Assembly: GCA_028285035.1 (NCBI GenBank)
Contig: JANQQF010000094.1
Span: forward strand, 1-64,000
Reading direction: 5' to 3'
Origin: Phycisphaerae bacterium
GTDB lineage: Bacteria; Chloroflexota; Anaerolineae; 4572-78; J111
Length of the DNA stretch: 64,000 nt
The translations under genes were made by a program, and so were the position numbers. Under the pieces are notes generated by a model. It was not told the origin of the DNA, searched no databases, and saw only the letters and a program-made list of their open reading frames with translations. Positions 1 to 64,000 of the stretch are shown here, piece after piece. Position 1 is the first letter of the stretch; the number at the start of each line of letters is the position of its first letter.

Positions 1-418
1 TGGCTAAGTGATTGGTGAATACGTCTGGGGCTGTCCCTGCCACCATTCCAGTTTGCAGGTTATTCCAGTAGTCTCCCCAACCTAACTGACTAATTTCGAC
101 GGTGATGCTGGGGTTAGCAGCCATAAAGTCTGAAGCACATTGCTCATAGGCTGGTAATTGGTTCGCATCCCACAAGCTATAGGTAATGGTAGCAGCTTCC
201 ATGGGTTCTTCCATGGCCTCTTCCTCTTCCATCGCTTCTTCTTCCATGGCTTCCTCTTCTACTGCCTCTTCAGATGCAGCTTCTTCAGCCGTAGTTTCTG
301 CCTCTTGACTACCACCAGAGTCTGCTTCTGGGGCACTGTCGCCGCTACAAGCGGCTAGCAGTAAGGTTAACCCGAGTAACAGGGTTATAATCCAGATCGT
401 GTTGCGTTTTCGCAGCAT
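1..418 (-). CDS. Carbohydrate ABC transporter substrate-binding lipoprotein (3' part missing)
   Basis: First 139 codons of an extracellular solute-binding protein; the gene runs off the left edge. The ATG at 418 follows a GGAGAA-type ribosome site. Residues 1-23 form a lipoprotein signal peptide with lipobox LLAAC, so the mature protein would be lipid-anchored outside the membrane. A low-complexity acidic linker built from MEEEA-like units follows (about residues 40-75). The family-1 binding-protein fold then begins, with the recognisable start TITYSLWDAN and the segment GTAPDVFTNHLA. It lies downstream of two sugar-type permeases on the same strand, so it probably captures the sugar or sugar derivative they import. 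The substrate cannot be told. No ATPase gene is visible; a shared MsmK-type ATPase elsewhere is likely. Confidence 0.88.
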   Translation of the reverse strand, partial: MLRKRNTIWIITLLLGLTLLLAACSGDSAPEADSGGSQEAETTAEEAASEEAVEEEAMEEEAMEEEEAMEEPMEAATITYSLWDANQLPAYEQCASDFMAANPSITVEISQLGWGDYWNNLQTGMVAGTAPDVFTNHLA

Positions 419-483
419 AACTTCTTCTCCTTCAATACAGGATATTTTTTTTGTGAAATTTGATAACTTGCATAATCTTAATC

Positions 484-506
484 TGTCTCACAGGCACAGT
501 GAGACA
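484..506. promoter_or_regulatory. Inverted repeat, candidate operator
   Basis: TGTCTCAC and GTGAGACA form a perfect 8-bp dyad around a 7-bp spacer, upstream of the binding-protein gene. The size suits a dimeric regulator, but the sequence does not resemble the GACAACGTTGTC operator in front of the nearby lacI-type gene, so the binding protein involved is unknown. It could also be an RNA hairpin. Confidence 0.35.
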
Positions 507-648
507 CAATCATGTGGGGCGTTGGAGAGTTTCCTGTCTAGGGCTATCCAATGCCCTTTTATTTACTTTTCTTGAGTTATGTTCACCTCCTTAAATACGT
601 TCTGGTCTCTAAATTTACCTAACTAATTCGTCCGTCAGAGAAACATAG

Positions 649-720
649 ACAGGACTAACAAAATTTACAGGATAAAGCCCATTACTTCAGGCAAAAAACT
701 GTAAATTTTGTTAACCCTGT
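649..720 (-). terminator. Long stem-loop between permease and binding-protein genes
   Basis: Arms 649-670 and 699-720 match as an inverted repeat at 20 of 22 positions around a 28-nt loop. The structure starts about 30 bp past the permease stop codon. It may terminate or attenuate transcription, or protect the 3' end of the permease message. There is no clean T-run, so strict intrinsic termination is uncertain. Confidence 0.45.
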
Positions 721-750
721 TGAAAAAATCAGGTTAAAATTAGTTGAAGC

Positions 751-1656
751 CTACTTAAATCCACTAAACTGAATTGAGTCGAGAATACGTCGACCTAAGA
801 ATATGAATAGAATAACAACCGGAATAACCGCCAAGGTTGTCCCCGCCATCATCCCCGTCCAATCGGGAGCACCCTGAGGTGTTTGTTGCCTAAAGATAGC
901 TAAGGCAACCGTCAATACCCGAACACTTTCATCTCGACCAACGGTTAATGGCCACAAGTAATCATTCCAGGCGGTAATAAAGGTCAATATGCCAAGCGTA
1001 AGCAATGGTGCTCGGCTGACAGGTAGAATAATACGCCAAAATACAACAAATAAATTGGCCCCATCAATTTTTGCTGCCGCTTCCAATTCTGGATTAATTC
1101 CCAAGAAAAACTGTCGCAAAAAGAAGATCGCGAATGGGGTCATTAAAAAGTAGGGGGCCACCATCCCATAAAACGTATTGATCCAATCAAGCTCCCGCAT
1201 TAGAATAAAGTTAGGAATCAAGGTGACAATGGGTGGAACAATCAAGGCTGAAATGTAAATCAAGAAGAGTTGGTCTCTAAAGGGAAATCTCAGTCTGGCA
1301 AAAGCATAGGCGGCAGTGGCGCTGAAAAACACTTGTCCAACGGTAACTAAAACTGCAAAAATGATTGAGTTTCGCAGGAACAATAAGAAATCAATCGATT
1401 GACCTGAGCCACCAGCCGCAACAGCATCAGCAGCATCAACTTGCCCTAAAACCCGGGCGAAGTTGTTATAGGTAAAACCAGCAGGTAGTAGAGACTCTGC
1501 TCCAGAGAATACCTGATCAGGTGCAGTTAAAGCTGTGCGCACAACCCAATAAAAGGGAAATAAGGTAAGAAAAATGATGATCCCCAAGACTACCCACATC
1601 ATTAGGCGTCCGATACTAAACTTTTGGCGTGAAGAAGATACAGATAAAGTCGTCAT
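751..1656 (-). CDS. Carbohydrate ABC transporter permease, MalG/YurM type
   Basis: A 301-residue inner-membrane permease (binding-protein-dependent transport family, COG0395-like). About six hydrophobic segments are visible, the first at roughly residues 17-37. The cytoplasmic EAA loop that docks the ATPase reads EAAAKIDGANLFVVFWRII near residue 190. Length is normal for the family. The start lies 13 bp after the stop of the partner permease, so the two are translated from one message. It should form the heterodimeric channel with the upstream permease and receive substrate from the lipoprotein encoded downstream. Substrate is not deducible; regulation by the adjacent LacI-family protein is likely from context. 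Confidence 0.93.
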   Translation of the reverse strand: MTTLSVSSSRQKFSIGRLMMWVVLGIIIFLTLFPFYWVVRTALTAPDQVFSGAESLLPAGFTYNNFARVLGQVDAADAVAAGGSGQSIDFLLFLRNSIIFAVLVTVGQVFFSATAAYAFARLRFPFRDQLFLIYISALIVPPIVTLIPNFILMRELDWINTFYGMVAPYFLMTPFAIFFLRQFFLGINPELEAAAKIDGANLFVVFWRIILPVSRAPLLTLGILTFITAWNDYLWPLTVGRDESVRVLTVALAIFRQQTPQGAPDWTGMMAGTTLAVIPVVILFIFLGRRILDSIQFSGFK

Positions 1657-1669
1657 CGTAAAGTGTCTC

Positions 1670-2587
1670 CTATAAATCGACTTCGTCGGCCTGCATTATC
1701 CGAAGCTGAATGAGGCTAACAACAGCTAAAACTGCGAAAAGAACCAGGGCAACGGCAGTGGCATAGCCCATACTAAAGCGTTCAAATGCTTGCTCGAAAA
1801 TAAGAACAGTAATCACCTCAGTAGCGTTGGCGGGTCCACCTTTTGTCGTCACCATCACGGTGTCGAAAATTTGGAAGGAGCCAATGATCGAAGTTACCAA
1901 AACAAAAACAAGGACTGGTCTCAATAAGGGAAGGGTAATTCCCCAAAACATATCCCACTCCGAAGCGCCATCAATTGCACCAGCTTCATACAATGAAGCT
2001 GGAATGGTTTGCAACCCAGCAAAGACCAGAATGGCGGTGTAGCCGACGTGTCGCCAGATGTTGATCCCTGCAATCGAGGCGATTGCGAAATCAGGCGAGC
2101 CTAAAAATGGGATGGCTTTGAACCCCAGCGCCTCAATCCCAACATTAACAATCCCAAGGCTTGGATCAAGCAACCACAACCATAACAGACCGACCACTAC
2201 ATTTGGCATAAGCCAAGGTAGAAGGATGATGCTGCGTACAGCGGCAGAGCGAGTTAGTCGGTCCATCATCACGGCAATAAGGATGCCAAGCGCGGTTTGT
2301 AGCGGAATATTCCATAAAACATATTGGACTGTGACCCACATCGAATTCCAGAATTCACCATCCTGAAATAATTCAGCATAATTCTCAAGACCAACATAAC
2401 TCGGATCGCTCAAAAGGTTCCAATCTGTAAAGCTAATAAACAGCCCACGTACAGTCGGAATTGCATAAAAGATCAGAAACCCAATGAAACTTGGCAGGAT
2501 AAAGATCCAAGCTACCCAAGTTTCATTGTTTACCCAGGAGCGCGAGCTAGAACTCGCACCGGCCTGATTTGCAGTGGTAACACTCAT
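1670..2587 (-). CDS. Carbohydrate ABC transporter permease, MalF/UgpA type
   Basis: A 305-residue permease of the COG1175-like family, partner of the following MalG-type protein. The first membrane span is near residues 27-47 and about five more follow. The EAA loop EAGAIDGASEWDMFWGITL near residue 202 is intact. The ATG at 2587 has a well-spaced AAGGAG site. This is the first gene of the transporter set; its 5' region carries the duplicated 90-bp element described separately. It works in the cytoplasmic membrane with an unlinked ATPase. Permease identity is firm; the transported sugar is unknown. Confidence 0.93.
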   Translation of the reverse strand: MSVTTANQAGASSSSRSWVNNETWVAWIFILPSFIGFLIFYAIPTVRGLFISFTDWNLLSDPSYVGLENYAELFQDGEFWNSMWVTVQYVLWNIPLQTALGILIAVMMDRLTRSAAVRSIILLPWLMPNVVVGLLWLWLLDPSLGIVNVGIEALGFKAIPFLGSPDFAIASIAGINIWRHVGYTAILVFAGLQTIPASLYEAGAIDGASEWDMFWGITLPLLRPVLVFVLVTSIIGSFQIFDTVMVTTKGGPANATEVITVLIFEQAFERFSMGYATAVALVLFAVLAVVSLIQLRIMQADEVDL

Positions 2588-2612
2588 TTAATCTCTCCTT
2601 GTTATAGTAAAG

Positions 2613-2641
2613 TTGCTCTTAATCTTTCCGCTTGGTAGAAT
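2613..2641 (+). promoter_or_regulatory. Candidate sigma70 promoter for a rightward small RNA
   Basis: TTGCTC (2613-2618) and TAGAAT (2636-2641) are separated by 17 bp on the plus strand, upstream of the first copy of a duplicated terminator-containing element. No protein gene lies downstream on this strand. The -35 is imperfect, so this is a prediction only. Confidence 0.35.
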
Positions 2642-2645
2642 AAAA

Positions 2646-2763
2646 AAGACATAGCCAATATCTTATGTTTAGGATCACAAACGGCCCTAAACTTATTATG
2701 GATATAGCTGTGTTCACAATGGAGATACCGGTCTACTTGGCGGTTGGGCGGTATCTCTTTTTT
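2646..2763 (+). ncRNA. Candidate small RNA
   Basis: A plausible promoter at 2613-2641, the absence of any open frame, and a strong intrinsic terminator ending at 2763 together suggest a rightward transcript of roughly 115 nt. It would be antisense to the 5' leader of the sugar-permease message and could pair with it. The second copy (2775-2864) repeats the 3' two-thirds including the terminator. Alternatively the element acts as a leader structure of the leftward message. No known RNA family was recognised. Confidence 0.35.
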
Positions 2764-2864
2764 AGTTAAAGTAAATCACAAACGGCCCTAAACTTATTAT
2801 GGATATAGCTGTGTTCACAATGGAGATACCGGTCTACTTGGCGGTTGGGCGATATCTCTTTTTT
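2674..2864 (+). repeat. Tandem duplication of a 90-bp element with rightward terminator hairpins
   Basis: Copies at 2674-2763 and 2775-2864 differ at a single position and are offset by 101 bp. Each contains a small TGTG-TT-CACA hairpin and ends in a stem GAGATACCG...CGGTATCTC (2722-2730 with 2749-2757; second copy 2823-2831 with 2850-2858) followed by six T on the plus strand. The second copy has a one-base defect in the stem. The element lies between lacI-type and permease genes, both leftward, so these terminators do not serve any visible protein gene. The near identity indicates recent duplication. Confidence 0.85.
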
Positions 2865-2883
2865 GTCTTTATTTCTTCAAGTA

Positions 2884-3873
2884 TTAGGTTGACTCTCTGA
2901 CAATTAACTCAACATCTAAATTGATCGGCGGTAACTCAACCTCCGGATTGTTTAACATCTTCAAGACCTGTTTCATTGCTTTGCGTCCCAAGTCGTATTT
3001 ATCTGTATGAATTGTGGTTAATTTTGGGGTGACGAGTGAAGCTAGCTGAATATTATCAAAGCCTACAATAGCACAATCTGATGGAATTTTTCGGCCTAAG
3101 GTTTGACAAGCTTGACTGGCCCCAAGTGCTATCAAATCGTTGTAAGCAAAAAGAGCCGTAATCTGTGGATAGGTTTGTAGTAAATGAAGGGCAGCATCAT
3201 AGCCGTGCTCAATCTTTGATGGCCCACTGATAATATGATTATCTATAATAGGTAAGTTATGTGTAGCCAGAGCATCTTGGAACCCCTGTATCCGTCTGAC
3301 TTTATTTGGGTCTTTTTCCAGGCCAGCAATCATCCCAATCGTTTTATGGCCTCGTTCTACAAGATGATCTACGGCTAATTTTGCGCCGTGATGATTGTCA
3401 ACCAGGATCAAGCCAATATTGGGATGCTCAACAAACTGATTTATGACGATAATGGGGCGATAATGGTCGGCGAATTGCATGATTTGGGAGCGGCCGTGGG
3501 TGCCAAAAATGACAAGACCATCCACGCTACGGGCTGCCAAAGAGTCCAAAGCTTTTTGTTCTTCGACTGGATCTTCATCTGTGTTACAAAGAAAAACATT
3601 ATACCCTTGGGTTTGGGCCGTATCTTGCATACCACGGGCAACTTCGGGGAAAAAAGGATTTGTAATATCACCAACAACTAGCCCAACTGCGCCAGTTCGT
3701 TGAGTGACTAAACTTCGTGCAGCAAGATTGGGGCGGTATCCTAACTGGGCGATTACATTTAAGACCTTTTCGCGGGTAGCAGGGGAAATTTCGCTTTGGT
3801 TGTTAACAACCCGCGAAACAGTTTTTATTGATACACCTGCTTGTTGTGCGACATCACGCATTGTTACGGACAC
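2884..3873 (-). CDS. LacI-family transcriptional regulator
   Basis: A 329-residue sugar-responsive repressor. Residues 5-50 form the LacI helix-turn-helix and hinge (VSIKTVSRVVNN); the rest is a periplasmic-binding-protein-like effector domain, with GAVGLVVGDITNPFF opening it and IVGFDN near residue 265. The start is a GTG at 3873, preceded at good distance by AGGAG; the in-frame ATG four codons later lacks such spacing. It lies upstream of the sugar transporter genes on the same strand and has its own consensus promoter and palindromic operator, so it is probably autorepressed and controls the transporter. Effector unknown. Confidence 0.93.
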   Translation of the reverse strand: MSVTMRDVAQQAGVSIKTVSRVVNNQSEISPATREKVLNVIAQLGYRPNLAARSLVTQRTGAVGLVVGDITNPFFPEVARGMQDTAQTQGYNVFLCNTDEDPVEEQKALDSLAARSVDGLVIFGTHGRSQIMQFADHYRPIIVINQFVEHPNIGLILVDNHHGAKLAVDHLVERGHKTIGMIAGLEKDPNKVRRIQGFQDALATHNLPIIDNHIISGPSKIEHGYDAALHLLQTYPQITALFAYNDLIALGASQACQTLGRKIPSDCAIVGFDNIQLASLVTPKLTTIHTDKYDLGRKAMKQVLKMLNNPEVELPPINLDVELIVREST

Positions 3874-3917
3874 AGTAACTCCTAAATCGCTATGACAACC
3901 TTGACGACAGCGTTAAC

Positions 3918-3929
3918 GACAACGTTGTC
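3918..3929. promoter_or_regulatory. Palindromic operator GACAACGTTGTC
   Basis: A perfect 12-bp palindrome with the central CG typical of LacI/PurR-family operators, lying directly downstream of the -10 box where bound repressor would block transcription. Related half-sites (GCTGTC, GGTTGTC) follow toward the gene at about 3892-3911, suggesting a second weaker site. Autorepression is inferred. Confidence 0.65.
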
Positions 3930-3931
3930 AT

Positions 3932-3960
3932 ATTCTAGGATAACTTTTAATGTTTGTCAA
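3932..3960 (-). promoter_or_regulatory. Sigma70 promoter of the lacI-type gene
   Basis: On the minus strand TTGACA (3960-3955) is followed after exactly 17 bp by TAGAAT (3937-3932). This is close to consensus and correctly oriented for the LacI-family gene starting at 3873. Confidence 0.75.
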
Positions 3961-4035
3961 ATTAAGAATAAGAAACTTTAAATTTTCGAGATTTTTGATT
4001 AAAACTGCAGGATCGTTTGTATGGCGTGAGCTTAC

Positions 4036-4785
4036 TTAAAGCTGTATATTAAAATACTTGGCTAAAGTTTGAGTATATTCAGTTTCTGAAGCTAGCTCTC
4101 GTTCAATACGGTTTGTAGCTGTTGTTTCGATGAAGGTCATATTGGTCAGGGTCACACGTCCAGTTTCTGTGAGGCGTGAGGCGAGACGCTTTTGTACAAA
4201 CATCGAGGTGGGTGAGGTCTGGATGAAACGACAGGGGACATCAAACCCATTGCGTGGCTGAGGGGTGAGGGTGAATTTGTAACGGACGGCCCAATTCTCA
4301 TTGGGCGCACGAAAGTAGAGGGCCATCATATCCTCGAAGGGGCCAACGCGATAATCGCCTCGTTCACCAGGGGCCTCGACGGGATTTTTTATTGGTAGGG
4401 GAGGGCCAATCGCAATGCCGTTGCCCACATCCACCAAATAACTTTCATCTTCAAGATGTACGATTAAGGCAGTGTGAGTATAGCTGTCAGGCGGGCCGCC
4501 ATCCGATAGCATTTTGGCAGAAAGCATATCGACCTTGTAGCCAATCGTGGTCAGTACGTCATAGAATAGACCATTGCATTCAAAGCAAACGCCCCCACGA
4601 CGGTGCTCAACGATCTTTTCATACACTGGGCCGGGGGAGTAATCCAACTTAATCCCACGGTGCATATCCAAATTCTCAAATGGAATGCTTCTGAGGCAGC
4701 AGTTTTGCAATTCAGTTAAGCATTTTAGGCTGATATCAATCTCATCTTCAAATCCAATACGATCGAGAAATTTTTGAATATTCAT
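4036..4785 (-). CDS. nat: Arylamine N-acetyltransferase
   Basis: A 249-residue cytoplasmic enzyme that transfers acetyl from acetyl-CoA to arylamines, hydrazines or related acceptors. The Cys-His-Asp triad of the family is visible: Cys67 in RGGVCFECNG, His104 in YTHTALIVH, and Asp119 in LVDVGNG. The N-terminal IPFENLD signature is at residues 34-40. Length is near the usual 250-280. It stands alone, divergent from the following GNAT gene. In bacteria the family can detoxify xenobiotics or take part in natural-product acylation; nothing here tells which. Confidence 0.92.
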   Translation of the reverse strand: MNIQKFLDRIGFEDEIDISLKCLTELQNCCLRSIPFENLDMHRGIKLDYSPGPVYEKIVEHRRGGVCFECNGLFYDVLTTIGYKVDMLSAKMLSDGGPPDSYTHTALIVHLEDESYLVDVGNGIAIGPPLPIKNPVEAPGERGDYRVGPFEDMMALYFRAPNENWAVRYKFTLTPQPRNGFDVPCRFIQTSPTSMFVQKRLASRLTETGRVTLTNMTFIETTATNRIERELASETEYTQTLAKYFNIQL

Positions 4786-4840
4786 TTTATTCCTGTCTCC
4801 CGTTAAGTTTGAATAGATTGAAATCTACCACTAAACAGTA

Positions 4841-4861
4841 AAACAGGCTTGAAGCCTGTTT
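4841..4861. repeat. Short perfect hairpin
   Basis: AAACAGGCTT and AAGCCTGTTT flank a single base, a 10-bp perfect inverted repeat in the divergent region between the arylamine acetyltransferase and the GNAT gene. There is no T-run, so it is more likely a regulatory or repetitive palindrome than a terminator. Confidence 0.5.
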
Positions 4862-4985
4862 CCTTTACCAGCAACAGAATTCATTCTGTCTGTGCTGTCT
4901 TTGCACTCCTAAGTTTTCATTACAAGTCGCGGTATTGTAGCAGAGGTGCATCAATCGGACCAAGCGTTTGCATGGAGTCTCCTGG

Positions 4986-5015
4986 TTGACGGGGGTAAAT
5001 CAGATGTGTTACGAT
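4986..5015 (+). promoter_or_regulatory. Candidate promoter of the GNAT gene
   Basis: TTGACG (4986-4991), an 18-bp spacer, and TACGAT (5010-5015) lie 37 bp upstream of the ATG at 5052. An intact promoter and ribosome site argue that the gene is still expressed. Confidence 0.5.
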
Positions 5016-5051
5016 GTGTTAAATTATTTAAGATATGGAGGAAGAGAGCTA

Positions 5052-5588
5052 ATGACAGTTCAAATAAAATCAATGAAACCTGAAGACTGGTCCGCCGTTC
5101 GCAAAATATATGAGAGTGGGATTGCAACGGGATTGGCGACCTTCGATACATCTACACCAACCTGGCCAGTTTGGGATGAGGATCACTTACAAATCGGTCG
5201 ATTAGTTGCTAAGACTGATGGCAACATTTTAGGTTGGGCGGCGCTCAGTCCCGCCTCCAGTAACTGAGGCTACGCTGGTGTCGCTGAGGTCAGCGTCTAT
5301 GTAAGTGAGCAGGGGCAAGGGCAGGGCATTGGGACGGCTTTGTTGGTCGCTTTGATTGAAACCTCCGAGGCTGAAGGGGTTTGGACATTACAAGCTGAAG
5401 TAATGGCTGAAAACAAAGCCAGTTGTGCCCTACATCGAAAATGTGGCTTTCGTGAGGTGGGCTATCGGGAGCGAATTGGGCACATCAATAATGTCTGGCA
5501 CGATGTAATTCTGTTTGAACGACGTAGCAAAATTGTTGGTGGCCCAAATTTAGCAACAAAAAAGTGTGATAAACAACAAGTGACCTAA
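5052..5588 (+). CDS. GNAT acetyltransferase (PAT/YwnH-like) with in-frame TGA: selenoprotein candidate or nonsense allele
   Basis: A 178-codon frame encoding a phosphinothricin-acetyltransferase-like GNAT protein, interrupted once by TGA at 5265-5267 (codon 72). Start at ATG 5052 is supported by an upstream GGAGGA. Before the TGA the protein shows MKPEDWSAVRKIYESGIATG and GWAALSPASSN; after it, in the same frame, GYAGVAEVSVYV, the acetyl-CoA loop QGQGIGTALL and the late motif ALHRKCGFREVGYRE. Total length and every other motif are normal. From memory, many relatives read SPVSSRCVYAGVAEVSVYV, which puts Cys at the TGA. A hairpin follows the TGA at 5282-5295. Readings: selenocysteine, a recent nonsense mutation, or a base-call error. 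Members of this family acetylate glufosinate-like or methionine-sulfone-like amino compounds. Confidence 0.7.
5282..5295 (+). promoter_or_regulatory. SECIS-like hairpin downstream of the in-frame TGA
   Basis: CGCTG (5282-5286) pairs perfectly with CAGCG (5291-5295) around loop AGGT. The loop starts 19 nt after the TGA and has G at its second and third positions. This fits the general description of bacterial selenocysteine insertion elements (short apical stem, G early in the loop, about 16-37 nt from UGA) and resembles the GGUC loop of E. coli fdhF. A competing 6-bp stem (ACGCTG with CAGCGT, 5272-5296) is possible. The codons also encode the conserved AEVS motif, so coincidence is not excluded. 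Confidence 0.35.
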
Positions 5589-5601
5589 ACGGAGGTGGAC
5601 T

Positions 5602-6726
5602 ATGTGGGATTACAATTGGAAGGAATTAGGTGCTACACTCACTTTGATCTTTCTATTGGGAGCCTGTCAGCAAGCCACACCATCCCCGCCACCGCCAACA
5701 CCTACACCACTACCACCTACACCACTACCACCATCCCCAACGGTGCAAACGCCACCCCAACTTGAGGCCCTGAGCTGGCATAAAATTGAGCCAGGGGGTG
5801 AAACACGCTGTGCACATAATACACCTTACATGTTTTGGGTGCGCCCGGGTACGACAAACAATGCTTTTATCTTCTTTCAAGGCGGGGGAGGTTGTTTTGA
5901 CGCCACCTCTTGTAGTACAACCGGAAGCTATCAGGACGAGGTGACTGATCGAGATAACCCCGATCGCACAATCGGTGGTGTTTTCAACTTCGATAATCCT
6001 GAGAATCCATTTCGAGAGGATACGATGGTTTATGTGCCATACTGCACCGGAGATGTTCATTCGGGTAATCAAGTGAAACGGTATATCACCGATGGCGGAC
6101 GCACCTTTGATATTTACCATCGAGGGTATGTCAATGCCAGCACAGCCCTTGACTGGCTTTATAAAAATGTACCCGATCCCGACTCCGTTTTCGTGACAGG
6201 CTGTAGTGCGGGGTCGGTGGCCTCAATTTTGCACGCCCCCCACATCATTGAACGTTACCCAGACGCTCAAGTGACTCAATTGGGGGATTCAGCCGGTGGA
6301 TTGACCTCGTATCTTCAGTGGAATATAGATGAAGATTATGACTCGGGAAAACACTTTCCCGTTTGGATTCCTGGTATGCAAGATGAAATTGCTCAGAACT
6401 TTGCTGTATCCAAATTTTATGTAGCCGTTGCTAGTCATTATCCAAACTATAGGTTTTCGCAATACAACAACACAAATGATCGAGATCAGCGCCGTTATTT
6501 TGTGGCTGATGGGGGGCTATTGGAGGATTTTCCTGCGGCCATCGAGCAATCCATCGATGAGATTCATGAGCAAAGTGATAACTTTTATTCGTACACGGTG
6601 GAAGGTGAGCGGCACTGTATCTTGCAGTACACTCAATTTTATGATGAAGAAATCGACGGGGTTCGATTTCGAGATTGGGTGGTGGATTTGGCCAATCAGG
6701 TTGAGGTTGAGAATGTGAGGCAATAG
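5602..6726 (+). CDS. Exported pectin-acetylesterase-like lipoprotein
   Basis: A 374-residue carbohydrate-esterase-like hydrolase of the pectinacetylesterase/Notum family. Residues 1-22 are a lipoprotein signal peptide with lipobox LLGAC, followed by a Pro/Thr-rich linker that contains a 15-bp tandem DNA repeat at 5701-5730. The catalytic domain opens with HKIEPGGETRCAHNTPY and FFQGGGGCFD. The nucleophile is Ser202 in GCSAGS, and His338 in GERHCILQY is the likely base. A GDSAGG segment lies near residue 229. ATG 5602 follows GGAGG. It probably deacetylates a plant or algal polysaccharide outside the cell. Family is firm; substrate is unknown. Confidence 0.85.
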   Translation: MWDYNWKELGATLTLIFLLGACQQATPSPPPPTPTPLPPTPLPPSPTVQTPPQLEALSWHKIEPGGETRCAHNTPYMFWVRPGTTNNAFIFFQGGGGCFDATSCSTTGSYQDEVTDRDNPDRTIGGVFNFDNPENPFREDTMVYVPYCTGDVHSGNQVKRYITDGGRTFDIYHRGYVNASTALDWLYKNVPDPDSVFVTGCSAGSVASILHAPHIIERYPDAQVTQLGDSAGGLTSYLQWNIDEDYDSGKHFPVWIPGMQDEIAQNFAVSKFYVAVASHYPNYRFSQYNNTNDRDQRRYFVADGGLLEDFPAAIEQSIDEIHEQSDNFYSYTVEGERHCILQYTQFYDEEIDGVRFRDWVVDLANQVEVENVRQ

Positions 6727-6736
6727 TCGTATTACC

Positions 6737-6812
6737 AGATTGGTCTAGTCTATCAAGTGCAATTTTTGACAAGATACACTTACAAATTGGGTTTTGCAGA
6801 CTAGACCAATCT
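6737..6812. terminator. Bidirectional terminator-like inverted repeat
   Basis: A perfect 15-bp inverted repeat (6737-6751 with 6798-6812) flanks a 46-nt loop between the convergent esterase and phnX genes. It probably ends transcription from both sides, though no long T-run follows. Confidence 0.5.
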
Positions 6813-6820
6813 CTTTGGTT

Positions 6821-7651
6821 TTAAGGCTGCACACCTTGAGCCAAACGTGTTTCAATTTGCTCAATAATCTGCGGCAAATCGGCCACTGTATTGGCGACAA
6901 AATGAGCCCCTTCTGCGGCCAGGGTTTGCTTCGCCCGCATAATGCGTTGATCTTGTTCGGCGACAGGTAGGGCAAATAACTCCTCCTGCGATAAGCCAAC
7001 TTCATTTCCGGTTTGGGCCACCCCCATTGCCCAAACTCCAGCATTCAACGCAACTTGAATATCGGGCTTGGTATCCCCAACCTTGACAACGGCTTGCGGG
7101 GGATACACATTTAGTTCATTCATTGCCCGATAAATCATCCAAGGGGCAGGGCGTCCGGCTGAGACTTGGGTGGCGCAAATGCTAAAGTCAGGGGTGTATC
7201 CTTGGTCAGCCCCGTCATTGCGACAAATTTCCATGGCCTCATCAAAGTAACCTGTAGTACCTGCTACTTGAATACCGCGCTCTTTTAGATAATTAACAGT
7301 GTCAGTGACTCCAGGGATTAGCTTGGTGTAACGTGGCAGAATTTCGAGCAGCACTGGCACAAAATCGTTGTACATCTCATCGACATCAGCATCATTAAGA
7401 TCACGACCATGCACTTCACGCCACTGCGCCGCGACTGGGGCCATCTGGCCAATGGTCTTGATGTGCTCCCATTTACCCATCCCCATCGGCGCTCGTGCTT
7501 GAGCAACTGAGATTTCAATATGTTTACGGCGAAAACCTTCAATAAACGCCGCCGCCGGGGCACGACTGCCATAATCAATCATCGTGCCTGCCCAATCAAA
7601 AATAACTAGTTTTATCGATCCTTGATATGACCGTCGAAAGACAAATTCCAT
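6821..7651 (-). CDS. phnX: Phosphonoacetaldehyde hydrolase
   Basis: A 276-residue HAD-superfamily enzyme that cleaves the C-P bond of phosphonoacetaldehyde to acetaldehyde and phosphate through a Schiff base. The nucleophile Asp19 is in VIFDWAGTMIDYG and the imine-forming Lys60 is in MGMGKWEHIK, with the same spacing as Asp12 and Lys53 of the Bacillus cereus enzyme. TGYFDEAM and VKVGDTKPDIQ supply the later HAD motifs. Length is typical. The ATG at 7651 follows AAGGGG. It is the second step of 2-aminoethylphosphonate breakdown after PhnW, encoded upstream on the same strand, with a decayed gene between them. Confidence 0.95.
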   Translation of the reverse strand: MEFVFRRSYQGSIKLVIFDWAGTMIDYGSRAPAAAFIEGFRRKHIEISVAQARAPMGMGKWEHIKTIGQMAPVAAQWREVHGRDLNDADVDEMYNDFVPVLLEILPRYTKLIPGVTDTVNYLKERGIQVAGTTGYFDEAMEICRNDGADQGYTPDFSICATQVSAGRPAPWMIYRAMNELNVYPPQAVVKVGDTKPDIQVALNAGVWAMGVAQTGNEVGLSQEELFALPVAEQDQRIMRAKQTLAAEGAHFVANTVADLPQIIEQIETRLAQGVQP

Positions 7652-7674
7652 TTTGAAAACCCCTTCAATAATAA

Positions 7675-8305
7675 TTAAGGTTGTTTGTTTAAATTTTTTA
7701 ATACCCCAAAAGCAATGTCGTGAATTTTAGCAATATGCTCATCCGTTTGGTGCCGTTAGCTCGAAAAGCAGAGCGATAATCGATGATTGTCCCGTTGGTA
7801 AAAGAAAGGGCGCATAATGGTCCATCACCCAGTACCTGAGCGGTGATATTGAGTTCAGTTAAAATGTCACAGAAACCTTGCCGAAGCGTCTCGCCGATCA
7901 CAAAAATTTTTCGCATAGTATAGACTTGCGCATTTCAGCCTCGGATTACCACCCACCGAGGAAGCAAGCTACACATAATTGAATTGTCTCAACTCAGCTT
8001 CAGCACAAAACCCCATAATATCAGCGCGGCCCACAATGGCACCGATGGGGTAACCACCACCTAACCCTTTGCCAAGGGCAGCCAGGTCAGGGGTGACCCC
8101 ATAGTAGCTTTGCGCCCCACCATAGAATGTTGTGATCTTGGGTGATTTGGCGAAGTCCTTGTAGGAAGCCGGGTAGGGGAGTAGTACATCAATGCAGCGG
8201 TTCAACAATCACAGTGGCAAGCTCTGGGAGTGCTCTTCGATGATACGGGTCCCCAGCCCATCATTAAATCGATGTATTCTCGGCCCAGCGTGTCATAAAC
8301 CTTGG
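7675..8305 (-). pseudogene. Decayed class III aminotransferase-fold gene, possibly pbfA
   Basis: Pieces of one PLP-dependent enzyme can be read in order but in different frames, with stops and deletions: an N-terminal VYDTLGREYIDLMMGWG (about 8245-8300), [10 protein letters not shown] (about 8190-8225), a central stretch [21 protein letters not shown] with [16 protein letters not shown] (about 8005-8130), LRQGFCDILTELNITAQVLGDGP (about 7820-7885), and a C-terminal DEHIAKIHDIAFGVLKNL ending at TAA 7675. About half of a normal 430-residue protein remains. In phnW-phnX clusters such a gene often encodes PbfA, which converts 1-hydroxy-2-aminoethylphosphonate to phosphonoacetaldehyde; that identity is inferred from location. 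Confidence 0.75.
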
Positions 8306-8313
8306 AGCATTCC

Positions 8314-9459
8314 TCACTTCAACTCAACATTCATTTCGGCCAAAACCTCTCGGATGGCGGCCAAAAGATGTCGAACATCTGCCTCGAAAATTCGACCAAT
8401 GTTCCCAATCCGGAAACAATCGGCATCGCTAACTTTGCCGGGATAGATGACCAAATCACGTTGATTTAGCAGGCTATAAAATTGACCAAAATCAAAGTTT
8501 GGGTGATTGGGGTAGTGAAAGGAGGTGATAACATATCCTTGATTTTCGGGCGTGAGATATTCCGTGAAGCCAAGCTGTCGCATCCCCGCTAAAAGAATGT
8601 CGTAGTTGTGCTTGTAACGTGCCCCGCGCCCAGCCACACCACCTTCGGCATCTAACTCTGCTAAAGCTTGGGCAAAGGCCAGTAGGGCGTGGGTGGGTGG
8701 GGTGAAGCGAAATTGCCCATTTTTCTCAAAGCCTCGCCATTGAGCCAGCAAATCCAAACTCATACTACGGGCATACCCCTCAGTCTCAAGCAGGGCTGCG
8801 CGGCGGGTGAGGACAAAGCTAAATCCTGGCACACCCTCGATACATTTATTGGCAGAAGAGACTAGGTAATCGATGTGACAGTCCGCCAAATTGATGGGGA
8901 TTGCTCCGAAACTACTCATCGCATCAACAAAGTACCGTTTACCAAATTGCTGGGCTAGCTGCCCGATGGCTTGAATGGGGTTGATAATGCCTGTGGTCGT
9001 TTCACAATGGACGATGGCGATGTGGGTGATCGTTGGGTCCTCTTTTAAGGTGGTTTCAATTGAGGTTAGATCTGGGGTTTGGTTCTCCAAAAATTCCAGA
9101 GCGTCGGTCTCAATGTTTAGAATTTCAGCCATCTGCTTCATCCGCTTGCCATAAGCCCCATTGATGATAAGTAGCCATTTGCCATTGGGCGGGGTAAAGG
9201 ATGAAAAAACGGCCTCAATGCCAAAGGTACCGCTGCCTTGCACCAAAATCGCTTCGTAATCTTGATTAGCCACATCTTGGCCAGCTACCTCCCCAATTTC
9301 AAGTAACTGTTGACGAATGTGTTTGATCGTCTGAATAAACTCAAAATCGCGTGATCCTAAATCCCGTAACAGGGCTTGCTTCACAGTTTGACTTGTGGTT
9401 AGTGGGCCGGGGGTGAAGAGGACTTTATCTTTCCAACCCGAAATTTTTAATTCAGCCAT
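8314..9459 (-). CDS. phnW: 2-aminoethylphosphonate:pyruvate aminotransferase
   Basis: A 381-residue class V PLP-dependent aminotransferase converting 2-aminoethylphosphonate and pyruvate to phosphonoacetaldehyde and alanine. Family signatures are [10 protein letters not shown] near the N terminus, [31 protein letters not shown], and the PLP lysine in [13 protein letters not shown]. Length is normal (family about 365-380). ATG 9459 is preceded by GGGAGAACT. It is separated from the upstream regulator gene by an intrinsic terminator. Its product is the substrate of PhnX encoded downstream; together they release phosphate, nitrogen and acetaldehyde from 2-AEP. Confidence 0.95.
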
Positions 9460-9479
9460 AGTTCTCCCTCAAAAGGTAA

Positions 9480-9508
9480 TAAAAAAATCGTAATCAATGA
9501 TTACGATT
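9480..9508 (-). terminator. Intrinsic terminator between gntR-type gene and phnW
   Basis: AATCGTAATCA (9486-9496) and TGATTACGATT (9498-9508) form a perfect 11-bp stem; on the minus strand it is followed by a run of T. It begins 7 bp beyond the regulator's stop codon and ends about 20 bp before the phnW start, so phnW expression requires read-through or an internal promoter. Confidence 0.8.
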
Positions 9509-9514
9509 TGCCAA

Positions 9515-10249
9515 TCACAACTCCAGTGGAGCGATTTTTGTAATAAAGCGAAATCGATCCCCGCGATACAAATCTTTTGCCACCTCTATGGGAATATCAT
9601 TTTGATCAAATCCCAATCGTTCTTCGAGCATCAGGGGCCAGCCTGGCTCAACACCAAGCAAATTGGCTTCATATTCACTGGCTTGGACAGCCTCCAAGCT
9701 TTGTTCAGCTTGGCTAACAATGATGTTGTATTCTGTCTCCAGAATGGTGTAGATTGATCGGCCTACTAAATCGTGATTGTCAAAATTGGGTAATTGTTGA
9801 ACAGGAAGGATAAATTTCTCTAACATAACCGGCTCTTGATTGAGTAAGCGCAATCGATGCCCATAGTAAATAGGCGCGGTGACCGAAATCTGTAACTGTT
9901 TGGCCACTATAGCATTTGCAGCACGTTGCTCCAATTTGATAAGTTTTGCTCCCGGGGTGTGACCCCGCTGTTTCATTCCTTTGGTGAAAGGGACAAGCTG
10001 GCCCGCCTCTCGCTCAATCTTTGGCTCTGCCACATATGTGCCCACCCCTTGTTTTCGGGTTAGCAGCCCTTGCGCTTCCAAGCTTTGTAAGGCTTGCCGC
10101 AATGTCATTCGAGTAACACTGAGCATTCGACTCAATTCACGTTCTGGCGGTAAACGGCTACCAGGCGCTAAGTCACCCGACTCAATTCGCTCAAGTAATC
10201 CTTCTGCAATTTGAATATACAACGGTACAGTTAAAATTTTTTGGTCCAT
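9515..10249 (-). CDS. GntR-family regulator with UTRA domain (PhnR/PhnF-like)
   Basis: A 244-residue repressor: GntR winged helix-turn-helix at about residues 8-75 (LPPERELSRMLSVTRMTLRQ, GVGTYVAEP) and a UTRA ligand-binding domain from about residue 90 to the end. ATG 10249 overlaps a HutC-type operator. It heads the phosphonate cluster on the same strand, so it most likely senses 2-aminoethylphosphonate or a breakdown product and controls phnW-phnX and itself. Ligand identity is inferred from context only. Confidence 0.9.
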   Translation of the reverse strand: MDQKILTVPLYIQIAEGLLERIESGDLAPGSRLPPERELSRMLSVTRMTLRQALQSLEAQGLLTRKQGVGTYVAEPKIEREAGQLVPFTKGMKQRGHTPGAKLIKLEQRAANAIVAKQLQISVTAPIYYGHRLRLLNQEPVMLEKFILPVQQLPNFDNHDLVGRSIYTILETEYNIIVSQAEQSLEAVQASEYEANLLGVEPGWPLMLEERLGFDQNDIPIEVAKDLYRGDRFRFITKIAPLEL

Positions 10250-10263
10250 TGGTCTATACCAAT
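10248..10263. promoter_or_regulatory. HutC/PhnR-type operator
   Basis: ATTGGTCTATACCAAT is an imperfect 16-bp palindrome (6-bp arms around CTAT) containing GTCTATAC, which fits the GTnTAnAC pattern bound by GntR/HutC-subfamily regulators. It overlaps the start codon of the GntR/UTRA gene and lies just downstream of its promoter, pointing to autorepression. Confidence 0.7.
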
Positions 10264-10273
10264 TTTGATTAAA

Positions 10274-10302
10274 ATCATATCATTGGATGTGTAGGGTGTC
10301 AA
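10274..10302 (-). promoter_or_regulatory. Sigma70 promoter of the phosphonate regulator
   Basis: Minus strand TTGACA (10302-10297), 17-bp spacer, TATGAT (10279-10274). Near-consensus and 25 bp upstream of the GntR start, with the operator between promoter and coding sequence. Confidence 0.75.
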
Positions 10303-10639
10303 ATTTTTTGACCCAAGTCTGAAGTAGAGAGTAATGATCTATCAGCTTCGTATAGTATACAGGGTGAGTCATTTAGTGACTGTAGTGTTTTTAGATGTTT
10401 TATTACAGAACTTTGTTTGTACGTTTAACCAGGGTTTTTTGAGTATGTTGGTGTCAGTGGTTTATTGAACTTGTGATTTGTGGGAAAATTGGGCTATTTA
10501 GTGGTGGATAAGTTGATTGATTTTAGGGTTGAATTTGATAAATTATCTGTGACTCGTGCTTTATTTATACTTCGTTTAGCAAAGTTTATGCGTAATAAAG
10601 TCGCCTTTTAATGAATTTAACTTGCAATAGGAGAGACAA
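10303..10639. other. AT-rich intergenic region
   Basis: About 340 bp upstream of the phosphonate regulator promoter. There is an 11-bp palindrome GTATAGTATAC at 10350-10360 and otherwise AT-rich sequence without a supportable gene, RNA or repeat. It may hold the promoter of the small remnant frame that starts at 10640. Confidence 0.4.
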
Positions 10640-10798
10640 ATGACCAATTTTGTAGTGCTTTATACAGGCGGTACGATAGTGGGTGCTGGCGCAGTCAGTT
10701 TTTTCCCAGCAACAGAAGACACCATCATTTCAGCCGACTCGCTTGATAAAACAAAAGGAGCGTATATGATTACTGTCACACACTCCTTTTGTTTCTGA
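10640..10798 (+). pseudogene. Internally deleted YCII/DGPF-domain gene remnant
   Basis: A 52-codon frame with a proper GGAGAG ribosome site and ATG. The start MTNFVVLYTGGT resembles the beginning of YCII-related (DGPF domain) proteins and the middle ISADSLDKTKG resembles their later IIEADSLDAAVELAKG segment; the roughly 40 residues normally between are missing and the C terminus is replaced by hairpin sequence. Most likely a deletion remnant; a functional mini-protein cannot be excluded. Confidence 0.45.
10749..10794 (-). terminator. Terminator of the aminotransferase operon
   Basis: AAACAAAAGGAG (10749-10760) and CTCCTTTTGTTT (10783-10794) form a perfect 12-bp stem. On the minus strand it is followed by T-rich sequence and lies 35 bp beyond the gabT stop at 10829. 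It also overlaps the end of the YCII remnant on the plus strand. Confidence 0.65.
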
Positions 10799-10828
10799 GG
10801 CACAAAATACTATGCGAAGAGCAATACC

Positions 10829-12166
10829 CTACCCCACCACAGATGCCACCGAGTCCTGCAATACACTCATCGCCTCGTCAATCTGATCATCTGTGACATT
10901 CAGTGGCGGTAAAAATCGGACACAATTGCTGTAGAGACCCGCTCGAATGGTGATTAAACCCCGCTCTAATGTTGCGGCATTGATCTTACCTGTGGTGTCC
11001 ATATCAGGCGTTTTCGCCTCGACGTCCTTGACAATTTCCATCGCCAACATCGGCCCCAAACCTCGTACATCACCAATGACGGCTGGATAAACGCGTTGCA
11101 ACTGTTCCAAGTGATAACGCATATGTCGTCCCACGGTCGCCGCTCGTTCTAGGAAGGCGGGGTCACTGATCGTTTTAATCGCCTCAATCGCCGCTACACA
11201 AGCCAGCGGATTACCACTGTAGGTTCCCCCTAATCCACCGGGGTGGGCCGCATCAACAATTTCGGCTTTACCCGTCACGGCTGCGATTGGCATCCCCGCG
11301 CCAAGTGACTTCCCCGTGGTGATTAAATCTGGCACGATTTCGTAATGCTCACAAGCGAAGAGTTTTCCTGTGCGGCCAAAGCCACACTGAATTTCATCGG
11401 CAATCATTACAATGCCGTGTTCGTTACAAATCTCACGGATGCGCTGTAAGAAACGAGGTGGCGTGGGTAGAAAACCGCCCTCCCCTTGTACTGGCTCAAT
11501 CACAATTGCGCCCACATAGTTAGGGTCAATTTGAGCGATTAAGGCGTTGTCCAGTTGCTGGCAAGCATACTCAACATAGCCCTCTTCGCTCATTTCAGCA
11601 GGACGACGATAAACATTTGGGAAGGGTAGCCGATAAATTTCAGGGGCAAAAGGACCAAACCCTTTTTTGAATAAGGCATACTTACTGGTCATCCCCATCG
11701 TCAGGTTGGTACGCCCGTGATAGGCTCCCTCAAAAACAATGATGCCCGAGCGGCCTGTGTAGGCCCGAGCCAGTTTGATGGCTGCTTCAACGGCTTCTGC
11801 CCCACTGTTGGAGATGGTGGTTTTCTTGGGATGATCGCCGGGGGTCACTTGATTGAGCAACTCAGCCACTTCAACTAGCGGTTCATAACTAGCCACAATC
11901 GAACACATATGGACCAACTTTTCGGCCTGCTGTTTCATTGCTTCAATCAAACCAGGTGGGCAGTGCCCTACCGCCAACATTCCGATACCGCCGGCAAAAT
12001 CGAGCAACGTATTACCATCAACATCGGTAACCGTAGATCCTTCGGCCCGCTCGATGGCAATCGGTGTTAACTTTGCATTCCCCTGAGCCAACGCCACCTC
12101 ACGTCGCGCTACAATCTCCTGGCTTTTCGGCCCAGGAATATCTGTCACTAAATTAATAGATGTCAT
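10829..12166 (-). CDS. gabT: 4-aminobutyrate aminotransferase-like class III aminotransferase
   Basis: A 445-residue PLP-dependent enzyme transferring amino groups from omega-amino acids such as GABA to 2-oxoglutarate. Visible signatures: LDFAGGIGMLAVGHCPP, NSGAEAVEAAIKLAR, YHGRT, EPVQGEGG, the cofactor Asp in IADEIQCGFGRTG, and PLP lysine in TTGKSLGAGMPI. The ATG at 12166 is preferred because AAGGA sits six bases before it; ATG 12172 and a TTG at 12181 are poorer. It follows a paralogous aminotransferase on the same strand and both probably serve polyamine or GABA breakdown with the divergent Pot transporter. GABA specificity is by family resemblance. Confidence 0.88.
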   Translation of the reverse strand: MTSINLVTDIPGPKSQEIVARREVALAQGNAKLTPIAIERAEGSTVTDVDGNTLLDFAGGIGMLAVGHCPPGLIEAMKQQAEKLVHMCSIVASYEPLVEVAELLNQVTPGDHPKKTTISNSGAEAVEAAIKLARAYTGRSGIIVFEGAYHGRTNLTMGMTSKYALFKKGFGPFAPEIYRLPFPNVYRRPAEMSEEGYVEYACQQLDNALIAQIDPNYVGAIVIEPVQGEGGFLPTPPRFLQRIREICNEHGIVMIADEIQCGFGRTGKLFACEHYEIVPDLITTGKSLGAGMPIAAVTGKAEIVDAAHPGGLGGTYSGNPLACVAAIEAIKTISDPAFLERAATVGRHMRYHLEQLQRVYPAVIGDVRGLGPMLAMEIVKDVEAKTPDMDTTGKINAATLERGLITIRAGLYSNCVRFLPPLNVTDDQIDEAMSVLQDSVASVVG

Positions 12167-12184
12167 GTTCATTCCTTTCAAGAT

Positions 12185-12270
12185 GGCAGAGTAGCAAAGT
12201 AACAGGGGCGAAAGGTAATTTCCCTTTACGACTTTGCGACTTTGTCACCCTGCACCTTTGTTACCCTGCC
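12185..12270 (-). repeat. Nested imperfect inverted repeat between the two aminotransferase genes
   Basis: Arms 12185-12199 and 12256-12270 are complementary at 13 of 15 positions, and inner segments (about 12200-12215 with 12240-12255, then AAAGG with CCTTT) can pair further, giving an 86-nt imperfect hairpin. It covers the end of the first aminotransferase gene. The text is made of degenerate units around ACTTTGTCACC. It could stabilise or process the dicistronic message, or be a small mobile-repeat relic. Confidence 0.5.
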
Positions 12271-13517
12271 AAAGCTGCCTCGAAGATTTCAAGCGCAGTA
12301 TCAATTTGCTCAGCCGTGATGATCAAGGGGGGGATCCAGCGGACAACGTTGCCATTACTGCCACAGGTCAGAATGAGCATGTTGCGAGCCTTGCAGCCAG
12401 CCGCTACTTTCGAAGCTGTTGCTGCATCTGGTTCACCCGAGGCATCGGTAAATTCGGTGCCGACCATCAAGCCCCAGCCCCGCACATCGCCAATGACGGG
12501 GTATTTTTCTTGTAGCTTTCGCAAGCCAGCGACCAATTGCTCGCCCCGAGTTGCCGCATTCTCAACCAAATCTTCTTCACGGATGACATCGATGGTCGCT
12601 TGTGCTGCCGCCAAGGCCAAGGCATTACCGCCTCCATACGTACCACCGTGCGTGCCCGGCTTCCACTGGCTCATCAAGTCGTGGCTGGCCCCAATGGCTG
12701 ATAGAGGCATTCCACTCGCCAACCCTTTGGCCATCACAATGATGTCAGGAACAATACCCGCATACTCAAAACCGAAGAATTTACCGGTACGACCAAAGCC
12801 AGATTGCACCTCATCAAGAATGAGCAGAATGCCATGTTTGTCACAAATCGCACGAAGCTCTTGCAAAAATCCAGGTGGGGCCGGCACATAACCGCCTTCA
12901 CCCAAAACTGGCTCAAGTATAATCGCCGCCACCTCTTCAGGGGCAGTCTGGCTCTTGAGCAGTAGATTTAGCTCACGTAGGCACCACGCGGTCGTTTCTT
13001 CGTCATCCCAACCATAATAGTAGCTATAAGGGAAGGGTGCGGTAATCACCCCACCCGGCAGCGGTTGATAGTTGTAACGATAGACATACTTCGAGGTGGT
13101 CATCGCCATCGTTTGGGCGGTTCGACCGTGGAAACTCCCTTGAAAGACGATGATATTCCGCCGCCCCGTCGTCTGTCGGGCTAACTTCACCGAGCCTTCC
13201 ACCGCCTCTGCCCCACTGTTAGAGAAGAAGAAGCTGTCGATCTTTTCAGGGGTAATTTCGTTCAGTGTCTCGGCCAGAGTGATAGCCATTGGCGGAATAA
13301 CGATATTCATTTGGCCAAAAATCATCTGACTAGCCTGAGCCTGCAAAGCCTCGACCACACGCGGATGGCAATGACCAGTATTGGTCACCCCAATACCCGA
13401 GGTAAAATCCAGATATTGATTACCATCAGCGTCATAAAAATAGGCCCCTTCAGCCCGAGTGGGCTGTATTTCTGTTAGATGAGTCCATACGGGTGAAAGA
13501 TGATTAGTTTGCGTCAT
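12261..13517 (-). CDS. Class III aminotransferase (GABA/putrescine/ornithine type)
   Basis: A 418-residue PLP-dependent enzyme, paralogous to the next gene. Signatures: YLDFTSGIGVTNTGHCHP, SNSGAEAVEGSVKLAR, FHGRT, EPVLGEGGY, ILDEVQSGFGRTGKFF with the cofactor aspartate, and PLP lysine in VMAKGLASGMPLSA. It is the first gene of the leftward pair, with the divergent Lrp/AsnC regulator upstream. Probable role: transamination of putrescine, GABA or a related omega-amine during polyamine catabolism. Annotations such as acetylornithine or aspartate aminotransferase family are equally compatible. Confidence 0.88.
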   Translation of the reverse strand: MTQTNHLSPVWTHLTEIQPTRAEGAYFYDADGNQYLDFTSGIGVTNTGHCHPRVVEALQAQASQMIFGQMNIVIPPMAITLAETLNEITPEKIDSFFFSNSGAEAVEGSVKLARQTTGRRNIIVFQGSFHGRTAQTMAMTTSKYVYRYNYQPLPGGVITAPFPYSYYYGWDDEETTAWCLRELNLLLKSQTAPEEVAAIILEPVLGEGGYVPAPPGFLQELRAICDKHGILLILDEVQSGFGRTGKFFGFEYAGIVPDIIVMAKGLASGMPLSAIGASHDLMSQWKPGTHGGTYGGGNALALAAAQATIDVIREEDLVENAATRGEQLVAGLRKLQEKYPVIGDVRGWGLMVGTEFTDASGEPDAATASKVAAGCKARNMLILTCGSNGNVVRWIPPLIITAEQIDTALEIFEAALAG

Positions 13518-13906
13518 CGTATTATTTCCTCATTGATATAATTTAAGACGATTAGAGCATCGTTCCAGGCAAAGCAGACGTACCTTTGCTTGTGTAATCC
13601 CTAACATCTAATCGCCCAATCGCCTATTTGGCCCATATTATGACCAAATTCCGATTTTGGCAATTAATAAACTTGACAAATACGAAAATCGTAATAAAAT
13701 CGCTCCAACTTAACGATGTTCGTAAGACTTTTCCAAGAATTATATTTTCCAAGATGAGTTGGAAACCAGCAGATAATATGTTACTACGATCTACTGTTTG
13801 TTGGAAAAGCTTAAGGAATTCCGACATCTTATTTGTCGCCTTACTTCATTAAGTTACTACCCCAATGTTGGGGATAATTGTTTTTCTGGAATTCCCTAAA
13901 ACCACG
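13518..13906. promoter_or_regulatory. Divergent regulatory region of the aminotransferase and lrp/pot operons
   Basis: No gene is visible in 389 bp. It contains an 8-bp dyad CGATTAGA...TCTAATCG (about 13551 and 13608), a strong rightward promoter at 13673-13700, four TTCCAA/TTGGAA elements at 13731-13736, 13747-13752, 13759-13764 and 13801-13806, and a palindrome CCCCAATGTTGGGG at 13860-13873. The lrp leader would be about 200 nt long. The cluster of sites suits an Lrp-type oligomeric regulator. Confidence 0.55.
13673..13700 (+). promoter_or_regulatory. Sigma70 promoter of lrp-potABCD
   Basis: TTGACA (13673-13678), 16-bp spacer, TAAAAT (13695-13700). It is flanked by CGATTTT (13652-13658) and AAAATCG (13685-13691), an inverted pair that could be an operator. 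Confidence 0.65.
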
Positions 13907-14386
13907 ATGTTAGACAAACTTGACTGTTTGATACTCTCCCATTTACAAGAAGATGGCCGACGTTCCTTCACAGAGATTGCCAAAGAAATTGGTGTGACCG
14001 AAGGAACAGTTCGAAAGCGTGCGGCTCGACTCATTGAGGATGATGTAATTCGCATCATCGGTTTAGTCGATCCACACAAAGTTGGCTTCGAAGCTCCCGC
14101 AATGATTCAAGTGACTGTAACTCCACCTCATCTTGAAGAGGCCGCAGAAACAATTAAATCATTTTCCGAGGTCAGCTATTTATTAATGGTTTCGGGAGAA
14201 TATGACCTACTCGTTGAAGTTCGTTGTCGGGATCGTGAACATCTCGGCGAATTTTTGCGAAATAAATTGCAAAATGTGACAGGGGTACAGCGCACGGTTT
14301 CTTCGATGGTTTTACACACCTACAAATTAGATGAAGTAAGCGTCGTCGATTTTTTACCAGCGCAAGAAAGTAAGGTTGCAGGATAA
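13907..14386 (+). CDS. Lrp/AsnC-family transcriptional regulator
   Basis: A 159-residue protein: N-terminal helix-turn-helix ([35 protein letters not shown]) and C-terminal RAM/AsnC ligand-binding domain (about residues 62-140, with [12 protein letters not shown]). The ATG at 13907 places the start at the usual MLDKLD; an ATG 14 codons upstream adds residues unlike the family and lies inside a palindrome. Neither has a strong ribosome site. It sits 46 bp before potA and faces the aminotransferase pair, so it probably senses an amino acid or polyamine product and controls both directions. Confidence 0.88.
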
Positions 14387-14432
14387 GGCTTTTTCAAGCA
14401 TTAAATTAGTCAAACTTGAGGAGAATTTTGAT

Positions 14433-15626
14433 ATGGCCAAAGCTTTAGATGTTGAACTGCATAATGTAACCAAAAAATTTGGTGATTTTACCGCAGTTGA
14501 TGATCTAACCCTCAACATTCCAGATGGCGAGTTTTTCTCATTGCTGGGACCGAGTGGTTGTGGAAAAACGACGACACTGAGAATGATTGCCGGGTTTGAG
14601 CAGCCAACAGAAGGTGAAATCTACATCAAAGGGGAGCCTGTCGCTGGCATTCCCGCCCACCAACGCCCCGTCAACACAGTTTTCCAAAGCTATGCCCTCT
14701 TTCCTCATATGACCGTGGCCCAAAATGTGGCGTTTGGTCTGGAAATGAAAAAAGTTTCGAAATCAGAGACCAAGCAGCGGGTCGCTGAAGCGTTAGAATT
14801 AGTCCAACTCCCTCAATTAAGTGAGCGTAAGCCTAAGCAATTGTCTGGCGGGCAGCGACAACGTGTGGCCTTAGCCAGGGCTTTGGTTAACCGCCCCCAG
14901 GTATTGCTGCTTGACGAGCCGTTGGGGGCCTTGGATTTGAAGCTCCGTAAAGCAATGCAGCTCGAATTGAAACAGATTCAAACCGAAGTTGGTATCACCT
15001 TTGTCTATGTCACTCACGATCAGGAAGAGGCCATGACGATGTCTGATCGCATCGCGGTTATGAATGAAGGACTCGTGCAACATGTGGGGACACCTCGTGA
15101 TATTTACGAGCACCCTGCTAATCGGTTTGTGGCTGATTTCATTGGTGAAACAAACTTCATCCGTGGCAAAGTTGGTCAGCTTGGCGACACAATTAGCGTT
15201 ATCGCCGCCGGTAATATTACATTATCGGGAACGGGTGATGCACAATCACTTTCACCCGAGCAAGATATCACCCTCGCTATTCGACCAGAAAAAATCAATC
15301 TCTACCCTCAAGGCGCTGTTGAAATTACTCAATCAGGCTTGGATCGAGAAGAACTGATTCAATTATTTGGTGATCAGCTGCCCAGTGGTTCAATTGACAT
15401 GAAAGACTACTTAGCCACAGAAGCTGATAACGTGGTCGTAAATGGGCAAATAAAAGAGGCCATTTATATTGGTACGGACACCCGCTATCGTGTGGTGCTG
15501 GCCAATGATGTCAGTTTATACATACGTGTTCAAAATTTTGGTTCACGATACGACACAACCTTCAAAGTTGGTGATCAGGTTTATGTAAATTGGGCCGCTG
15601 AAAATGCTCAGATCTTAACCGCATAA
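14433..15626 (+). CDS. potA: Spermidine/putrescine ABC transporter ATPase
   Basis: A 397-residue cytoplasmic ATPase driving polyamine import. Walker A is GPSGCGKTT, the ABC signature LSGGQRQR, Walker [13 protein letters not shown], and the switch histidine lies in VTHDQEEAM. The C-terminal third is a TOBE-type regulatory domain ([16 protein letters not shown] [12 protein letters not shown] near residue 285). ATG 14433 follows GAGGAG; an earlier in-frame codon overlapping lrp lacks support. It heads the PotA-B-C-D set. Polyamine assignment rests on the whole cluster; related importers carry thiamine, iron or 2-AEP. Confidence 0.9.
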
Positions 15627-15641
15627 AGAACGGACAAAACG

Positions 15642-16976
15642 ATGACAACCGCAACGATATCACCCCCCAAGCTAATGCAATCTGGGACAAACCCGATGCT
15701 ACAAACTGCAATGATTTTGCATCTGGGACAGGCCTTAATTTGGGCATTTCTCTTTTTCCGTTGGCTGACGTTTGGTAGTTTTGGCTGGACCCCCATTCCT
15801 CTTGAGCTAACTCTGGCCCAATGGCCGCCGATTGTGGCTTATGTTTTGTACAGCACCCTTTTTGTGGTTGATCTTGTAATTGGTTTTGGCCTATGGCGAA
15901 AATTCCCATGGGCCATTCCTTTGGGCACTATTCGATCAGCCGTGGTCATAGTTTTGGCCATTGTTTATTTTCTTAACAGCAGTCAACTATACGAAGCATC
16001 AATCATATTAGCACTCGCTGGTTTTGGCTTCATCCTGCTGCGTCGTAGCGCCCCGTGGTCACTGGCCTTTCCTGCCGCCTTTTGGCTGGCCATCTTCTTT
16101 GTCGCCCCAATGTTAATCGTCTTGGTCGTGAGTTTGGGCGAACGCGCTCGTCTGGGCACAGTTGTTTATCCTGCCTTTGAATTAACCAATCTAGGTGTCT
16201 ACTTTAATGATTATGCTCGCTTCTTTAGTCGGATCAATGGTGAATTTATCTACCTGCGCATTTTTTGGCGTTCTGTCGGTCTAGCTACCCTGAACACGGT
16301 TGTATCCCTGGCATTTGGCTATCCCTTTGCCTACTGGATCGCACGACAACCCCAACGTTGGCGGGCAATCTTGATTTTTCTGGTGATGATCCCCTTCTGG
16401 ACAAACTTTCTGGTTCGAACCTATGCTTGGATTTTGATCTTGCGGGACTCAGGGTTGATTAACAATTTTTGGACTATCACCTTACACGATATGGCTGTAC
16501 AACTCTCTGATACGTCCGCTTTCTTCGCTTGGCTTGCTGTTGTTACCTCGGATGAATTACCTTTGTTGTTTAATCAGGGCGCGGTTATTCTGGGCTTGTT
16601 CTATGGTTATATCCCTCTTGCCGTTTTGCCAATCTATAGTAACCTAGAAAAAATGGATTGGTCATTACTGGAAGCCGCAGCCGATCTGGGAGCCAATGCC
16701 TGGTATAGCACTATGCGGATTTTATTGCCGATTACCCGGCCTGGAATTGTTGCCGCCGCCATTCTGGTGTTCATCCCTTCCCTTGGGGCATACGTTACGC
16801 CTGACCTTTTAGGCGGGGCAAAGGTAGCCCTCTTGGGGAACCTACTACAACAGCAATTTATGACGGTTCGAGATTGGCCATTTGGTGCGGCCATCGGCTT
16901 TATTATGTTGGCGATGATGATGCTCGCCATTGTTATTTATTTCCGCGTCGCTGACGCCGATGAAAGCCTTGCATAG
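15642..16976 (+). CDS. potB: Polyamine ABC transporter permease PotB with unusual N-terminal membrane extension
   Basis: A 444-residue permease, about 140 longer than typical PotB (280-310). Residues 1-135 carry four extra predicted membrane spans (about 22-42, 62-83, 97-111, 118-133). The canonical PotB-like part starts near residue 140 (AFWLAIFFVAPMLIVLVVSL) and has the EAA loop EAAADLGANAWYSTMRILL. No stop or second ribosome site separates the two parts. It overlaps no neighbour and lies 15 bp after potA and 9 bp before potC. The role of the extension is unknown. Confidence 0.88.
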   Translation: MTTATISPPKLMQSGTNPMLQTAMILHLGQALIWAFLFFRWLTFGSFGWTPIPLELTLAQWPPIVAYVLYSTLFVVDLVIGFGLWRKFPWAIPLGTIRSAVVIVLAIVYFLNSSQLYEASIILALAGFGFILLRRSAPWSLAFPAAFWLAIFFVAPMLIVLVVSLGERARLGTVVYPAFELTNLGVYFNDYARFFSRINGEFIYLRIFWRSVGLATLNTVVSLAFGYPFAYWIARQPQRWRAILIFLVMIPFWTNFLVRTYAWILILRDSGLINNFWTITLHDMAVQLSDTSAFFAWLAVVTSDELPLLFNQGAVILGLFYGYIPLAVLPIYSNLEKMDWSLLEAAADLGANAWYSTMRILLPITRPGIVAAAILVFIPSLGAYVTPDLLGGAKVALLGNLLQQQFMTVRDWPFGAAIGFIMLAMMMLAIVIYFRVADADESLA

Positions 16977-16985
16977 GAGCGAACA

Positions 16986-17828
16986 ATGACTACAGCCTCA
17001 GCTACCCAGACACAACCTGTTGCCATACCACGCCGAATTAATCGGCGCGGTATTCGCCAATATTTTAATCAGAATATTTTAACTTGGCTGGCTGTTGGAA
17101 TCTTCCTTTTCTTGTACGTGCCAATTATCATCCTGATCATCTTCTCTTTCAACTCAAATCAAGTTGTAGGGGTGTGGGAAGGATTTAGCTTTCAATGGTA
17201 TGGTGAGCTCTTTAACAACGATGCAATTATCAGCTCACTTCAGATTAGTCTATGGATTGCTTTTTGGTCTACCGTTGTCAGTACTATTCTGGGGACAATG
17301 GCTGCGCTGGCAATGGAGCGATTTCGATTTCCGGGCAAGCTAACCTTTGACGGGGTCCTTTATCTGCCCATTATTATCCCCGACATCGTAATGGCCCTTT
17401 CAACACTTCTTTTCTTTGTCATCTTTGCGGTTCCTCTGAGCCGTTATACCATTCTGATTACGCATATTGCTTTTAACATTGCGTTTGTTGCCATCGTGGT
17501 GCGAGCTCGATTGGCGGATATGGACACTGATCTTGAAGAAGCTGCCGCCGATTTGGGCGCAAACGAGTGGACAGCCTTCAGGCGAATCACATTACCTTTG
17601 TTGACCCCAGGGATTGTCGCGGGTGCCCTGTTGGCCTTCACCTTGTCGCTCGATGATTTTGTGATTACGTTTTTTGTGGCTGGTCCCGGTTCAACCACCT
17701 TACCCGTCAGGGTTTACTCAATGATCAAATTTGGGGTAACTCCTGAAGTGAATGCAATTTCTACGTTGATGTTCTTAGGATCGACTTTACTGGTTATCGT
17801 TTCACTCATCATTCAGCGAAGAACCTGA
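16986..17828 (+). CDS. potC: Polyamine ABC transporter permease PotC
   Basis: A 280-residue inner-membrane permease with about six spans, the first near residues 35-55 (LAVGIFLFLYVPIIILIIF). The EAA loop EEAAADLGANEWTAFRRIT is at about residue 182. Normal length for PotC. Preceded by GGAGCGAACA at the end of potB and presumably translated with it. It pairs with PotB to form the transport channel used by PotA and the PotD-like lipoprotein. Confidence 0.9.
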   Translation: MTTASATQTQPVAIPRRINRRGIRQYFNQNILTWLAVGIFLFLYVPIIILIIFSFNSNQVVGVWEGFSFQWYGELFNNDAIISSLQISLWIAFWSTVVSTILGTMAALAMERFRFPGKLTFDGVLYLPIIIPDIVMALSTLLFFVIFAVPLSRYTILITHIAFNIAFVAIVVRARLADMDTDLEEAAADLGANEWTAFRRITLPLLTPGIVAGALLAFTLSLDDFVITFFVAGPGSTTLPVRVYSMIKFGVTPEVNAISTLMFLGSTLLVIVSLIIQRRT

Positions 17829-17830
17829 TT

Positions 17831-17852
17831 GGGCAAGCACAAGGAATTGCCC
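17831..17852 (+). terminator. Small hairpin between potC and potD
   Basis: GGGCAA (17831-17836) and TTGCCC (17847-17852) form a 6-bp stem directly after the potC stop. It has no T-run. It may stabilise one part of the message so that the binding protein is made in excess over the permeases. Confidence 0.35.
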
Positions 17853-17914
17853 CTACCTTAGTTAACCCTCGTCATACAGACGATGATTAAATTAATTTTT
17901 TAAGGAGATGAAGA

Positions 17915-19096
17915 ATGAAAAAATTAATGATGCTTTTTGTATTAATTGGCGCTTTAGCTCTAGCTGCTTGTGGTGGCCCAGCAGGTGGACCTGCTGGTGG
18001 GCCTGCTGAAAGTAGTGGGGGTGAAGAGGCAAGTGGTAGTAGCGAGAGCGCGGCAGCAGAGGAAAGCAGTGATGGCCCAGCGTTAGCTGAGGAGTTGAGT
18101 GTGTACAACTGGGCCGATTATATCGATGAAGAATTGTTGACAAACTATGAGGCCGAGTATGGCGTCAAAATCATTTATGATACGTATGCCTCAAACGAAG
18201 ATTTGTTAGCCAAACTGCAAGCTGGGGCTACCGGTTATGATGTGATTTTCCCATCTGACTATATGGTATCGCAAATGGTTGAGTTGGATATGTTGGCTGA
18301 GATTAATCTAGATAATATGCCTAACTTTGCAAACATTGGTGATGATTTCAAAGGTGCTCCATTTGATCCTGACAACAAATATTGTGTTCCTTATCAATGG
18401 GGAACCACCGGAATTGCCTACCGTGCGGGCAATGAATTTTTTGATGAAAATCCGCCTGATAGTTGGGCTTACCTCTTTGATCCAGCATTACTAGAGCAAT
18501 ATGCTGGCGATGGTATTAACGTATTAAATGACCAGCGTGAGTTGTTGGCGGCTGCTTTGTTCTATATTGGCGAAGATCCAAACTCAACCGATGAAGAAGT
18601 GATCGCTAAGGCTCGTGACGTTGTCTTGGAAGCTAAGCCTTTCTGGAAAACCTTTAACAGTGAAGATTATGATGATACCCTCCTGGTCGCTGACGAAGTC
18701 GTCTTCTCACAATCGTGGAGTGGTGATGCGGCAGCAGCCTACTGGAATACATACGATGAAGAGGCCGAGGATGGCAACTGGTACTATTCTATCCCCAAAG
18801 AGGGAGCCATCAAGTGGCTCGACAATATGTGTGTTCCAGCTAGCACTGAGCGACAGGCAACGGCTGAACACTTCATCAACTATCTTCTCGATGCCGAAAA
18901 TGGGGCAGCGATCACTAACTTCTCTTACTACGCTAGCCCAAATGAAGCTGCAAGCGAGTTTATCCTGGATGAAATCTTGACTGATACCAGCATTTATCCG
19001 CCGCAAGAAGTGCAGGATAATTTGGAATGGATCACTGAAGTTGGTGATGCCGTCTTCCTTTATGATGAAGCTTGGACAGTTATCAAAGGCCAGTAG
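17915..19096 (+). CDS. potD: Spermidine/putrescine-binding lipoprotein
   Basis: A 393-residue substrate-binding protein. Lipoprotein signal at residues 1-20 with lipobox LAAC, followed by a Gly/Pro/Ala/Ser/Glu-rich linker (about 21-62). The binding domain starts at LSVYNWADYIDEELL, the typical PotD/PotF opening. ATG 17915 follows AAGGAG. It would capture polyamines outside the membrane and pass them to PotB-PotC. Related proteins bind other cations, but neighbouring amine-catabolic genes favour polyamines. Confidence 0.9.
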   Translation: MKKLMMLFVLIGALALAACGGPAGGPAGGPAESSGGEEASGSSESAAAEESSDGPALAEELSVYNWADYIDEELLTNYEAEYGVKIIYDTYASNEDLLAKLQAGATGYDVIFPSDYMVSQMVELDMLAEINLDNMPNFANIGDDFKGAPFDPDNKYCVPYQWGTTGIAYRAGNEFFDENPPDSWAYLFDPALLEQYAGDGINVLNDQRELLAAALFYIGEDPNSTDEEVIAKARDVVLEAKPFWKTFNSEDYDDTLLVADEVVFSQSWSGDAAAAYWNTYDEEAEDGNWYYSIPKEGAIKWLDNMCVPASTERQATAEHFINYLLDAENGAAITNFSYYASPNEAASEFILDEILTDTSIYPPQEVQDNLEWITEVGDAVFLYDEAWTVIKGQ

Positions 19097-19118
19097 ATTT
19101 TTAGTTATCAATAAAATT

Positions 19119-19156
19119 ACAAAAAGTGAAAAGTGAGCTCACTTTTCACTTTTTGT
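19119..19156 (+). terminator. 38-bp perfect palindrome, pot operon terminator
   Basis: Two 19-bp arms without spacer (ACAAAAAGTGAAAAGTGAG and its complement) lie 22 bp after the potD stop, with A- and T-runs on both ends, so it can terminate in either direction. It separates the transporter from the following catabolic genes. Confidence 0.8.
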
Positions 19157-19184
19157 TTACAACCAACATAGAAGGATGACAACG

Positions 19185-20648
19185 ATGCAAATGTTTATCA
19201 ATGGTGAGTGGACAGCTGGATCAAGTCAGACATCGATTGACGTAATTAATCCGGCAACAGAAGAAATCATCGACTCAGCCCCTAATGGAACAAGCAAAGA
19301 TATTGAAGCAGCCGTACAGGCAGCAAAAACAGCCTTCGATAGCTGGAAACGTATGCCTGCTTGGGAGCGTGCTGGCTTACTCCATGAAGCAGCCAGCAAC
19401 ATCAAGACTAATGACGAAATGCTGACTGAGTTATTGACCATTGAGCAGGGAAAGCCGCTTGAAGAAAATGAAGAAGAGGTCTTTTGGACAGGAGACACCT
19501 TCCATTACTATGCCGAGCTTGGCCGACATGAGCGAGGGCGTTACATCCCTGCGGGTGATCCAGATCAAATAAATTTTGTCATCAAAGAACCTTATGGTGT
19601 TGTTGGTTGTATCATCCCTTGGAACTTCCCGCTTCTCCTGCTTGCCTGGAAACTCGCTCCAGCTCTTGCTGCTGGAAATACAGTTGTTATCAAACCCTCT
19701 GAGTACACCCCAATTTCTACACTAAAAATGATTGAAGTCGCCTTCCAACATTTACCAACAGGCGTCGTTAATGTTATAACGGGTGGCCCAGCGACTGGTG
19801 AAACATTAGTGCAGCACCCCGATGTCCCTGTGATTGCCTTTACCGGTTCAGTGGCTACGGGACAAAAAATTGCGGCAATTGCTGCTCCCCGAATGAAAAA
19901 ACTCCACCTTGAATTAGGCGGCAAAGACCCCTTGGTTGTCGGCCCCGATGTTGAGGTTGAGATGGCGGTTCGGGCGACGGCTTACTCTGGGCTATTTAAT
20001 GCAGGTCAAGTTTGCACTAGTTCTGAACGAATTTACGTTCACGAATCAATGGCTGGACGGTTCTCAGAAGAATTGGCGGATTTTGTCAGTGGACTCAAAT
20101 TAGGCCCAGGCCTCGACCCACAAACCGATGTTGGTCCGATGCTACGCAACCATTTCCGCGAAAATGTGGAGTATCATCTAAAACTTGCTGCCGAAGATGG
20201 AGCGCAAATCTTAGTGGGGGGCAACCGTCCGATGCATCTATCCAAAGGCTTCTTTCTTGAGCCAGCTGTATTAACAAACGTCAACCATGACATGGTCATT
20301 ATGCGTGAAGAAACATTTGGCCCGGTCTTGCCGATTATGACCTACAGTAATTTTGATGAAGCCATTGCTTTGGCCAATGATACAGATATGGGATTAGGGG
20401 CGTGTCTGCTAAGTCACGATGCCAAATTGGTGAAGCGATTTTTTGAAGAGGTTAAGGCCGGCACAATCTGGATCAATGATCCCCTCACTGATAATTTTGC
20501 AGGACCCTTTGGCGGAATGAAAATGACCGGCGGTGGCCGCGAGCTGGGACAAGAAGGGCTGGATGAATTCTTTGAGGTCAAACATGTTCATTGGGATGTT
20601 GAAGGAAGTATTAAAGACTATTGGTACCCTTATGGGAAGCAAGGATAA
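19185..20648 (+). CDS. NAD(P)-dependent aldehyde dehydrogenase (aminobutyraldehyde/betaine-aldehyde type)
   Basis: A 487-residue ALDH superfamily enzyme. Catalytic Cys277 is in NAGQVCTSSER and general-base Glu243 in LELGGKDP; the nucleotide-binding PWNFPLLLLAWKLAPALAAG is near residue 145. ATG 19185 is preferred to ATG 19176 because AAGGA is eight bases before it and abuts the earlier ATG. It lies between the polyamine importer and a flavin amine oxidase that would generate aminoaldehydes, so oxidation of 4-aminobutyraldehyde or 3-aminopropanal is the likely job. Substrate is inferred from context. Confidence 0.9.
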   Translation: MQMFINGEWTAGSSQTSIDVINPATEEIIDSAPNGTSKDIEAAVQAAKTAFDSWKRMPAWERAGLLHEAASNIKTNDEMLTELLTIEQGKPLEENEEEVFWTGDTFHYYAELGRHERGRYIPAGDPDQINFVIKEPYGVVGCIIPWNFPLLLLAWKLAPALAAGNTVVIKPSEYTPISTLKMIEVAFQHLPTGVVNVITGGPATGETLVQHPDVPVIAFTGSVATGQKIAAIAAPRMKKLHLELGGKDPLVVGPDVEVEMAVRATAYSGLFNAGQVCTSSERIYVHESMAGRFSEELADFVSGLKLGPGLDPQTDVGPMLRNHFRENVEYHLKLAAEDGAQILVGGNRPMHLSKGFFLEPAVLTNVNHDMVIMREETFGPVLPIMTYSNFDEAIALANDTDMGLGACLLSHDAKLVKRFFEEVKAGTIWINDPLTDNFAGPFGGMKMTGGGRELGQEGLDEFFEVKHVHWDVEGSIKDYWYPYGKQG

Positions 20649-20652
20649 GTGA

Positions 20653-21978
20653 GTGACTATGACCGAAAAAATCATTGTCATCGGAGCTGGAATGGCTGGT
20701 ATTATGGCCGGACGCACCTTGCAGAAGGCAGGGTATGATGTTACCCTGCTAGAGGCCAGAGATCGTGTGGGCGGTCGCACTCACACCGATCATTCCCTTG
20801 GATCCCCAGTCGATTTAGGCGCGGCTTGGATCCATGGCCCTGAAGGGAATCCACTCACCCCACTGGCCGAAGAACTCAATATCGACCTTGGCTTCACTGA
20901 TTTTTTGAACCGTTCCATTACGGCTGTTCAGGCCTATGACGAGGATGGGACTCCGCTTGACCAAAAGGAGTATGCCAAAGGGTTGCAGCTAGGAAACGCA
21001 GCCTTTTATAAGACCGGCGGCTCTCTTCTCTACACACCGCCAAAAAATGCCCGCACCCTCAAAGATTGGATTGAATATGGTCTACCAAAACTGGACAACT
21101 TGAGTCACGCGGCCAATCAGGGCTTTCATTATCAATCGCTGATTAGCTTAGAGTATGTTACTGCTTCTGATTGGGACGTTTTGGATTGGGCCTTGACTGA
21201 AGCTCAGGCCTCCCTGCCGGGTGGTGATTATCTGGTTTATGGCGGGGGATACAATGTAATCACAGATTATCTTGCCCAAATGTTGGATATTCGGCTTGAA
21301 ACAGTTGTTACTCAAATTACAACAACCGCCGAAGGGGTGACAGTCGAGACCACCACTGAAAAGATGGAATGTGATCGCGTCGTGATCACCGTACCATTGG
21401 GGGTCCTGAAAGCAAAGAGCCTTACCTTTTCTCCCCCACTACCTACAGAAAAAGCAACGGCCATAGAACGAATTGGGTTTGGTAATTATGAAAAAATAGC
21501 GCTCCAGTTTAATAAATTCTATTGGCCTAGAGAATGTCAACGGTTTAATTATTTGAGTACTGGTGAACCGTCGTTATATCATGCGTGGTTGAATCTTGGT
21601 TACTACACGAATACACCAATAATTGTAGCCTATCACGCCGGACGTAGGGCTCAACATATCAACAAAATGAATGATGATGACTTGATTAAGGAAGTTTTGG
21701 TTGTGATGCAGCGAATGTTTGCCCCCCAATTTGGGAAAATTCCCGACCCACAGGCTTATGCTCGAAGCAATTGGGAAGCTTCCCCCTACTCCAATGGCAG
21801 CTACTCTTACGACCGCATTGGTCAACAACCACAGGATCGACACATTTTGGCAGAGCCTGTTGACAATCGTTTATTTTTTGCGGGCGAGGCCAGTCACCCT
21901 CATTTTTACGCCACAGTGCACGGGGCCTATGAAACCGGAGTCTGTGCTGCTAACAAGATTTTGGAATTGAAGGATTAA
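20653..21978 (+). CDS. Flavin-containing amine oxidase (polyamine/monoamine oxidase family)
   Basis: A 441-residue FAD enzyme. The N-terminal dinucleotide motif IVIGAGMAGIMAGRTL and the RDRVGGRTHT segment, then the family motif DLGAAWIHG, are clear; the C-terminal FAD contact is in LFFAGEASHPHFYATVHGAYETG. GTG 20653 has AGGA seven bases before it; ATG 20659 is a possible alternative. It starts 5 bp after the aldehyde dehydrogenase stop and ends 3 bp before a GNAT gene, so the three are one transcription unit. It probably oxidises imported or acetylated polyamines to aldehydes and hydrogen peroxide. Confidence 0.9.
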   Translation: MTMTEKIIVIGAGMAGIMAGRTLQKAGYDVTLLEARDRVGGRTHTDHSLGSPVDLGAAWIHGPEGNPLTPLAEELNIDLGFTDFLNRSITAVQAYDEDGTPLDQKEYAKGLQLGNAAFYKTGGSLLYTPPKNARTLKDWIEYGLPKLDNLSHAANQGFHYQSLISLEYVTASDWDVLDWALTEAQASLPGGDYLVYGGGYNVITDYLAQMLDIRLETVVTQITTTAEGVTVETTTEKMECDRVVITVPLGVLKAKSLTFSPPLPTEKATAIERIGFGNYEKIALQFNKFYWPRECQRFNYLSTGEPSLYHAWLNLGYYTNTPIIVAYHAGRRAQHINKMNDDDLIKEVLVVMQRMFAPQFGKIPDPQAYARSNWEASPYSNGSYSYDRIGQQPQDRHILAEPVDNRLFFAGEASHPHFYATVHGAYETGVCAANKILELKD

Positions 21979-21981
21979 AGG

Positions 21982-22608
21982 ATGAGTGAAATTACCTATG
22001 TAACGTTGCGAGCAGATTTATGTGAGCCAATTGAGGAATTGCTAAAAATTTGCTTTCCAGATATGCCCCCCGAAGATCAATATGACGCAGAAATGCTGCT
22101 TGAATTGGAGAAGATGTTTGCCGAAGGTACAATTGTTGCACTCGATCAAAATCGGGTTGTGGGGATGGGGACAGGCATCTTTGTGAGTATTGATTTTGAC
22201 AATTTAACGACTGAGCACAATTTATTCGTTGAGAATGATCATCATAACCCAGAAGGTATTTACTATTATGGGAGTGATATGGCGGTGCATCCTGATTATC
22301 GGGGCCGAGGTATCGCTCGCCAAATTTACAATCGACGCAAAGATATTGTGATCAAGACAAATCGTAAAGGCTTCGTAGCTGCGGCAACATTGCCTGGCTT
22401 CGCTAATCATAAGCATGAAATCACAAGTCATGCTTATGTTGATAAAGTTGTGGCTGGAGAAATATTTGACCCCACCCTATCTGTACAGCTACGCAACGGA
22501 TTTAAGTTGATGCGGGTTTTGCAAAATTTTTACATCTACCCTAAATCTGATAATTGGTCGGCCCTCATTATGTGGGAGAATCCTGAATATAAAACAGATG
22601 GGGTATGA
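21982..22608 (+). CDS. GNAT-family N-acetyltransferase
   Basis: A 208-residue acetyltransferase. The acetyl-CoA binding loop is HPDYRGRGIARQIYNRR (motif A, about residues 95-112), preceded by the beta-strand YYYGSDMAV. It is longer than minimal GNAT proteins and resembles the acetyltransferase domain that accompanies nitrilase-like amidohydrolases. Being coupled to an amine oxidase and aldehyde dehydrogenase suggests a polyamine or amino-acid substrate, perhaps acetylation before oxidation. Substrate not recognisable from sequence. Confidence 0.85.
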   Translation: MSEITYVTLRADLCEPIEELLKICFPDMPPEDQYDAEMLLELEKMFAEGTIVALDQNRVVGMGTGIFVSIDFDNLTTEHNLFVENDHHNPEGIYYYGSDMAVHPDYRGRGIARQIYNRRKDIVIKTNRKGFVAAATLPGFANHKHEITSHAYVDKVVAGEIFDPTLSVQLRNGFKLMRVLQNFYIYPKSDNWSALIMWENPEYKTDGV

Positions 22609-22678
22609 AATCGAAAAGTAACAACGTCTAAAATGCAAGTAACTGTTTTGCAACATAAGCCAGGACTATTTATCAGGC

Positions 22679-22734
22679 GTAAATGGTAACTAGTAATTGG
22701 TTATTTTGTAAACAAAGCGACTGTTACCATTTAC
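22679..22734 (+). terminator. Inverted repeat after the amine-oxidase operon
   Basis: GTAAATGGTAAC (22679-22690) and GTTACCATTTAC (22723-22734) are perfectly complementary around a 32-nt loop, between the GNAT gene and the thioredoxin gene. No strong T-run; likely an imperfect terminator or leader structure. Confidence 0.45.
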
Positions 22735-22759
22735 TATTCATTAATTTTAGGAGACAATC

Positions 22760-23140
22760 ATGGCAACTATTGATTTAACACAAGAAACATTCGAACAAAC
22801 TGTTCTTGATAACGACATCGTCTTGGTCGACTTTTGGGCTGAGTGGTGTGGACCCTGTCGCGCTTTCGCCCCTGTTTATGAAAGTGCTTCAGAAAAATAT
22901 CCCGATGTCGTTTTCGGCAAGGTTGACACCGAAGCGGAACAAGGGTTGGGCCAATACTTCCAAATTCGATCAATCCCTACCTTAATGATCTTCAAGGAAA
23001 AAACTTTGATCTTTTCACAGCCTGGGGCTTTACCTCCCGAAGCACTTGATGAGATTATTGGCAAAGCTCAAGAACTAGACATGGATGAAGTTCGCAAGCA
23101 AATTGAAGCGCAAGAAAAAGCAGAAGCTGCTGCAAGCTAA
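22760..23140 (+). CDS. trxA: Thioredoxin
   Basis: A 126-residue thiol-disulfide reductant. The active site is W29-C30-G31-P32-C33 in DFWAEWCGPCRAF, and the cis-proline lies in IRSIPTLMIF. An acidic, Ala/Lys-rich helical tail of about 20 residues extends past the usual 105-110. ATG 22760 follows AGGAGA. It stands between two hairpins and is probably a single-gene unit. Confidence 0.93.
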   Translation: MATIDLTQETFEQTVLDNDIVLVDFWAEWCGPCRAFAPVYESASEKYPDVVFGKVDTEAEQGLGQYFQIRSIPTLMIFKEKTLIFSQPGALPPEALDEIIGKAQELDMDEVRKQIEAQEKAEAAAS

Positions 23141-23157
23141 CATCGTTTGACATTTTT

Positions 23158-23212
23158 GTAGCTGAGATTTTCGACCTTATCTTTAATCCACGAGGTTGGA
23201 AATCTCAGCTAC
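23158..23212. terminator. Inverted repeat after the thioredoxin gene
   Basis: Arms 23158-23176 and 23194-23212 match at 17 of 19 positions, with the outer 13 bp perfect (GTAGCTGAGATTT). It starts 18 bp past the trxA stop. There is no classic T-run. Confidence 0.5.
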
Positions 23213-23338
23213 GCCATCACCTTTATCTTCCTATGAATATAGTTTGGCACCCCCTTACATTTCCCTTATAATGCACCTCTAACGACCGTGGTCAAAGGCG
23301 GTTACAACCCCATACAATCTCAGCGAGGAGAGCATATC

Positions 23339-24859
23339 ATGTACACCAATTTAGGTCAGGTTATGCCGCACGGCGCGGCCAAGTATGGCGACCGGGTCGC
23401 CCTTGTCTTCAAGGGGGAAACGTTCACCTACAATCGTTTGAATGAATTATCCGCCAAGTTGGCAAATGGATTACAAGGGCTTGGTGTTGAAGCCGGAGAT
23501 CGAGTGACACTTTATTCCCAAAATCGCTGGGAGTGGATTATTGGATACTACGCAGTCCTCCGTTTGGGGGCGGTCATCAACCCCATCAACGTGATGTTAA
23601 CTCCGGATGAAGTGGTTTATGTGACAAAGGATTGTGGGGCAAAAGCACTGCTGGCTTCAGTTGATAAAGGCACCCCAATCGTTGATCGCAAAGATGAAAC
23701 ACCTCTTGAACAAATCATCCTATTTGGTGATGACCTTCCCACTGGCGCGGTCTCCTTCAATCAGCTCATCGCTGACAATGACAGTCATTTCCCTGAAATC
23801 GAGATTGATCCGTTAGCGATGTCAACCATCGGCTACACAAGCGGAACCACAGGTCACCCCAAAGGGGCGATGCTGACTCATCAAGCCATCGTACTCAACA
23901 GTGCGCTCACCAGTAATCTCCACGCCCGCACGGGGGATGATATCTGTTACACCTCCCTTCCCTGCGCCCACGTTTATGGAAATGTGGTTATGAATGGCAA
24001 CTTCTTTTTAGGTGGCAAGCTTGTGCTTCATGATCGTTTTGACCCGGCCGAAACGATGGGCTTTATTCAAGAATATCAAGCCACTGTCTTTGATGGTGTT
24101 CCCACAATGTACTTCTTCATGCTCGCCCATCCCGAATTTGATCAATTCAACCTTTCATCATTACGCCTCTGCGCTGTTGGCGGGCAAACAATGCCGGAGC
24201 CAAAGATGCGTGAGGTGGAAGAACGATTTGATTGCCCACTGATTGAACTGTGGGGGATGACAGAACTAGGCGGGTTGGGCACCACGTTCCCTGCGTATGG
24301 ACCAAACAAACACGGCTCAATTGGTATCCAGCTCCCCTATGTCGAGTGTCGGATTGCCGATGTCGAGGATGCCAATAAAACGCTGCCACCCAACGAGGTT
24401 GGGGAATTAATGGTACGTGGCCCAATTGTGATGATGGGCTATTTTGGTAATGAAGCAAAAACCAAAGAAACCATTGAACCAGATGGTTGGTTGCACACCG
24501 GCGATGTCGCTCGAATGGATGAAGACGGCTGTGTTTACATTGTCGATCGCAAAAAGGATATGATCCTTACCGCCGGTTACAACATCTATCCCGCTGAAAT
24601 TGAACGTGTTGTCGCCGGTCACCCAGCGGTCGCTTTGGTTGCTGTAGGTAGTGTGCCTGATGAAATGAAGGGTGAACTGGCCAAAGCCTACATCGTACTG
24701 AAAGAAGGTGCAGAGACAACAGAAGAAGAAATCATTGATTTCTGTCGCGAGACGCTGGCCGCCTACAAAGTTCCCCGAATGGTTCAATTTGTCGATGATG
24801 TCCCTAAGACTAGCACTGGTAAGATTATGCGTCGTATGCTAAAAACTTTGGATACATAA
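23339..24859 (+). CDS. Acyl-CoA synthetase (AMP-forming)
   Basis: A 506-residue ANL-superfamily ligase, probably fatty-acid or aryl-acid:CoA ligase. The P-loop-like motif is YTSGTTGHPKGAMLTH (about residue 165); WGMTELGG, DGWLHTGDVARMDEDG, and the C-terminal catalytic lysine in TSTGKIMRR follow. ATG 23339 follows GAGGAG eight bases ahead; the in-frame GTG at 23288 adds 17 residues unlike the family. It ends 1 bp before the next gene and is probably co-transcribed with it. The acid substrate cannot be assigned. Confidence 0.9.
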   Translation: MYTNLGQVMPHGAAKYGDRVALVFKGETFTYNRLNELSAKLANGLQGLGVEAGDRVTLYSQNRWEWIIGYYAVLRLGAVINPINVMLTPDEVVYVTKDCGAKALLASVDKGTPIVDRKDETPLEQIILFGDDLPTGAVSFNQLIADNDSHFPEIEIDPLAMSTIGYTSGTTGHPKGAMLTHQAIVLNSALTSNLHARTGDDICYTSLPCAHVYGNVVMNGNFFLGGKLVLHDRFDPAETMGFIQEYQATVFDGVPTMYFFMLAHPEFDQFNLSSLRLCAVGGQTMPEPKMREVEERFDCPLIELWGMTELGGLGTTFPAYGPNKHGSIGIQLPYVECRIADVEDANKTLPPNEVGELMVRGPIVMMGYFGNEAKTKETIEPDGWLHTGDVARMDEDGCVYIVDRKKDMILTAGYNIYPAEIERVVAGHPAVALVAVGSVPDEMKGELAKAYIVLKEGAETTEEEIIDFCRETLAAYKVPRMVQFVDDVPKTSTGKIMRRMLKTLDT

Positions 24860-24860
24860 G

Positions 24861-26147
24861 TTGCTCAAAAAAGCGCTAAACACCACCCCTTTTTGGACAG
24901 ACCAAATGCCGCGACCAGCAGATTTGCCAGTCGCGGCTGAGTTACCCGATGCAGTTGATGTGGCTATCATCGGCAGCGGCTACACGGGCCTAAATGCGGC
25001 CCGCATCTTGATAAAAAATAAAACGAGTGTAGCTATTCTGGAGCGTAACACCGTTGGTTGGGGAGCCAGTTCCCGCAATGGAGGAATGGCCACCCCAGGG
25101 ATCAAGCAGTCGATCACCAAAATTTTCAAGGATTACGGTCCAGAAAAAGGACGGCTCTTTTGGCAAGCCTCCCTTGATGCCATTGACTTGATTGGGGAGG
25201 TTGTCGAGGAATATGACATTGACTGCGATTGGGTTCGTAATGGACATCTGTATCTCGCTTACAAAAAGGCCCATTTTGAGCAGATGCAAGAGCGGGTCGG
25301 ATGGATGGAAAAGCAGTTGGGGCACACATATCAAGTTGTGCCTCCGGCTGATATCCGATCGGAAATTGGCACCGATGCCTTTTATGGGGCGCTCGTCGAT
25401 AGCTACAGTGGTGGATTGCAACCTGCGAAATATGTGTTTGGTTTAGCCCGAGGTGTAGCCCAAGATGACGTACACCTTTGTGAGCAAACAAATGTTACTA
25501 AAATCAAAAAGCGATCAAATCGCTTCGAAATTCACACCAGTCGGGGTGTCATCACCGCAAAAGAGGTTGTTGTGGCCACCAATGGATATACAGATCGCTT
25601 GGTCCCCCAACTCAAACCAAAAGTTTTCCCGGTGGGAAGCTACATCATCGTCACTGAGCCGCTTTCCCCCGAATTACAGCAAATCCTCAGCCCCAATAGG
25701 CGCATGTTCTACGACTCCAAGAATTTTCTCAACTACTTTCGGCTAACCCCTGATGGTCGGATGCTGTGGGGTGGGCGAAACAATTTAAGCACCAGCCTGG
25801 ATTTACACGACAGCGCTCAGCGGTTGCAACAACAAATGATCACGATTTTTCCTGAGTTGCGTGATATTCCAATTACCCACACCTGGACAGGGCAACTGGG
25901 CATTACGTTTGATTTGATGCCCCACATCGGCCAAGTTAATGGTATCCACTATGCCTTTGGCTACGGTGGACACGGCCTCTCTATTGCCACCTATCTTGGC
26001 ACCGAAATCGGGTTACTTTTGGCAGGAAAAAAGAGCAGTAGCCCCTTTGCCGAAATCCCGCATCAAACCATGTTCTTCTATCGTAACAAACCTTGGTTTC
26101 TCCCCTTCGCCGCCCAGTATTTCCGATTTTTAGATTGGATTTCCTAG
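24861..26147 (+). CDS. FAD-dependent oxidoreductase, gamma-glutamylputrescine-oxidase-like
   Basis: A 428-residue D-amino-acid-oxidase-fold enzyme similar to PuuB/OrdL. FAD motif VAIIGSGYTGLNAARIL at about residues 35-51; GWGASSRNGGMATPG follows, a pattern seen in gamma-glutamylputrescine and related oxidases. C-terminal GYGGHGLSIATYLG closes the FAD site. The start is TTG 24861, which follows the ligase stop immediately; ATG 24906 is an alternative but would cut into the conserved region. It would oxidise a glutamylated or free amine to an aldehyde. A glutamine-synthetase-like enzyme that could supply the glutamylated form is encoded at 56556-57929. Confidence 0.85.
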   Translation: MLKKALNTTPFWTDQMPRPADLPVAAELPDAVDVAIIGSGYTGLNAARILIKNKTSVAILERNTVGWGASSRNGGMATPGIKQSITKIFKDYGPEKGRLFWQASLDAIDLIGEVVEEYDIDCDWVRNGHLYLAYKKAHFEQMQERVGWMEKQLGHTYQVVPPADIRSEIGTDAFYGALVDSYSGGLQPAKYVFGLARGVAQDDVHLCEQTNVTKIKKRSNRFEIHTSRGVITAKEVVVATNGYTDRLVPQLKPKVFPVGSYIIVTEPLSPELQQILSPNRRMFYDSKNFLNYFRLTPDGRMLWGGRNNLSTSLDLHDSAQRLQQQMITIFPELRDIPITHTWTGQLGITFDLMPHIGQVNGIHYAFGYGGHGLSIATYLGTEIGLLLAGKKSSSPFAEIPHQTMFFYRNKPWFLPFAAQYFRFLDWIS

Positions 26148-26150
26148 AAG

Positions 26151-26347
26151 TTGTGGGTTCAGGTGAGTCGACAATTTTAACGGGGTTTGATCCAATAGGA
26201 TGCAATAGTGTTGTTGCCGTGATTACAAATCAGGCCCAAACAGGCGAAAATCCAAACTTTTGCACGAATCGTTCTTACACACTAAGTGTGGGTGACACTA
26301 GTAGTAACCCAATACAAACGACCTATCTACCAGTTATTTTCAAATAA
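26151..26347 (+). pseudogene. Possible C-terminal remnant of a secreted protein
   Basis: An open stretch right after the oxidoreductase stop, without its own start or ribosome site. It encodes GFDPIGCNSVVAVITNQAQ and ends with TTYLPVIFK followed by a stop. Chloroflexota exported proteins often carry a YLP-V-K/R tail, and the beta-helix protein at 39521 contains a similar FLPAVSK motif. A truncated gene end is therefore plausible, but chance is possible. Confidence 0.3.
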
Positions 26348-26354
26348 GATCGAC

Positions 26355-28097
26355 TCAAATGGAGATTGATCCCTTTCGGAAATCAGTCTTTCCAATCCAA
26401 GCATTAACCAAAACGGGCTGACCACCCCGAGCGATGTCTTTCGCCCTTTGTAAGCTCTCCTCAACAAGTTCATCATCAGAAACCAGCAAACCTGCGCCCC
26501 CATAGCCCTGAGCAGCGACGTGGTAAGGGGTTCGCAGCAACTCTGTACCGACGGCTGTTTCGAAGATTTGAACTTGTTCACGGGCAATCTGAGCCCAAGA
26601 ACCATCAGAGCCAACTACAGCGATGACGGGCAATTTATGACGGGTAAAGGTGTCGAACTCAGCCAGGCTGTAGCCGGCTGAACCATCACCATAAAGCAAC
26701 CAAACCTCTGCGGTAGGGCGCACGAGTTGAGCCGCTAAAGCAAAACCAGCCCCCGCGCCCAGCGTACCAAAGGGACCTGGGTCTAACCAGGACAAAGGAG
26801 ATCGAGGGCGGGTGATGTAGGAGGCCGTTGCCACAAAATCCCCACCATCCCCAATGATTACGCTGTCCTCAGCAATCACTGCCTCAAGTTGACGGCACAG
26901 ATGAACGGGGTTGATGTATTCGGTCGCAGTCTGGGCTTGTTCCGAAATTTCAAGATCACGCGCCTCGTTTCGTTCCAATAGAGATTGATGCCACCCTTGC
27001 CATTTACCAGTCGGTTCAGCCCAATCTTTAGCAATCGTCCGCAAAACATCCCCTGGATCGGCGAGCAAGCCGAGGGTTGGCTTTCGGTTTTTGGTTAAAT
27101 CCTCAGAGCTACGATTGATTGAGATGTATGTGGCTTTACGAGGAATCACTTGGCCATAGTTGAGCCGAAAGTCGCAGGGCACCCCAGCCAAAATAACGAC
27201 ATCCGCTTCCCGAATAGCCTTACTTCGCTTGTGCCGGATATGTAGTGGATCTTTGCCTAGCAGTCCGCGAGCCACCCCTGATAAAAAGGTGGGGATACCA
27301 AGTCGAATGACCGCCTCTTGCAGCTCACCCGCTTTACTAGGATTTAACATGGCCTGACTTCCTACAACCAGCACCGGACGTTCAGCCTTTTTCAATGCAG
27401 AAATCACATCACTTAATGCACCTGACGAAGCCGCTTGATCAGCGAGGGCTTCAGGAGAGGTCGCTTGACGACGCCAGGCCCCACGAAATTTTCGAGAGAC
27501 GTGTTGGTTGAGGTAAAACTTAAACAATTTCCCTCCCAAGCCTTTTGCTTTCCCAGCCGTATCCAGATGCCATTGTCGCACAACAGACTCGGGGTAAAGA
27601 AGATCGACCGGCATCTCCAAAAACACAGGCCCCGGCACGCCCGACTGAGCCGCATTAAAGGCCTGTTCCAGTTTCGGGACAATTTCTCGCACCGAGCGAA
27701 TCGTCGTCGCCCACTTGACGTGGGGCCGCATCAGTGACATTTGATCGATATCTTGCAGAGAACCACGTCCCTTCAGTAGTGTGGCTGTTGCACCGCCTAA
27801 AATAATAACCGGGGATTGCGCCATCTGGGCATTTTTGACAGCAGTAATGGTATTGGTTAATCCAGGGCCAGCCGTCACCGCAGCCACGCCAGGAACACCA
27901 GTTAACCGAGCGACAGCGTCTGCAGCAAAAACGGTTGTGACTTCGTGACGCACATCAATGATGCGCATTCCGCTCGCTTCCCCAGCCACCAAAATGGGTG
28001 AAATATGCCCCCCGCACAAGGTAAAAATAAATTCAACCCCCTGCTTTTGTAAAACATCGACCACCAATTGGCCCCCGTACATTTCGGTTTTAGACAT
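26355..28097 (-). CDS. ThDP-dependent enzyme, ILVBL/HACL2-like (2-hydroxyacyl-CoA lyase family)
   Basis: A 580-residue thiamine-diphosphate enzyme of the acetolactate-synthase superfamily. The N-terminal part ([34 protein letters not shown] with the cofactor-activating Glu, [19 protein letters not shown]) matches human ILVBL/HACL2 closely by eye. The ThDP/Mg motif is [14 protein letters not shown] near residue 475. ATG 28097 follows GGGAGAG. A true acetolactate synthase is less likely because no small subunit is nearby. Probable reaction: cleavage of 2-hydroxyacyl-CoA to formyl-CoA and an aldehyde, or a related lyase/carboligase reaction. The SDR upstream is co-oriented, 27 bp away. Confidence 0.82.
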
Positions 28098-28124
28098 CTG
28101 GCTCTCCCTGATTTAAATGTATTC

Positions 28125-28853
28125 TTACCACGACTCTGCCCAAGGACGGACATCAATCTCATGGGTCCACGCACTACGGGGTTGCAGGTAAATCTGATAA
28201 TAATTCTCAGCAATGTCATCGGGATTCATCAGGCCGTCAGGCGGGGCATCAGCCACCATTTCAGGGAACATCTCTCGTACCCAAGGTGTATCAATCGCCC
28301 CATCCACAATAATGTGAGCGACATGAATCCCCATCGGTCCCAATTCCCTGGCCATACTTTGTGCCAGTGAGCGTAGGCCGTGTTTCGCCCCAGAAAATGC
28401 GGCAAAGCCTGCCCGCCCCCGAATACTGGCTGTTGCGCCCGTAAAAATAATCGTGCCTCGCTCGCGGGGAACCATTCGCAAGGCAGCTTCACGTCCAGTT
28501 AAAAATCCGGCAAAACAGCCCATTTCCCAGACTTTGAAATATTTACGGCTGGTGGTTTCCAAAATACTAAGCTTGACATTGCCACCGACGTTAAAGACGA
28601 CAACCTCCAGTGGACCAATATCCGCTTCAATTTTATCGAACAATTCAACAACTTGCTCTTCACGCCGAGCATCAAGCGTAAATGGATAAACTGTTCCGCC
28701 CATCGCCTCGATTTCATCGCACAACGGCTGAAGTTTGTCACCATTCCGTCGGGCTACACAAATGGTAAAGCCAGCCTTGGCAAAGCGTCGAACCACGGCT
28801 GCGCCTAAATTGTCACCAGCCCCAACAATTAGAGCAATTTTTGGGTGGGTCAT
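28125..28853 (-). CDS. Short-chain dehydrogenase/reductase with Phe in place of catalytic Tyr
   Basis: A 242-residue SDR-fold protein. The dinucleotide motif is VGAGDNLGAAVVRRF near the N terminus and NVGGN replaces the usual NNAG. The catalytic serine region is FTGATAS, but the YxxxK motif reads FAAFSGAK, with Phe at the Tyr position and Lys kept. The downstream helix ALRSLAQSMARELGP-like segment is intact. I recall a subfamily that naturally has Phe here, so this need not be a dead enzyme, but standard carbonyl reduction is doubtful. Co-oriented with the HACL2-like gene. ATG 28853 follows GGAGAG. Confidence 0.85.
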   Translation of the reverse strand: MTHPKIALIVGAGDNLGAAVVRRFAKAGFTICVARRNGDKLQPLCDEIEAMGGTVYPFTLDARREEQVVELFDKIEADIGPLEVVVFNVGGNVKLSILETTSRKYFKVWEMGCFAGFLTGREAALRMVPRERGTIIFTGATASIRGRAGFAAFSGAKHGLRSLAQSMARELGPMGIHVAHIIVDGAIDTPWVREMFPEMVADAPPDGLMNPDDIAENYYQIYLQPRSAWTHEIDVRPWAESW

Positions 28854-28879
28854 ATTAGCTCTCCGTTGAGTAAGATAGT

Positions 28880-29935
28880 TTATTGGGCCAAACTTAATAT
28901 AGCTTCGTAAACGCCGATCACAACATCGGCCATCCGATCATAATCCAAAGTGTCGGGTGTGTCGTTGGGGGTATGATAGTTGAAATTTCTGAGGAAGGCG
29001 GTGTCGGTGACCATAACCGCAGGGTATCCTTGATGCCAATAGTTACGATGATCGGAAAAATCTACCCCAGCCACTAAATTTGCAGGCGCATTCAATGAAT
29101 AAACCGGCAAATCGGTCGCCCCAACCATCGCTTGTTTTACCTGACGAACGGGCCGTCCTCCATCCAACTTCCCAATAATCGCGATAAAATCACCTTGGGT
29201 GGGATAGAGGTAGCCTAGAGCAGCGACGGGATATTGTTGGCTGCCAGGTGTATCATCAAAGTAACCAATCATCTCTAAGGCGATCATTACTTTTACAGAC
29301 TGATTGTCATCCTTCAATGATTGGGCGTGAACGGCACTCCCCATATTTTCTGTCCGGAAATATGGCGGCTCTTCCAAAGTATAAGCCACTAGCTCGAGGG
29401 GCGTCTTGAATGAGACGTTATCCAATAAATGAGCCAATTCGATGAGACCAGCGACCCCACTAGCGTTGTCATCAGCCGCCGCATACTCGGCAAAGGCATC
29501 GTAGTGCGCCCCAATCACAATTCGCTCACCCGTTTCAGGGCCAAATTGTAGGATAACATTCCGATAAGTAATGCCTTCAACCTCAAAGGTTTGCTCAGAT
29601 ACCCTCCCTTGAGTTCGCTCAAATTCTTGACGAATGTAGGCGGCAACCTGATCTAGATTTTCTGGATGACGATAATCGCGAGGAATGAATACTGTCGCTA
29701 ATATTCGAACGTGATCCTCTAGACGGGTGGGATCAACCACGGCAACACTTTTGTTTTGCCGTACCCAAAATACGGGTTGGGTCACGATAAACCAAATCAA
29801 AAGTGGTAGTCCGATGATAATCCCAAGAATAAGAATGATGAGCATTGCAAATCTTTTTTTGAGCATTGTCTCAATCGCTTTAAGGGCTGATGGCGCCTGA
29901 TTATAAATGGGCTTCTTAAGCCGAGCAAACGTCAT
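28880..29935 (-). CDS. Membrane-anchored M28-family zinc aminopeptidase
   Basis: A 351-residue protein with one N-terminal membrane segment (about 28-50) and an extracytoplasmic M28 peptidase domain. Zinc ligands and catalytic residues can be placed: GAHYDAF, ADDNASGVAG, LEEPPYF, LEMIGYF, and the late HTPNDTPDTL. ATG 29935 gives the longest frame but lacks a ribosome site; an ATG at 29866 just before the membrane span is an alternative start. It likely trims peptides outside the membrane for uptake. Leftward, after no obvious partner. Confidence 0.87.
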   Translation of the reverse strand: MTFARLKKPIYNQAPSALKAIETMLKKRFAMLIILILGIIIGLPLLIWFIVTQPVFWVRQNKSVAVVDPTRLEDHVRILATVFIPRDYRHPENLDQVAAYIRQEFERTQGRVSEQTFEVEGITYRNVILQFGPETGERIVIGAHYDAFAEYAAADDNASGVAGLIELAHLLDNVSFKTPLELVAYTLEEPPYFRTENMGSAVHAQSLKDDNQSVKVMIALEMIGYFDDTPGSQQYPVAALGYLYPTQGDFIAIIGKLDGGRPVRQVKQAMVGATDLPVYSLNAPANLVAGVDFSDHRNYWHQGYPAVMVTDTAFLRNFNYHTPNDTPDTLDYDRMADVVIGVYEAILSLAQ

Positions 29936-30027
29936 TCGTTTATGCCAATTTTTGCCTTCCAGTCAATTACTCTTAAAATTCAAGATTGTTTCGTCAATGA
30001 AATGCCTAGAAAAACCTTTGCAATTTA

Positions 30028-30055
30028 TGGACAAAAATAAAAATTGTGTTAATAT
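30028..30055 (+). promoter_or_regulatory. Candidate promoter of the HAD phosphatase gene
   Basis: TGGACA (30028-30033), 16-bp spacer, TAATAT (30050-30055), 27 bp before the TTG start at 30083. The downstream AAGGAG lies at the expected distance. Confidence 0.5.
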
Positions 30056-30082
30056 ACATTGTTAGATCAAAAGGAGCAACCA

Positions 30083-30664
30083 TTGTTCACACTTGAATCC
30101 CACATTCAAGGACTAATCTTTGATTTTGATGGAACGCTGGCTGACACAATGCCACTGCATTATCAGGCTTGGCAGACTACGGTTCAGGATCACAACGCAG
30201 AATTTCCAGAGGATTTATTTTATGCTTGGGCCGGTGTGCCAAGCGACAAGGTAGTTATGCGCTTGAATGAGGCAGGGGGTTATCAACTTAATCCGTTGCA
30301 GATTATGGAAGAGAAGGAAGCTCGTTTTATAAAAATCATTCATCAAGTGCAGCCGATTGAACCTGTCGTGGCCATTGCCAAACAGTACAAAAACAAATTA
30401 CCGATGGCTGTCGCAACAGGCGGCATTCCAGAGGTTGTTATTCCGATGATGCGTACGCTTGGTTTTGAAAATTTTTTTGATGCGCTCGTCACCGCCGCAG
30501 ATGTTGAAAATGGTAAACCTGCCCCAGATACTTTCTTAGAGGCTGCTCGTCGGATTAATATCGTGCCTGAAGCGTGTCACGTTTTTGAGGATGCAGACTT
30601 GGGCTTGGAAGGTGCGCAGCGGGCGGGGATGACAACGACAGATGTGCGGCCCTGGTATCGCTAA
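30083..30664 (+). CDS. HAD-family sugar-phosphate phosphatase (YqaB/beta-phosphoglucomutase-like)
   Basis: A 193-residue HAD hydrolase. Motif I is LIFDFDGTLADTMPLHYQAW, motif II lies in VATGG, motif III in ENGKPAPDTFL, and motif IV in FEDADLGLEGAQRAGM. TTG 30083 is chosen because AAAGGAG is six bases ahead; an upstream in-frame TTG at 30059 would place the ribosome site inside the gene. Similar E. coli YqaB acts on fructose-1-phosphate and 6-phosphogluconate. Substrate here unknown. Confidence 0.87.
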   Translation: MFTLESHIQGLIFDFDGTLADTMPLHYQAWQTTVQDHNAEFPEDLFYAWAGVPSDKVVMRLNEAGGYQLNPLQIMEEKEARFIKIIHQVQPIEPVVAIAKQYKNKLPMAVATGGIPEVVIPMMRTLGFENFFDALVTAADVENGKPAPDTFLEAARRINIVPEACHVFEDADLGLEGAQRAGMTTTDVRPWYR

Positions 30665-30741
30665 CAGGGACAACGTAGCAGAGATTCAAAATTACAAGAA
30701 GTATCATTAAATTCACGAATATAATCACAAAAAGAGGACAA

Positions 30742-30996
30742 ATGTTATCGCCTAAAAAAATTACTCAATTTGGAGTATGGGTTGGCTTAATTTCAGTTGT
30801 GGGAATAATCCCAACCATCTTCTTAAATCTTGGCACCCTAAATTGGTGGCCAGCTGTAGGCATCGGCTTGGCTTTGATTTTATTTGTTTTGGCGTTTGCT
30901 CGTGGGGCATATTTAACCGCGCAAAAGCGAGTGGATATGGTGGATATGCTGAACGACTGCTATCAGGGGAACAGCGAAAGCGGCGTAGGACGCTAA
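30742..30996 (+). CDS. Small membrane protein
   Basis: An 84-residue protein with two predicted membrane helices (about 11-31 and 38-58) and a charged C-terminal tail. ATG 30742 is preceded by AGAGGACAA, which supports real translation. No family recognised. It follows the HAD gene by 77 bp and faces the Nudix gene with only 4 bp between stops. Confidence 0.6.
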   Translation: MLSPKKITQFGVWVGLISVVGIIPTIFLNLGTLNWWPAVGIGLALILFVLAFARGAYLTAQKRVDMVDMLNDCYQGNSESGVGR

Positions 30997-31000
30997 AATC

Positions 31001-31432
31001 CTAAGAGACAAATTGTTTGACATAGGCAGAGATTGCCCTCATTTCAAAGCCAAATTGCAATTTATCTTTGGTGTACCAATCATAAATCTCAGCTGGGGTG
31101 AGCCACGTCACATCTCGAATTTCCTCTGCCTGCAAAGGTCCTAGAGGGCCGAGGGGGCGGGCCGCAAAAATTGTATAATCCAGGCCAGAGCGGCTATAAA
31201 ACACGCCCAGTTCCCCCAGAATTTCCACTTCAACGGATAATTCCTCGGCCATCTCTCGATGCAGGGCTTCCTCAGGGTCAGTCTCATGAGGATCAAGTCG
31301 CCCCCCAGGAAATGTCCATTTATCAAACATTGCTGGATCAGCAAAATTGTGGTGAATGAGCAAAATTTGGTCATCTTGCACCAAAACACCTCGAACAGCA
31401 TAAGGCTTCTTCTCTTGTTCGGAGGGCATCAT
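31001..31432 (-). CDS. Nudix hydrolase
   Basis: A 143-residue pyrophosphohydrolase. The Nudix box is GGRLDPHETDPEEALHREM followed by AEELSVEV, with one residue more than the strict GX5EX7REUXEEXGU spacing, a common variant. Start is placed at ATG 31432 (or 31429), directly behind the pdxT stop with AAGG just before; an in-frame ATG at 31456 inside pdxT is possible. Translational coupling to pdxT is likely. Substrate unassigned; the family cleaves nucleoside diphosphates linked to other moieties. Confidence 0.85.
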   Translation of the reverse strand: MMPSEQEKKPYAVRGVLVQDDQILLIHHNFADPAMFDKWTFPGGRLDPHETDPEEALHREMAEELSVEVEILGELGVFYSRSGLDYTIFAARPLGPLGPLQAEEIRDVTWLTPAEIYDWYTKDKLQFGFEMRAISAYVKQFVS

Positions 31433-31436
31433 TGCC

Positions 31437-32105
31437 TTATTCACGATATTGCTCAATCATCTCCAAAAAGTAAGCGTGAAAACGGGTGTCATTTGTTAAT
31501 TCGGGGTGAAACGCGGTGACAAGCAGATGCTTTTCCCGAGCGGCCACAATGCCCCCTTGTTCTAACTGGGCCAACACTTCGACTGTTTCCCCAACTTCTT
31601 CAATCAATGGGGCACGAATAAATACCGCCCGAAATGGGGGTTCTGCCTCAGAGCCAAAGGTTAAAGGTAAATCCGCCTCAAAGCTATCGACTTGACGCCC
31701 AAAGGCGTTACGGTCCACCTTCATATCGAGCGTACCAAGCCGAGGCGGCACAACGTGACCACCACTCCCTGTCGCTCCGATCTCCTTTGCCAGAAAAATC
31801 AAACCAGCACACGTGCCCCAGACAGGCTGCCCAGCCTCGACAAATTGTTGGAGCGGCTCTATCAAACCAAATTGGGTGGCTAGCTTGCCAATCGTGGTGC
31901 TTTCGCCACCCGGAATGATCAAGCCATCCAAACCATCCAAATCCTGTGGCAATCGTACCTCAACAGGTTGAGCACCAAGCTTTCGCAACATATTCGCGTG
32001 CTCTAAAAACGCACCTTGTAGGGCTAAGACACCAACTCGCAGGGCCTTTTCATCAACAATCTCTATCTCTTTATCGATCACTAAATTTTGGGCCGAAACA
32101 CTCAC
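31437..32105 (-). CDS. pdxT: Pyridoxal 5'-phosphate synthase glutaminase subunit
   Basis: A 222-residue class I glutamine amidotransferase that feeds ammonia to PdxS for PLP synthesis. Signatures: [13 protein letters not shown] at about residues 24-36, [13 protein letters not shown], catalytic Cys in [12 protein letters not shown], and the late His-x-Glu in [10 protein letters not shown]. The GTG at 32105 has GGAG seven bases ahead and gives an N-terminal extension of about 20 residues over the usual 190-200. No pdxS is adjacent in the window. PLP demand fits the several aminotransferases here. Confidence 0.93.
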
Positions 32106-32129
32106 AATTCAACTCCATTTCTTGAGAAC

Positions 32130-32161
32130 AAAAATCCCCCTTCGAATAACTATTGGGGGAT
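32130..32161 (-). terminator. Intrinsic terminator after ftsK
   Basis: On the minus strand ATCCCCC pairs with GGGGGAT (32155-32161 with 32134-32140), followed by T4. It lies between the ftsK stop and the pdxT start. Confidence 0.75.
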
Positions 32162-32235
32162 ATTAAGCAATAAAGTGTAATTGGATTTCAGGAAAATGCA
32201 ACTTTTATCGAAGTTTGATTTTAATCTACAATGTC

Positions 32236-34596
32236 TTAAATGTCCTCATCCGCCGTTGGATCAGCCTCATCATCTTCCTTGGTTACCAAAATTTCACGCG
32301 CCCGTCCACCACCTTCATCTGCGCCTATGATGCCCTGATCCTCCATCTCGTCAATCAAACGAGCCGCTCGCGCATAACCCACGCGGAGTCGTCGCTGCAA
32401 CAAAGACACTGAAGCTCTACCTTGCTCGCGGACAATCTCAATGGCCCGTTCGAGCAATTCATCATCCTTAGCATCGTTTTTATTTTCGGCCATTGCTTTA
32501 AGCTCATCCCACAATGGAGCTTGAACCAAATCCTTCGGCACGTCAACTGGGCCTCGAGACGCACCAGATGGGGCAGTCGCCAGAGCGCTACGCCAAAATT
32601 TTGTCAGCCGATTCAGCTCCTGATCCGAAACAAACACCCCTTGTAAGCGTTGCAACTTCGCTGAGTCAGGAGCCATGTAAAGCATATCCCCTTTACCCAG
32701 CAGACGCTCTGCCCCAGGTGTATCCAAAATAACCCGAGAGTCAATCTGACTACTGACGGCGAAGGCGACACGGGCTGGAAAGTTCGCTTTGATAAGTCCA
32801 GTGACCACATCAACTGAGGGACGTTGTGTCGCCAAAATCATATGCATCCCTACCGCCCGTGCCATTTGCGCAATACGAGTGATGGTTCGCTCAATCTCAT
32901 CCGGGGCCATCATCATCAGGTCAGCCAACTCATCAATAATGATGACGATGTAAGGCATCCCTTCTTGCCCCTCACGACGCATCTTTTCGTTATAGTTAAT
33001 GATATTCCGTGAGCCAACCTGAGCGAACTGTTTGTAACGTCGATCCATCTCGCGGGTAGCCCAACTTAGGACCCCAGCAGCTTTTTCAAGCTCAGTTACG
33101 ACGGGTGCTAACAAATGTGGGATGCCGTTGTATTGAACCAACTCCACCATTTTCGGGTCAATCATCAATAGACGAAGGGTTTCCGGGGTATGGTTACTAA
33201 TCAAACAGGCGACAACAGAGTTGATACAAACGCTCTTCCCCGATCCGGTCGAGCCCGCAATCAGCATATGCGGCATTGCAGACAAATCACCTACAGCGGC
33301 TTGGCCCGAAACATCCTGCCCCAGCGCAATCGTAAGATTGCCACCTTTGAGTTGAAACTTGTCTGACTCCATTATATTGCGGAGGGCCACGACATTTTTT
33401 GTTGCATTTGGTACTTCGAGGCCCACATAGGGACGACCAGGGATGGGAGCTTCCAAGCGAATGGGGGCCGCAGAGAGAGCCAGGGCCAAATCGTTGGACA
33501 AATTGACAATACGCGAGACGCGCACTTTTCGGGGATTCCCTTTGGCATCCTTGGTAGCCATAAAGCCAGGTTCCAGACTGAATTGAGTCACTGAAGGACC
33601 TTGGTTGATTTCGCGAACCTTGGCCTCTACACCAAAGCTAGCCAACGTATCCTCAATAATCTTAACCCGCTTGCGGATTTCGGCCTCGCTAATTTCTTGT
33701 TCGTGTCCCTCTTCAAAAATCTGACTAATTGGTGGTAGTTGCCACTTTTGATCGCCATTTACTTCTGGCTGTACAGACGGCTCACCTGAGCTTACTGGGG
33801 CACCAACATTAATTTTTGGCACGTTGCCGCTTGGACTTGGTGGAGAATCCGGATGTTCAACTACTTCACCCAACACTTGGATGGGGGCTTCATTGATTTT
33901 TATATCATCGGAAGAGGCGGACGATTTTGCCGGCAACATGCGTCCGATAAAACTTGGTTTCGATTTTGGTTTAGGCAAGGCGGGCGGGCGAAGACGGGGT
34001 TGGGTCGGCTGATTGATGGTTAGCTGACGAAAGTGACGCCAATCTTGAACCCGATAGTAAAGATCACGGGTCATTTGGAACAACTCACGAAACGACAGGC
34101 CGCTAATCAGAATGATTACGAGAGGAATCATCCCCAGCAATACAACAATTGTTCCTGCGATGCCCAAGGCTGAAAGGAGTAATTCTCCTAACATCCACCC
34201 CAGAATACCACCGCCACCTGGGTTCGTAAAATCACCAAATCCGCTCCCAGGTTCAACAATGTGAAAGGCCACCAAGAACATTCCCAACAGAATAAAAGCC
34301 CCGACTGGTTTCTCCCACTTCTCATCCGAGTCTTCAAACTCATAGCGCCTAAAGAACCATAAGGCCAATGAACCAAGAATAATCCAGGCAATATATTGCC
34401 CCCAACCAATCAAAGCACCCAGAAATTGGAGCCAAATGGCAATAGGGGTGCTACGATTTGGGGTAAAAAAGCTTAATAGCGTAATCCCAGCCACAATCAG
34501 CAGAATTGTTCCGATAATTTCAGGTCGAATGCGGAATCCTTCTGGTTGTTGTGGGCGACTACGTCCTGCTCTTCGTGAAATTGGTCGTTTTGTCAT
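32236..34596 (-). CDS. ftsK: DNA translocase FtsK/SpoIIIE
   Basis: A 786-residue septal DNA pump. Four to five membrane spans occupy about residues 28-175, followed by a Pro-rich linker. The motor has Walker A AGSTGSGKSVCIN near residue 445 and Walker B IVIIIDELADLMM near 560. The C-terminal gamma winged-helix (DELLERAIEIVREQGRAS, GYARAARLIDEMEDQGIIG) recognises polar DNA motifs and contacts recombinases. ATG 34596 follows AAAGGA. Length is within the usual 750-900. It clears chromosomes from the division septum. Confidence 0.95.
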   Translation of the reverse strand: MTKRPISRRAGRSRPQQPEGFRIRPEIIGTILLIVAGITLLSFFTPNRSTPIAIWLQFLGALIGWGQYIAWIILGSLALWFFRRYEFEDSDEKWEKPVGAFILLGMFLVAFHIVEPGSGFGDFTNPGGGGILGWMLGELLLSALGIAGTIVVLLGMIPLVIILISGLSFRELFQMTRDLYYRVQDWRHFRQLTINQPTQPRLRPPALPKPKSKPSFIGRMLPAKSSASSDDIKINEAPIQVLGEVVEHPDSPPSPSGNVPKINVGAPVSSGEPSVQPEVNGDQKWQLPPISQIFEEGHEQEISEAEIRKRVKIIEDTLASFGVEAKVREINQGPSVTQFSLEPGFMATKDAKGNPRKVRVSRIVNLSNDLALALSAAPIRLEAPIPGRPYVGLEVPNATKNVVALRNIMESDKFQLKGGNLTIALGQDVSGQAAVGDLSAMPHMLIAGSTGSGKSVCINSVVACLISNHTPETLRLLMIDPKMVELVQYNGIPHLLAPVVTELEKAAGVLSWATREMDRRYKQFAQVGSRNIINYNEKMRREGQEGMPYIVIIIDELADLMMMAPDEIERTITRIAQMARAVGMHMILATQRPSVDVVTGLIKANFPARVAFAVSSQIDSRVILDTPGAERLLGKGDMLYMAPDSAKLQRLQGVFVSDQELNRLTKFWRSALATAPSGASRGPVDVPKDLVQAPLWDELKAMAENKNDAKDDELLERAIEIVREQGRASVSLLQRRLRVGYARAARLIDEMEDQGIIGADEGGGRAREILVTKEDDEADPTADEDI

Positions 34597-34902
34597 AATG
34601 TCCTTTTTGTAATGGTAAGGGACTGAATTATCGAATAAAAACCGGTTATTTGTTACTCACCATCTAAAATCAAAACAATAAAAATTAGCACAAATGTTTT
34701 ATGTATTTTAGCATAAAATCAGAGAATTTAAAAGTTCTGTTATGGTCAAATTCTATTCTCAATCGGGTTAATTGAGTGTATTATATAATGAGTTTGCCTT
34801 TAGAGGAGGCTAACAGTATCTGCAAGACAAAAGAGGGGAATGAAAAGGGGGATCTCCCCCCAAGCCCCCGGTCTACGACGGTATTTACACAGGAGGTCCA
34901 AA
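34597..34902. other. Divergent intergenic region, ftsK / GNAT
   Basis: About 306 bp, AT-rich, no gene. TATAAT at 34784-34789 is a likely -10 for the rightward GNAT gene, without a clear -35. A GGGGGA-TC-TCCCCC palindrome lies at 34847-34860 in the would-be leader. Confidence 0.4.
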
Positions 34903-35367
34903 ATGAAATTAAGAGAAGCAAAAATTAACGAGGGTCCGTTGCTCAGTGATCTTGCCTTTCGATCAAAGGCTTATTGGGGATATTCTGCAGAATTTATGGA
35001 GGCCTGTCGTGAGGAGTTAACCTATACGGACATAGACATTGAGAACTGGTCGGTCATTGTTGTGGAAAATCAACGTGTTGAAGGATTTTACGCTCTGGTC
35101 CCCCTTTCGGATACCGAGGTCGAACTTGAAGCTCTGTTTGTGGAACCAGATGCTATCGGGCAAGGCTATGGTCGAGCTTTGATTAGTCACGCCAAAACTA
35201 CTGCCAAGGCGATGGGGGCCAAAACAATGATTATTCAGGGCGATCCCAACGCCACTCCATTTTACCAGGCGATTGGGGGAAAGTTGACCGGTGAGCGTGA
35301 GTCAGCCAGCATCCCTGGTCGATTTCTGCCAACATTTGAACTGGACCTTGACGAAAATAGACTTTAA
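34903..35367 (+). CDS. GNAT-family N-acetyltransferase
   Basis: A 154-residue acetyltransferase with the acetyl-CoA loop in EPDAIGQGYGRALISH and a C-terminal GDPNATPFYQAIGGK motif. ATG 34903 is chosen for the strong AGGAGG upstream; the in-frame ATG at 34840 adds 21 residues with no family resemblance. The opening LREAKINEGPLLSDLAFRSK is typical of GNAT proteins acting on small amines or amino acids. Isolated gene; substrate unknown. Confidence 0.87.
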   Translation: MKLREAKINEGPLLSDLAFRSKAYWGYSAEFMEACREELTYTDIDIENWSVIVVENQRVEGFYALVPLSDTEVELEALFVEPDAIGQGYGRALISHAKTTAKAMGAKTMIIQGDPNATPFYQAIGGKLTGERESASIPGRFLPTFELDLDENRL

Positions 35368-35392
35368 TTTACTTCCCCAAGATGAAAGATTT

Positions 35393-35436
35393 CTTCATCT
35401 TCACTTCATGGCTCCTTCATGTTAACTTGATATAGT
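35393..35436 (+). promoter_or_regulatory. Three CTTCAT direct repeats with 11-bp period and a -10 box
   Basis: CTTCAT occurs at 35393-35398, 35404-35409 and 35415-35420, exactly 11 bp apart, followed ten bases later by TATAGT (35431-35436). Six-base direct repeats with an 11-bp period immediately ahead of the -10 are the typical binding architecture of OmpR/PhoB-family activators. An OmpR-type regulator is encoded at 35907, so autoregulation of this operon is likely. Confidence 0.7.
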
Positions 35437-35441
35437 CGGAG

Positions 35442-35457
35442 CATAGACCGGTCTATG
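35442..35457. promoter_or_regulatory. 16-bp perfect palindrome
   Basis: CATAGACCGGTCTATG lies at about +1 to +15 relative to the predicted start of the PepSY transcript, 30 bp before its ATG. The position suits a repressor operator. No candidate binder is evident. Confidence 0.5.
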
Positions 35458-35486
35458 ACAAATTATCTATACTGAAAGGACAATCC

Positions 35487-35843
35487 ATGAAAATAAATAA
35501 AATTGTTATGACATCTGTACTTCTATTGGGGCTACTCGTGGGTGGTTTCACTGCTGGTGTATTCTTAACCCAACCCCCAACTTTAGTAGACGCAGCCCCC
35601 CCTGCCCAAACATATGAGAATGATGATGGGGCTGAAGAATATGTAGCACCTGATCCAAGTTATATCACCCAAGAAGAGGCCATCACAGTAGCTGAGGCTG
35701 TCAATCCTGGGGCAAAAGTAGTTGAGGTGGAATTAGAAAAAGAACGAGGACAAGTGATCTACGAGGTTGAGTTTGACAACAATCTTGAAGTGATGATTGA
35801 TCCCGTTGATGGCACGGTGCTTGGTACTGAGCAAGATGATTAG
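35487..35843 (+). CDS. Exported PepSY-domain protein
   Basis: A 118-residue protein. An N-terminal signal or anchor (about residues 7-30, VLLLGLLVGGFTAGVFLT) is followed by an acidic spacer and a PepSY domain (about 58-116: ITQEEAITVAEAVNPGAK, YEVEFDNNLEVMIDPVDG). AAAGGA precedes ATG 35487. PepSY proteins are often encoded beside OmpR-type two-component systems, as here, and may modulate extracytoplasmic peptidases or act as periplasmic sensors. It is first in the operon with the regulator and kinase. Confidence 0.82.
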   Translation: MKINKIVMTSVLLLGLLVGGFTAGVFLTQPPTLVDAAPPAQTYENDDGAEEYVAPDPSYITQEEAITVAEAVNPGAKVVEVELEKERGQVIYEVEFDNNLEVMIDPVDGTVLGTEQDD

Positions 35844-35855
35844 GCTGAATTAATT

Positions 35856-35895
35856 AATGTAATGCGTGACTCAAATAGGAGTCACACATTACATT
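35856..35895 (+). terminator. Hairpin between PepSY gene and response regulator gene
   Basis: Arms 35856-35872 and 35879-35895 pair at 16 of 17 positions around a 6-nt loop. It ends 11 bp before the regulator ATG and may partly terminate transcription or cover its ribosome site, keeping regulator levels below PepSY levels. Confidence 0.6.
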
Positions 35896-35906
35896 TAAGG
35901 TGTTTT

Positions 35907-36581
35907 ATGCGTGTACTTATTGTTGAAGATCAAGTTAAATTAGCTTCTTATCTTAAGTTGGCTCTGGATGAACAAGGCTATGCGGCTGATGCGGTACATT
36001 CAGGACGGGATGCACTACATTGGGCGGAGATCGTAGATTTTGATATTATCCTGTTAGATGTGATGCTTCCCCAGATTGATGGCTTGACCGTTTGCCGAAC
36101 CTTGCGAGAGCGAGGGAATCGTTCCGCGATACTAATGCTCACTGCCCGCGACTCAACTGATGATCGTGTCAATGGCCTTGATAGTGGGGCAGATGATTAT
36201 CTGGTGAAACCTTTCGAGCTAAAGGAGTTGTTAGCGCGTTTACGTGCTCTAGCTCGTCGCCGCTCAAATACCGACACCAACACTCTAACAATTGCAAATC
36301 TTGTCATGAACACTCACACCCGTGTGGTTATGCGTGATGCAAAGCTTATCAAGCTCACAAATAAAGAGTATGCAGTGCTTGAGTGTTTAATGCGCGAACC
36401 CGAAAGAATTTTGACCCGCACGGAAATTGCCGAAGCCGTTTGGAATTACGATGTATTTAATCAATCGAATGTCGTTGACGTATACATTCGTAATTTGCGA
36501 CGAAAAATCGACGATCCATTTGAATTAAAGCTAATCCACACGATCCGTGGGGCGGGGTATCGCCTGTCAGACCAAACCTGA
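35907..36581 (+). CDS. OmpR/PhoB-family response regulator
   Basis: A 224-residue regulator. Receiver domain residues 1-115 with acidic pocket E7-D8, phosphoacceptor Asp51 (IILLDVMLP) and Lys in DYLVKPFEL. The C-terminal winged helix (about 125-222) contains LTNKEYAVLECLM and VDVYIRNLRRKI. ATG 35907 has AAGGTG upstream; an earlier in-frame codon lies inside the hairpin. The stop overlaps the kinase start (ATGA). Probably binds the CTTCAT repeats upstream. Confidence 0.93.
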   Translation: MRVLIVEDQVKLASYLKLALDEQGYAADAVHSGRDALHWAEIVDFDIILLDVMLPQIDGLTVCRTLRERGNRSAILMLTARDSTDDRVNGLDSGADDYLVKPFELKELLARLRALARRRSNTDTNTLTIANLVMNTHTRVVMRDAKLIKLTNKEYAVLECLMREPERILTRTEIAEAVWNYDVFNQSNVVDVYIRNLRRKIDDPFELKLIHTIRGAGYRLSDQT

Positions 36582-37969
36582 TGATACATTGGCTCAAAAC
36601 TCTTCGCGTTCGATTCTCCCTCTGGACGGCTGGTCTCCTTTTGGTAATGTCAGTAGTTTTTGGGGTATTTGTTTATTTTTATACAGCCCAAAATCTAATT
36701 AACAGTGTTGATACTAGCCTTAGCCTAATCGCAACCCAAATTATCGCTGAAATCGATGTTTTGGACCAAGAGCTTGTCTCAATCGAAACCCTTTTGACAA
36801 ACGAAGACTACATCTTGGCTCGGGAACAAGGCCTCACATTTCGTATTGTTGACAATGCTGGCAACACCATTCAGGCAAATGGCCCTTATCTTAACTTACT
36901 GGAAAATCAAATATTTAATTCAACGAATCGAGAGGGACAACATCAAACGATTATTAACACAAACACTCAACAGGATGTACGAGTTTACACCGTCGCTATC
37001 ATAGAAGATCAAGCTCCCACAGGTGCAATTCAAGTAGGCAAAAATCTAACCTCAATTCAGCGAACGTTAGCCCAATTATTGACCTCATTATTGATAGGTA
37101 TTCCTATTATTGTTGTTTTGGCTGCGATAGGTGGTTTCTCTTTGGCTACACGAACTCTCAAACCCATCGATCAAATTACTCATACAGCACAGCATATTTC
37201 GATAGAGGATTTGTCAGCTCGACTTGACCTACCTGATACCAATGACGAGCTTGGCCGTTTAGCCAAAACCTTTGACTCCATGCTCGCGCGTTTAGAACAA
37301 GCATTTCAACGTGAACGACAATTCATTGCCGATGCTTCCCATGAATTACGTACTCCCCTAACCACCATGCAAACCATTTTGAGTAGCACCCTCACAAAAA
37401 ATCGATCTCAGGTCCAATATCATCAGGCCTTATCAGACTTATCTCAAGAAACAGATCGAATGAAAAATTTGACGGAGGGGTTGTTACTATTAGCCCGACA
37501 CGATAACAATACCCCCCTCGTTCACGAGGCTCTGGACTTATCCATTCTTTTACACGAGGTAGTCGACTCTCTCCAAGCTTTAGCTCAAGACAAAGATTTA
37601 GATCTTGTCTGTGTTGTATACAAAGAAATTCTAATTGAGGGTCGGGGTGAAGATTTAACGAGGCTCTTCACTAATTTAGTAGGAAATGCCATCAAATACA
37701 CTCAGCACGGCTCAATTACGATTACCCTAGTTCAACATACAACTGAATTGGTGGCTATCAACATTACAGACACAGGCCAAGGTATCCCCGCCAATCATCT
37801 GCCCTATATATTTGATCGTTTCTATCAGCTTGATCAGTCACGGGCCAGCCGAGGAAGCGGGCTTGGGCTAGCGATTGCCTTGAGCATAGCTCAAGCCCAT
37901 CACGGCACAATTCAGGTTGAGAGTGAGGTTGGAAAAGGCACCACATTTACAGTACAATTAGCCAAATAG
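36581..37969 (+). CDS. Membrane sensor histidine kinase
   Basis: A 462-residue kinase. Two membrane spans (about 13-33 and 165-187) flank an extracytoplasmic sensor of about 130 residues. A HAMP linker follows (LKPIDQITHTAQHI), then HisKA with phosphoacceptor His254 in ADASHELRTPLTTM, and a HATPase domain with N box LVGNAIKYT, G1 DTGQGIP, and GSGLGLAIA. Partner of the overlapping upstream regulator. Signal unknown; the linked PepSY protein may take part. Confidence 0.93.
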   Translation: MIHWLKTLRVRFSLWTAGLLLVMSVVFGVFVYFYTAQNLINSVDTSLSLIATQIIAEIDVLDQELVSIETLLTNEDYILAREQGLTFRIVDNAGNTIQANGPYLNLLENQIFNSTNREGQHQTIINTNTQQDVRVYTVAIIEDQAPTGAIQVGKNLTSIQRTLAQLLTSLLIGIPIIVVLAAIGGFSLATRTLKPIDQITHTAQHISIEDLSARLDLPDTNDELGRLAKTFDSMLARLEQAFQRERQFIADASHELRTPLTTMQTILSSTLTKNRSQVQYHQALSDLSQETDRMKNLTEGLLLLARHDNNTPLVHEALDLSILLHEVVDSLQALAQDKDLDLVCVVYKEILIEGRGEDLTRLFTNLVGNAIKYTQHGSITITLVQHTTELVAINITDTGQGIPANHLPYIFDRFYQLDQSRASRGSGLGLAIALSIAQAHHGTIQVESEVGKGTTFTVQLAK

Positions 37970-38011
37970 ATGTAACACAACCACACAATCCGAATGCAGG
38001 ATAATCTCCTT

Positions 38012-39436
38012 ATGAAATATGATGCTATTGTTATCGGTGCCGGGCCAAATGGGCTAAGTGCGGCGGTGGAATTAGCCCGCAACGACTTAAACGTGCTGGT
38101 CATTGAGGGTCAGAACACGATTGGAGGAGGCACACGGACTGCGGAATTGACTCTCCCCGGCTTTAAACACGATATCTGCTCGGCGATTCATCCAATGGCC
38201 CCCTGCTCGCCATTCTTCTCATCCTTACCTCTGGAAGAATACGGACTAGAGTGGATTACGCCGCCTTGTGCTGTGGCCCACCCTTTTGATGAGGGTTCAG
38301 CGGCCTTGATGTTTCAATCAATTGAACAAACGGCTGAACGTTTAGGTGTCGATGCTTCGGTTTATCTTTCAATCTACCAACCGCTGGTCCAAGGGTTTGA
38401 AAAGATTAACGAATACGCCTTGGGACCAATGATTCGTGTACCACGTCACCCTTTGACCTTCACCCCATTTGGGTTACAAGCCCTGCTCCCGGCAACACTC
38501 TATGCCAAGCGATTCAAAACGAAAGAGGCCAAAGGGCTTTTCGCCGGTCTAGCCGCACACGCGATTGCCGATTTTGCTAATCTAAGCACAACAGCCGTTG
38601 GGTTAACACTGGCGATGTCAGGTCATATCAATGGATGGCCTTTTCCAAAGGGGGGGGCGCAAGCGATCACAAATGCTTTGGCAGGGTACTTCAAGTCACT
38701 GGGAGGAGAGATCGAAACGGGACAATGGGTTACATCGATTGAAGACTTACCCCTCACCCGAGCTATTTTGTTTGATTTATCCCCAAAAAATATAGCCAAA
38801 ATCGCCAGAAAGCGTCTACCAAATCGATACGCTCAATCACTCAACCGATGGAAACATGGACCAGGGGTATGCAAAGTCGATTTAGCCTTATCAGGCCCCA
38901 TTCCCTGGAAAAATTCTGAGATTAGCCAAACGGCCACAGTCCATCTTGGTGGCACCTTTGAGGAAATTGCAGCAAGTGAGGCAGAGGTTTGGGCGGGCCA
39001 TCATTCAGACAATCCTTACGTGTTGCTGGCCCAACACACCCTATTTGATGAGAGCCGTGCCCCCGAGGGACAGCATACCTGTTGGGCCTACTGTCATGTC
39101 CCCAATGGTTCGAACCGTGATGAGTCAGAGACAATTATCAATCAAATCGAACGATTTGCCCCTGGTTTTCGAGATTTAATCATCGGCAAACATGTGATGA
39201 CCAGCCAAGATTACGAAAGCTACAACCCGAACTATATGGGGGGGGATATCGTCGGCGGAGCCTTCACCCTGCCTCAACTCATTAGCCGCCCCGCGCTTCA
39301 TCCAGACCCTTACCGCATCCCCACCGACGGCCTCTACATTTGTTCTGCCTCAACCCCGCCTGGTGCAGGCATCCACGGGATGTCAGGGTTTAATGCCGCT
39401 AAATCAGCCCTGCGTCATACATTTGGGAAAGGGTAG
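38012..39436 (+). CDS. FAD-dependent oxidoreductase, PYROXD2/phytoene-desaturase-like
   Basis: A 474-residue protein. N-terminal FAD motif DAIVIGAGPNGLSAAVELAR and GGGTRTAELTLPGFKHD; C-terminal GLYICSASTPPGAGIHGMSG completes the FAD site. These match the PYROXD2 branch of the CrtI-like superfamily rather than carotenoid desaturases with known substrates. ATG 38012 is favoured over 37994 because it starts at the conserved region with AGGA upstream. No carotenoid genes are nearby. Function of the branch is poorly defined. Confidence 0.85.
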   Translation: MKYDAIVIGAGPNGLSAAVELARNDLNVLVIEGQNTIGGGTRTAELTLPGFKHDICSAIHPMAPCSPFFSSLPLEEYGLEWITPPCAVAHPFDEGSAALMFQSIEQTAERLGVDASVYLSIYQPLVQGFEKINEYALGPMIRVPRHPLTFTPFGLQALLPATLYAKRFKTKEAKGLFAGLAAHAIADFANLSTTAVGLTLAMSGHINGWPFPKGGAQAITNALAGYFKSLGGEIETGQWVTSIEDLPLTRAILFDLSPKNIAKIARKRLPNRYAQSLNRWKHGPGVCKVDLALSGPIPWKNSEISQTATVHLGGTFEEIAASEAEVWAGHHSDNPYVLLAQHTLFDESRAPEGQHTCWAYCHVPNGSNRDESETIINQIERFAPGFRDLIIGKHVMTSQDYESYNPNYMGGDIVGGAFTLPQLISRPALHPDPYRIPTDGLYICSASTPPGAGIHGMSGFNAAKSALRHTFGKG

Positions 39437-39453
39437 TCCATTTTAATGTAAAA

Positions 39454-39485
39454 AAGGTGGCACCGGAACTATCTGGTGCCACCTT
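39454..39485. terminator. Bidirectional terminator
   Basis: AAGGTGGCACC (39454-39464) and GGTGCCACCTT (39475-39485) form a perfect 11-bp stem with A- and T-rich flanks between two convergent genes. Confidence 0.75.
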
Positions 39486-39520
39486 CGTAATTTTTGAATT
39501 ATTCTATCAAGAACTACCCT

Positions 39521-41050
39521 CTACTGTTCAGTCGCTCCAGCATCAAACCCAGCTCCTTGTGGTCGAGCCAAGCCGAAGTAATCAACACCAATTGATTGAG
39601 CTATCCCAGCATCAAGTGCGGGTGAACCACCTTGTAAGGCAAAGTTATTGCTATTGGGATCAATAAAACCTGCTTCATCAATGCTATCTGCTAAAACATT
39701 ATTTTGTTCGACAACACTAGCGCTTGTATCGATTTTGACAGGTTCGCCAACCGGATTAACGATGAAGTTATTTTCGATAATGTGTCCTGTCCCGCTTTCA
39801 TTTCGATAGATGATTCCACCATCTGACGGATTAACCAGGGTGTTATTGAGGATAGAAACATCACCACCAGTGCTTGATCGAGTTACAACGACAGCATATT
39901 TTTTCTCCATCCGCCCAGAGTCGACCACAATATTATTGTAAACGTCATTTCCTCCAGCGGCCTGAAGTACAATCCCGGCAGAAGCACTATCTTTGATAAA
40001 GTTATTGTAAATATCACAGACACTACCTGAGTTATTCATAATCCCTGATTGTTGACTGGCCTTGTTTGCTTGGCTGTCACGATAAATCTGATTGCTATGG
40101 ATTTGGCAGTTTGATATCGCCGAGCCGACTTGAATACCATCCCAACCTGTATTCTCAACCAAATTGTTGTAGATTTCAACACCGTCTAAAAGTGGGTCAA
40201 AGACTGTTTCTGAACCATTCCCACAATTTTCAGACTGACCAGAGTCATAGAATGAGCTACCAACGTAAAACCCCTCGGTGCCAACATTGTGAACATAAGT
40301 GTCGTGGATTTTAATATCGCGCTGAACAAAGTTGTTACGATTGACAACGTCGCTAGAGTCATACGCTTTGTTACCATCACCATCGTAATCGAAGTCATTA
40401 TCGTGTCCATTAGAACAAGTCGACTTGGTATTAATCATCACCCCAACCTTTGGCACACCTGAAATTTCCACATTATTTACTTCAAAATACTCGCTCTTCC
40501 AACCGATTCGCAATCCATGAGTTGTAGAGTTTACGATTTTGAAGCCATACTGATCATCACTTCCCGTTCCATCGACATGGAAGTGTTGACTGTTCTCAAA
40601 AATCATCCCATACCATTTTGTTGAGTCGAAAACAACCTGACCCCAATAGTTTCGAAAAATAATTGGTTTTTCAGCCGTACCTTGGAAATTTCTCAGCTTC
40701 AAACCATCACGAACGCCAGCCGTAAGACACACAACATCGCCTGGCTGAACAACAGCGTAATTGCCGCGACCATCTACGACAGTTGTTGACGGGTATATAA
40801 AATGCTGACACTGTGCTTTGGAGACCGCTGGTAAAAATATTTGGTAGGTTGTTCCATTTGTTTGGGATTCACTATTTTTAGCCGCAACAAAATCATTTTC
40901 GTCAGGGGCAGTTTCAACCTCACCTGAGAGGGATTGTGTTTCTAAGATATTTGTCTGTGAATTATCAGCATTAACTATTGTTACTGTCTGTCCAACAAAC
41001 CATAATGTTATAAAAAGTAAACTAACTAGACCTATTTTTTGCCATTTCAT
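39521..41050 (-). CDS. Secreted right-handed parallel beta-helix protein
   Basis: A 509-residue exported protein. Signal peptide at residues 1-29, then a linker with FLPAVSK, and a repetitive Asn-rich region from about residue 100 to 450 with units such as VEIYNNLVENTG, CDIYNNFIKDSAS and GHIIENNFIVNP, typical of pectate-lyase/NosD-like beta-helices. A Cys/Asp-rich insert (DNDFDYDGDGNKAYDSSD) may bind calcium. The tail SPALDAGIAQSIGVDYFGL is a common end of such polysaccharide-lyase-like proteins. ATG 41050 gives a clean signal peptide. Polysaccharide binding or cleavage is likely but not shown. Confidence 0.82.
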   Translation of the reverse strand: MKWQKIGLVSLLFITLWFVGQTVTIVNADNSQTNILETQSLSGEVETAPDENDFVAAKNSESQTNGTTYQIFLPAVSKAQCQHFIYPSTTVVDGRGNYAVVQPGDVVCLTAGVRDGLKLRNFQGTAEKPIIFRNYWGQVVFDSTKWYGMIFENSQHFHVDGTGSDDQYGFKIVNSTTHGLRIGWKSEYFEVNNVEISGVPKVGVMINTKSTCSNGHDNDFDYDGDGNKAYDSSDVVNRNNFVQRDIKIHDTYVHNVGTEGFYVGSSFYDSGQSENCGNGSETVFDPLLDGVEIYNNLVENTGWDGIQVGSAISNCQIHSNQIYRDSQANKASQQSGIMNNSGSVCDIYNNFIKDSASAGIVLQAAGGNDVYNNIVVDSGRMEKKYAVVVTRSSTGGDVSILNNTLVNPSDGGIIYRNESGTGHIIENNFIVNPVGEPVKIDTSASVVEQNNVLADSIDEAGFIDPNSNNFALQGGSPALDAGIAQSIGVDYFGLARPQGAGFDAGATEQ

Positions 41051-41248
41051 CGTGTAATCGATTCTCCTGCTACATAAAATCAAGACAGTAAGAATATATC
41101 ACGATGCGGCTCCAATAATCATTTGCATTATGTACTACTTATGTGGCAGTTATGTTTGCAAGATTGTTTGATTGAAACAAACAGACACAAAAAATGGCCC
41201 AGCCAAGTGAGCCATTTTTGTGTCATTATTTAGTTTTTTAGCAAATTC

Positions 41249-41896
41249 TTACTCAATAAACGCATTCTCTTTAGCATATCGGACCAAATCGACCCGGCTT
41301 CGCAAATTGAGTTTTCCCATCAAATTGGCTCGATGGCTTTCAACAGTTCGCACGCTAATGCTCAAAGCCTCAGCGGTTTGACGATTGGTATATCCTTGGG
41401 CGATGAGTTTAAGCACATCAATTTCACGGCGAGTCAACGCTTCAACAGGAGCATCATCCTTTTTTGGGGTAGACGCCGGTGAAATTTCACGCAACAGCGC
41501 TCGAGTCATCGCTGGATGGACGTATAAATCACCTCGTTTAACGGCCCGAATGGCGTCAATTAACTCTGACTCCACAGCTCGCTTGATGATATACCCTGAA
41601 GCCCCCGCCTGAATTGCCTCTTGAAATAGGCTTTCATCTTCATGAACAGTAAGGATCAGCACTTTGGCATCAGGCAAAGCTTCCTTCAAGTGTTTTGTAA
41701 CTTCGATTCCGCCCATTCCAGGCATGTTTACATCCAATAGCACGATTTCTGGACGTAATTCCGTTGCTAATTTCAAGGCATCATTACCATTATCGGCATC
41801 TGCTACAATTTCCAAATCTTCTTCAGCACTTAATAAAGCTCGCAAACCAGCTCTGAGCACACCATGATCATCAGCTATCAGAATTGGAATGGACAT
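41249..41896 (-). CDS. NarL/FixJ-family response regulator
   Basis: A 215-residue regulator: receiver with D9-D10, phosphoacceptor Asp55 (IVLLDVNMPG) and Lys in YIIKRAV; LuxR-type helix-turn-helix from about 148 (LTRREIDVLKLIAQGYTNRQ, LSISVRTVESHRANLM). ATG 41896 follows GGAGGTGCC and lies inside the last codons of the kinase gene (26-bp overlap), indicating tight coupling. Partner of the multi-GAF kinase. Confidence 0.94.
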   Translation of the reverse strand: MSIPILIADDHGVLRAGLRALLSAEEDLEIVADADNGNDALKLATELRPEIVLLDVNMPGMGGIEVTKHLKEALPDAKVLILTVHEDESLFQEAIQAGASGYIIKRAVESELIDAIRAVKRGDLYVHPAMTRALLREISPASTPKKDDAPVEALTRREIDVLKLIAQGYTNRQTAEALSISVRTVESHRANLMGKLNLRSRVDLVRYAKENAFIE

Positions 41897-44800
41897 AAGG
41901 CACCTCCACATATATCGTTGTACCAACACCATTGGTACTTTCTATCACTAAATTACCATTCATCATTTCAGCTCTTTCTCTCATCCCCAACAAGCCCAGT
42001 CGGCTCGTTTGGCCCGCCACTTCCGTATCAAACCCAACGCCATTATCCTCAATAATGGCTAAAAGCTGCTCACCCCGCCGCTCAAGGAGAACATCGATAT
42101 GGGTGGCTTGCGCGTGTCGAGCTACGTTTGTCAGCGCTTCCTGAACGATTCGATACAGGTTGGTTTCAACAGTGGGGAGTAAACGGTCATCATTAAGATT
42201 GATCACCTCAAATTGGGTGGTCATATTATTTTGACGACCAAAGGTTTCAATATGCTGGCGCAGAGCAGCTTTAACGCCAAGTTGATCCAAACTGGCTGGG
42301 CGAAGGTTGATCGCTAAACGATGCAAATTTTCCGAGACCTCGTTTGTCATTTGCTTCAGGTTCAAAATCCCTTCCAGCATCTTTTGTGGATCTTCCACTT
42401 CCCTTTGCAAAAGGCGGAGACCAACCATCAGCGAACTCAATGATTGCCCTGCCTCATCGTGTAATTCACGGGCAATATGACGACGTTCCATTTCCTGAAC
42501 TTCAACCAACTGATGCGACAGCGATTGTAATCGTTCTCGCCCAGTTCGTACTTCTTCAAATAATTGAGCATTTTGAATAGCCACCGTTGCTTGATTGGCG
42601 AATGCTTGGGCCAGACTTGACTCATTGGCTCCATAAGCATCTTCTTGGTGGCTATCTAAAGTTAAACAACCAATTACCAGACGCTGAGCCATCAACGGTA
42701 CGCCCATCCAGCCTCGAATGTTTTCATTACTATTCCAGGTCTTAAAGCGAGGATCTTGCCGAGCATTGGCAATAATGACGGGCTGAGCTGTGTCGGTAAT
42801 TTCTTGATAAAGCGGATTGTCGATAGTGTATCGTTGGCGATGGGTTGGTTCTACCGCATGTGGCAACCCCCGTTCAGCCACAACCTCTAACATATCATCT
42901 CTGCTCAAGAATACAGACGCAGTATCGAATGAAATTACCCCCTCCAGATAAACCAAAATACTATTCAGAACCTGTTTCAAATCAAGGGTTGAGGTTAAAG
43001 TTGCCGTTGCTTCTCGTAAAAGCTCAGCTTGCCGACGCGCCGTACGTTCAGCTTCAAATAAGCGGGCATTTTCAATGGCTGTGGCAGCGGGGGTGGCCAA
43101 CCACGCCAACAATTGCAAATCTTCCTGAGTAAACACGCCGTGCTTTTTGTTAAGCACCTCAATAGCCCCAATTGTTTGATCGCCAGTTCTTAGGGGCGAA
43201 CAAATTACTGACTCGGTAATAAATCCTGTTTGTCGATCAAACTTGCTGTAGAAGCGGGGGTCTTTGGTCACATCGGGCACCAGAACCGACTCGCCATGTT
43301 CAACCACCCACCCCACAATACCTTGACCAGCTGGCAGCCGCTGACCTCTCACAAACTCAGATTTCCCACCAGAGGCCGCATTAAACCACAAGTCACCTTG
43401 GACCTGGTCATTTAACACAACTGACGCAGCCATTGCCTCCAACAGACGAATCGCGTGATCTGTAATGATCGTCAACGTTGCGGCCAAATCAAGGGTGGAG
43501 GCAATAGCCTGACTAATCATATTCATCGAAGTTAATTCATCCACCCGTTGTCGCGCTTCTAGGTGTAGCCGGGCGTTTTCAATGGCCACCGCGGTTTGGT
43601 CCGCCAAGGTTTGGAACAGTCTTTGATCATTTGCACTAAATTTATGACCATCGTGACTTTCAATGTCTAACATCCCAATCAAACGTTCGCCAACCTTCAT
43701 TGGGGCAGCCAGCCAAATATGATGTGACTGCCGACTGGCGGAGACAATACTCGATCCCCCCTCAAAGGTGTTGGTGGTGCGTTCACTATGGGTTTTTAGC
43801 ACCCTCACGCGATCTTCTGTATCAATGGGCAGATGAAGCTGGATCATTGTGGGCACGCCTCGAACGGGTTGATATAAATAATCAAGCTCGCCTACCAGAT
43901 CGCCCACAACCCCATACCCCGCGCTCTTGAAATCTAGCAGGAATGCCGCCGTTTCCAGGGCAATTTCCCAAATCGCTGCTTCATCTCGTAAAAGGTTTAA
44001 CTCTCTACTCAATTGATGAATTGCTACCAATCTCTCTTCGAGTTGTTGCGACTCTGTAATATCGATGCCGGTACTAATGATAAATTCAACCTCATCATTG
44101 ACATTGCGCAGTGGCATAGTGGCCCAATCAATCAGCAGTTTTTGATTATCTTTTGTAAGCCAGTAACTCCGATACTGATTAGGCGCATTTTCTTCAATTA
44201 AGGTCTCGAAAATTGTCTTTACACGTTTGTAACCATCGGCTGGCAGAAAGAGATCCCAAAATGGTTCATCTTTGACTTCATCAAACACATAGCCTGTTGT
44301 TTCCTCACACGCTCGATTAAATCGCTGTATACGCCCTTCCTTATCCAAGACCATCACCAAAGCCCCAACTGTATCCAAAACCGCCAACATAAAATTTCGC
44401 TCAAGGGTCAAGGAGTAATCGCGGTCAATCACTTCCTGCCGCGTTTGACCGTAAAGACGGGCATTTTGCAAGGCTAACGTGAGTTGTTGGTTAAACATAT
44501 CTAGCCAACCAAGGTCAACTTGGGTAAAGCGATTGGGTGTTGCGCTGTCGATTTGCAAGAGGCCCACAAATTCATTGCCTAAGATAATTGGTAGGCTGAT
44601 ATGAGATTTAATCCAAGGCTCGCCTAAATTTCGGGTCCAGCTATGCTCTTCATCAACAGTCGCCAAGAGGATTGGCGAAATTCGTGAAGAAGCGCCTTCA
44701 GCAAAGAAGGGGATGTCATCAAGCTGAAAAATAAGTTCTACATCGTCCTTTTCAAACTCTGTATAACCTTTCCAATATTGGACAAGCACAATATCATCGT

Positions 44801-45083
44801 GTGGCTGCAAAATACAGGCGGCGTCATATGAAACAATCTGGTCAACATAATCCAATATTTTGGCCAAGATGTCATGAAAATCAAAATGTTGATGTAGATC
44901 AACACTGATCTCCAATAGCATCTCCGACACCCGACGATAGTCTTGTTCAGCTTGTAGCAATCGTTCCTGCTGAGTGTGTTGCCGCTTTTGGGCTGCCAGT
45001 TCAGACTCTAATTGGGCCATCTGTTCTTGTAGGCTTATAATCTCATCTTGTAATTCAGCTTTGTTCTGCTTGTGAGAGGGCAT
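41871..45083 (-). CDS. Cytoplasmic multi-GAF/PAS sensor histidine kinase, NarX/DegS type
   Basis: A 1070-residue kinase without membrane spans. Order: coiled coil (about 10-60), GAF (55-200), PAS/PAC (215-340), three more GAF domains (about 350-500, 515-665, 690-835), HisKA_3 with phosphoacceptor His875 in RHIARELHDEAGQSL, and a HATPase domain (VQEALTNVARHAQ, DNGVGFD). ATG 45083 is preferred to a TTG at 45110 because GGA lies at normal distance. Four GAF domains suggest sensing of small ligands, redox or light through bound cofactors; no canonical biliprotein Cys was identified. Overlaps its NarL-type partner. Confidence 0.92.
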   Translation of the reverse strand: MPSHKQNKAELQDEIISLQEQMAQLESELAAQKRQHTQQERLLQAEQDYRRVSEMLLEISVDLHQHFDFHDILAKILDYVDQIVSYDAACILQPHDDIVLVQYWKGYTEFEKDDVELIFQLDDIPFFAEGASSRISPILLATVDEEHSWTRNLGEPWIKSHISLPIILGNEFVGLLQIDSATPNRFTQVDLGWLDMFNQQLTLALQNARLYGQTRQEVIDRDYSLTLERNFMLAVLDTVGALVMVLDKEGRIQRFNRACEETTGYVFDEVKDEPFWDLFLPADGYKRVKTIFETLIEENAPNQYRSYWLTKDNQKLLIDWATMPLRNVNDEVEFIISTGIDITESQQLEERLVAIHQLSRELNLLRDEAAIWEIALETAAFLLDFKSAGYGVVGDLVGELDYLYQPVRGVPTMIQLHLPIDTEDRVRVLKTHSERTTNTFEGGSSIVSASRQSHHIWLAAPMKVGERLIGMLDIESHDGHKFSANDQRLFQTLADQTAVAIENARLHLEARQRVDELTSMNMISQAIASTLDLAATLTIITDHAIRLLEAMAASVVLNDQVQGDLWFNAASGGKSEFVRGQRLPAGQGIVGWVVEHGESVLVPDVTKDPRFYSKFDRQTGFITESVICSPLRTGDQTIGAIEVLNKKHGVFTQEDLQLLAWLATPAATAIENARLFEAERTARRQAELLREATATLTSTLDLKQVLNSILVYLEGVISFDTASVFLSRDDMLEVVAERGLPHAVEPTHRQRYTIDNPLYQEITDTAQPVIIANARQDPRFKTWNSNENIRGWMGVPLMAQRLVIGCLTLDSHQEDAYGANESSLAQAFANQATVAIQNAQLFEEVRTGRERLQSLSHQLVEVQEMERRHIARELHDEAGQSLSSLMVGLRLLQREVEDPQKMLEGILNLKQMTNEVSENLHRLAINLRPASLDQLGVKAALRQHIETFGRQNNMTTQFEVINLNDDRLLPTVETNLYRIVQEALTNVARHAQATHIDVLLERRGEQLLAIIEDNGVGFDTEVAGQTSRLGLLGMRERAEMMNGNLVIESTNGVGTTIYVEVPYVHSNSDS

Positions 45084-45195
45084 CAAAATATCCAGTATCA
45101 AGTTTTGCAACTAACCAATATTAACAATTATAACAAAACTTAATTAAGTTCAACAGAAGTAAATTGGTCCTAGCCGAATAATCAAAAGGTAATGA

Positions 45196-45225
45196 TTGAC
45201 CATAAGTAGAGCCTGATGATATAAT
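45196..45225 (+). promoter_or_regulatory. Promoter of the FHA-ABC operon
   Basis: TTGACC (45196-45201), 18-bp spacer, TATAAT (45220-45225), 45 bp before the start codon, in the region shared with the divergent kinase gene. Confidence 0.6.
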
Positions 45226-45269
45226 GAGAGCCCCAAAATATCGACCAAAAATCTTGGTAAAGTATTGTT

Positions 45270-47924
45270 ATGACCTCAACTAACCCCAATTGTCCGCACT
45301 GTGGGAAACCACTCACCAGACCTGAAGCCCCATTCTGCACTCACTGTGGTGCCCCGTTAAAAGATGATGACTCGGCTAAAACGGTCCACGGTGGCTCCTT
45401 AGCCAAAATTATTGTGCATTTACCTGGGGAGGAGACACAGGAAGAGTTTCTGGCCAAGCCGACTATCAGTTTGGGTCGTCGAAAAACAAATACAATCCAA
45501 ATTTTAGCGGCCTATGTCTCAGGAGAGCACGCCGTCGTAAAGCTCACTCGACAAGGACATACCATCACTGACCTCAATAGCACCAATGGTACTTTTGTCA
45601 ATGGCAAACAACTCACCCCTGATGAGCCGCACCTACTTGCCAACAACGACATTATTCGCCTCAGCGACAAGCTTGGAAATTCGGCTAGCCTCACCTACAT
45701 TGCCCCCTCCAATTTTGTCGATGTTCATACGATTGATCATCTAGAGCTATTCCAACTTGACACACCAATTTCCTATATCGGTCGAAATGGCGAGGCTGCC
45801 ATCAGTCTCAATCATCCAGCTGTCTCTTGGAATCACGCCAAGGTCATCAAACGAGAGGATGACCGTTACACCATCCAAGATTTGAGCAGCAATAATGGTA
45901 CATTTCTGAACGGATCACATCTTCGACAGGAACGCGTTCTGCAACAGGGGGATGTGATCCAAATTGGGCCATTTAATTTGGTGTATCGCGGACATGGAAC
46001 ATTTACCCCCTACTCGGCTGAACGAAACTTTCGCCTCGAAACAATCAACCTTGAACGGGTTGTCTATCCATCCAATATTCTGGGGTTCAGAAAAAAGAAT
46101 CAGCCTATCAAAATTTTACAAGATGTCACTTTAGTGATTAATCCTCGCGAATTTGTAGCATTGGTGGGGGGAAGTGGTACGGGCAAAAGTACCTTACTGA
46201 AGGCGATGTCAGGCGTAACCCCAGCCACCTCGGGTACAGTTTTGGTCAACGGAGATAATCTATACGACCACTTTAATCTGTACCGAAATATGATTGGCTA
46301 TGTGCCTCAAGATGACATCATCCATCGTGGATTACAGGTTCAACGCGCCTTATATTATGCAGCTCGATTGCGATTACCTGATGCCACACCGGAGGAAATC
46401 ACCAATCGGGTTGAGGATGTGTTGACTAAAATGGGATTGATGGCTCAAGCTGAAAGCCAGATTCGCCATTTGAGTGGAGGGCAACGAAAACGGGTAAGTA
46501 TCGCGGCCGAGCTCTTGGCCGAGCCTTGGATCTTCTTTTTGGATGAGCCAACCTCTGGCCTCGATCCTGGTTTGGAAAAGGTCATGATGGATACCCTGCG
46601 TCAGTTGGCGGATGAAGGGCGCACCATTGTATTGGTTACCCACGCCACAAATAATATCATTGATAATTGTGATCAAATTGTATTTCTCATGACAGGAGGG
46701 AAACTGACTTACTATGGCCCCTCTGAAGAAGTTATGAACTTTTTTGAGGTTGAAGATTTTTCTGATATTTATACTCGTCTCTCACAAACATTTACTGTTG
46801 AGGACATACCAAATGTACCGCCTTCGATTAAGCCCTATCTCAAAGAAACAATAGCAAAAACAGAGGACAAAGAAGTGTCTGCTGGCCCCTTGTGGGCCGA
46901 GCGATTTCGACGTTCACCATTTTATCAAACCTTCATAGTCAATCGCCAGACCGGGGAGATGGCTCGGCCAAAAATTGAACCAGCCCGTTCAATCACGGGA
47001 CACATTGGGGATCAGATTAAGCAGTTCAAAGTCCTGAGTCAACGTTACTTTGATATAATTCGACACGATAATATCAGCCTAATTGTTCTCCTGGCCGTAA
47101 TGCCACTAATTGCACTTTTTTTGCTACTCATTAGCAATGGGGCAGCTTTAGTCGGGCATTCCAGTGCCCAAATTGAAGCCTTCTTGGAAGTTGATGGACA
47201 TTACACAATTGTCAACGAGGCTCAAACTATTCTATTTATGATGGCTCTGGCGGTGACGTTACTTGGTATCTTCGCTGCGTCTTACGAAATCATTCGTGAA
47301 ACAACCATTTACCAAAGGGAAAGAGCGATAAATCTACGTATTTCTCCCTACTTTCTCTCCAAGTTTGGTATCTTAACCGCCTTCATCCTATTTCAGTGCT
47401 TGCTTTTACTCGTCATTCTTGCCTTTAGGGTCAGCTATCCAGCCAGCGGCGTCTTAATGTGGACCCCTATGGAATTTTACATCACCCTAGCCCTCACTGC
47501 CCTGGCCAGTATTGCGTTGGGGTTATGTATCTCTGCGGCTACATCTTCACAAAACAGCGTCATATATTTGGTTCTCTTGGTTCTCTTTGTCCAGATCGTT
47601 TTTTCCGGGGCAATTTTCAAGTTATCCGTGATCACAGAACCCTTATCCTACTTAACCATAACCCGTTGGTCATTGGAAGGCTTGGGGATCAGTGCAAATA
47701 TGAATGCCTTAAATGAGCTTGGCCAGATTCGGATTGAGCGGGAGGTTGATTTAGCTCGTGGCAGTCAAACCCTCGTCGAGGATGCAGCCACAACCGTTGA
47801 TTTTACCCTCAACTATACACGAAACGTAGCGGCGCTCTTGGCTCGTTGGGTTTTCCTCTTAGCCCATACCCTAATTTGGAGCAGTTTGGCTATTTTTTTC
47901 GTCAAAAAGAAAGACGAGATCTAA
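45270..47924 (+). CDS. Zinc-ribbon / double-FHA / ABC transporter fusion (ABCG-like half transporter)
   Basis: An 884-residue protein. Residues 8-30 form a zinc ribbon (CPHCGKPL...CTHCGAPL). Two FHA domains follow (about 50-140 with LGRRKTNTIQ and NSTNGTFVNG; 150-240 with IGRNGEAAIS and SSNNGTFLNG), which bind phosphothreonine. The ATPase has Walker A GGSGTGKSTLL near residue 300, signature LSGGQRKR, and FLDEPTSGLD. The C-terminal third has about six membrane spans of the ABC-2 type. Transport direction is presumably export; FHA domains imply control by Ser/Thr kinases. It starts an operon with a membrane subtilisin. Substrate unknown. Confidence 0.92.
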   Translation: MTSTNPNCPHCGKPLTRPEAPFCTHCGAPLKDDDSAKTVHGGSLAKIIVHLPGEETQEEFLAKPTISLGRRKTNTIQILAAYVSGEHAVVKLTRQGHTITDLNSTNGTFVNGKQLTPDEPHLLANNDIIRLSDKLGNSASLTYIAPSNFVDVHTIDHLELFQLDTPISYIGRNGEAAISLNHPAVSWNHAKVIKREDDRYTIQDLSSNNGTFLNGSHLRQERVLQQGDVIQIGPFNLVYRGHGTFTPYSAERNFRLETINLERVVYPSNILGFRKKNQPIKILQDVTLVINPREFVALVGGSGTGKSTLLKAMSGVTPATSGTVLVNGDNLYDHFNLYRNMIGYVPQDDIIHRGLQVQRALYYAARLRLPDATPEEITNRVEDVLTKMGLMAQAESQIRHLSGGQRKRVSIAAELLAEPWIFFLDEPTSGLDPGLEKVMMDTLRQLADEGRTIVLVTHATNNIIDNCDQIVFLMTGGKLTYYGPSEEVMNFFEVEDFSDIYTRLSQTFTVEDIPNVPPSIKPYLKETIAKTEDKEVSAGPLWAERFRRSPFYQTFIVNRQTGEMARPKIEPARSITGHIGDQIKQFKVLSQRYFDIIRHDNISLIVLLAVMPLIALFLLLISNGAALVGHSSAQIEAFLEVDGHYTIVNEAQTILFMMALAVTLLGIFAASYEIIRETTIYQRERAINLRISPYFLSKFGILTAFILFQCLLLLVILAFRVSYPASGVLMWTPMEFYITLALTALASIALGLCISAATSSQNSVIYLVLLVLFVQIVFSGAIFKLSVITEPLSYLTITRWSLEGLGISANMNALNELGQIRIEREVDLARGSQTLVEDAATTVDFTLNYTRNVAALLARWVFLLAHTLIWSSLAIFFVKKKDEI

Positions 47925-47961
47925 GTTTGATCAATGATAACCTCCTGCAAAGGACAACTTA

Positions 47962-49998
47962 ATGAAATATCCTCAACTTACAATTGGCTTGATTGTTTCT
48001 GGTATTCTCTTATTAATCGGTCTTGGTGTTTTTCTATTTGGTCTATCCCAAGGTGGATCTATTCCAGACCTCGGTGGCTCCGCTGTCCCCCCTTCCCAAA
48101 CCCCATCAAATTTTGCCCAGCTCCAAGTGACACCGCCTCCCTCGTTAGATGAGATTGCGGATGACATTCGTGAAGAATATCCAGAGTTGGCTGATTTATT
48201 AGAAAACCCAGAGCTTAGCTCGGTCTACAAAGATTTTTATTTGGCCTACCAGGATGGTGGATCGGAAACGGCTCTTGCTCTGGCACGCCAACGAGGCATC
48301 TTGAATGATGCAGATCAAATTGTCATGACTCTGATTTTAAATAGCTCTGATTCCGAGGATTTGATTGCTGAGCTAGAGGCCGAAGGCATCATTATTGAAG
48401 CCAATTTTCGAACCAAACTAAATATTCTAATCCCAGTCTCAACTATTGAAGAACAGCTTGAAACGGAAGCGCCTGATCTCATTTTGGAACGAATCTCTAA
48501 TTTAGAGCAGGTTATTCGGTTAGAGTTTCCTAAACGCGCAAATACAAAAGAGGGTCGGATTTTAGGGCAGGGTGTGGATGTGACCTTTGCTAACCATTGG
48601 CATAATGAAAACATCACGGGGCAAGGCATTAAAGTTGGGGTGCTGGATTTGGGATTTGCAGACTATGAAGACTTGGAGGGAACTGAACTTCCTCAAATCT
48701 CGGCGGTAGCCACTTTTGGCGACGATAGTGATTTTGACTACGAAGTACACGGCACGGCCTGCGCTGAAATCGTTCATGAGATGGCTCCCGATGCTGAGTT
48801 AGTTTTTGCCTATTACGACGGCTCCGACGCTGCTATGGGCGAGGCTGTTGAGTGGCTCCTTGAGCAAGAGGTGGACATCATTTCCAATTCAACGGGAAGC
48901 AACGGTCTCACCCCGATGGATGGCACAGGCTTTGTGGCTGAGTTGGTCAATGAGGCCCATGATCAAGGTGTATTTTGGGTCAATGCGGCGGGCAATGAGG
49001 CTGATGCTCATTATCGAGGCGAGTATCGTGACTCTGACAACAATGATTTGCATGAATTTGCTTCTGCGACCGAAACAATCCCTTTTGTGCCATTTGAAAG
49101 CGATATTGAAGTTCAGATTATTTTGAGTTGGGACGATTGGGTTAATGTTGATCAGGATTATGAGCTCATTTTATATGATGGTGAAGGAAATTTTTTGGCA
49201 AAGTCAGAAGAAGTTCAAGATGGGGGTGAGGGACAATACCCTATCGAAGGCATCTTTTACATTTTTGATGATACCAAATTTTACTACTTAAGTATTGAGA
49301 ACTACGACGGGTTGGCACGAGGCGATGCCACCTTTGATCTCTTTGTTCACGGGGGGTATATTGACAGCGATTTTGTTGTGCCTGAGTATAGTCTCAGCAG
49401 TCCGTCCGATGCTCAAGGTGCCTTTGCGGTTGGCGCTGTCCATTGGGCTGATGATATTCTCGAGTTTTATAGCTCCAATGGGCCGACCAGCGATGGTCGA
49501 ATTAAACCAGATTTGGCGGCCCCCTCAGTGGTCGATAACGCCTCCTATGAAGATGAGGCCTTCAATGGTACCTCTGCGGCCGCACCTCACGTCGCAGGGG
49601 CAGCTGCTTTAGTGATGCAACAATTTCCAGAGTTTTCCCCTGATGATGTAGCCACTTTCCTGAAGGATCGCTCGCTTGATTTAGGCCCAACCGGGCCAGA
49701 TAATGCGTTTGGGGCAGGCCGCTTAAATTTAGGGCAATCGCCTGATAATCCCGACTCGCCAGATGCCATCTTGCCCGTTTCAAATGATGTTTTACCAACC
49801 TCTACCCCCCGCCCTGCGGTTGATGCTGCCCCCCCTCAAACGATTGACATTGAAGGGGGAACAAACAACGAGACAACCGATGATAGTAGTTTTGGAAGTG
49901 CAATCGTTTTAGCTGGTTTATGCCTGATGTGTTTGGCCGGAATGGGGATACCTATTGTTTTGGGATTTGGCTTTCTCTTCTTGCGACGCAAATCCTAA
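47962..49998 (+). CDS. Membrane-anchored subtilisin-like serine protease
   Basis: A 678-residue S8 peptidase. An N-terminal membrane span (about 5-30) is followed by a prodomain-like region (60-195), then the catalytic domain with Asp229 (VGVLDLGFADYE), His263 (VHGTACAEIVHE) and Ser538 (NGTSAAAPHVAGAAALV). A roughly 150-residue insert between His and Ser resembles a pre-peptidase/P-like beta domain. The tail has a Pro/Thr linker and a second membrane span (about 648-672) ending in RRKS. It begins 37 bp after the FHA-ABC gene and is probably co-transcribed. It may process an exported substrate of that transporter. Confidence 0.9.
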   Translation: MKYPQLTIGLIVSGILLLIGLGVFLFGLSQGGSIPDLGGSAVPPSQTPSNFAQLQVTPPPSLDEIADDIREEYPELADLLENPELSSVYKDFYLAYQDGGSETALALARQRGILNDADQIVMTLILNSSDSEDLIAELEAEGIIIEANFRTKLNILIPVSTIEEQLETEAPDLILERISNLEQVIRLEFPKRANTKEGRILGQGVDVTFANHWHNENITGQGIKVGVLDLGFADYEDLEGTELPQISAVATFGDDSDFDYEVHGTACAEIVHEMAPDAELVFAYYDGSDAAMGEAVEWLLEQEVDIISNSTGSNGLTPMDGTGFVAELVNEAHDQGVFWVNAAGNEADAHYRGEYRDSDNNDLHEFASATETIPFVPFESDIEVQIILSWDDWVNVDQDYELILYDGEGNFLAKSEEVQDGGEGQYPIEGIFYIFDDTKFYYLSIENYDGLARGDATFDLFVHGGYIDSDFVVPEYSLSSPSDAQGAFAVGAVHWADDILEFYSSNGPTSDGRIKPDLAAPSVVDNASYEDEAFNGTSAAAPHVAGAAALVMQQFPEFSPDDVATFLKDRSLDLGPTGPDNAFGAGRLNLGQSPDNPDSPDAILPVSNDVLPTSTPRPAVDAAPPQTIDIEGGTNNETTDDSSFGSAIVLAGLCLMCLAGMGIPIVLGFGFLFLRRKS

Positions 49999-50009
49999 AC
50001 TACCTATCC

Positions 50010-50044
50010 GCCAGCTTCATCAGCTACTAGAAGCTGGCTTTTTT
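50010..50044 (+). terminator. Intrinsic terminator after the protease gene
   Basis: GCCAGCTTC (50010-50018) pairs with GAAGCTGGC (50030-50038), followed by six T. Confidence 0.85.
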
Positions 50045-50178
50045 ATTGAGATGAAAATTATTTGCTACACGAAGGTTTTTAGGGGTTCAATTATTTTTAT
50101 CTCATTTGCACTACCCCAAAAAACATTTAAACTCCTTTTGTCTTCTTCCAAAACTATCAATTAGCACGGAGAAATCCT

Positions 50179-51555
50179 GTGGTTCCTGAAATAAAGCGTG
50201 AGGCATTTATTCCCTATCGCCGGGCGGATATCATTGAGATGTGTCTTGAAGATGGCCTGTTATCCCCTGAGCAGGCCCAGCAATTTCGTGAGTTTTGTCA
50301 AATCTTGGCAGCCTATTACCACTTTGAATTACATCAGCTACAAGAAACATTAAAAGATAATTTTGCCCCATTTAATCCTGATGCCGACACCAAGCTGCGT
50401 GTTGAGCTAGATAGCCAAACTCTCAAGCAAATGGAACATGATTTGGTTGAGAGTTTCAACACCGTCTTGGAAAGAGCCAATTACAATCCGTTATCGCAAG
50501 CGGATTTAGAACAGGCTTTTGAAACAAGCTCAATGGTCGATTTGCGAACGGCCGTAGATTTTGACGATTTTGAGCAGATGGTTTTTTATCACCGAGGGGA
50601 TATTTTTAAGACAACAACCATAAAAAAACTGTTTCGTACCGAAGAAATTGAGGTCGATATATTTGAGCGAGTGGTACTCCTGCTCAAATTCAAAGATGCG
50701 GCTTACTTTGAAGCCAAACGTGAGCAAAAGAGCAGCTATTGGGATAAATTGGTCCAACGCCTGCGGCGCGGCGACGCTAAACAAAAAAGCGATTTAGAGG
50801 CCTTAAACTTCACACCGGGTAAAACCTACATTTATCTTTACAAAAATATCCCGCGACACGATCTAGAGATACTTTTCCCCAATGTTCGGGTCAGCATGAA
50901 CCTCAAGGATCGATTGTTATTCATTGTCCCAGCCATTGGAGCAGCGATCCCTGTTTTTCTACGAGCACTCCCCCAACTTCTGATCATCATTGGCGTGCTT
51001 CTCTTTTTCACGATGGGGCCACAGGCGGCGGAATCTGTTGGGGCCAGTGAGGAAAATGTGCGGAACATGATGCCACTATTGGCGGGTCTACTTTCCTTGG
51101 TGGTTGCCTTTGGGGGTTTTGCGGTGAAACAGTACAACACCTTCAAAACGAAACAGATTAAATTCTTGAAGGATGTAACAGACACCCTATTCTTCAACAA
51201 TTTGAGTAGCAACGCGAGCGTCTTACAAGCCTTAATTGATGCAGCTGAAGAAGAAGAAACCAAAGAAATTATCTTGGCCTATTATCATCTCCTAACCAGT
51301 CCTAAAGCACTAACCCCAAAACAATTGGATGAAAAAATCGAGCAGTGGATGGCTGAACATTTCGAAACCCACATTGATTTTGATATCAACGGGCCATTAA
51401 ATAATATGGCAAAACTACAAATTTCCAACACGGTTGACGCAGGGAACACGGCCCTACTGAGCCGTAATGGTCAAGGCACGTGTGAGGTGCTTCCCCTCGA
51501 CCAAGCTAGGCAATTGGTGGATGCCGTGTGGGATGATGTATTTCAGTTTGAATAA
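50179..51555 (+). CDS. DUF3754 (TMEM143-like) membrane protein
   Basis: A 458-residue protein. The central region KTTTIKKLFRTEEIEVDIFE and FERVVLLLKFKD, then YLYKNIPRHDLEILFPN, fits the DUF3754 family found in bacteria and in mitochondrial/plastid TMEM143-like proteins. Two or three membrane spans lie at about 255-285 and 305-325. The GTG at 50179 has GGAG seven bases ahead. Function of the family is unknown. It is separated from the protease operon by a terminator. Confidence 0.75.
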   Translation: MVPEIKREAFIPYRRADIIEMCLEDGLLSPEQAQQFREFCQILAAYYHFELHQLQETLKDNFAPFNPDADTKLRVELDSQTLKQMEHDLVESFNTVLERANYNPLSQADLEQAFETSSMVDLRTAVDFDDFEQMVFYHRGDIFKTTTIKKLFRTEEIEVDIFERVVLLLKFKDAAYFEAKREQKSSYWDKLVQRLRRGDAKQKSDLEALNFTPGKTYIYLYKNIPRHDLEILFPNVRVSMNLKDRLLFIVPAIGAAIPVFLRALPQLLIIIGVLLFFTMGPQAAESVGASEENVRNMMPLLAGLLSLVVAFGGFAVKQYNTFKTKQIKFLKDVTDTLFFNNLSSNASVLQALIDAAEEEETKEIILAYYHLLTSPKALTPKQLDEKIEQWMAEHFETHIDFDINGPLNNMAKLQISNTVDAGNTALLSRNGQGTCEVLPLDQARQLVDAVWDDVFQFE

Positions 51556-51578
51556 GTTTCATACGATTGATGGCAACA

Positions 51579-51621
51579 AAAAATCGACAGAGGACTCTCA
51601 TCTAACCCTTTGCCGATTTTT
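51579..51621. terminator. Bidirectional terminator
   Basis: AAAAATCG (51579-51586) and CGATTTTT (51614-51621) form an 8-bp stem with a 27-nt loop between convergent genes. Confidence 0.6.
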
Positions 51622-51654
51622 CTGTTTAAGCGTTTTTTAGCTTCGAGGAATCAA

Positions 51655-52671
51655 TTAGCCTGAAACGATAGATTTTAGGCGATCATTAATAACCTGTTCA
51701 GCCTCAGACATCATTGATCGTACAATTTCTGTAGCTGGCTGAATATCGTGTGTTAGACCAACCGCCTCACCTGCCAGCAAACTCATCTGGTCAAAATCAC
51801 CGCTAAACTCGGGGGTTGGGGGAAAGCCCATAAACTTTTGCAAGGGCATCGCTTGCCCAAAGAGATTAGCTTCACCAACAACAGGCAGTTCACCAATGTC
51901 TTCTCGTTGATATGGCGGGGGGTTATCATTCCCCTCCCATTCTTGAACAATCGTGTTGCGTACGCCTCGTACTGAAGCGTTCGGAAAGTCCAGCCCAAAA
52001 ATAAAGTGCCGAGCTGTGTCATGCACATTCGCCTCAAGCACCTTTTGCTTGTATACGTCGTGAGCATTAGCTTCCTCGCTCGCCAAGAAACGAGTCCCCA
52101 CCCAAACGCCATCTGCGCCGAGAGCTAAGGCGGCAGCAACTCCGCGTCCATCTGCTATCCCCCCAGCTGCAACAACTGGTACTGAAACGGTGTCAACGAT
52201 GTTAGGCAGCAAAGAAAACGTGCTGGCTGAGCTGCGATTGTGACCACCAGCCTCTACACCCTGGACCACCAAAGCATCAACTCCAGCCTCTACAGCCGCC
52301 TTAGCCTCATCCAGGCTGCCCACTTGCATCCATACCTTAACGCCATTACTTTGCAAATGAGTCATCCACTCAACAGGCACATCATCCCAAAAGAAAACAA
52401 CAACCGGCACATTCTCCTCGACACAGATATCGATATGAATCCTCTCACTAAATCGAGCGATGATATCTAGGCCAAATGGTTTGCCTGTTGCTTTGACCGC
52501 TTGAATCTGCGAACGGAACAGGTCTGGGGGCATCGCGGCTGCACCAAGCACACCCATCCCACCAGCATTTGATACTGCTGTGGCTAAGGGTGCCGTTGAA
52601 ATAAAAGCCATTCCGGCCAGAACCAAGGGATGCTCCAAGCCATACTCTTCTGTAAGTCTTGTTCGTAACAT
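51655..52671 (-). CDS. Nitronate monooxygenase / FabK-like flavin oxidoreductase
   Basis: A 338-residue FMN-dependent TIM-barrel enzyme. PLVLAGMAFISTAPLATAVS and NAGGMGVLGA form the N-terminal flavin region; the catalytic His is in VQGVEAGGHNRSS, and AAGGIADGRGVAAALALGADGVWVGTRF binds phosphate of FMN. ATG 52671 follows AGGAG. The family includes nitronate monooxygenases that detoxify propionate-3-nitronate and enoyl-ACP reductase FabK; residues alone do not decide. Single gene unit. Confidence 0.88.
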   Translation of the reverse strand: MLRTRLTEEYGLEHPLVLAGMAFISTAPLATAVSNAGGMGVLGAAAMPPDLFRSQIQAVKATGKPFGLDIIARFSERIHIDICVEENVPVVVFFWDDVPVEWMTHLQSNGVKVWMQVGSLDEAKAAVEAGVDALVVQGVEAGGHNRSSASTFSLLPNIVDTVSVPVVAAGGIADGRGVAAALALGADGVWVGTRFLASEEANAHDVYKQKVLEANVHDTARHFIFGLDFPNASVRGVRNTIVQEWEGNDNPPPYQREDIGELPVVGEANLFGQAMPLQKFMGFPPTPEFSGDFDQMSLLAGEAVGLTHDIQPATEIVRSMMSEAEQVINDRLKSIVSG

Positions 52672-52791
52672 AACACGCTCCTTTGATATGCTGATTTAAA
52701 TAAATTTATGTGGGGACTTTGAGTATATAGGAGACAAAGGGAAGGGTCAACTTAACCTAGAGAACCAACTAAATATGATCACTCATAAAAA

Positions 52792-53358
52792 TTATCGAAC
52801 CCCAAAATATTTAGCCCAATAATTAAGCCAATTATAATACTCATAACCAACAACGTAAGCTTGGTCTGGATGTAACGGCCAACATAGCGCACAATAATCT
52901 AAATCGGCTGGGTGAGTAGAGATAGAGATGTCAGGTCTCATTTCGGCTTGAAATATTGAATGAGCACGACGGCTGTGATAAGCTGAGGTCACCAGCAAAA
53001 TTGACGAAACCTCGTTTTCCTTACACACGCTCTTGGTAAACTGAGCATTTTCATAGGTTGTCCAAGATTGTGCTTCCAACACAATCACATCATTCGGTAA
53101 GCCTAAATTCAACGCTTGCTGTTTCATCACCTCAGCCTCGGTCATCCATTGCCCACCCTCTAAAACTGACGTACCTGCACTAATGATGACAAGAGGCGCG
53201 TATCCAGCTTGATACAACTCTACAGCTTTTTTCACGCGGTCGGGTTTATGATCACCCCCAATGACAACGATGGCCTCAGCCGGATACGGATTGGTTTCAA
53301 CCACGAGAAAGGGACCTGCCATCAAAAGAACGATGATGACGGCCCCGCCAACAAACAT
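52792..53358 (-). CDS. DUF218/SanA-YdcF-like membrane protein
   Basis: A 188-residue protein with an N-terminal membrane helix (about 3-22) and a DUF218 domain: AIVVIGGDHKPDRVKKAVELY, VIISAGTS, EAQSWTTYENAQF, LLVTSAYHSRRA. These match ElyC/SanA/YdcF proteins linked to envelope integrity and vancomycin sensitivity. ATG 53358 is the only usable start because a stop lies shortly upstream; no strong ribosome site is seen. It follows an unknown zinc-ribbon protein by 37 bp on the same strand. Confidence 0.85.
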   Translation of the reverse strand: MFVGGAVIIVLLMAGPFLVVETNPYPAEAIVVIGGDHKPDRVKKAVELYQAGYAPLVIISAGTSVLEGGQWMTEAEVMKQQALNLGLPNDVIVLEAQSWTTYENAQFTKSVCKENEVSSILLVTSAYHSRRAHSIFQAEMRPDISISTHPADLDYCALCWPLHPDQAYVVGYEYYNWLNYWAKYFGVR

Positions 53359-53395
53359 TCTGATAAATTTATCCAGATTTACCCGAACTGTGTTA

Positions 53396-54355
53396 TTAAT
53401 TGCGACCTACCTCTACTCGACCAAATGTTTGTTCCAAAATTTTTATTGAATTTTCTGATAACATAGCCCTGTTTGAAATAAAACAAGGCATTTCTTTGTA
53501 CAGGGGTTTTCGAAAATAATCGGTATCATTGCCAATCTGAACAGCAAATCGTTCAACATCTTCATCACTGGCCTGAATAATTTCAACAGCCTTAAAGTTA
53601 AATAATCTACGATTAATGAACCAATTGACCCGAAGTAGGCCATTTTCAATTACTTTTTCAGTAATCATGTTCTCATCAAGAACAATTTTAGCATCTAACG
53701 CATTTCGACTCTGCTCACACTCACGACAACCATAATAGCTAATCAAGCGCCATCGTAAAAGAGGCTCTTTGTGTAGCACAAACTCGGCTAAACAGTTTGG
53801 GCAAATTTTAACTGCAGGCTGATTATCACCGATACGTTGACTTGTTTCCAGCTCGATTCCTAGGAGTAATTCTATCGCCGTTTCCTGCAAATCCTCATTT
53901 ATCGCAATGTCTCTCAAAATAGATACAGCTTCACCCCCTAAGGTCAGTATCACCGCATACCTATCAGCCATCTCAGCTAATAAATCAAACAACTGTTGCA
54001 AATAGTTTGCATCATCAATATTACCAAGCTGTTCATAACAAACCTGAAAGCCATCCTCTTGCAAAAATATTTGGCCAATGGTGTCAGAGGATGTTGGCAC
54101 AGCAATCAAATCAGCAATATTTTTCAGAGTTGGCTTTGTAAAAATCTCTGAAAATTTTTCAAAAAGCTGCTCACTGAATAACTTAGAAATTGATACGATG
54201 ATTTTCGTGTATACTTGATCATATTGAACCACCGTAGTCAACTCAAGGTAATGCCCTCGGTAATCTCCACACACTTTAAATGTTGATTCATCTTCAACGA
54301 TTAATCCATTAGCTTGCGCAATGGTTTCCCACAAGTGTTGTGTTGATTGATCCAT
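53396..54355 (-). CDS. Unknown protein with a zinc ribbon
   Basis: A 319-residue protein not recognised. A zinc-ribbon-like pair CPNC (about 185) and CREC (about 212) sits between an N-terminal alpha/beta region (GDYRGHYLELTTVV, somewhat like an Ig/YbjN-type fold by pattern) and a C-terminal region with RFAVQIGNDTD and ISNRAMLSENSIKILEQTFG. No signal peptide or membrane span. Leftward, 37 bp before the SanA-like gene. Function unknown; metal binding is inferred from the cysteines only. Confidence 0.7.
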   Translation of the reverse strand: MDQSTQHLWETIAQANGLIVEDESTFKVCGDYRGHYLELTTVVQYDQVYTKIIVSISKLFSEQLFEKFSEIFTKPTLKNIADLIAVPTSSDTIGQIFLQEDGFQVCYEQLGNIDDANYLQQLFDLLAEMADRYAVILTLGGEAVSILRDIAINEDLQETAIELLLGIELETSQRIGDNQPAVKICPNCLAEFVLHKEPLLRWRLISYYGCRECEQSRNALDAKIVLDENMITEKVIENGLLRVNWFINRRLFNFKAVEIIQASDEDVERFAVQIGNDTDYFRKPLYKEMPCFISNRAMLSENSIKILEQTFGRVEVGRN

Positions 54356-54892
54356 ATCCCTAATCTTCTAAAATATTGAGCCAAACGTTATTTAGTTGAG
54401 CCAAGTGTAATCTACATTAGCACAATTACGATTTTTAGCATATGTTTTACACTTTTCTGTAGGAAAAGAGGTAGCTATGTAAAGTGGGTTCCTTGGCTCA
54501 ATCTCCGTAGAAACTACGGAGAAAATCCGAGCGTATTCCGTAGTTTCCCATAGTCTCAGAGAGAAAAAATAAGTAAACCTTACGCATTACAAAACCTCAA
54601 AAATCTGATAGGCTAAAATCAATAACGTTAAGGATTAGGCTGTTAGCTTTACCTGTGGGGACCCAATTTGGGTTGGTGAAGCAAGAGACATCGTCGTTAT
54701 TTCTTCGCTAACATGCTTTTCAACCATCACAATTTATTGACAACAATTAACCCTTGTTGGTTAGATGAAATGTTGTCACCAATCCATTTTTCTGCGCGCA
54801 AATCTTTAGGGTGAAGCTACAGATCAGAATCCAGATAACGTCGGTTTCTTATCAATTTTTTGGTCAATGTTATTATCAATAGGAGCGATAAA
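54356..54892. other. Intergenic region with alternative hairpins
   Basis: 537 bp without an open frame of any substance. It includes the alternative-pairing element at 54503-54547, described separately. The remainder is AT-rich; the ribosome site AGGAGC at 54881-54886 serves the lipoprotein gene. No RNA gene family was recognised. Confidence 0.45.
54503..54547 (+). promoter_or_regulatory. Mutually exclusive hairpins (attenuator- or switch-like)
   Basis: CTCCGTAG (54503-54510) pairs perfectly with CTACGGAG (54514-54521) around AAA. The same middle strand, GAAACTACGGA (54510-54520), is also perfectly complementary to TCCGTAGTTTC (54537-54547). The two pairings exclude each other. No T-run follows, so it is not a classic terminator. 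It may be a regulatory leader, an operator array, or chance repeats. Confidence 0.4.
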
Positions 54893-55486
54893 ATGGTAAA
54901 AAAGTCTATGATCTTATTGGGATTGATTCTATTTTCTTTACTTTTGGTGGCCTGTAGTCAAGAAGCAGTTCCGGAAGAGGCAGACACAAATGATGACACG
55001 ACCATCACTGAAATAGAGGCAGAAGTCGTAGAAACAACAAATGAAACAGCCGTTGAGATTGCATCTGAAGTTGAGGCTAATGTGGTCGAGGAGGTCACTC
55101 ACGAAACATCAGTGGCCCTACTCAATCAGATGCCATTGGTTCAGCACCATCACAACCCAGAAACTAACACAAACAGCTTTACCTGTATTGGAAATGAGGG
55201 GCTGGGTTCGGTCAAGACGAATCCTGAGGGATCAATCTTTGTTGGGCCGGATAGTGGCGATATCGCCCTACGCGGTATCAATGTAGTGTTTGAGATTACT
55301 CCGGCTGGTGACATTCAAGCCGCCCCAATGGGACACGACGCCAAGCTGATCAATCAGGCTGGCGAGGAAACATTCCGAGTTCCGCTTGATGAGGTCTTAG
55401 TGGCCTTTACCTCTGGTGACGCAGTTTGGACAGGGTCTTTTGATGATATTGGTCGAGGCAATTGTGCCGCCACCTTCCAAGGCTAG
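54893..55486 (+). CDS. Lipoprotein of unknown function
   Basis: A 197-residue lipoprotein. Signal peptide residues 1-21 with lipobox LLVAC. An acidic Thr/Glu-rich linker (about 25-75) precedes a compact domain with two cysteines (FTCIGNEG near residue 100 and GNCAATF at the end) that could form a disulfide. ATG 54893 follows AGGAGC; an earlier in-frame ATG at 54860 lacks a ribosome site. No family recognised. It is a single-gene unit ending in a terminator. Confidence 0.75.
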   Translation: MVKKSMILLGLILFSLLLVACSQEAVPEEADTNDDTTITEIEAEVVETTNETAVEIASEVEANVVEEVTHETSVALLNQMPLVQHHHNPETNTNSFTCIGNEGLGSVKTNPEGSIFVGPDSGDIALRGINVVFEITPAGDIQAAPMGHDAKLINQAGEETFRVPLDEVLVAFTSGDAVWTGSFDDIGRGNCAATFQG

Positions 55487-55520
55487 GCAGTCACCCCTAA
55501 CATCTAAATAGTTTCTTCCC

Positions 55521-55559
55521 GCCCCAGGCTGATTGATGATTAGTCTGGGGCACTTTTTT
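55521..55559 (+). terminator. Intrinsic terminator after the lipoprotein gene
   Basis: GCCCCAG (55521-55527) pairs with CTGGGGC (55545-55551), followed by AC and six T. Confidence 0.8.
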
Positions 55560-55731
55560 GTCCTCCAAAGATGGGGTTGGTAGTATTAATTGGTATGCTC
55601 TATTTATAGCCCTACGAGAGTTGGACCACATCCCTCGGATGGTGCTGGAGATGATGAGCAAGGATGATATTATGCCCGGAATTGAGTGGCTAACGGAACA
55701 GGGCTTTGCTACAAAAAATTGTAGAAATGCT
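55558..55731 (+). pseudogene. C-terminal fragment of a TIM-barrel sugar isomerase/epimerase-like gene
   Basis: An open stretch starting right at the terminator T-run encodes KDGVGSINWYALFIALREL, then RMVLEMMSKDDIMPGIEWLT and EQGF. The pattern (GDG-V-W--L--ALRE, then LVLE) resembles the last strand and helices of xylose-isomerase-like TIM-barrel proteins. No start region or upstream domain remains. It overlaps the end of the leftward SDR gene. Probably a truncated relic. Confidence 0.4.
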
Positions 55732-56504
55732 TACTCTGGGGTCACATACGCTGCGGTGATCCCGCCATCCACGGTAAATGTCGCTCCGGTAACAAACGAC
55801 GAGTCATCCGAGCCGAGATAGAGGGCGGCCTTGGCAATCTCTTCGGCCTCGCCAAAACGGCCCATCGGAATGTGAACCAAACGACGATTTTTCTTCTCTG
55901 GCGTATCCAGATATTTCATCAACAATTCGGTTCGCAAAGGACCTGGGCATAAAGCATTGACGCGAATGTTCTCCCGAGCGTGGATGGTAGCCAACTCGCG
56001 GGTCATCGAGAGGACCGCGCCTTTGCTGGCAGTGTAAGCCAATTGTGGGGTGGCTGCCCCTAAAAGAGCGACAAACGAAGCGGTATTGATAATCGAACCG
56101 CCACCAGATCGTTGCATCGCAGGAATGCCATATTTACAACACAGAAAAACGCCCTTAACATTCACATCAAAGGTGATATCCCACACTTCCTCAGTTGTGT
56201 TGACCGCGTTATCATCAGCCGCGTGACTGATGCCAGCATTATTGAAGAGGATGTCTAATCCACCAAAGTTATCTTCTGCCGCTTTAATCATTCGCTCACA
56301 ATCAATAGCTTTCGATTGGTCGGCATGCACATAAATCGCCTCACCCCCACTGACTCTAATGACATCAAGCGTCTCCTGCCCACCCGCATCATTGATATCA
56401 ACCAGAACAACGCGGGCCCCTTCTTTTGTAAAAAGCAGAGATGTTGCCCGACCAATGCCACTGGCAGCCCCGGTAATCACGGCAACTTTGTTTTGTAATC
56501 GCAT
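55731..56504 (-). CDS. Short-chain dehydrogenase/reductase
   Basis: A 257-residue classical SDR: TGAASGIGRATSLL for NAD(P) binding, Asp of VLVDIND suggesting NAD(H), NNAGISHA, catalytic Ser in NTASFVALLG and Tyr-Lys in AYTASKGAV, and GGITAAYV near the C terminus. ATG 56504 follows AAGGGA. It lies 51 bp after a glutamine-synthetase-like gene on the same strand and may act in the same pathway. Substrate unknown. Confidence 0.9.
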   Translation of the reverse strand: MRLQNKVAVITGAASGIGRATSLLFTKEGARVVLVDINDAGGQETLDVIRVSGGEAIYVHADQSKAIDCERMIKAAEDNFGGLDILFNNAGISHAADDNAVNTTEEVWDITFDVNVKGVFLCCKYGIPAMQRSGGGSIINTASFVALLGAATPQLAYTASKGAVLSMTRELATIHARENIRVNALCPGPLRTELLMKYLDTPEKKNRRLVHIPMGRFGEAEEIAKAALYLGSDDSSFVTGATFTVDGGITAAYVTPE

Positions 56505-56555
56505 TATATTCCCTTATGAACTTTAGTTGACAGACAAGATGTCTGTTTTACTTTT

Positions 56556-57929
56556 CTAAATTCGCTCGAAATATCGTTGCCGTTCCCAGTCTGTTACAGC
56601 CGTATCAAATGCAGCCTGTTCCACCCGTAAGTAGTGGGTGTAATGCTTCACCACCTCCTCACCAAAAGCTTGTTTGGCAAAGGTACTGTTCTCAAACAGA
56701 TCAATGGCCTCACGTAATGTGTAGGGCACACGTGGCAAATGTTGGGCCGCATATACATCGCCCTCAAATATCTCAGGTGGCCCAGTCTTGTTAGTGATCC
56801 CATCCAAGCCCGAGGCTAGAATTGCAGCATAGGCCAAATAGGGGTTGCAATCGGCGCCGGGGATCCGACACTCGATCCGTAAGCTACTACCTTTTCCAAC
56901 AACCCGGAAGCCTGCCGTACGATTATCATAGCACCAAGCGATACGAGTCGGGGCCCAAGAGCCATCTTCGTAGCGTTTATAGGAATTGATGGTTGGGGCA
57001 TAAAACACCATCATCTCCGGCACATGAGCCATCCAGCCGCCCAGAAACCAACGAAATTCATTTGAACATTGAATTGGCCCTAAATTTTGCTCTCCGGCAA
57101 AGGCATTTTGATCATCACGCCACAGACTGAGGTGGATGTGACAGCTATTGCCAGCTTGACCAGCAAAGGGCTTAGCCATAAAAGTGACACTCACTCCCAC
57201 TTGATCGGCCACTTCTTTGCACAGTTGCTTGAACAACGTATGTCGATCAGCCATCTCCAGTGCCTCGGCGTAACGAACATTGAGCTCATGTTGTCCCAGC
57301 CCCCACTCCCCCTTCGAATTTTCAACCGGAATACCCGACTTTTTCAAATGGCGTCGGGCCAACGCGGTAAATTTTTCCTCACGAGCAGCCTGTAACAGAT
57401 GATAATCTTCAATATACCATCCGGCTGGCTCGAGGTTATCATATTTCTTTTGGGCTGCTTCTTTATAGGAGTCCTCAAACAAATAATATTCAAGCTCAGA
57501 GGCAGCCATCGCTACAAAACCTAGCTGTTGGGCTCGGTCTAATTGAGTACGCAACATTGAGCGAGGCGCAATGGGTACCAATTTATGAGCCTGATCATCC
57601 TCAATATCGCACAACACGAGGGCTGTTTTTTCTAACCAACTCGCTATACGCAACGTATTTAAATCCGGCACCAAATGAAAATCGCCATAACCTAACTCCC
57701 AATTGGCAAAATCATACCCTGGCACAGGCTCCATTTCCATATCAACTGTCAGTAGATAATTACAGCCATGGGTGCCGTGATTATGAATATCTTCAACAAA
57801 GAATTCAGCATCAAATCTCTTTCCCATAATCCGACCAAAATGGTCCGTAAAGCCAACGATTACGGTCTCAATATCCTCGTTTTCAACCATCGACTTCAAT
57901 TGCTCAAGACTCAACATCCCACGTGTCAT
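56556..57929 (-). CDS. Glutamine-synthetase-family protein, gamma-glutamylamine-synthetase-like
   Basis: A 457-residue ATP-grasp-unrelated GS-fold ligase. Metal and glutamate residues appear in ASELEYYLF, GLGQHELNVRYAEALEMAD, and GNSCHIHLSLW; ATP loop region SYKRYEDGSWAPTRIAW and RIECRIPGADCNPYLA follow. It lacks the tyrosine-adenylylation loop of true GlnA-I and resembles PuuA/GlnT-type enzymes that glutamylate polyamines or ethanolamine. ATG 57929 has AGGGAG ahead. With the PuuB-like oxidase and the aldehyde dehydrogenase elsewhere in the window it could complete a gamma-glutamyl polyamine route. Confidence 0.85.
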   Translation of the reverse strand: MTRGMLSLEQLKSMVENEDIETVIVGFTDHFGRIMGKRFDAEFFVEDIHNHGTHGCNYLLTVDMEMEPVPGYDFANWELGYGDFHLVPDLNTLRIASWLEKTALVLCDIEDDQAHKLVPIAPRSMLRTQLDRAQQLGFVAMAASELEYYLFEDSYKEAAQKKYDNLEPAGWYIEDYHLLQAAREEKFTALARRHLKKSGIPVENSKGEWGLGQHELNVRYAEALEMADRHTLFKQLCKEVADQVGVSVTFMAKPFAGQAGNSCHIHLSLWRDDQNAFAGEQNLGPIQCSNEFRWFLGGWMAHVPEMMVFYAPTINSYKRYEDGSWAPTRIAWCYDNRTAGFRVVGKGSSLRIECRIPGADCNPYLAYAAILASGLDGITNKTGPPEIFEGDVYAAQHLPRVPYTLREAIDLFENSTFAKQAFGEEVVKHYTHYLRVEQAAFDTAVTDWERQRYFERI

Positions 57930-58211
57930 CTATATCTCCCTCAATAACGTAATTAGATTTAATTTGAAACGTAATTGACCAGTTGTTTTTGCGTGGTAAA
58001 GGTACTTCAACAGATTAATATTTGAATTTTATTATACAAGATACAGGTTCTTGCTAGGAAAACACCACAAGATGTGGATATTTAAGCTAACAAGATCAAA
58101 TTACCTCTTGCCATCACCTAAAATCGTGGTATAATGGCGTTACGAAAAACATTATGGTAAGTTGTGGGTGGGTCCCAAAGTGGGATACCCAAAATTAAGG
58201 ACAGGTTTTGT

Positions 58212-59450
58212 ATGACAACATCACTCGATTTAGCCATTACCGCAATTCGTGCTGGACGTCGGGAAGAAGGGCGTCAGCTTCTAAATCTACTAATTCAGCA
58301 GAATCCAAACAACGAAAAAGCGTGGCTTTGGATGAGTAGTGTTGTTGATACAGATGAACAACGCGCCCGTTGTTTGTATCATGTCTTGGCTATCACGCCG
58401 GATAATACAATTGCTCGACGCGGCTTGCAAGTGTTGGGGATTGAAATTTCAGACTCACGCCCTGTCAAGGTTCCACGAGACTCCCAGCCCATTAAAATTC
58501 AGCGAACTCAGCCCAAACCACAGACTGGTCCGCTTAAATCTTTACCAGAACCTCAATCCTCGTTAGCTCGAGCGAGCGAAAGACGGCCTTTCAAAATTGA
58601 TCCAGAAACAATTGTAGAAGAGCTGCCCTTCACCCCAGCAAAAGCGCCATTTCCCACACAAACAGATGCTCAAGTGTCACCTTCGCAGCCTTTGCCAGTT
58701 GCTCGTCCAAATCAAACCGAGCCACTCGTTCATCCATCTACACCGACTCCGGTTGCGCCACAACAAACTACACCGACACAAACTGAGCCCCGCCCGTCAC
58801 CATCGCAGCCCGTACCCGTTGTTCAGCCTCAACCGGTCCCTGTTGCCTCCCCAACGCCAGTTCAGCCTAGCCAACCTGTCATTGTGTCAACTGACTCAGG
58901 TCCAGTTATTCCAGTTCAGGTTCAAGCGGTTACATCCAATGGTATCGCCATTGCTGACACCCGTCCGGTACAACCGTCTGCCATACCTGCACAAATCGTT
59001 GTCCCAGTTCAACCCTCTGGACCAATGCCAGTAAATGCACAACAAACGGCCCCTATGGGTGTGCCTATGCAGCCAGTTCCCCAACAGGTTATGCCGATTC
59101 ATTCACAAGCAACGATGGGAATGCCGATGCAGCAGCCTCAGGCTCCATCAAATGTTGTTATTCAGCCATCCAATCCAGTTCCCGTAGCACATTCCCACAC
59201 AACAATGGGAATGCCCTTGCCAAATTTTGGTCAACCACAGGTGCAACCGCAACCTGCTATGGTTGGGGCAACGCCATCTCAACAAATGCAACCCAGTCAG
59301 ATGCAAAATTACGCAAAATTGAAGAAGCAAATCGAGAATGAAGACTCTGAAGAAATGAATGTGTTGGCGGTTATTATTTTTGGCTCACTATCAGTCACAG
59401 CCCTTGGCGGGCTAGGAATGTTAGTCTTGTTAATGTTTACATCCGGCTAA
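58212..59450 (+). CDS. TPR-like, Pro/Gln-rich membrane-tethered protein of unknown function
   Basis: A 412-residue protein. Residues 1-80 form a TPR-like helical module (AITAIRAGRREEGRQLLNLL, NPNNEKAWLWMSSVVD, AITPDNTIARRGLQVLG), a pattern common in Chloroflexota proteins. About 270 residues of Pro/Gln/Val/Thr-rich low complexity follow, then a membrane helix (about 388-409) at the C terminus. ATG 58212 starts the conserved TPR part; an earlier in-frame ATG at 58164 adds unrelated residues. A disordered scaffold holding the TPR module to the membrane is plausible. Function unknown. Confidence 0.72.
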   Translation: MTTSLDLAITAIRAGRREEGRQLLNLLIQQNPNNEKAWLWMSSVVDTDEQRARCLYHVLAITPDNTIARRGLQVLGIEISDSRPVKVPRDSQPIKIQRTQPKPQTGPLKSLPEPQSSLARASERRPFKIDPETIVEELPFTPAKAPFPTQTDAQVSPSQPLPVARPNQTEPLVHPSTPTPVAPQQTTPTQTEPRPSPSQPVPVVQPQPVPVASPTPVQPSQPVIVSTDSGPVIPVQVQAVTSNGIAIADTRPVQPSAIPAQIVVPVQPSGPMPVNAQQTAPMGVPMQPVPQQVMPIHSQATMGMPMQQPQAPSNVVIQPSNPVPVAHSHTTMGMPLPNFGQPQVQPQPAMVGATPSQQMQPSQMQNYAKLKKQIENEDSEEMNVLAVIIFGSLSVTALGGLGMLVLLMFTSG

Positions 59451-59506
59451 AGGTTGCTATTAGTCCTTCATAACAATTGAGGTCACTCAAAACAAGTGCA
59501 TCTAAC

Positions 59507-59770
59507 TTAAGCCAAAATTTGATTCCACCATACTTTACAAATCCACCACGTTAGATCTGCCCGTTGTAATTTAATTTCAAATCGTACGCCTTCACTTGTC
59601 TCAACCAAAACATGTCGATTATCTGCTTCATCCCATTGTCGCCCAACTGTAATAATCATATAACTGTTATCTCGCCACACAACACGTTGTGGCATCAACT
59701 GCCCATTTTGATCCGTTGAGGATGTTACGGCGATAAGTTCATTAAAGTATTCCATATTTGAATTTGACAT
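59507..59770 (-). CDS. Small DUF6504-like protein
   Basis: An 87-residue cytoplasmic protein. MPQRVVWRDNSYMIITVGRQW, RFEIKLQRADLTWWICKVW and the Trp-rich end resemble short proteins of the DUF6504 type (a W-R-Y core followed by a beta meander). Function unknown. It stands alone between the TPR-like gene and a methyltransferase. Confidence 0.6.
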   Translation of the reverse strand: MSNSNMEYFNELIAVTSSTDQNGQLMPQRVVWRDNSYMIITVGRQWDEADNRHVLVETSEGVRFEIKLQRADLTWWICKVWWNQILA

Positions 59771-59861
59771 AGTACAGTATCCTTTACTTAAAAGTAGTCA
59801 CAAAACAATTATAATTCGTTATTGTCATAAGATCGAACCTTATCTTAAAATTTTAAACGCA

Positions 59862-60440
59862 ATGGAAATTGAAGCAATCCGCAAGAAGTGGGATCAAAGA
59901 TACAGCGACAAATCTAAGAAGTATGTCTCCAAACCAACTATTTTTGTACAGGAGTGTTTGGCCCATATTCCAAGCTCAGGTAGAGCCCTAGATATTGCGG
60001 CGGGTAGTGGACGACATGCATTAGCATTAGCTCAGAAAGGTTTAGTCGTTGATGCGATTGATATCTCAGGTGTAGGTCTAGCCCTCATAAAACAACAGGC
60101 CCAAGCTCACAGATTTTCTCAAGAACAAATTCGATGTATCCAAGGTGATCTTGAAAGAAATTGGCTGCCTAAACAAACTTATGATGTCATCCTAGTTTCA
60201 TTTTTTCTACATCGCCCCTTATTTCAATTACTTCCTCACCATCTCAACAAGCACGGGTTCTTAATATACGAAACTTTCGTTGTTAATCCTACGCATCAGG
60301 CTGACTCAAATATAAATCCCCAGTTTCAATTGCAACCTAAAGAACTAGCAACAAAATTTTCCAACTTAAAAATTTTGTCCTATCATGAAGGAGTCAAACA
60401 ATCACGGTATACAGCCCGGCTGCTTGCTCAAAAAGCTTAA
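59862..60440 (+). CDS. SAM-dependent methyltransferase (TehB/UbiE-like)
   Basis: A 192-residue class I methyltransferase. The SAM-binding motif I is ALDIAAGSGRHALALA, the acidic end of strand 2 is VDAIDISG, and motif II/III lies in CIQGDLE and YDVILVSFFLHR. The length and RKKWDQRYSDK opening match TehB-like proteins that methylate small acceptors such as tellurite or thiols. Acceptor unknown. It is followed after 22 bp by the DUF951 gene. Confidence 0.85.
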   Translation: MEIEAIRKKWDQRYSDKSKKYVSKPTIFVQECLAHIPSSGRALDIAAGSGRHALALAQKGLVVDAIDISGVGLALIKQQAQAHRFSQEQIRCIQGDLERNWLPKQTYDVILVSFFLHRPLFQLLPHHLNKHGFLIYETFVVNPTHQADSNINPQFQLQPKELATKFSNLKILSYHEGVKQSRYTARLLAQKA

Positions 60441-60462
60441 AAAATATATCTTAACCTAACAA

Positions 60463-60693
60463 ATGATTGATCCAACTGATATTCGATTTGATGATATTGT
60501 TGAAATGCGCAAAGCGCATCCTTGTGGGGGCGCAGAGTGGCAAGTAATTCGTTTGGGAGCTGATATCGGACTCATTTGTCTTACTTGCCAGCGAAAAATC
60601 TTATTACCACGGAGCAAATTTATCAAACAAGTAAAGTCCTTCAAAACGCGTGGCCCTGAAATATCTTTACCAAATTTACCAAAAGAAGATTAA
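60463..60693 (+). CDS. DUF951 protein
   Basis: A 76-residue protein. The pattern [41 protein letters not shown] is characteristic of DUF951 (YyzM-like), a short conserved protein often beside ychF or parB genes in Firmicutes and relatives. The Cys residues suggest a metal-binding beta-barrel. Function unknown. Probably co-transcribed with the methyltransferase. Confidence 0.85.
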
Positions 60694-60803
60694 GGATGTT
60701 GCAGTTCAAAATTAGAGAGAAAAAACTGTGACACCTCAGTTTGATTGTTTATTAGCTGAAATTTCTATAAGAATAAACCGTCAAACACTTGAATTTTTGG
60801 ACT

Positions 60804-60832
60804 TGGACAGCATTTTGCGAATATGGTAGAAT
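60804..60832 (+). promoter_or_regulatory. Promoter of the membrane protein / glycosyltransferase operon
   Basis: TGGACA (60804-60809), 17-bp spacer, TAGAAT (60827-60832), 47 bp before ATG 60879. Confidence 0.55.
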
Positions 60833-60878
60833 TGGTCGGCCTAATTATTAGATATCACGAGGTACATCTATCTCCAAC

Positions 60879-61289
60879 ATGGATAATCAGAAACTAAAAT
60901 CATCTTGGGTAGCCTTTGCTTTATTCTACATAATCCTTATTATCATCGTTATAGTATTAGATTTCGTGAATAATACCTTTAGATTATCTTATTTTAGTGC
61001 TCAAGTTGGTCTCATTACCGTCGGAACAGCCATTTTTGTTATAGCTGGCCTCCGTATGCCGGATTTATCTGCCATCCGTGGCGTTTTTCTGGCGTTCACA
61101 GTGGGTATATTGACGATTATCCCGGCTGTTTTGATGGGGCTAGGTAATATTCCAGGCTTATGGCCGCAATATTTTTATATTGCCTTTGGAATGGCAGCAG
61201 GCAGTTTTCTAACCTTTTTATTCTTAAAATTTTCCGAACAGCTCATTGACAGGCGAAATTCGGGACAAGACACAGATTATGATCGTTGA
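60879..61289 (+). CDS. Four-helix membrane protein of unknown function
   Basis: A 136-residue protein with four predicted spans (about 10-30, 42-60, 68-88, 97-117) and a short charged tail. No family recognised. Its last codons overlap the start of the glycosyltransferase gene by 11 bp, suggesting a shared role in building or moving a surface glycoconjugate. Confidence 0.7.
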   Translation: MDNQKLKSSWVAFALFYIILIIIVIVLDFVNNTFRLSYFSAQVGLITVGTAIFVIAGLRMPDLSAIRGVFLAFTVGILTIIPAVLMGLGNIPGLWPQYFYIAFGMAAGSFLTFLFLKFSEQLIDRRNSGQDTDYDR

Positions 61290-62247
61290 ACAGCAAGAAA
61301 AAATTAAATGTAGTGTGGGCATCACCGCTCATAACGAAGAAGCCAATATCGCCCAAATTTTAGATGCGATGCTAACCCAACGTCTTCACATAGTGGAGAT
61401 TGTTGATATTGTTGTTGTTGCCTCAGGTTGCACTGATCGCACCGTTGAAATCATCGAGGAATATGTCGCGCAATATCCACTAATACATCTTTATGTCCAA
61501 GAGAAACGTGAAGGCAAGACAAGTGCCATCAATGTTTTCCTAAAGCACGCCCTCGCTGATGTTTGCGTTCTGGAAAGTGGTGACACTGTTCCCCACGAAG
61601 ATGCCATTGAAAATATGGTACGAATGTTCGCTGATCCGGCGGTGGGAATGACCGGGGCACACAAAGTACCGGTGAATACACCAGATCACATCATTGGCTA
61701 CCTCACGCACCTTCGTTTACAAATGGAGCATCAGCTTTGTCTTGAAATTCCCCGGTTAGGGGAACTTATTGCCTTCCGTAAAGTGCTTACTCAAATCCCG
61801 CCCGACGTCGCGATGGATGAGGCATTTGTTGAGGCCTTGGTTATCCGCCGTGGTCTACAAGTTCGCTATGCGCCCGATGCAGTTGTATTCAACATGGGGC
61901 CTGAAACCGTGCAGGATTTTATCAAACAACGCCGTCGCAACCACGCTGGGCACCTCCACCTCAAGGCAAAATACGGGTATGAAGTCTCCAGTATGGGAGC
62001 CACTCGGCTGATGAAGCTAGCCTTCAATGAAATTTGGGGGGCGCTTCGGCTTATTGGCATCCTTTTTGTATTAGCTGCTGTGGAAGGATACTCACGCTTC
62101 CTTGGTTGGTGGGATTATCGCGTTCACAAGAAAACCCACGTCGTATGGGACATTGCTTGGACAACCAAAGAAGTTAAGCGTGAAGTCGATGCCCGTGGCA
62201 TCAATATCACCTCGCCGCATCTTCCTGCCAAACGAGAAGAGGCCTAA
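61279..62247 (+). CDS. Family 2 glycosyltransferase
   Basis: A 322-residue GT-A-fold enzyme. CSVGITAHNEEANIAQILDAML opens the nucleotide-sugar domain, VVASGCTDRTVEII follows, and LESGDTVPHEDAIE replaces the usual DxD with SGDT. ATG 61279 overlaps the preceding gene; an upstream TTG at 61246 is possible. A C-terminal hydrophobic segment (about 255-275) suggests membrane association. Next to a YbhN/AglD-type protein, it may transfer a sugar to a lipid. Donor and acceptor unknown. Confidence 0.85.
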   Translation: MIVEQQEKIKCSVGITAHNEEANIAQILDAMLTQRLHIVEIVDIVVVASGCTDRTVEIIEEYVAQYPLIHLYVQEKREGKTSAINVFLKHALADVCVLESGDTVPHEDAIENMVRMFADPAVGMTGAHKVPVNTPDHIIGYLTHLRLQMEHQLCLEIPRLGELIAFRKVLTQIPPDVAMDEAFVEALVIRRGLQVRYAPDAVVFNMGPETVQDFIKQRRRNHAGHLHLKAKYGYEVSSMGATRLMKLAFNEIWGALRLIGILFVLAAVEGYSRFLGWWDYRVHKKTHVVWDIAWTTKEVKREVDARGINITSPHLPAKREEA

Positions 62248-62317
62248 TTTATCAATTTTGCTTCCTCCAACCTTTTGCCGCATAATAGCCGGCGGATGTA
62301 TATAAAGGAAGCTAACC

Positions 62318-63352
62318 TTGAAAGATAAATTGATATTTTTGTTGAAGCTCATCATCGGAGTCGGGTTGATGGGCGTTTTGTTTTACCTCCTCCTTTCCGA
62401 CCAACAAAATCGCGAGTCCTTTTTTAACTACATTACCACAGTCAATTACTTTTACCTATTAATCGCCTTAATCCTATTTATGGTTGCGGTCATCACCAAT
62501 GCCATTAAATGGCAAATCCTTCTCAAAGCCCAAGGTATCCAAGTTCCACTGACCGCTCTAACAAACTATACCTTTGTCGGTTTCTTCTTCAATAATTTCC
62601 TCCCAGCCAATGTGGGCGGGGATGTGATGCGTGGGTTTGGCCTAGCCCGCTACACTGAACGCAGTGCGGAAGCTGCGGTCTCTGTGATCGTGGACCGGAT
62701 CATCGGTCTAATGGCCTTTATGTTCACAGCCGTAGTCGCGGCTCTTCTTGCCGCAAACTTCATCATCAATGACCCTGAAGTTGAACAAATTTTGCAGATC
62801 GTTGAAATTTTAGCCATCGCCGGAATGGCCGCGATGATTATCGGTTTTTCCGTTATTCTCAGCCATCGTCTCAGAGATTGGGTGGGACAGACCTTGTTTG
62901 CGTTTTCATTCTTGAAGCCTTTTGAAGGAATATACCAGCATTTATCGCAAGCCTTTGGGGCGTATCGTCACCAATACCGATCATTATGGTCAGCATTTTT
63001 GATTGGGGTCATCACGGTTCTGCTCACTGGTCTCGTTGACATCGCCATTGTTGCTGGGCTACAGGGCGAGATTGCCCCCATTTACATCTTCCTCTTCAAT
63101 CCCATTATCGCCATTCTATTGATTGCCCCCATCAGTATCGGCGGTCTGGGAACGGGGTCAGCCCTGTACGTTGGCTTCTACGCCTTCGTCGGCGTGCCGC
63201 AGCCGCTTTCATTTGCTTTGTCACTCTTCAAACAGATTGTGATTTATTTGGGAAGTTTGCCTGGGGGGGTGTTGTGGTTGTTTAATCGGGGGCAGAGGCG
63301 TAATGACTCCACTATGGACTCCTCTTTAGGGGAAAAAAGTGAGGCAGTGTAA
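62318..63352 (+). CDS. YbhN/AglD-type integral membrane protein (LPG-synthase transmembrane family)
   Basis: A 344-residue membrane protein with eight or so spans, PF03706-like. The family motif region FVGFFFNNFLPANVGGDVMR and AAVSVIVDRIIGL is intact. Start is TTG 62318 with AGGA eight bases ahead. Members include the flippase domain of MprF and putative polyprenyl-glycan flippases. Immediately downstream of a glycosyltransferase, flipping of a glycolipid is a reasonable guess. Confidence 0.88.
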   Translation: MKDKLIFLLKLIIGVGLMGVLFYLLLSDQQNRESFFNYITTVNYFYLLIALILFMVAVITNAIKWQILLKAQGIQVPLTALTNYTFVGFFFNNFLPANVGGDVMRGFGLARYTERSAEAAVSVIVDRIIGLMAFMFTAVVAALLAANFIINDPEVEQILQIVEILAIAGMAAMIIGFSVILSHRLRDWVGQTLFAFSFLKPFEGIYQHLSQAFGAYRHQYRSLWSAFLIGVITVLLTGLVDIAIVAGLQGEIAPIYIFLFNPIIAILLIAPISIGGLGTGSALYVGFYAFVGVPQPLSFALSLFKQIVIYLGSLPGGVLWLFNRGQRRNDSTMDSSLGEKSEAV

Positions 63353-63365
63353 TCAGTAAAAACAA

Positions 63366-63401
63366 AAAAACGGGGTAAACAAAACTATTTATCCCGTTTT
63401 T
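63366..63401. terminator. Bidirectional terminator
   Basis: AAAAACGGGGTA (63366-63377) pairs with TATCCCGTTTTT (63390-63401) with one G-U pair; A- and T-runs on both sides serve two convergent genes. Confidence 0.75.
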
Positions 63402-63420
63402 AGTTCTTCAAAAATTATTC

Positions 63421-64000
63421 CTACACCTTCAACACCACCGGTACAATCATCGGGGTGCGATGTGTACGTTGATAGAGAAATTGGCTGAGGCTATCACGAA
63501 TGATAGTTGCGGCAGTGTCAGGCTGGACACTGTCGCGGTCGAGAAGTTCAATGACGCGATCACGAGTCTCCTCAATTAAATCCTCGGCATCGCGCACATA
63601 AACAAAGCCCCGGGAAACAATGTCTGGACCATCGACGAGTTCCCCATTCTTCTCGTCTAAAGCGACAACGACGATAAAGAAGCCATCCTTTGATAACAAA
63701 CGACGGTCACGAAGAACGACACTACCGACATCACCAATGCCTAGTCCATCAACCAAAATTTGGCCGCTAGGCACAGCTTCGGCCAAATAGCCACCTTCTT
63801 CATCAAATTCAACGACTTGCCCATTATTCACCACAAAAATATTTTCTTTGGGAATGCCAGCCTCTTCGCCAATTCGACCATGTAAGACCAACATTCGATA
63901 TTCCCCCTGAATGGGGATGAAATATTTAGGCTTAACCAAATCGATCATTTGCTTTTGTTCATCCTGGGCAGCGTGGCCGGAGACATGAACAGGCATTAGG
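63421..64000 (-). CDS. rnj: Ribonuclease J (C-terminal part)
   Basis: The last 193 codons of RNase J; the gene continues beyond the right edge. LMPVHVSGHAAQDEQ holds the conserved beta-CASP histidine motif, LVKPKYFIPIQGEYRML the following one, and the C-terminal dimerisation domain follows (SGQILVDGLGIGDVGSVVLRD cut short here; RGFVYVRDAEDLIEE). RNase J is the main 5'-exo/endonuclease for mRNA decay and rRNA maturation in bacteria lacking RNase E. Stop TAG at 63421. Confidence 0.95.
   Translation of the reverse strand, partial: LMPVHVSGHAAQDEQKQMIDLVKPKYFIPIQGEYRMLVLHGRIGEEAGIPKENIFVVNNGQVVEFDEEGGYLAEAVPSGQILVDGLGIGDVGSVVLRDRRLLSKDGFFIVVVALDEKNGELVDGPDIVSRGFVYVRDAEDLIEETRDRVIELLDRDSVQPDTAATIIRDSLSQFLYQRTHRTPMIVPVVLKV

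What the first reader, a model, noticed from the sequence alone, without database searches (positions are those of the whole stretch)
5052..5588. GNAT acetyltransferase gene intact except for one in-frame TGA at a probable cysteine position
Seen: a full-length PAT/YwnH-like GNAT frame with promoter and ribosome site, no frameshift, and 107 sense codons after TGA at 5265-5267, including the acetyl-CoA loop QGQGIGTALL. Known from memory: many relatives have Cys in SSRCVYAGVAEVS, one base from TGA. Inference: a selenocysteine-containing acetyltransferase, or a very recent nonsense mutation. A Cys-to-Sec change would be novel for this family as far as I know.
Basis: partly seen in the sequence, partly recalled or inferred. 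Interest (0 to 1): 0.8.

Follow-up and report, generated by a model that had tools for sequence, protein, structure and literature searches.

The report
Acetyltransferase gene with premature stop codon
An ordinary bacterial acetyltransferase gene carries one stop codon in its middle, most likely a recent gene-breaking mutation or a sequencing error; a selenium-containing enzyme is not ruled out, but no relative that was read has the same codon there.

Summary
Frame 5052-5588 encodes an ArsN1a/PAT-like GNAT with one in-frame TGA at codon 72 (5265-5267) and an otherwise intact frame. The host looks like an Anaerolineae-type Chloroflexota; its genome is not held. Its relatives decode selenocysteine: in the nearest family's 12 genomes selB is over cut-off in 8, selA in 10, and selD contains an in-frame TGA in 8. 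The hairpin after the TGA fits the published bacterial SECIS model. So the idea deserved testing. Against it: 776 of 4000 synonymous recodings pass the same strict hairpin test. Column 72 is tolerant, not catalytic: Cys in 21 of 74 Chloroflexota hits, 13 residue types, no TGA. The nearest clade has Trp, Leu or Gly there, Cys in 0 of 34. A search of 5.8 billion proteins with the 71-residue product found only itself. An aminotransferase remnant lies 2 kb away. Best reading: a young nonsense allele or a base error in an ordinary gene, 0.87; selenoprotein 0.06.

The parts
5037..5041 (+). Shine-Dalgarno-like GGAGG, 10 nt before the ATG
   Evidence: read directly from the sequence
5052..5588 (+). 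GNAT acetyltransferase frame (ArsN1a/PAT-like), interrupted once
   Evidence: translation; Pfam PF00583 59.8 bits; NCBIfam ArsN1a 129.1 bits, below its cut-off of 170
5265..5267 (+). in-frame TGA, codon 72
5282..5295 (+). hairpin CGCTG-AGGT-CAGCG, 19 nt between TGA and loop; fits the bacterial SECIS model, as do 776 of 4000 synonymous recodings
   Evidence: model as quoted from PMC13188914
5602..6726 (+). pectinacetylesterase-family gene that starts 13 nt after the GNAT frame ends; cotranscription is inferred from the spacing only
   Evidence: Pfam PF03283 63.6 bits; spacing
7652..8313 (-). class-III aminotransferase remnant in the 662-nt gap between phnX-like and phnW-like genes
   Evidence: Pfam PF00202, E 1.9e-7, 30.6 bits, profile positions 244-297 of 403, one frame; frames printed; neighbours named by NCBIfam over cut-off

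Best explanation
This is an ordinary GNAT N-acetyltransferase gene of the ArsN1a / phosphinothricin-acetyltransferase kind, in an Anaerolineae-type Chloroflexota, with one premature UGA. UGA would act as a stop and give a 71-residue product that ends before the acetyl-CoA-binding motif and is presumably inactive. The stop is young (a recent nonsense substitution, perhaps a strain polymorphism; about 0.57) or is a base-call or assembly error (about 0.30), because the rest of the frame has not decayed. Shown: the TGA, the intact frame, the tolerance of the column, the absence of TGA in the relatives read. Inferred: that translation ends there, and that the event is recent.
For: UGA is a normal stop in this DNA: 7 of 45 long window ORFs that I picked end in TGA, and these ORFs use 230 TGG codons. 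0 of 74 distinct Chloroflexota hits have TGA at codon 72; 12 further lower-scoring hits were not read base by base but are reported without internal stops. The search with the 71-residue product returned only itself, 1 of 1 candidate. The nearest clade has Trp 30, Leu 3, Gly 1 at the column, and most of its members share the query's Gly73 and its GGPxLxTxKC-like tail. Column 72 takes 15 residue types over 233 relatives. The frame is undecayed: 0 of 22 conserved columns changed before the TGA and 1 of 37 after it. An aminotransferase remnant lies 2 kb away, and a relative in another genome of the class is a decayed copy with TGA at codon 131 and no recognisable N-terminal half (L195).
Against: The host's family decodes selenocysteine. 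The hairpin passes the same strict SECIS test as 9 of 9 selD and fdhA elements of that family, and its apical part folds better (-7.7 kcal/mol) than the same stretch of each of 33 homologues (0.0 to -5.7). 0 of 33 homologues pass the strict test. 149 of 233 relatives have Cys at the column. The downstream frame is intact. No reads were available, so mutation and base error cannot be told apart.
Confidence: 0.87

Rival explanations
1. A selenocysteine-containing GNAT: SelB and tRNA-Sec read UGA72 with the help of the hairpin at 5282-5295, giving a full-length enzyme with Sec in the loop before strand beta-4, near the substrate gate.
For: In the nearest family's 12 genomes selB is over cut-off in 8, selA in 10, a tRNA-Sec match of 56 bits or more is found in 8, and selD has an in-frame TGA in 8. 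The hairpin meets the model quoted in PMC13188914: loop AGGU, 5 bp, spacing 19 nt, MFE -14.7 kcal/mol, and its apical part is the most stable among the query and 33 homologues. Cys is the commonest residue at the column in the broad family (149 of 233).
Against: No second UGA homologue found. Cys absent in the nearest clade (0 of 34) and in the three relatives with E <= 1e-35 in the nearest order (His, Phe, Arg). 776 of 4000 synonymous recodings pass the strict hairpin test and 1192 the lenient one. The hairpin folded alone (-6.6 kcal/mol) is weaker than each of five family selD/fdhA hairpins folded alone (-8.5 to -13.3). The ArsN1/PAT mechanism described in PMC6465285 uses an acidic residue and water as base; the word cysteine does not occur in its main text (passages).
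Confidence: 0.06
2. Base-calling or assembly error: the living cell has a sense codon at 72. This is the second part of the best explanation and its share of the 0.87, listed apart because it has its own test.
For: A single-base difference would be enough in an otherwise undecayed frame. The 71-residue product is a singleton from one contig of 156,250 bases. PMC1088965 sets single-sequence candidates aside for this reason (passages).
Against: No direct evidence. A gene remnant nearby suggests that real decay also occurs here.
Confidence: 0.3
3. A true stop with low-level near-cognate readthrough, typically by Trp-tRNA, which would insert the residue of the nearest clade and keep a little full-length enzyme.
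For: Trp is the nearest-clade residue (30 of 34). That UGA readthrough in bacteria usually inserts Trp is recalled, not looked up.
Against: Nothing in the sequence demonstrates readthrough.
Confidence: 0.04

Closest known systems
ArsN1 / PAT-like GNAT acetyltransferases (NCBIfam NF040503; PDB 5jtf, 5wph, 6m7g, 9igk, 1yr0)
   Different: NF040503 score 129.1 is below its cut-off of 170; one premature UGA; Asn71 and Gly73 where most of the 120 relatives have Arg and Val.
Unnamed GNAT clade with a GGPxLxTxKC-like tail (P0024, P0038, P0047, P0050, P0122-P0150, P0174)
   Same: Groups with the query (support 0.957 on midpoint-rooted FastTree trees, query residue 72 masked); most members share the tail and Gly73.
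   Different: Residue 72 is Trp 30, Leu 3 or Gly 1 of 34, never Cys.
Selenoprotein genes of the nearest family: selD (AKCAGU) and fdhA (DHCARLU)
   Same: In-frame UGA followed by a hairpin with a G in the first two loop positions, 16-37 nt away.
   Different: Stems of 5-7 bp, loops GTT, GTG, GGTCT or CGTGT; the selD TGA recurs in 8 of 12 genomes, the GNAT TGA is a singleton.
Known bacterial selenoprotein families
   Same: UGA in a family with many Cys homologues.
   Different: The word acetyltransferase does not occur in the main texts of PMC13188914, PMC12013277, PMC1088965 or PMC1794560, nor GNAT in PMC13188914.

Membership tests
GNAT acetyltransferase | GNAT fold with acetyl-CoA motif A | tested here: met
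ArsN1 family A (NF040503) | score over NCBIfam's curated cut-off | tested here: not met
   129.1 bits vs 170
Bacterial selenoprotein gene | hairpin fitting the bacterial SECIS model | tested here: met
   Controls for the strict form: 776 of 4000 synonymous recodings, 61 of 2745 window TGA triplets, 0 of 33 homologues, 9 of 9 family selD/fdhA genes
Bacterial selenoprotein gene | at least two homologous sequences with the UGA conserved (criterion in PMC1088965) | tested here: not met
   0 of 74 distinct genomic hits; N-terminal product search found only itself. Called proteins (199) cannot show a stop. Metagenome contigs could not be scanned.
Bacterial selenoprotein gene | UGA aligned with Cys in more than half of the homologues | tested here: inconclusive
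   149 of 233 overall, 21 of 74 in Chloroflexota, 0 of 34 in the nearest clade
Bacterial selenoprotein gene | selA, selB, selC and selD in the same genome | not testable with these tools
   no genome held for the window; present in most genomes of the nearest family
Bacterial selenoprotein gene | Sec at the place of a catalytic, usually redox-active Cys | tested here: not met
   column 72 accepts 15 residue types over 233 relatives; no cysteine is mentioned in PMC6465285

The most novel reading that the evidence does not exclude
A selenocysteine-containing GNAT acetyltransferase in a Sec-decoding Chloroflexota: Sec sits beside the substrate-gating loop of an ArsN1a-like enzyme. It would be a selenoprotein in a superfamily that none of the four selenoproteome papers searched here mentions, arisen in one lineage whose nearest relatives carry Trp, not Cys, at that place.
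Probability: 0.06. Interest if true: 0.75.

Novelty: already known. Interest (0 to 1): 0.15.

Why it matters
If the selenoprotein reading were true it would extend selenocysteine to a transferase family with no redox step. As it stands the case is a caution: Sec machinery in the clade, a Cys-rich alignment column and a model-conforming SECIS hairpin can coincide on a stop codon that no relative read here shares, since coding of the conserved AEVSVYV stretch gives such a hairpin in about one of five synonymous versions.

Tried and rejected
Reassigned code (UGA = Trp): rejected, since 7 of 45 picked long ORFs end in TGA and 230 TGG codons are used. Frameshift at the TGA: rejected, one frame throughout. 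Restart after the TGA: the first start codon listed in frame is the TTG at 5340, behind the QGQGIG motif, so the product would lack it (inference). Neighbour synteny: neither the pectinacetylesterase nor the arylamine acetyltransferase was found in 33 GNAT loci of 1967-3513 bases (lengths), too short for a firm negative.

Searches that gave nothing: genome contigs with P0001, viral contigs with A2, Rfam at gathering scores, tRNA genes, papers on selenoprotein plus GNAT (0 papers); one search gave one paper on frameshifting, seen as a listing. The plasmid tblastn gave 1489 records, all under 60% identity; none was fetched or read for codon 72. One search gave 60 matches in 24 of 28 genomes; codon 72 was read in five (L081-L085), the others have E above 1e-12 and are reported without internal stops. 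Of the 68 matches, 12 were not read. All 18 matches were read. The loop lists printed are wrong (script bug); the structures shown there stand, and the test was redone. The 75 rows hold one repeat (L198 = L138), so 74 distinct hits.

Papers: passages found by term in PMC13188914, PMC12013277, PMC1088965, PMC1794560 and PMC6465285; the other papers were seen as listings with the start of the abstract only. No supplementary file was read.

Full report

Where it comes from. No genome is held for the window. Among 396 genomes of the class of a Chloroflexota MAG, the window's FtsK-like protein has its best matches, 67-71% identity over nearly full length, in eight genomes; all eight belong to one family of 12 held genomes, one of which is the genome of an Anaerolineae MAG. 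That the host belongs to or near this family is inferred from this one protein. The product of the first 71 codons is recorded from one contig of 156,250 bases.

Does the host group decode selenocysteine? Very probably. In those 12 genomes selB is over cut-off in 8 and selA in 10. A tRNA-Sec match of 56 bits or more is found in 8 (scores near the cut-off of 47 are unreliable, as 5 of 14 control genomes exceed it while only 2 have selB over its cut-off). selD carries an in-frame TGA in 8: seven full-length genes, read as AKCAGU, and one gene split over two places whose TGA I did not read. Two fdhA genes with TGA were also read.

Is there a SECIS? The RNA after the TGA folds into CGCUG-AGGU-CAGCG with 19 nt between UGA and loop. 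The model quoted in PMC13188914 asks for a loop of 3-9 nt, a stem of 4-16 bp, a G in the first two loop positions, a spacing of 16-37 nt and an MFE of -7.5 kcal/mol or lower (passage). The query passes, as do 9 of 9 selD and fdhA elements of the family. My strict form adds a G followed by G or U at the loop start, a stem of 5 bp or more and a loop of at most 6 nt. Controls: of 2745 TGA triplets on both strands of the window, 61 pass the strict and 227 the lenient form; of 33 Chloroflexota GNAT homologues, 0 and 7; of 4000 random synonymous recodings of the following 20 codons with the window's codon usage, 776 and 1192. In favour of a SECIS, the query's apical stretch folds better (-7.7 kcal/mol) than the same stretch of all 33 homologues (0.0 to -5.7); against it, the hairpin alone (-6.6) is weaker than five family elements folded alone (-8.5 to -13.3). 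I count the hairpin as weak support, because the conserved AEVSVYV coding gives it readily.

Is codon 72 a cysteine position? In the broad family often: 149 of 233 aligned relatives (199 proteins from two searches whose lists were capped at 120 of 8000 scored, the second seeded with the nearest clade, plus 34 genomic hits). But the column accepts 15 residue types. In 74 distinct Chloroflexota hits of 30-61% identity it is Cys 21, Ala 15, Pro 10, His, Arg, Leu and Ser 4 each, Gln, Asp and Glu 3 each, Phe, Ile and Trp 1 each, and never a stop. The three relatives with E <= 1e-35 in the nearest order have His, Phe and Arg. The clade that groups with the query (34 sequences, support 0.957, midpoint rooting) has Trp 30, Leu 3, Gly 1, and most members share with the query Gly73 and a GGPxLxTxKC-like tail. 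Trp is thus at least as likely as Cys to have been the last sense residue (inference). In PpArsN1, Arg75 and Arg77 gate the substrate site and the acid is Asp85 (PMC6465285, passages). If the query's Glu79 corresponds to that acid without gaps (my inference), codon 72 directly follows the gate. No thiol role is reported there.

Do relatives share the UGA? None found. Besides the 74 hits, 12 lower-scoring matches were not read but are reported without internal stops. The 71-residue product searched against 5.8 billion proteins returned only itself (the search needs shared five-residue words, so distant truncated relatives could be missed). Metagenome contigs could not be scanned. Among the 74, the only stop before residue 160 is in L195, a TGA at codon 131, in a copy without a recognisable N-terminal half.

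Is the gene decayed? No: 0 of 22 conserved columns are changed before the TGA and 1 of 37 after it; the medians of all sequences are 0 and 1. This fits a young nonsense change, a base error or recoding and does not separate them. The neighbourhood does show decay: in the 662-nt gap between a phosphonoacetaldehyde hydrolase gene and a 2-aminoethylphosphonate transaminase gene, one frame matches a 63-residue piece of a class-III aminotransferase; further pieces in other frames are by eye only.

Verdict. Each piece that makes selenocysteine attractive (machinery in the clade, Cys in the broad family, hairpin) has an explanation without it, while a shared UGA was not found and the column does not behave like a catalytic Cys. 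PMC1088965 sets singletons aside as candidates because of possible sequencing error (passages). I put 0.87 on an ordinary gene with a premature stop (about 0.57 recent nonsense, 0.30 base error), 0.06 on a selenoprotein, and the rest on low-level readthrough or something unforeseen.

Noticed in passing
window 7652-8313, - strand: Class-III aminotransferase remnant between a phosphonoacetaldehyde hydrolase gene (6821-7651) and a 2-aminoethylphosphonate transaminase gene (8314-9459): a probable phosphonate-use cluster with a decayed member.
   Followed up: partly
In G335 selD is split over two neighbouring places.
   Followed up: partly
protein clusters P0050, P0140, P0139, P0144 and relatives: The nearest GNAT clade occurs as many clusters from mostly very short contigs, two of them with over 300 members, as if from a multicopy or cassette-borne gene; origin unknown.
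   Followed up: no
L195 (G360, contig 307): Another GNAT of the family without a recognisable N-terminal half and with TGA at the codon aligned to the nearly invariant Cys131: an independent decayed copy.
   Followed up: partly
plasmid collection: GNATs related to the read-through query are common on plasmids: 1489 records match, 1051 of them Klebsiella; the 20 rows listed are 56.6-57.2% identical.
   Followed up: no
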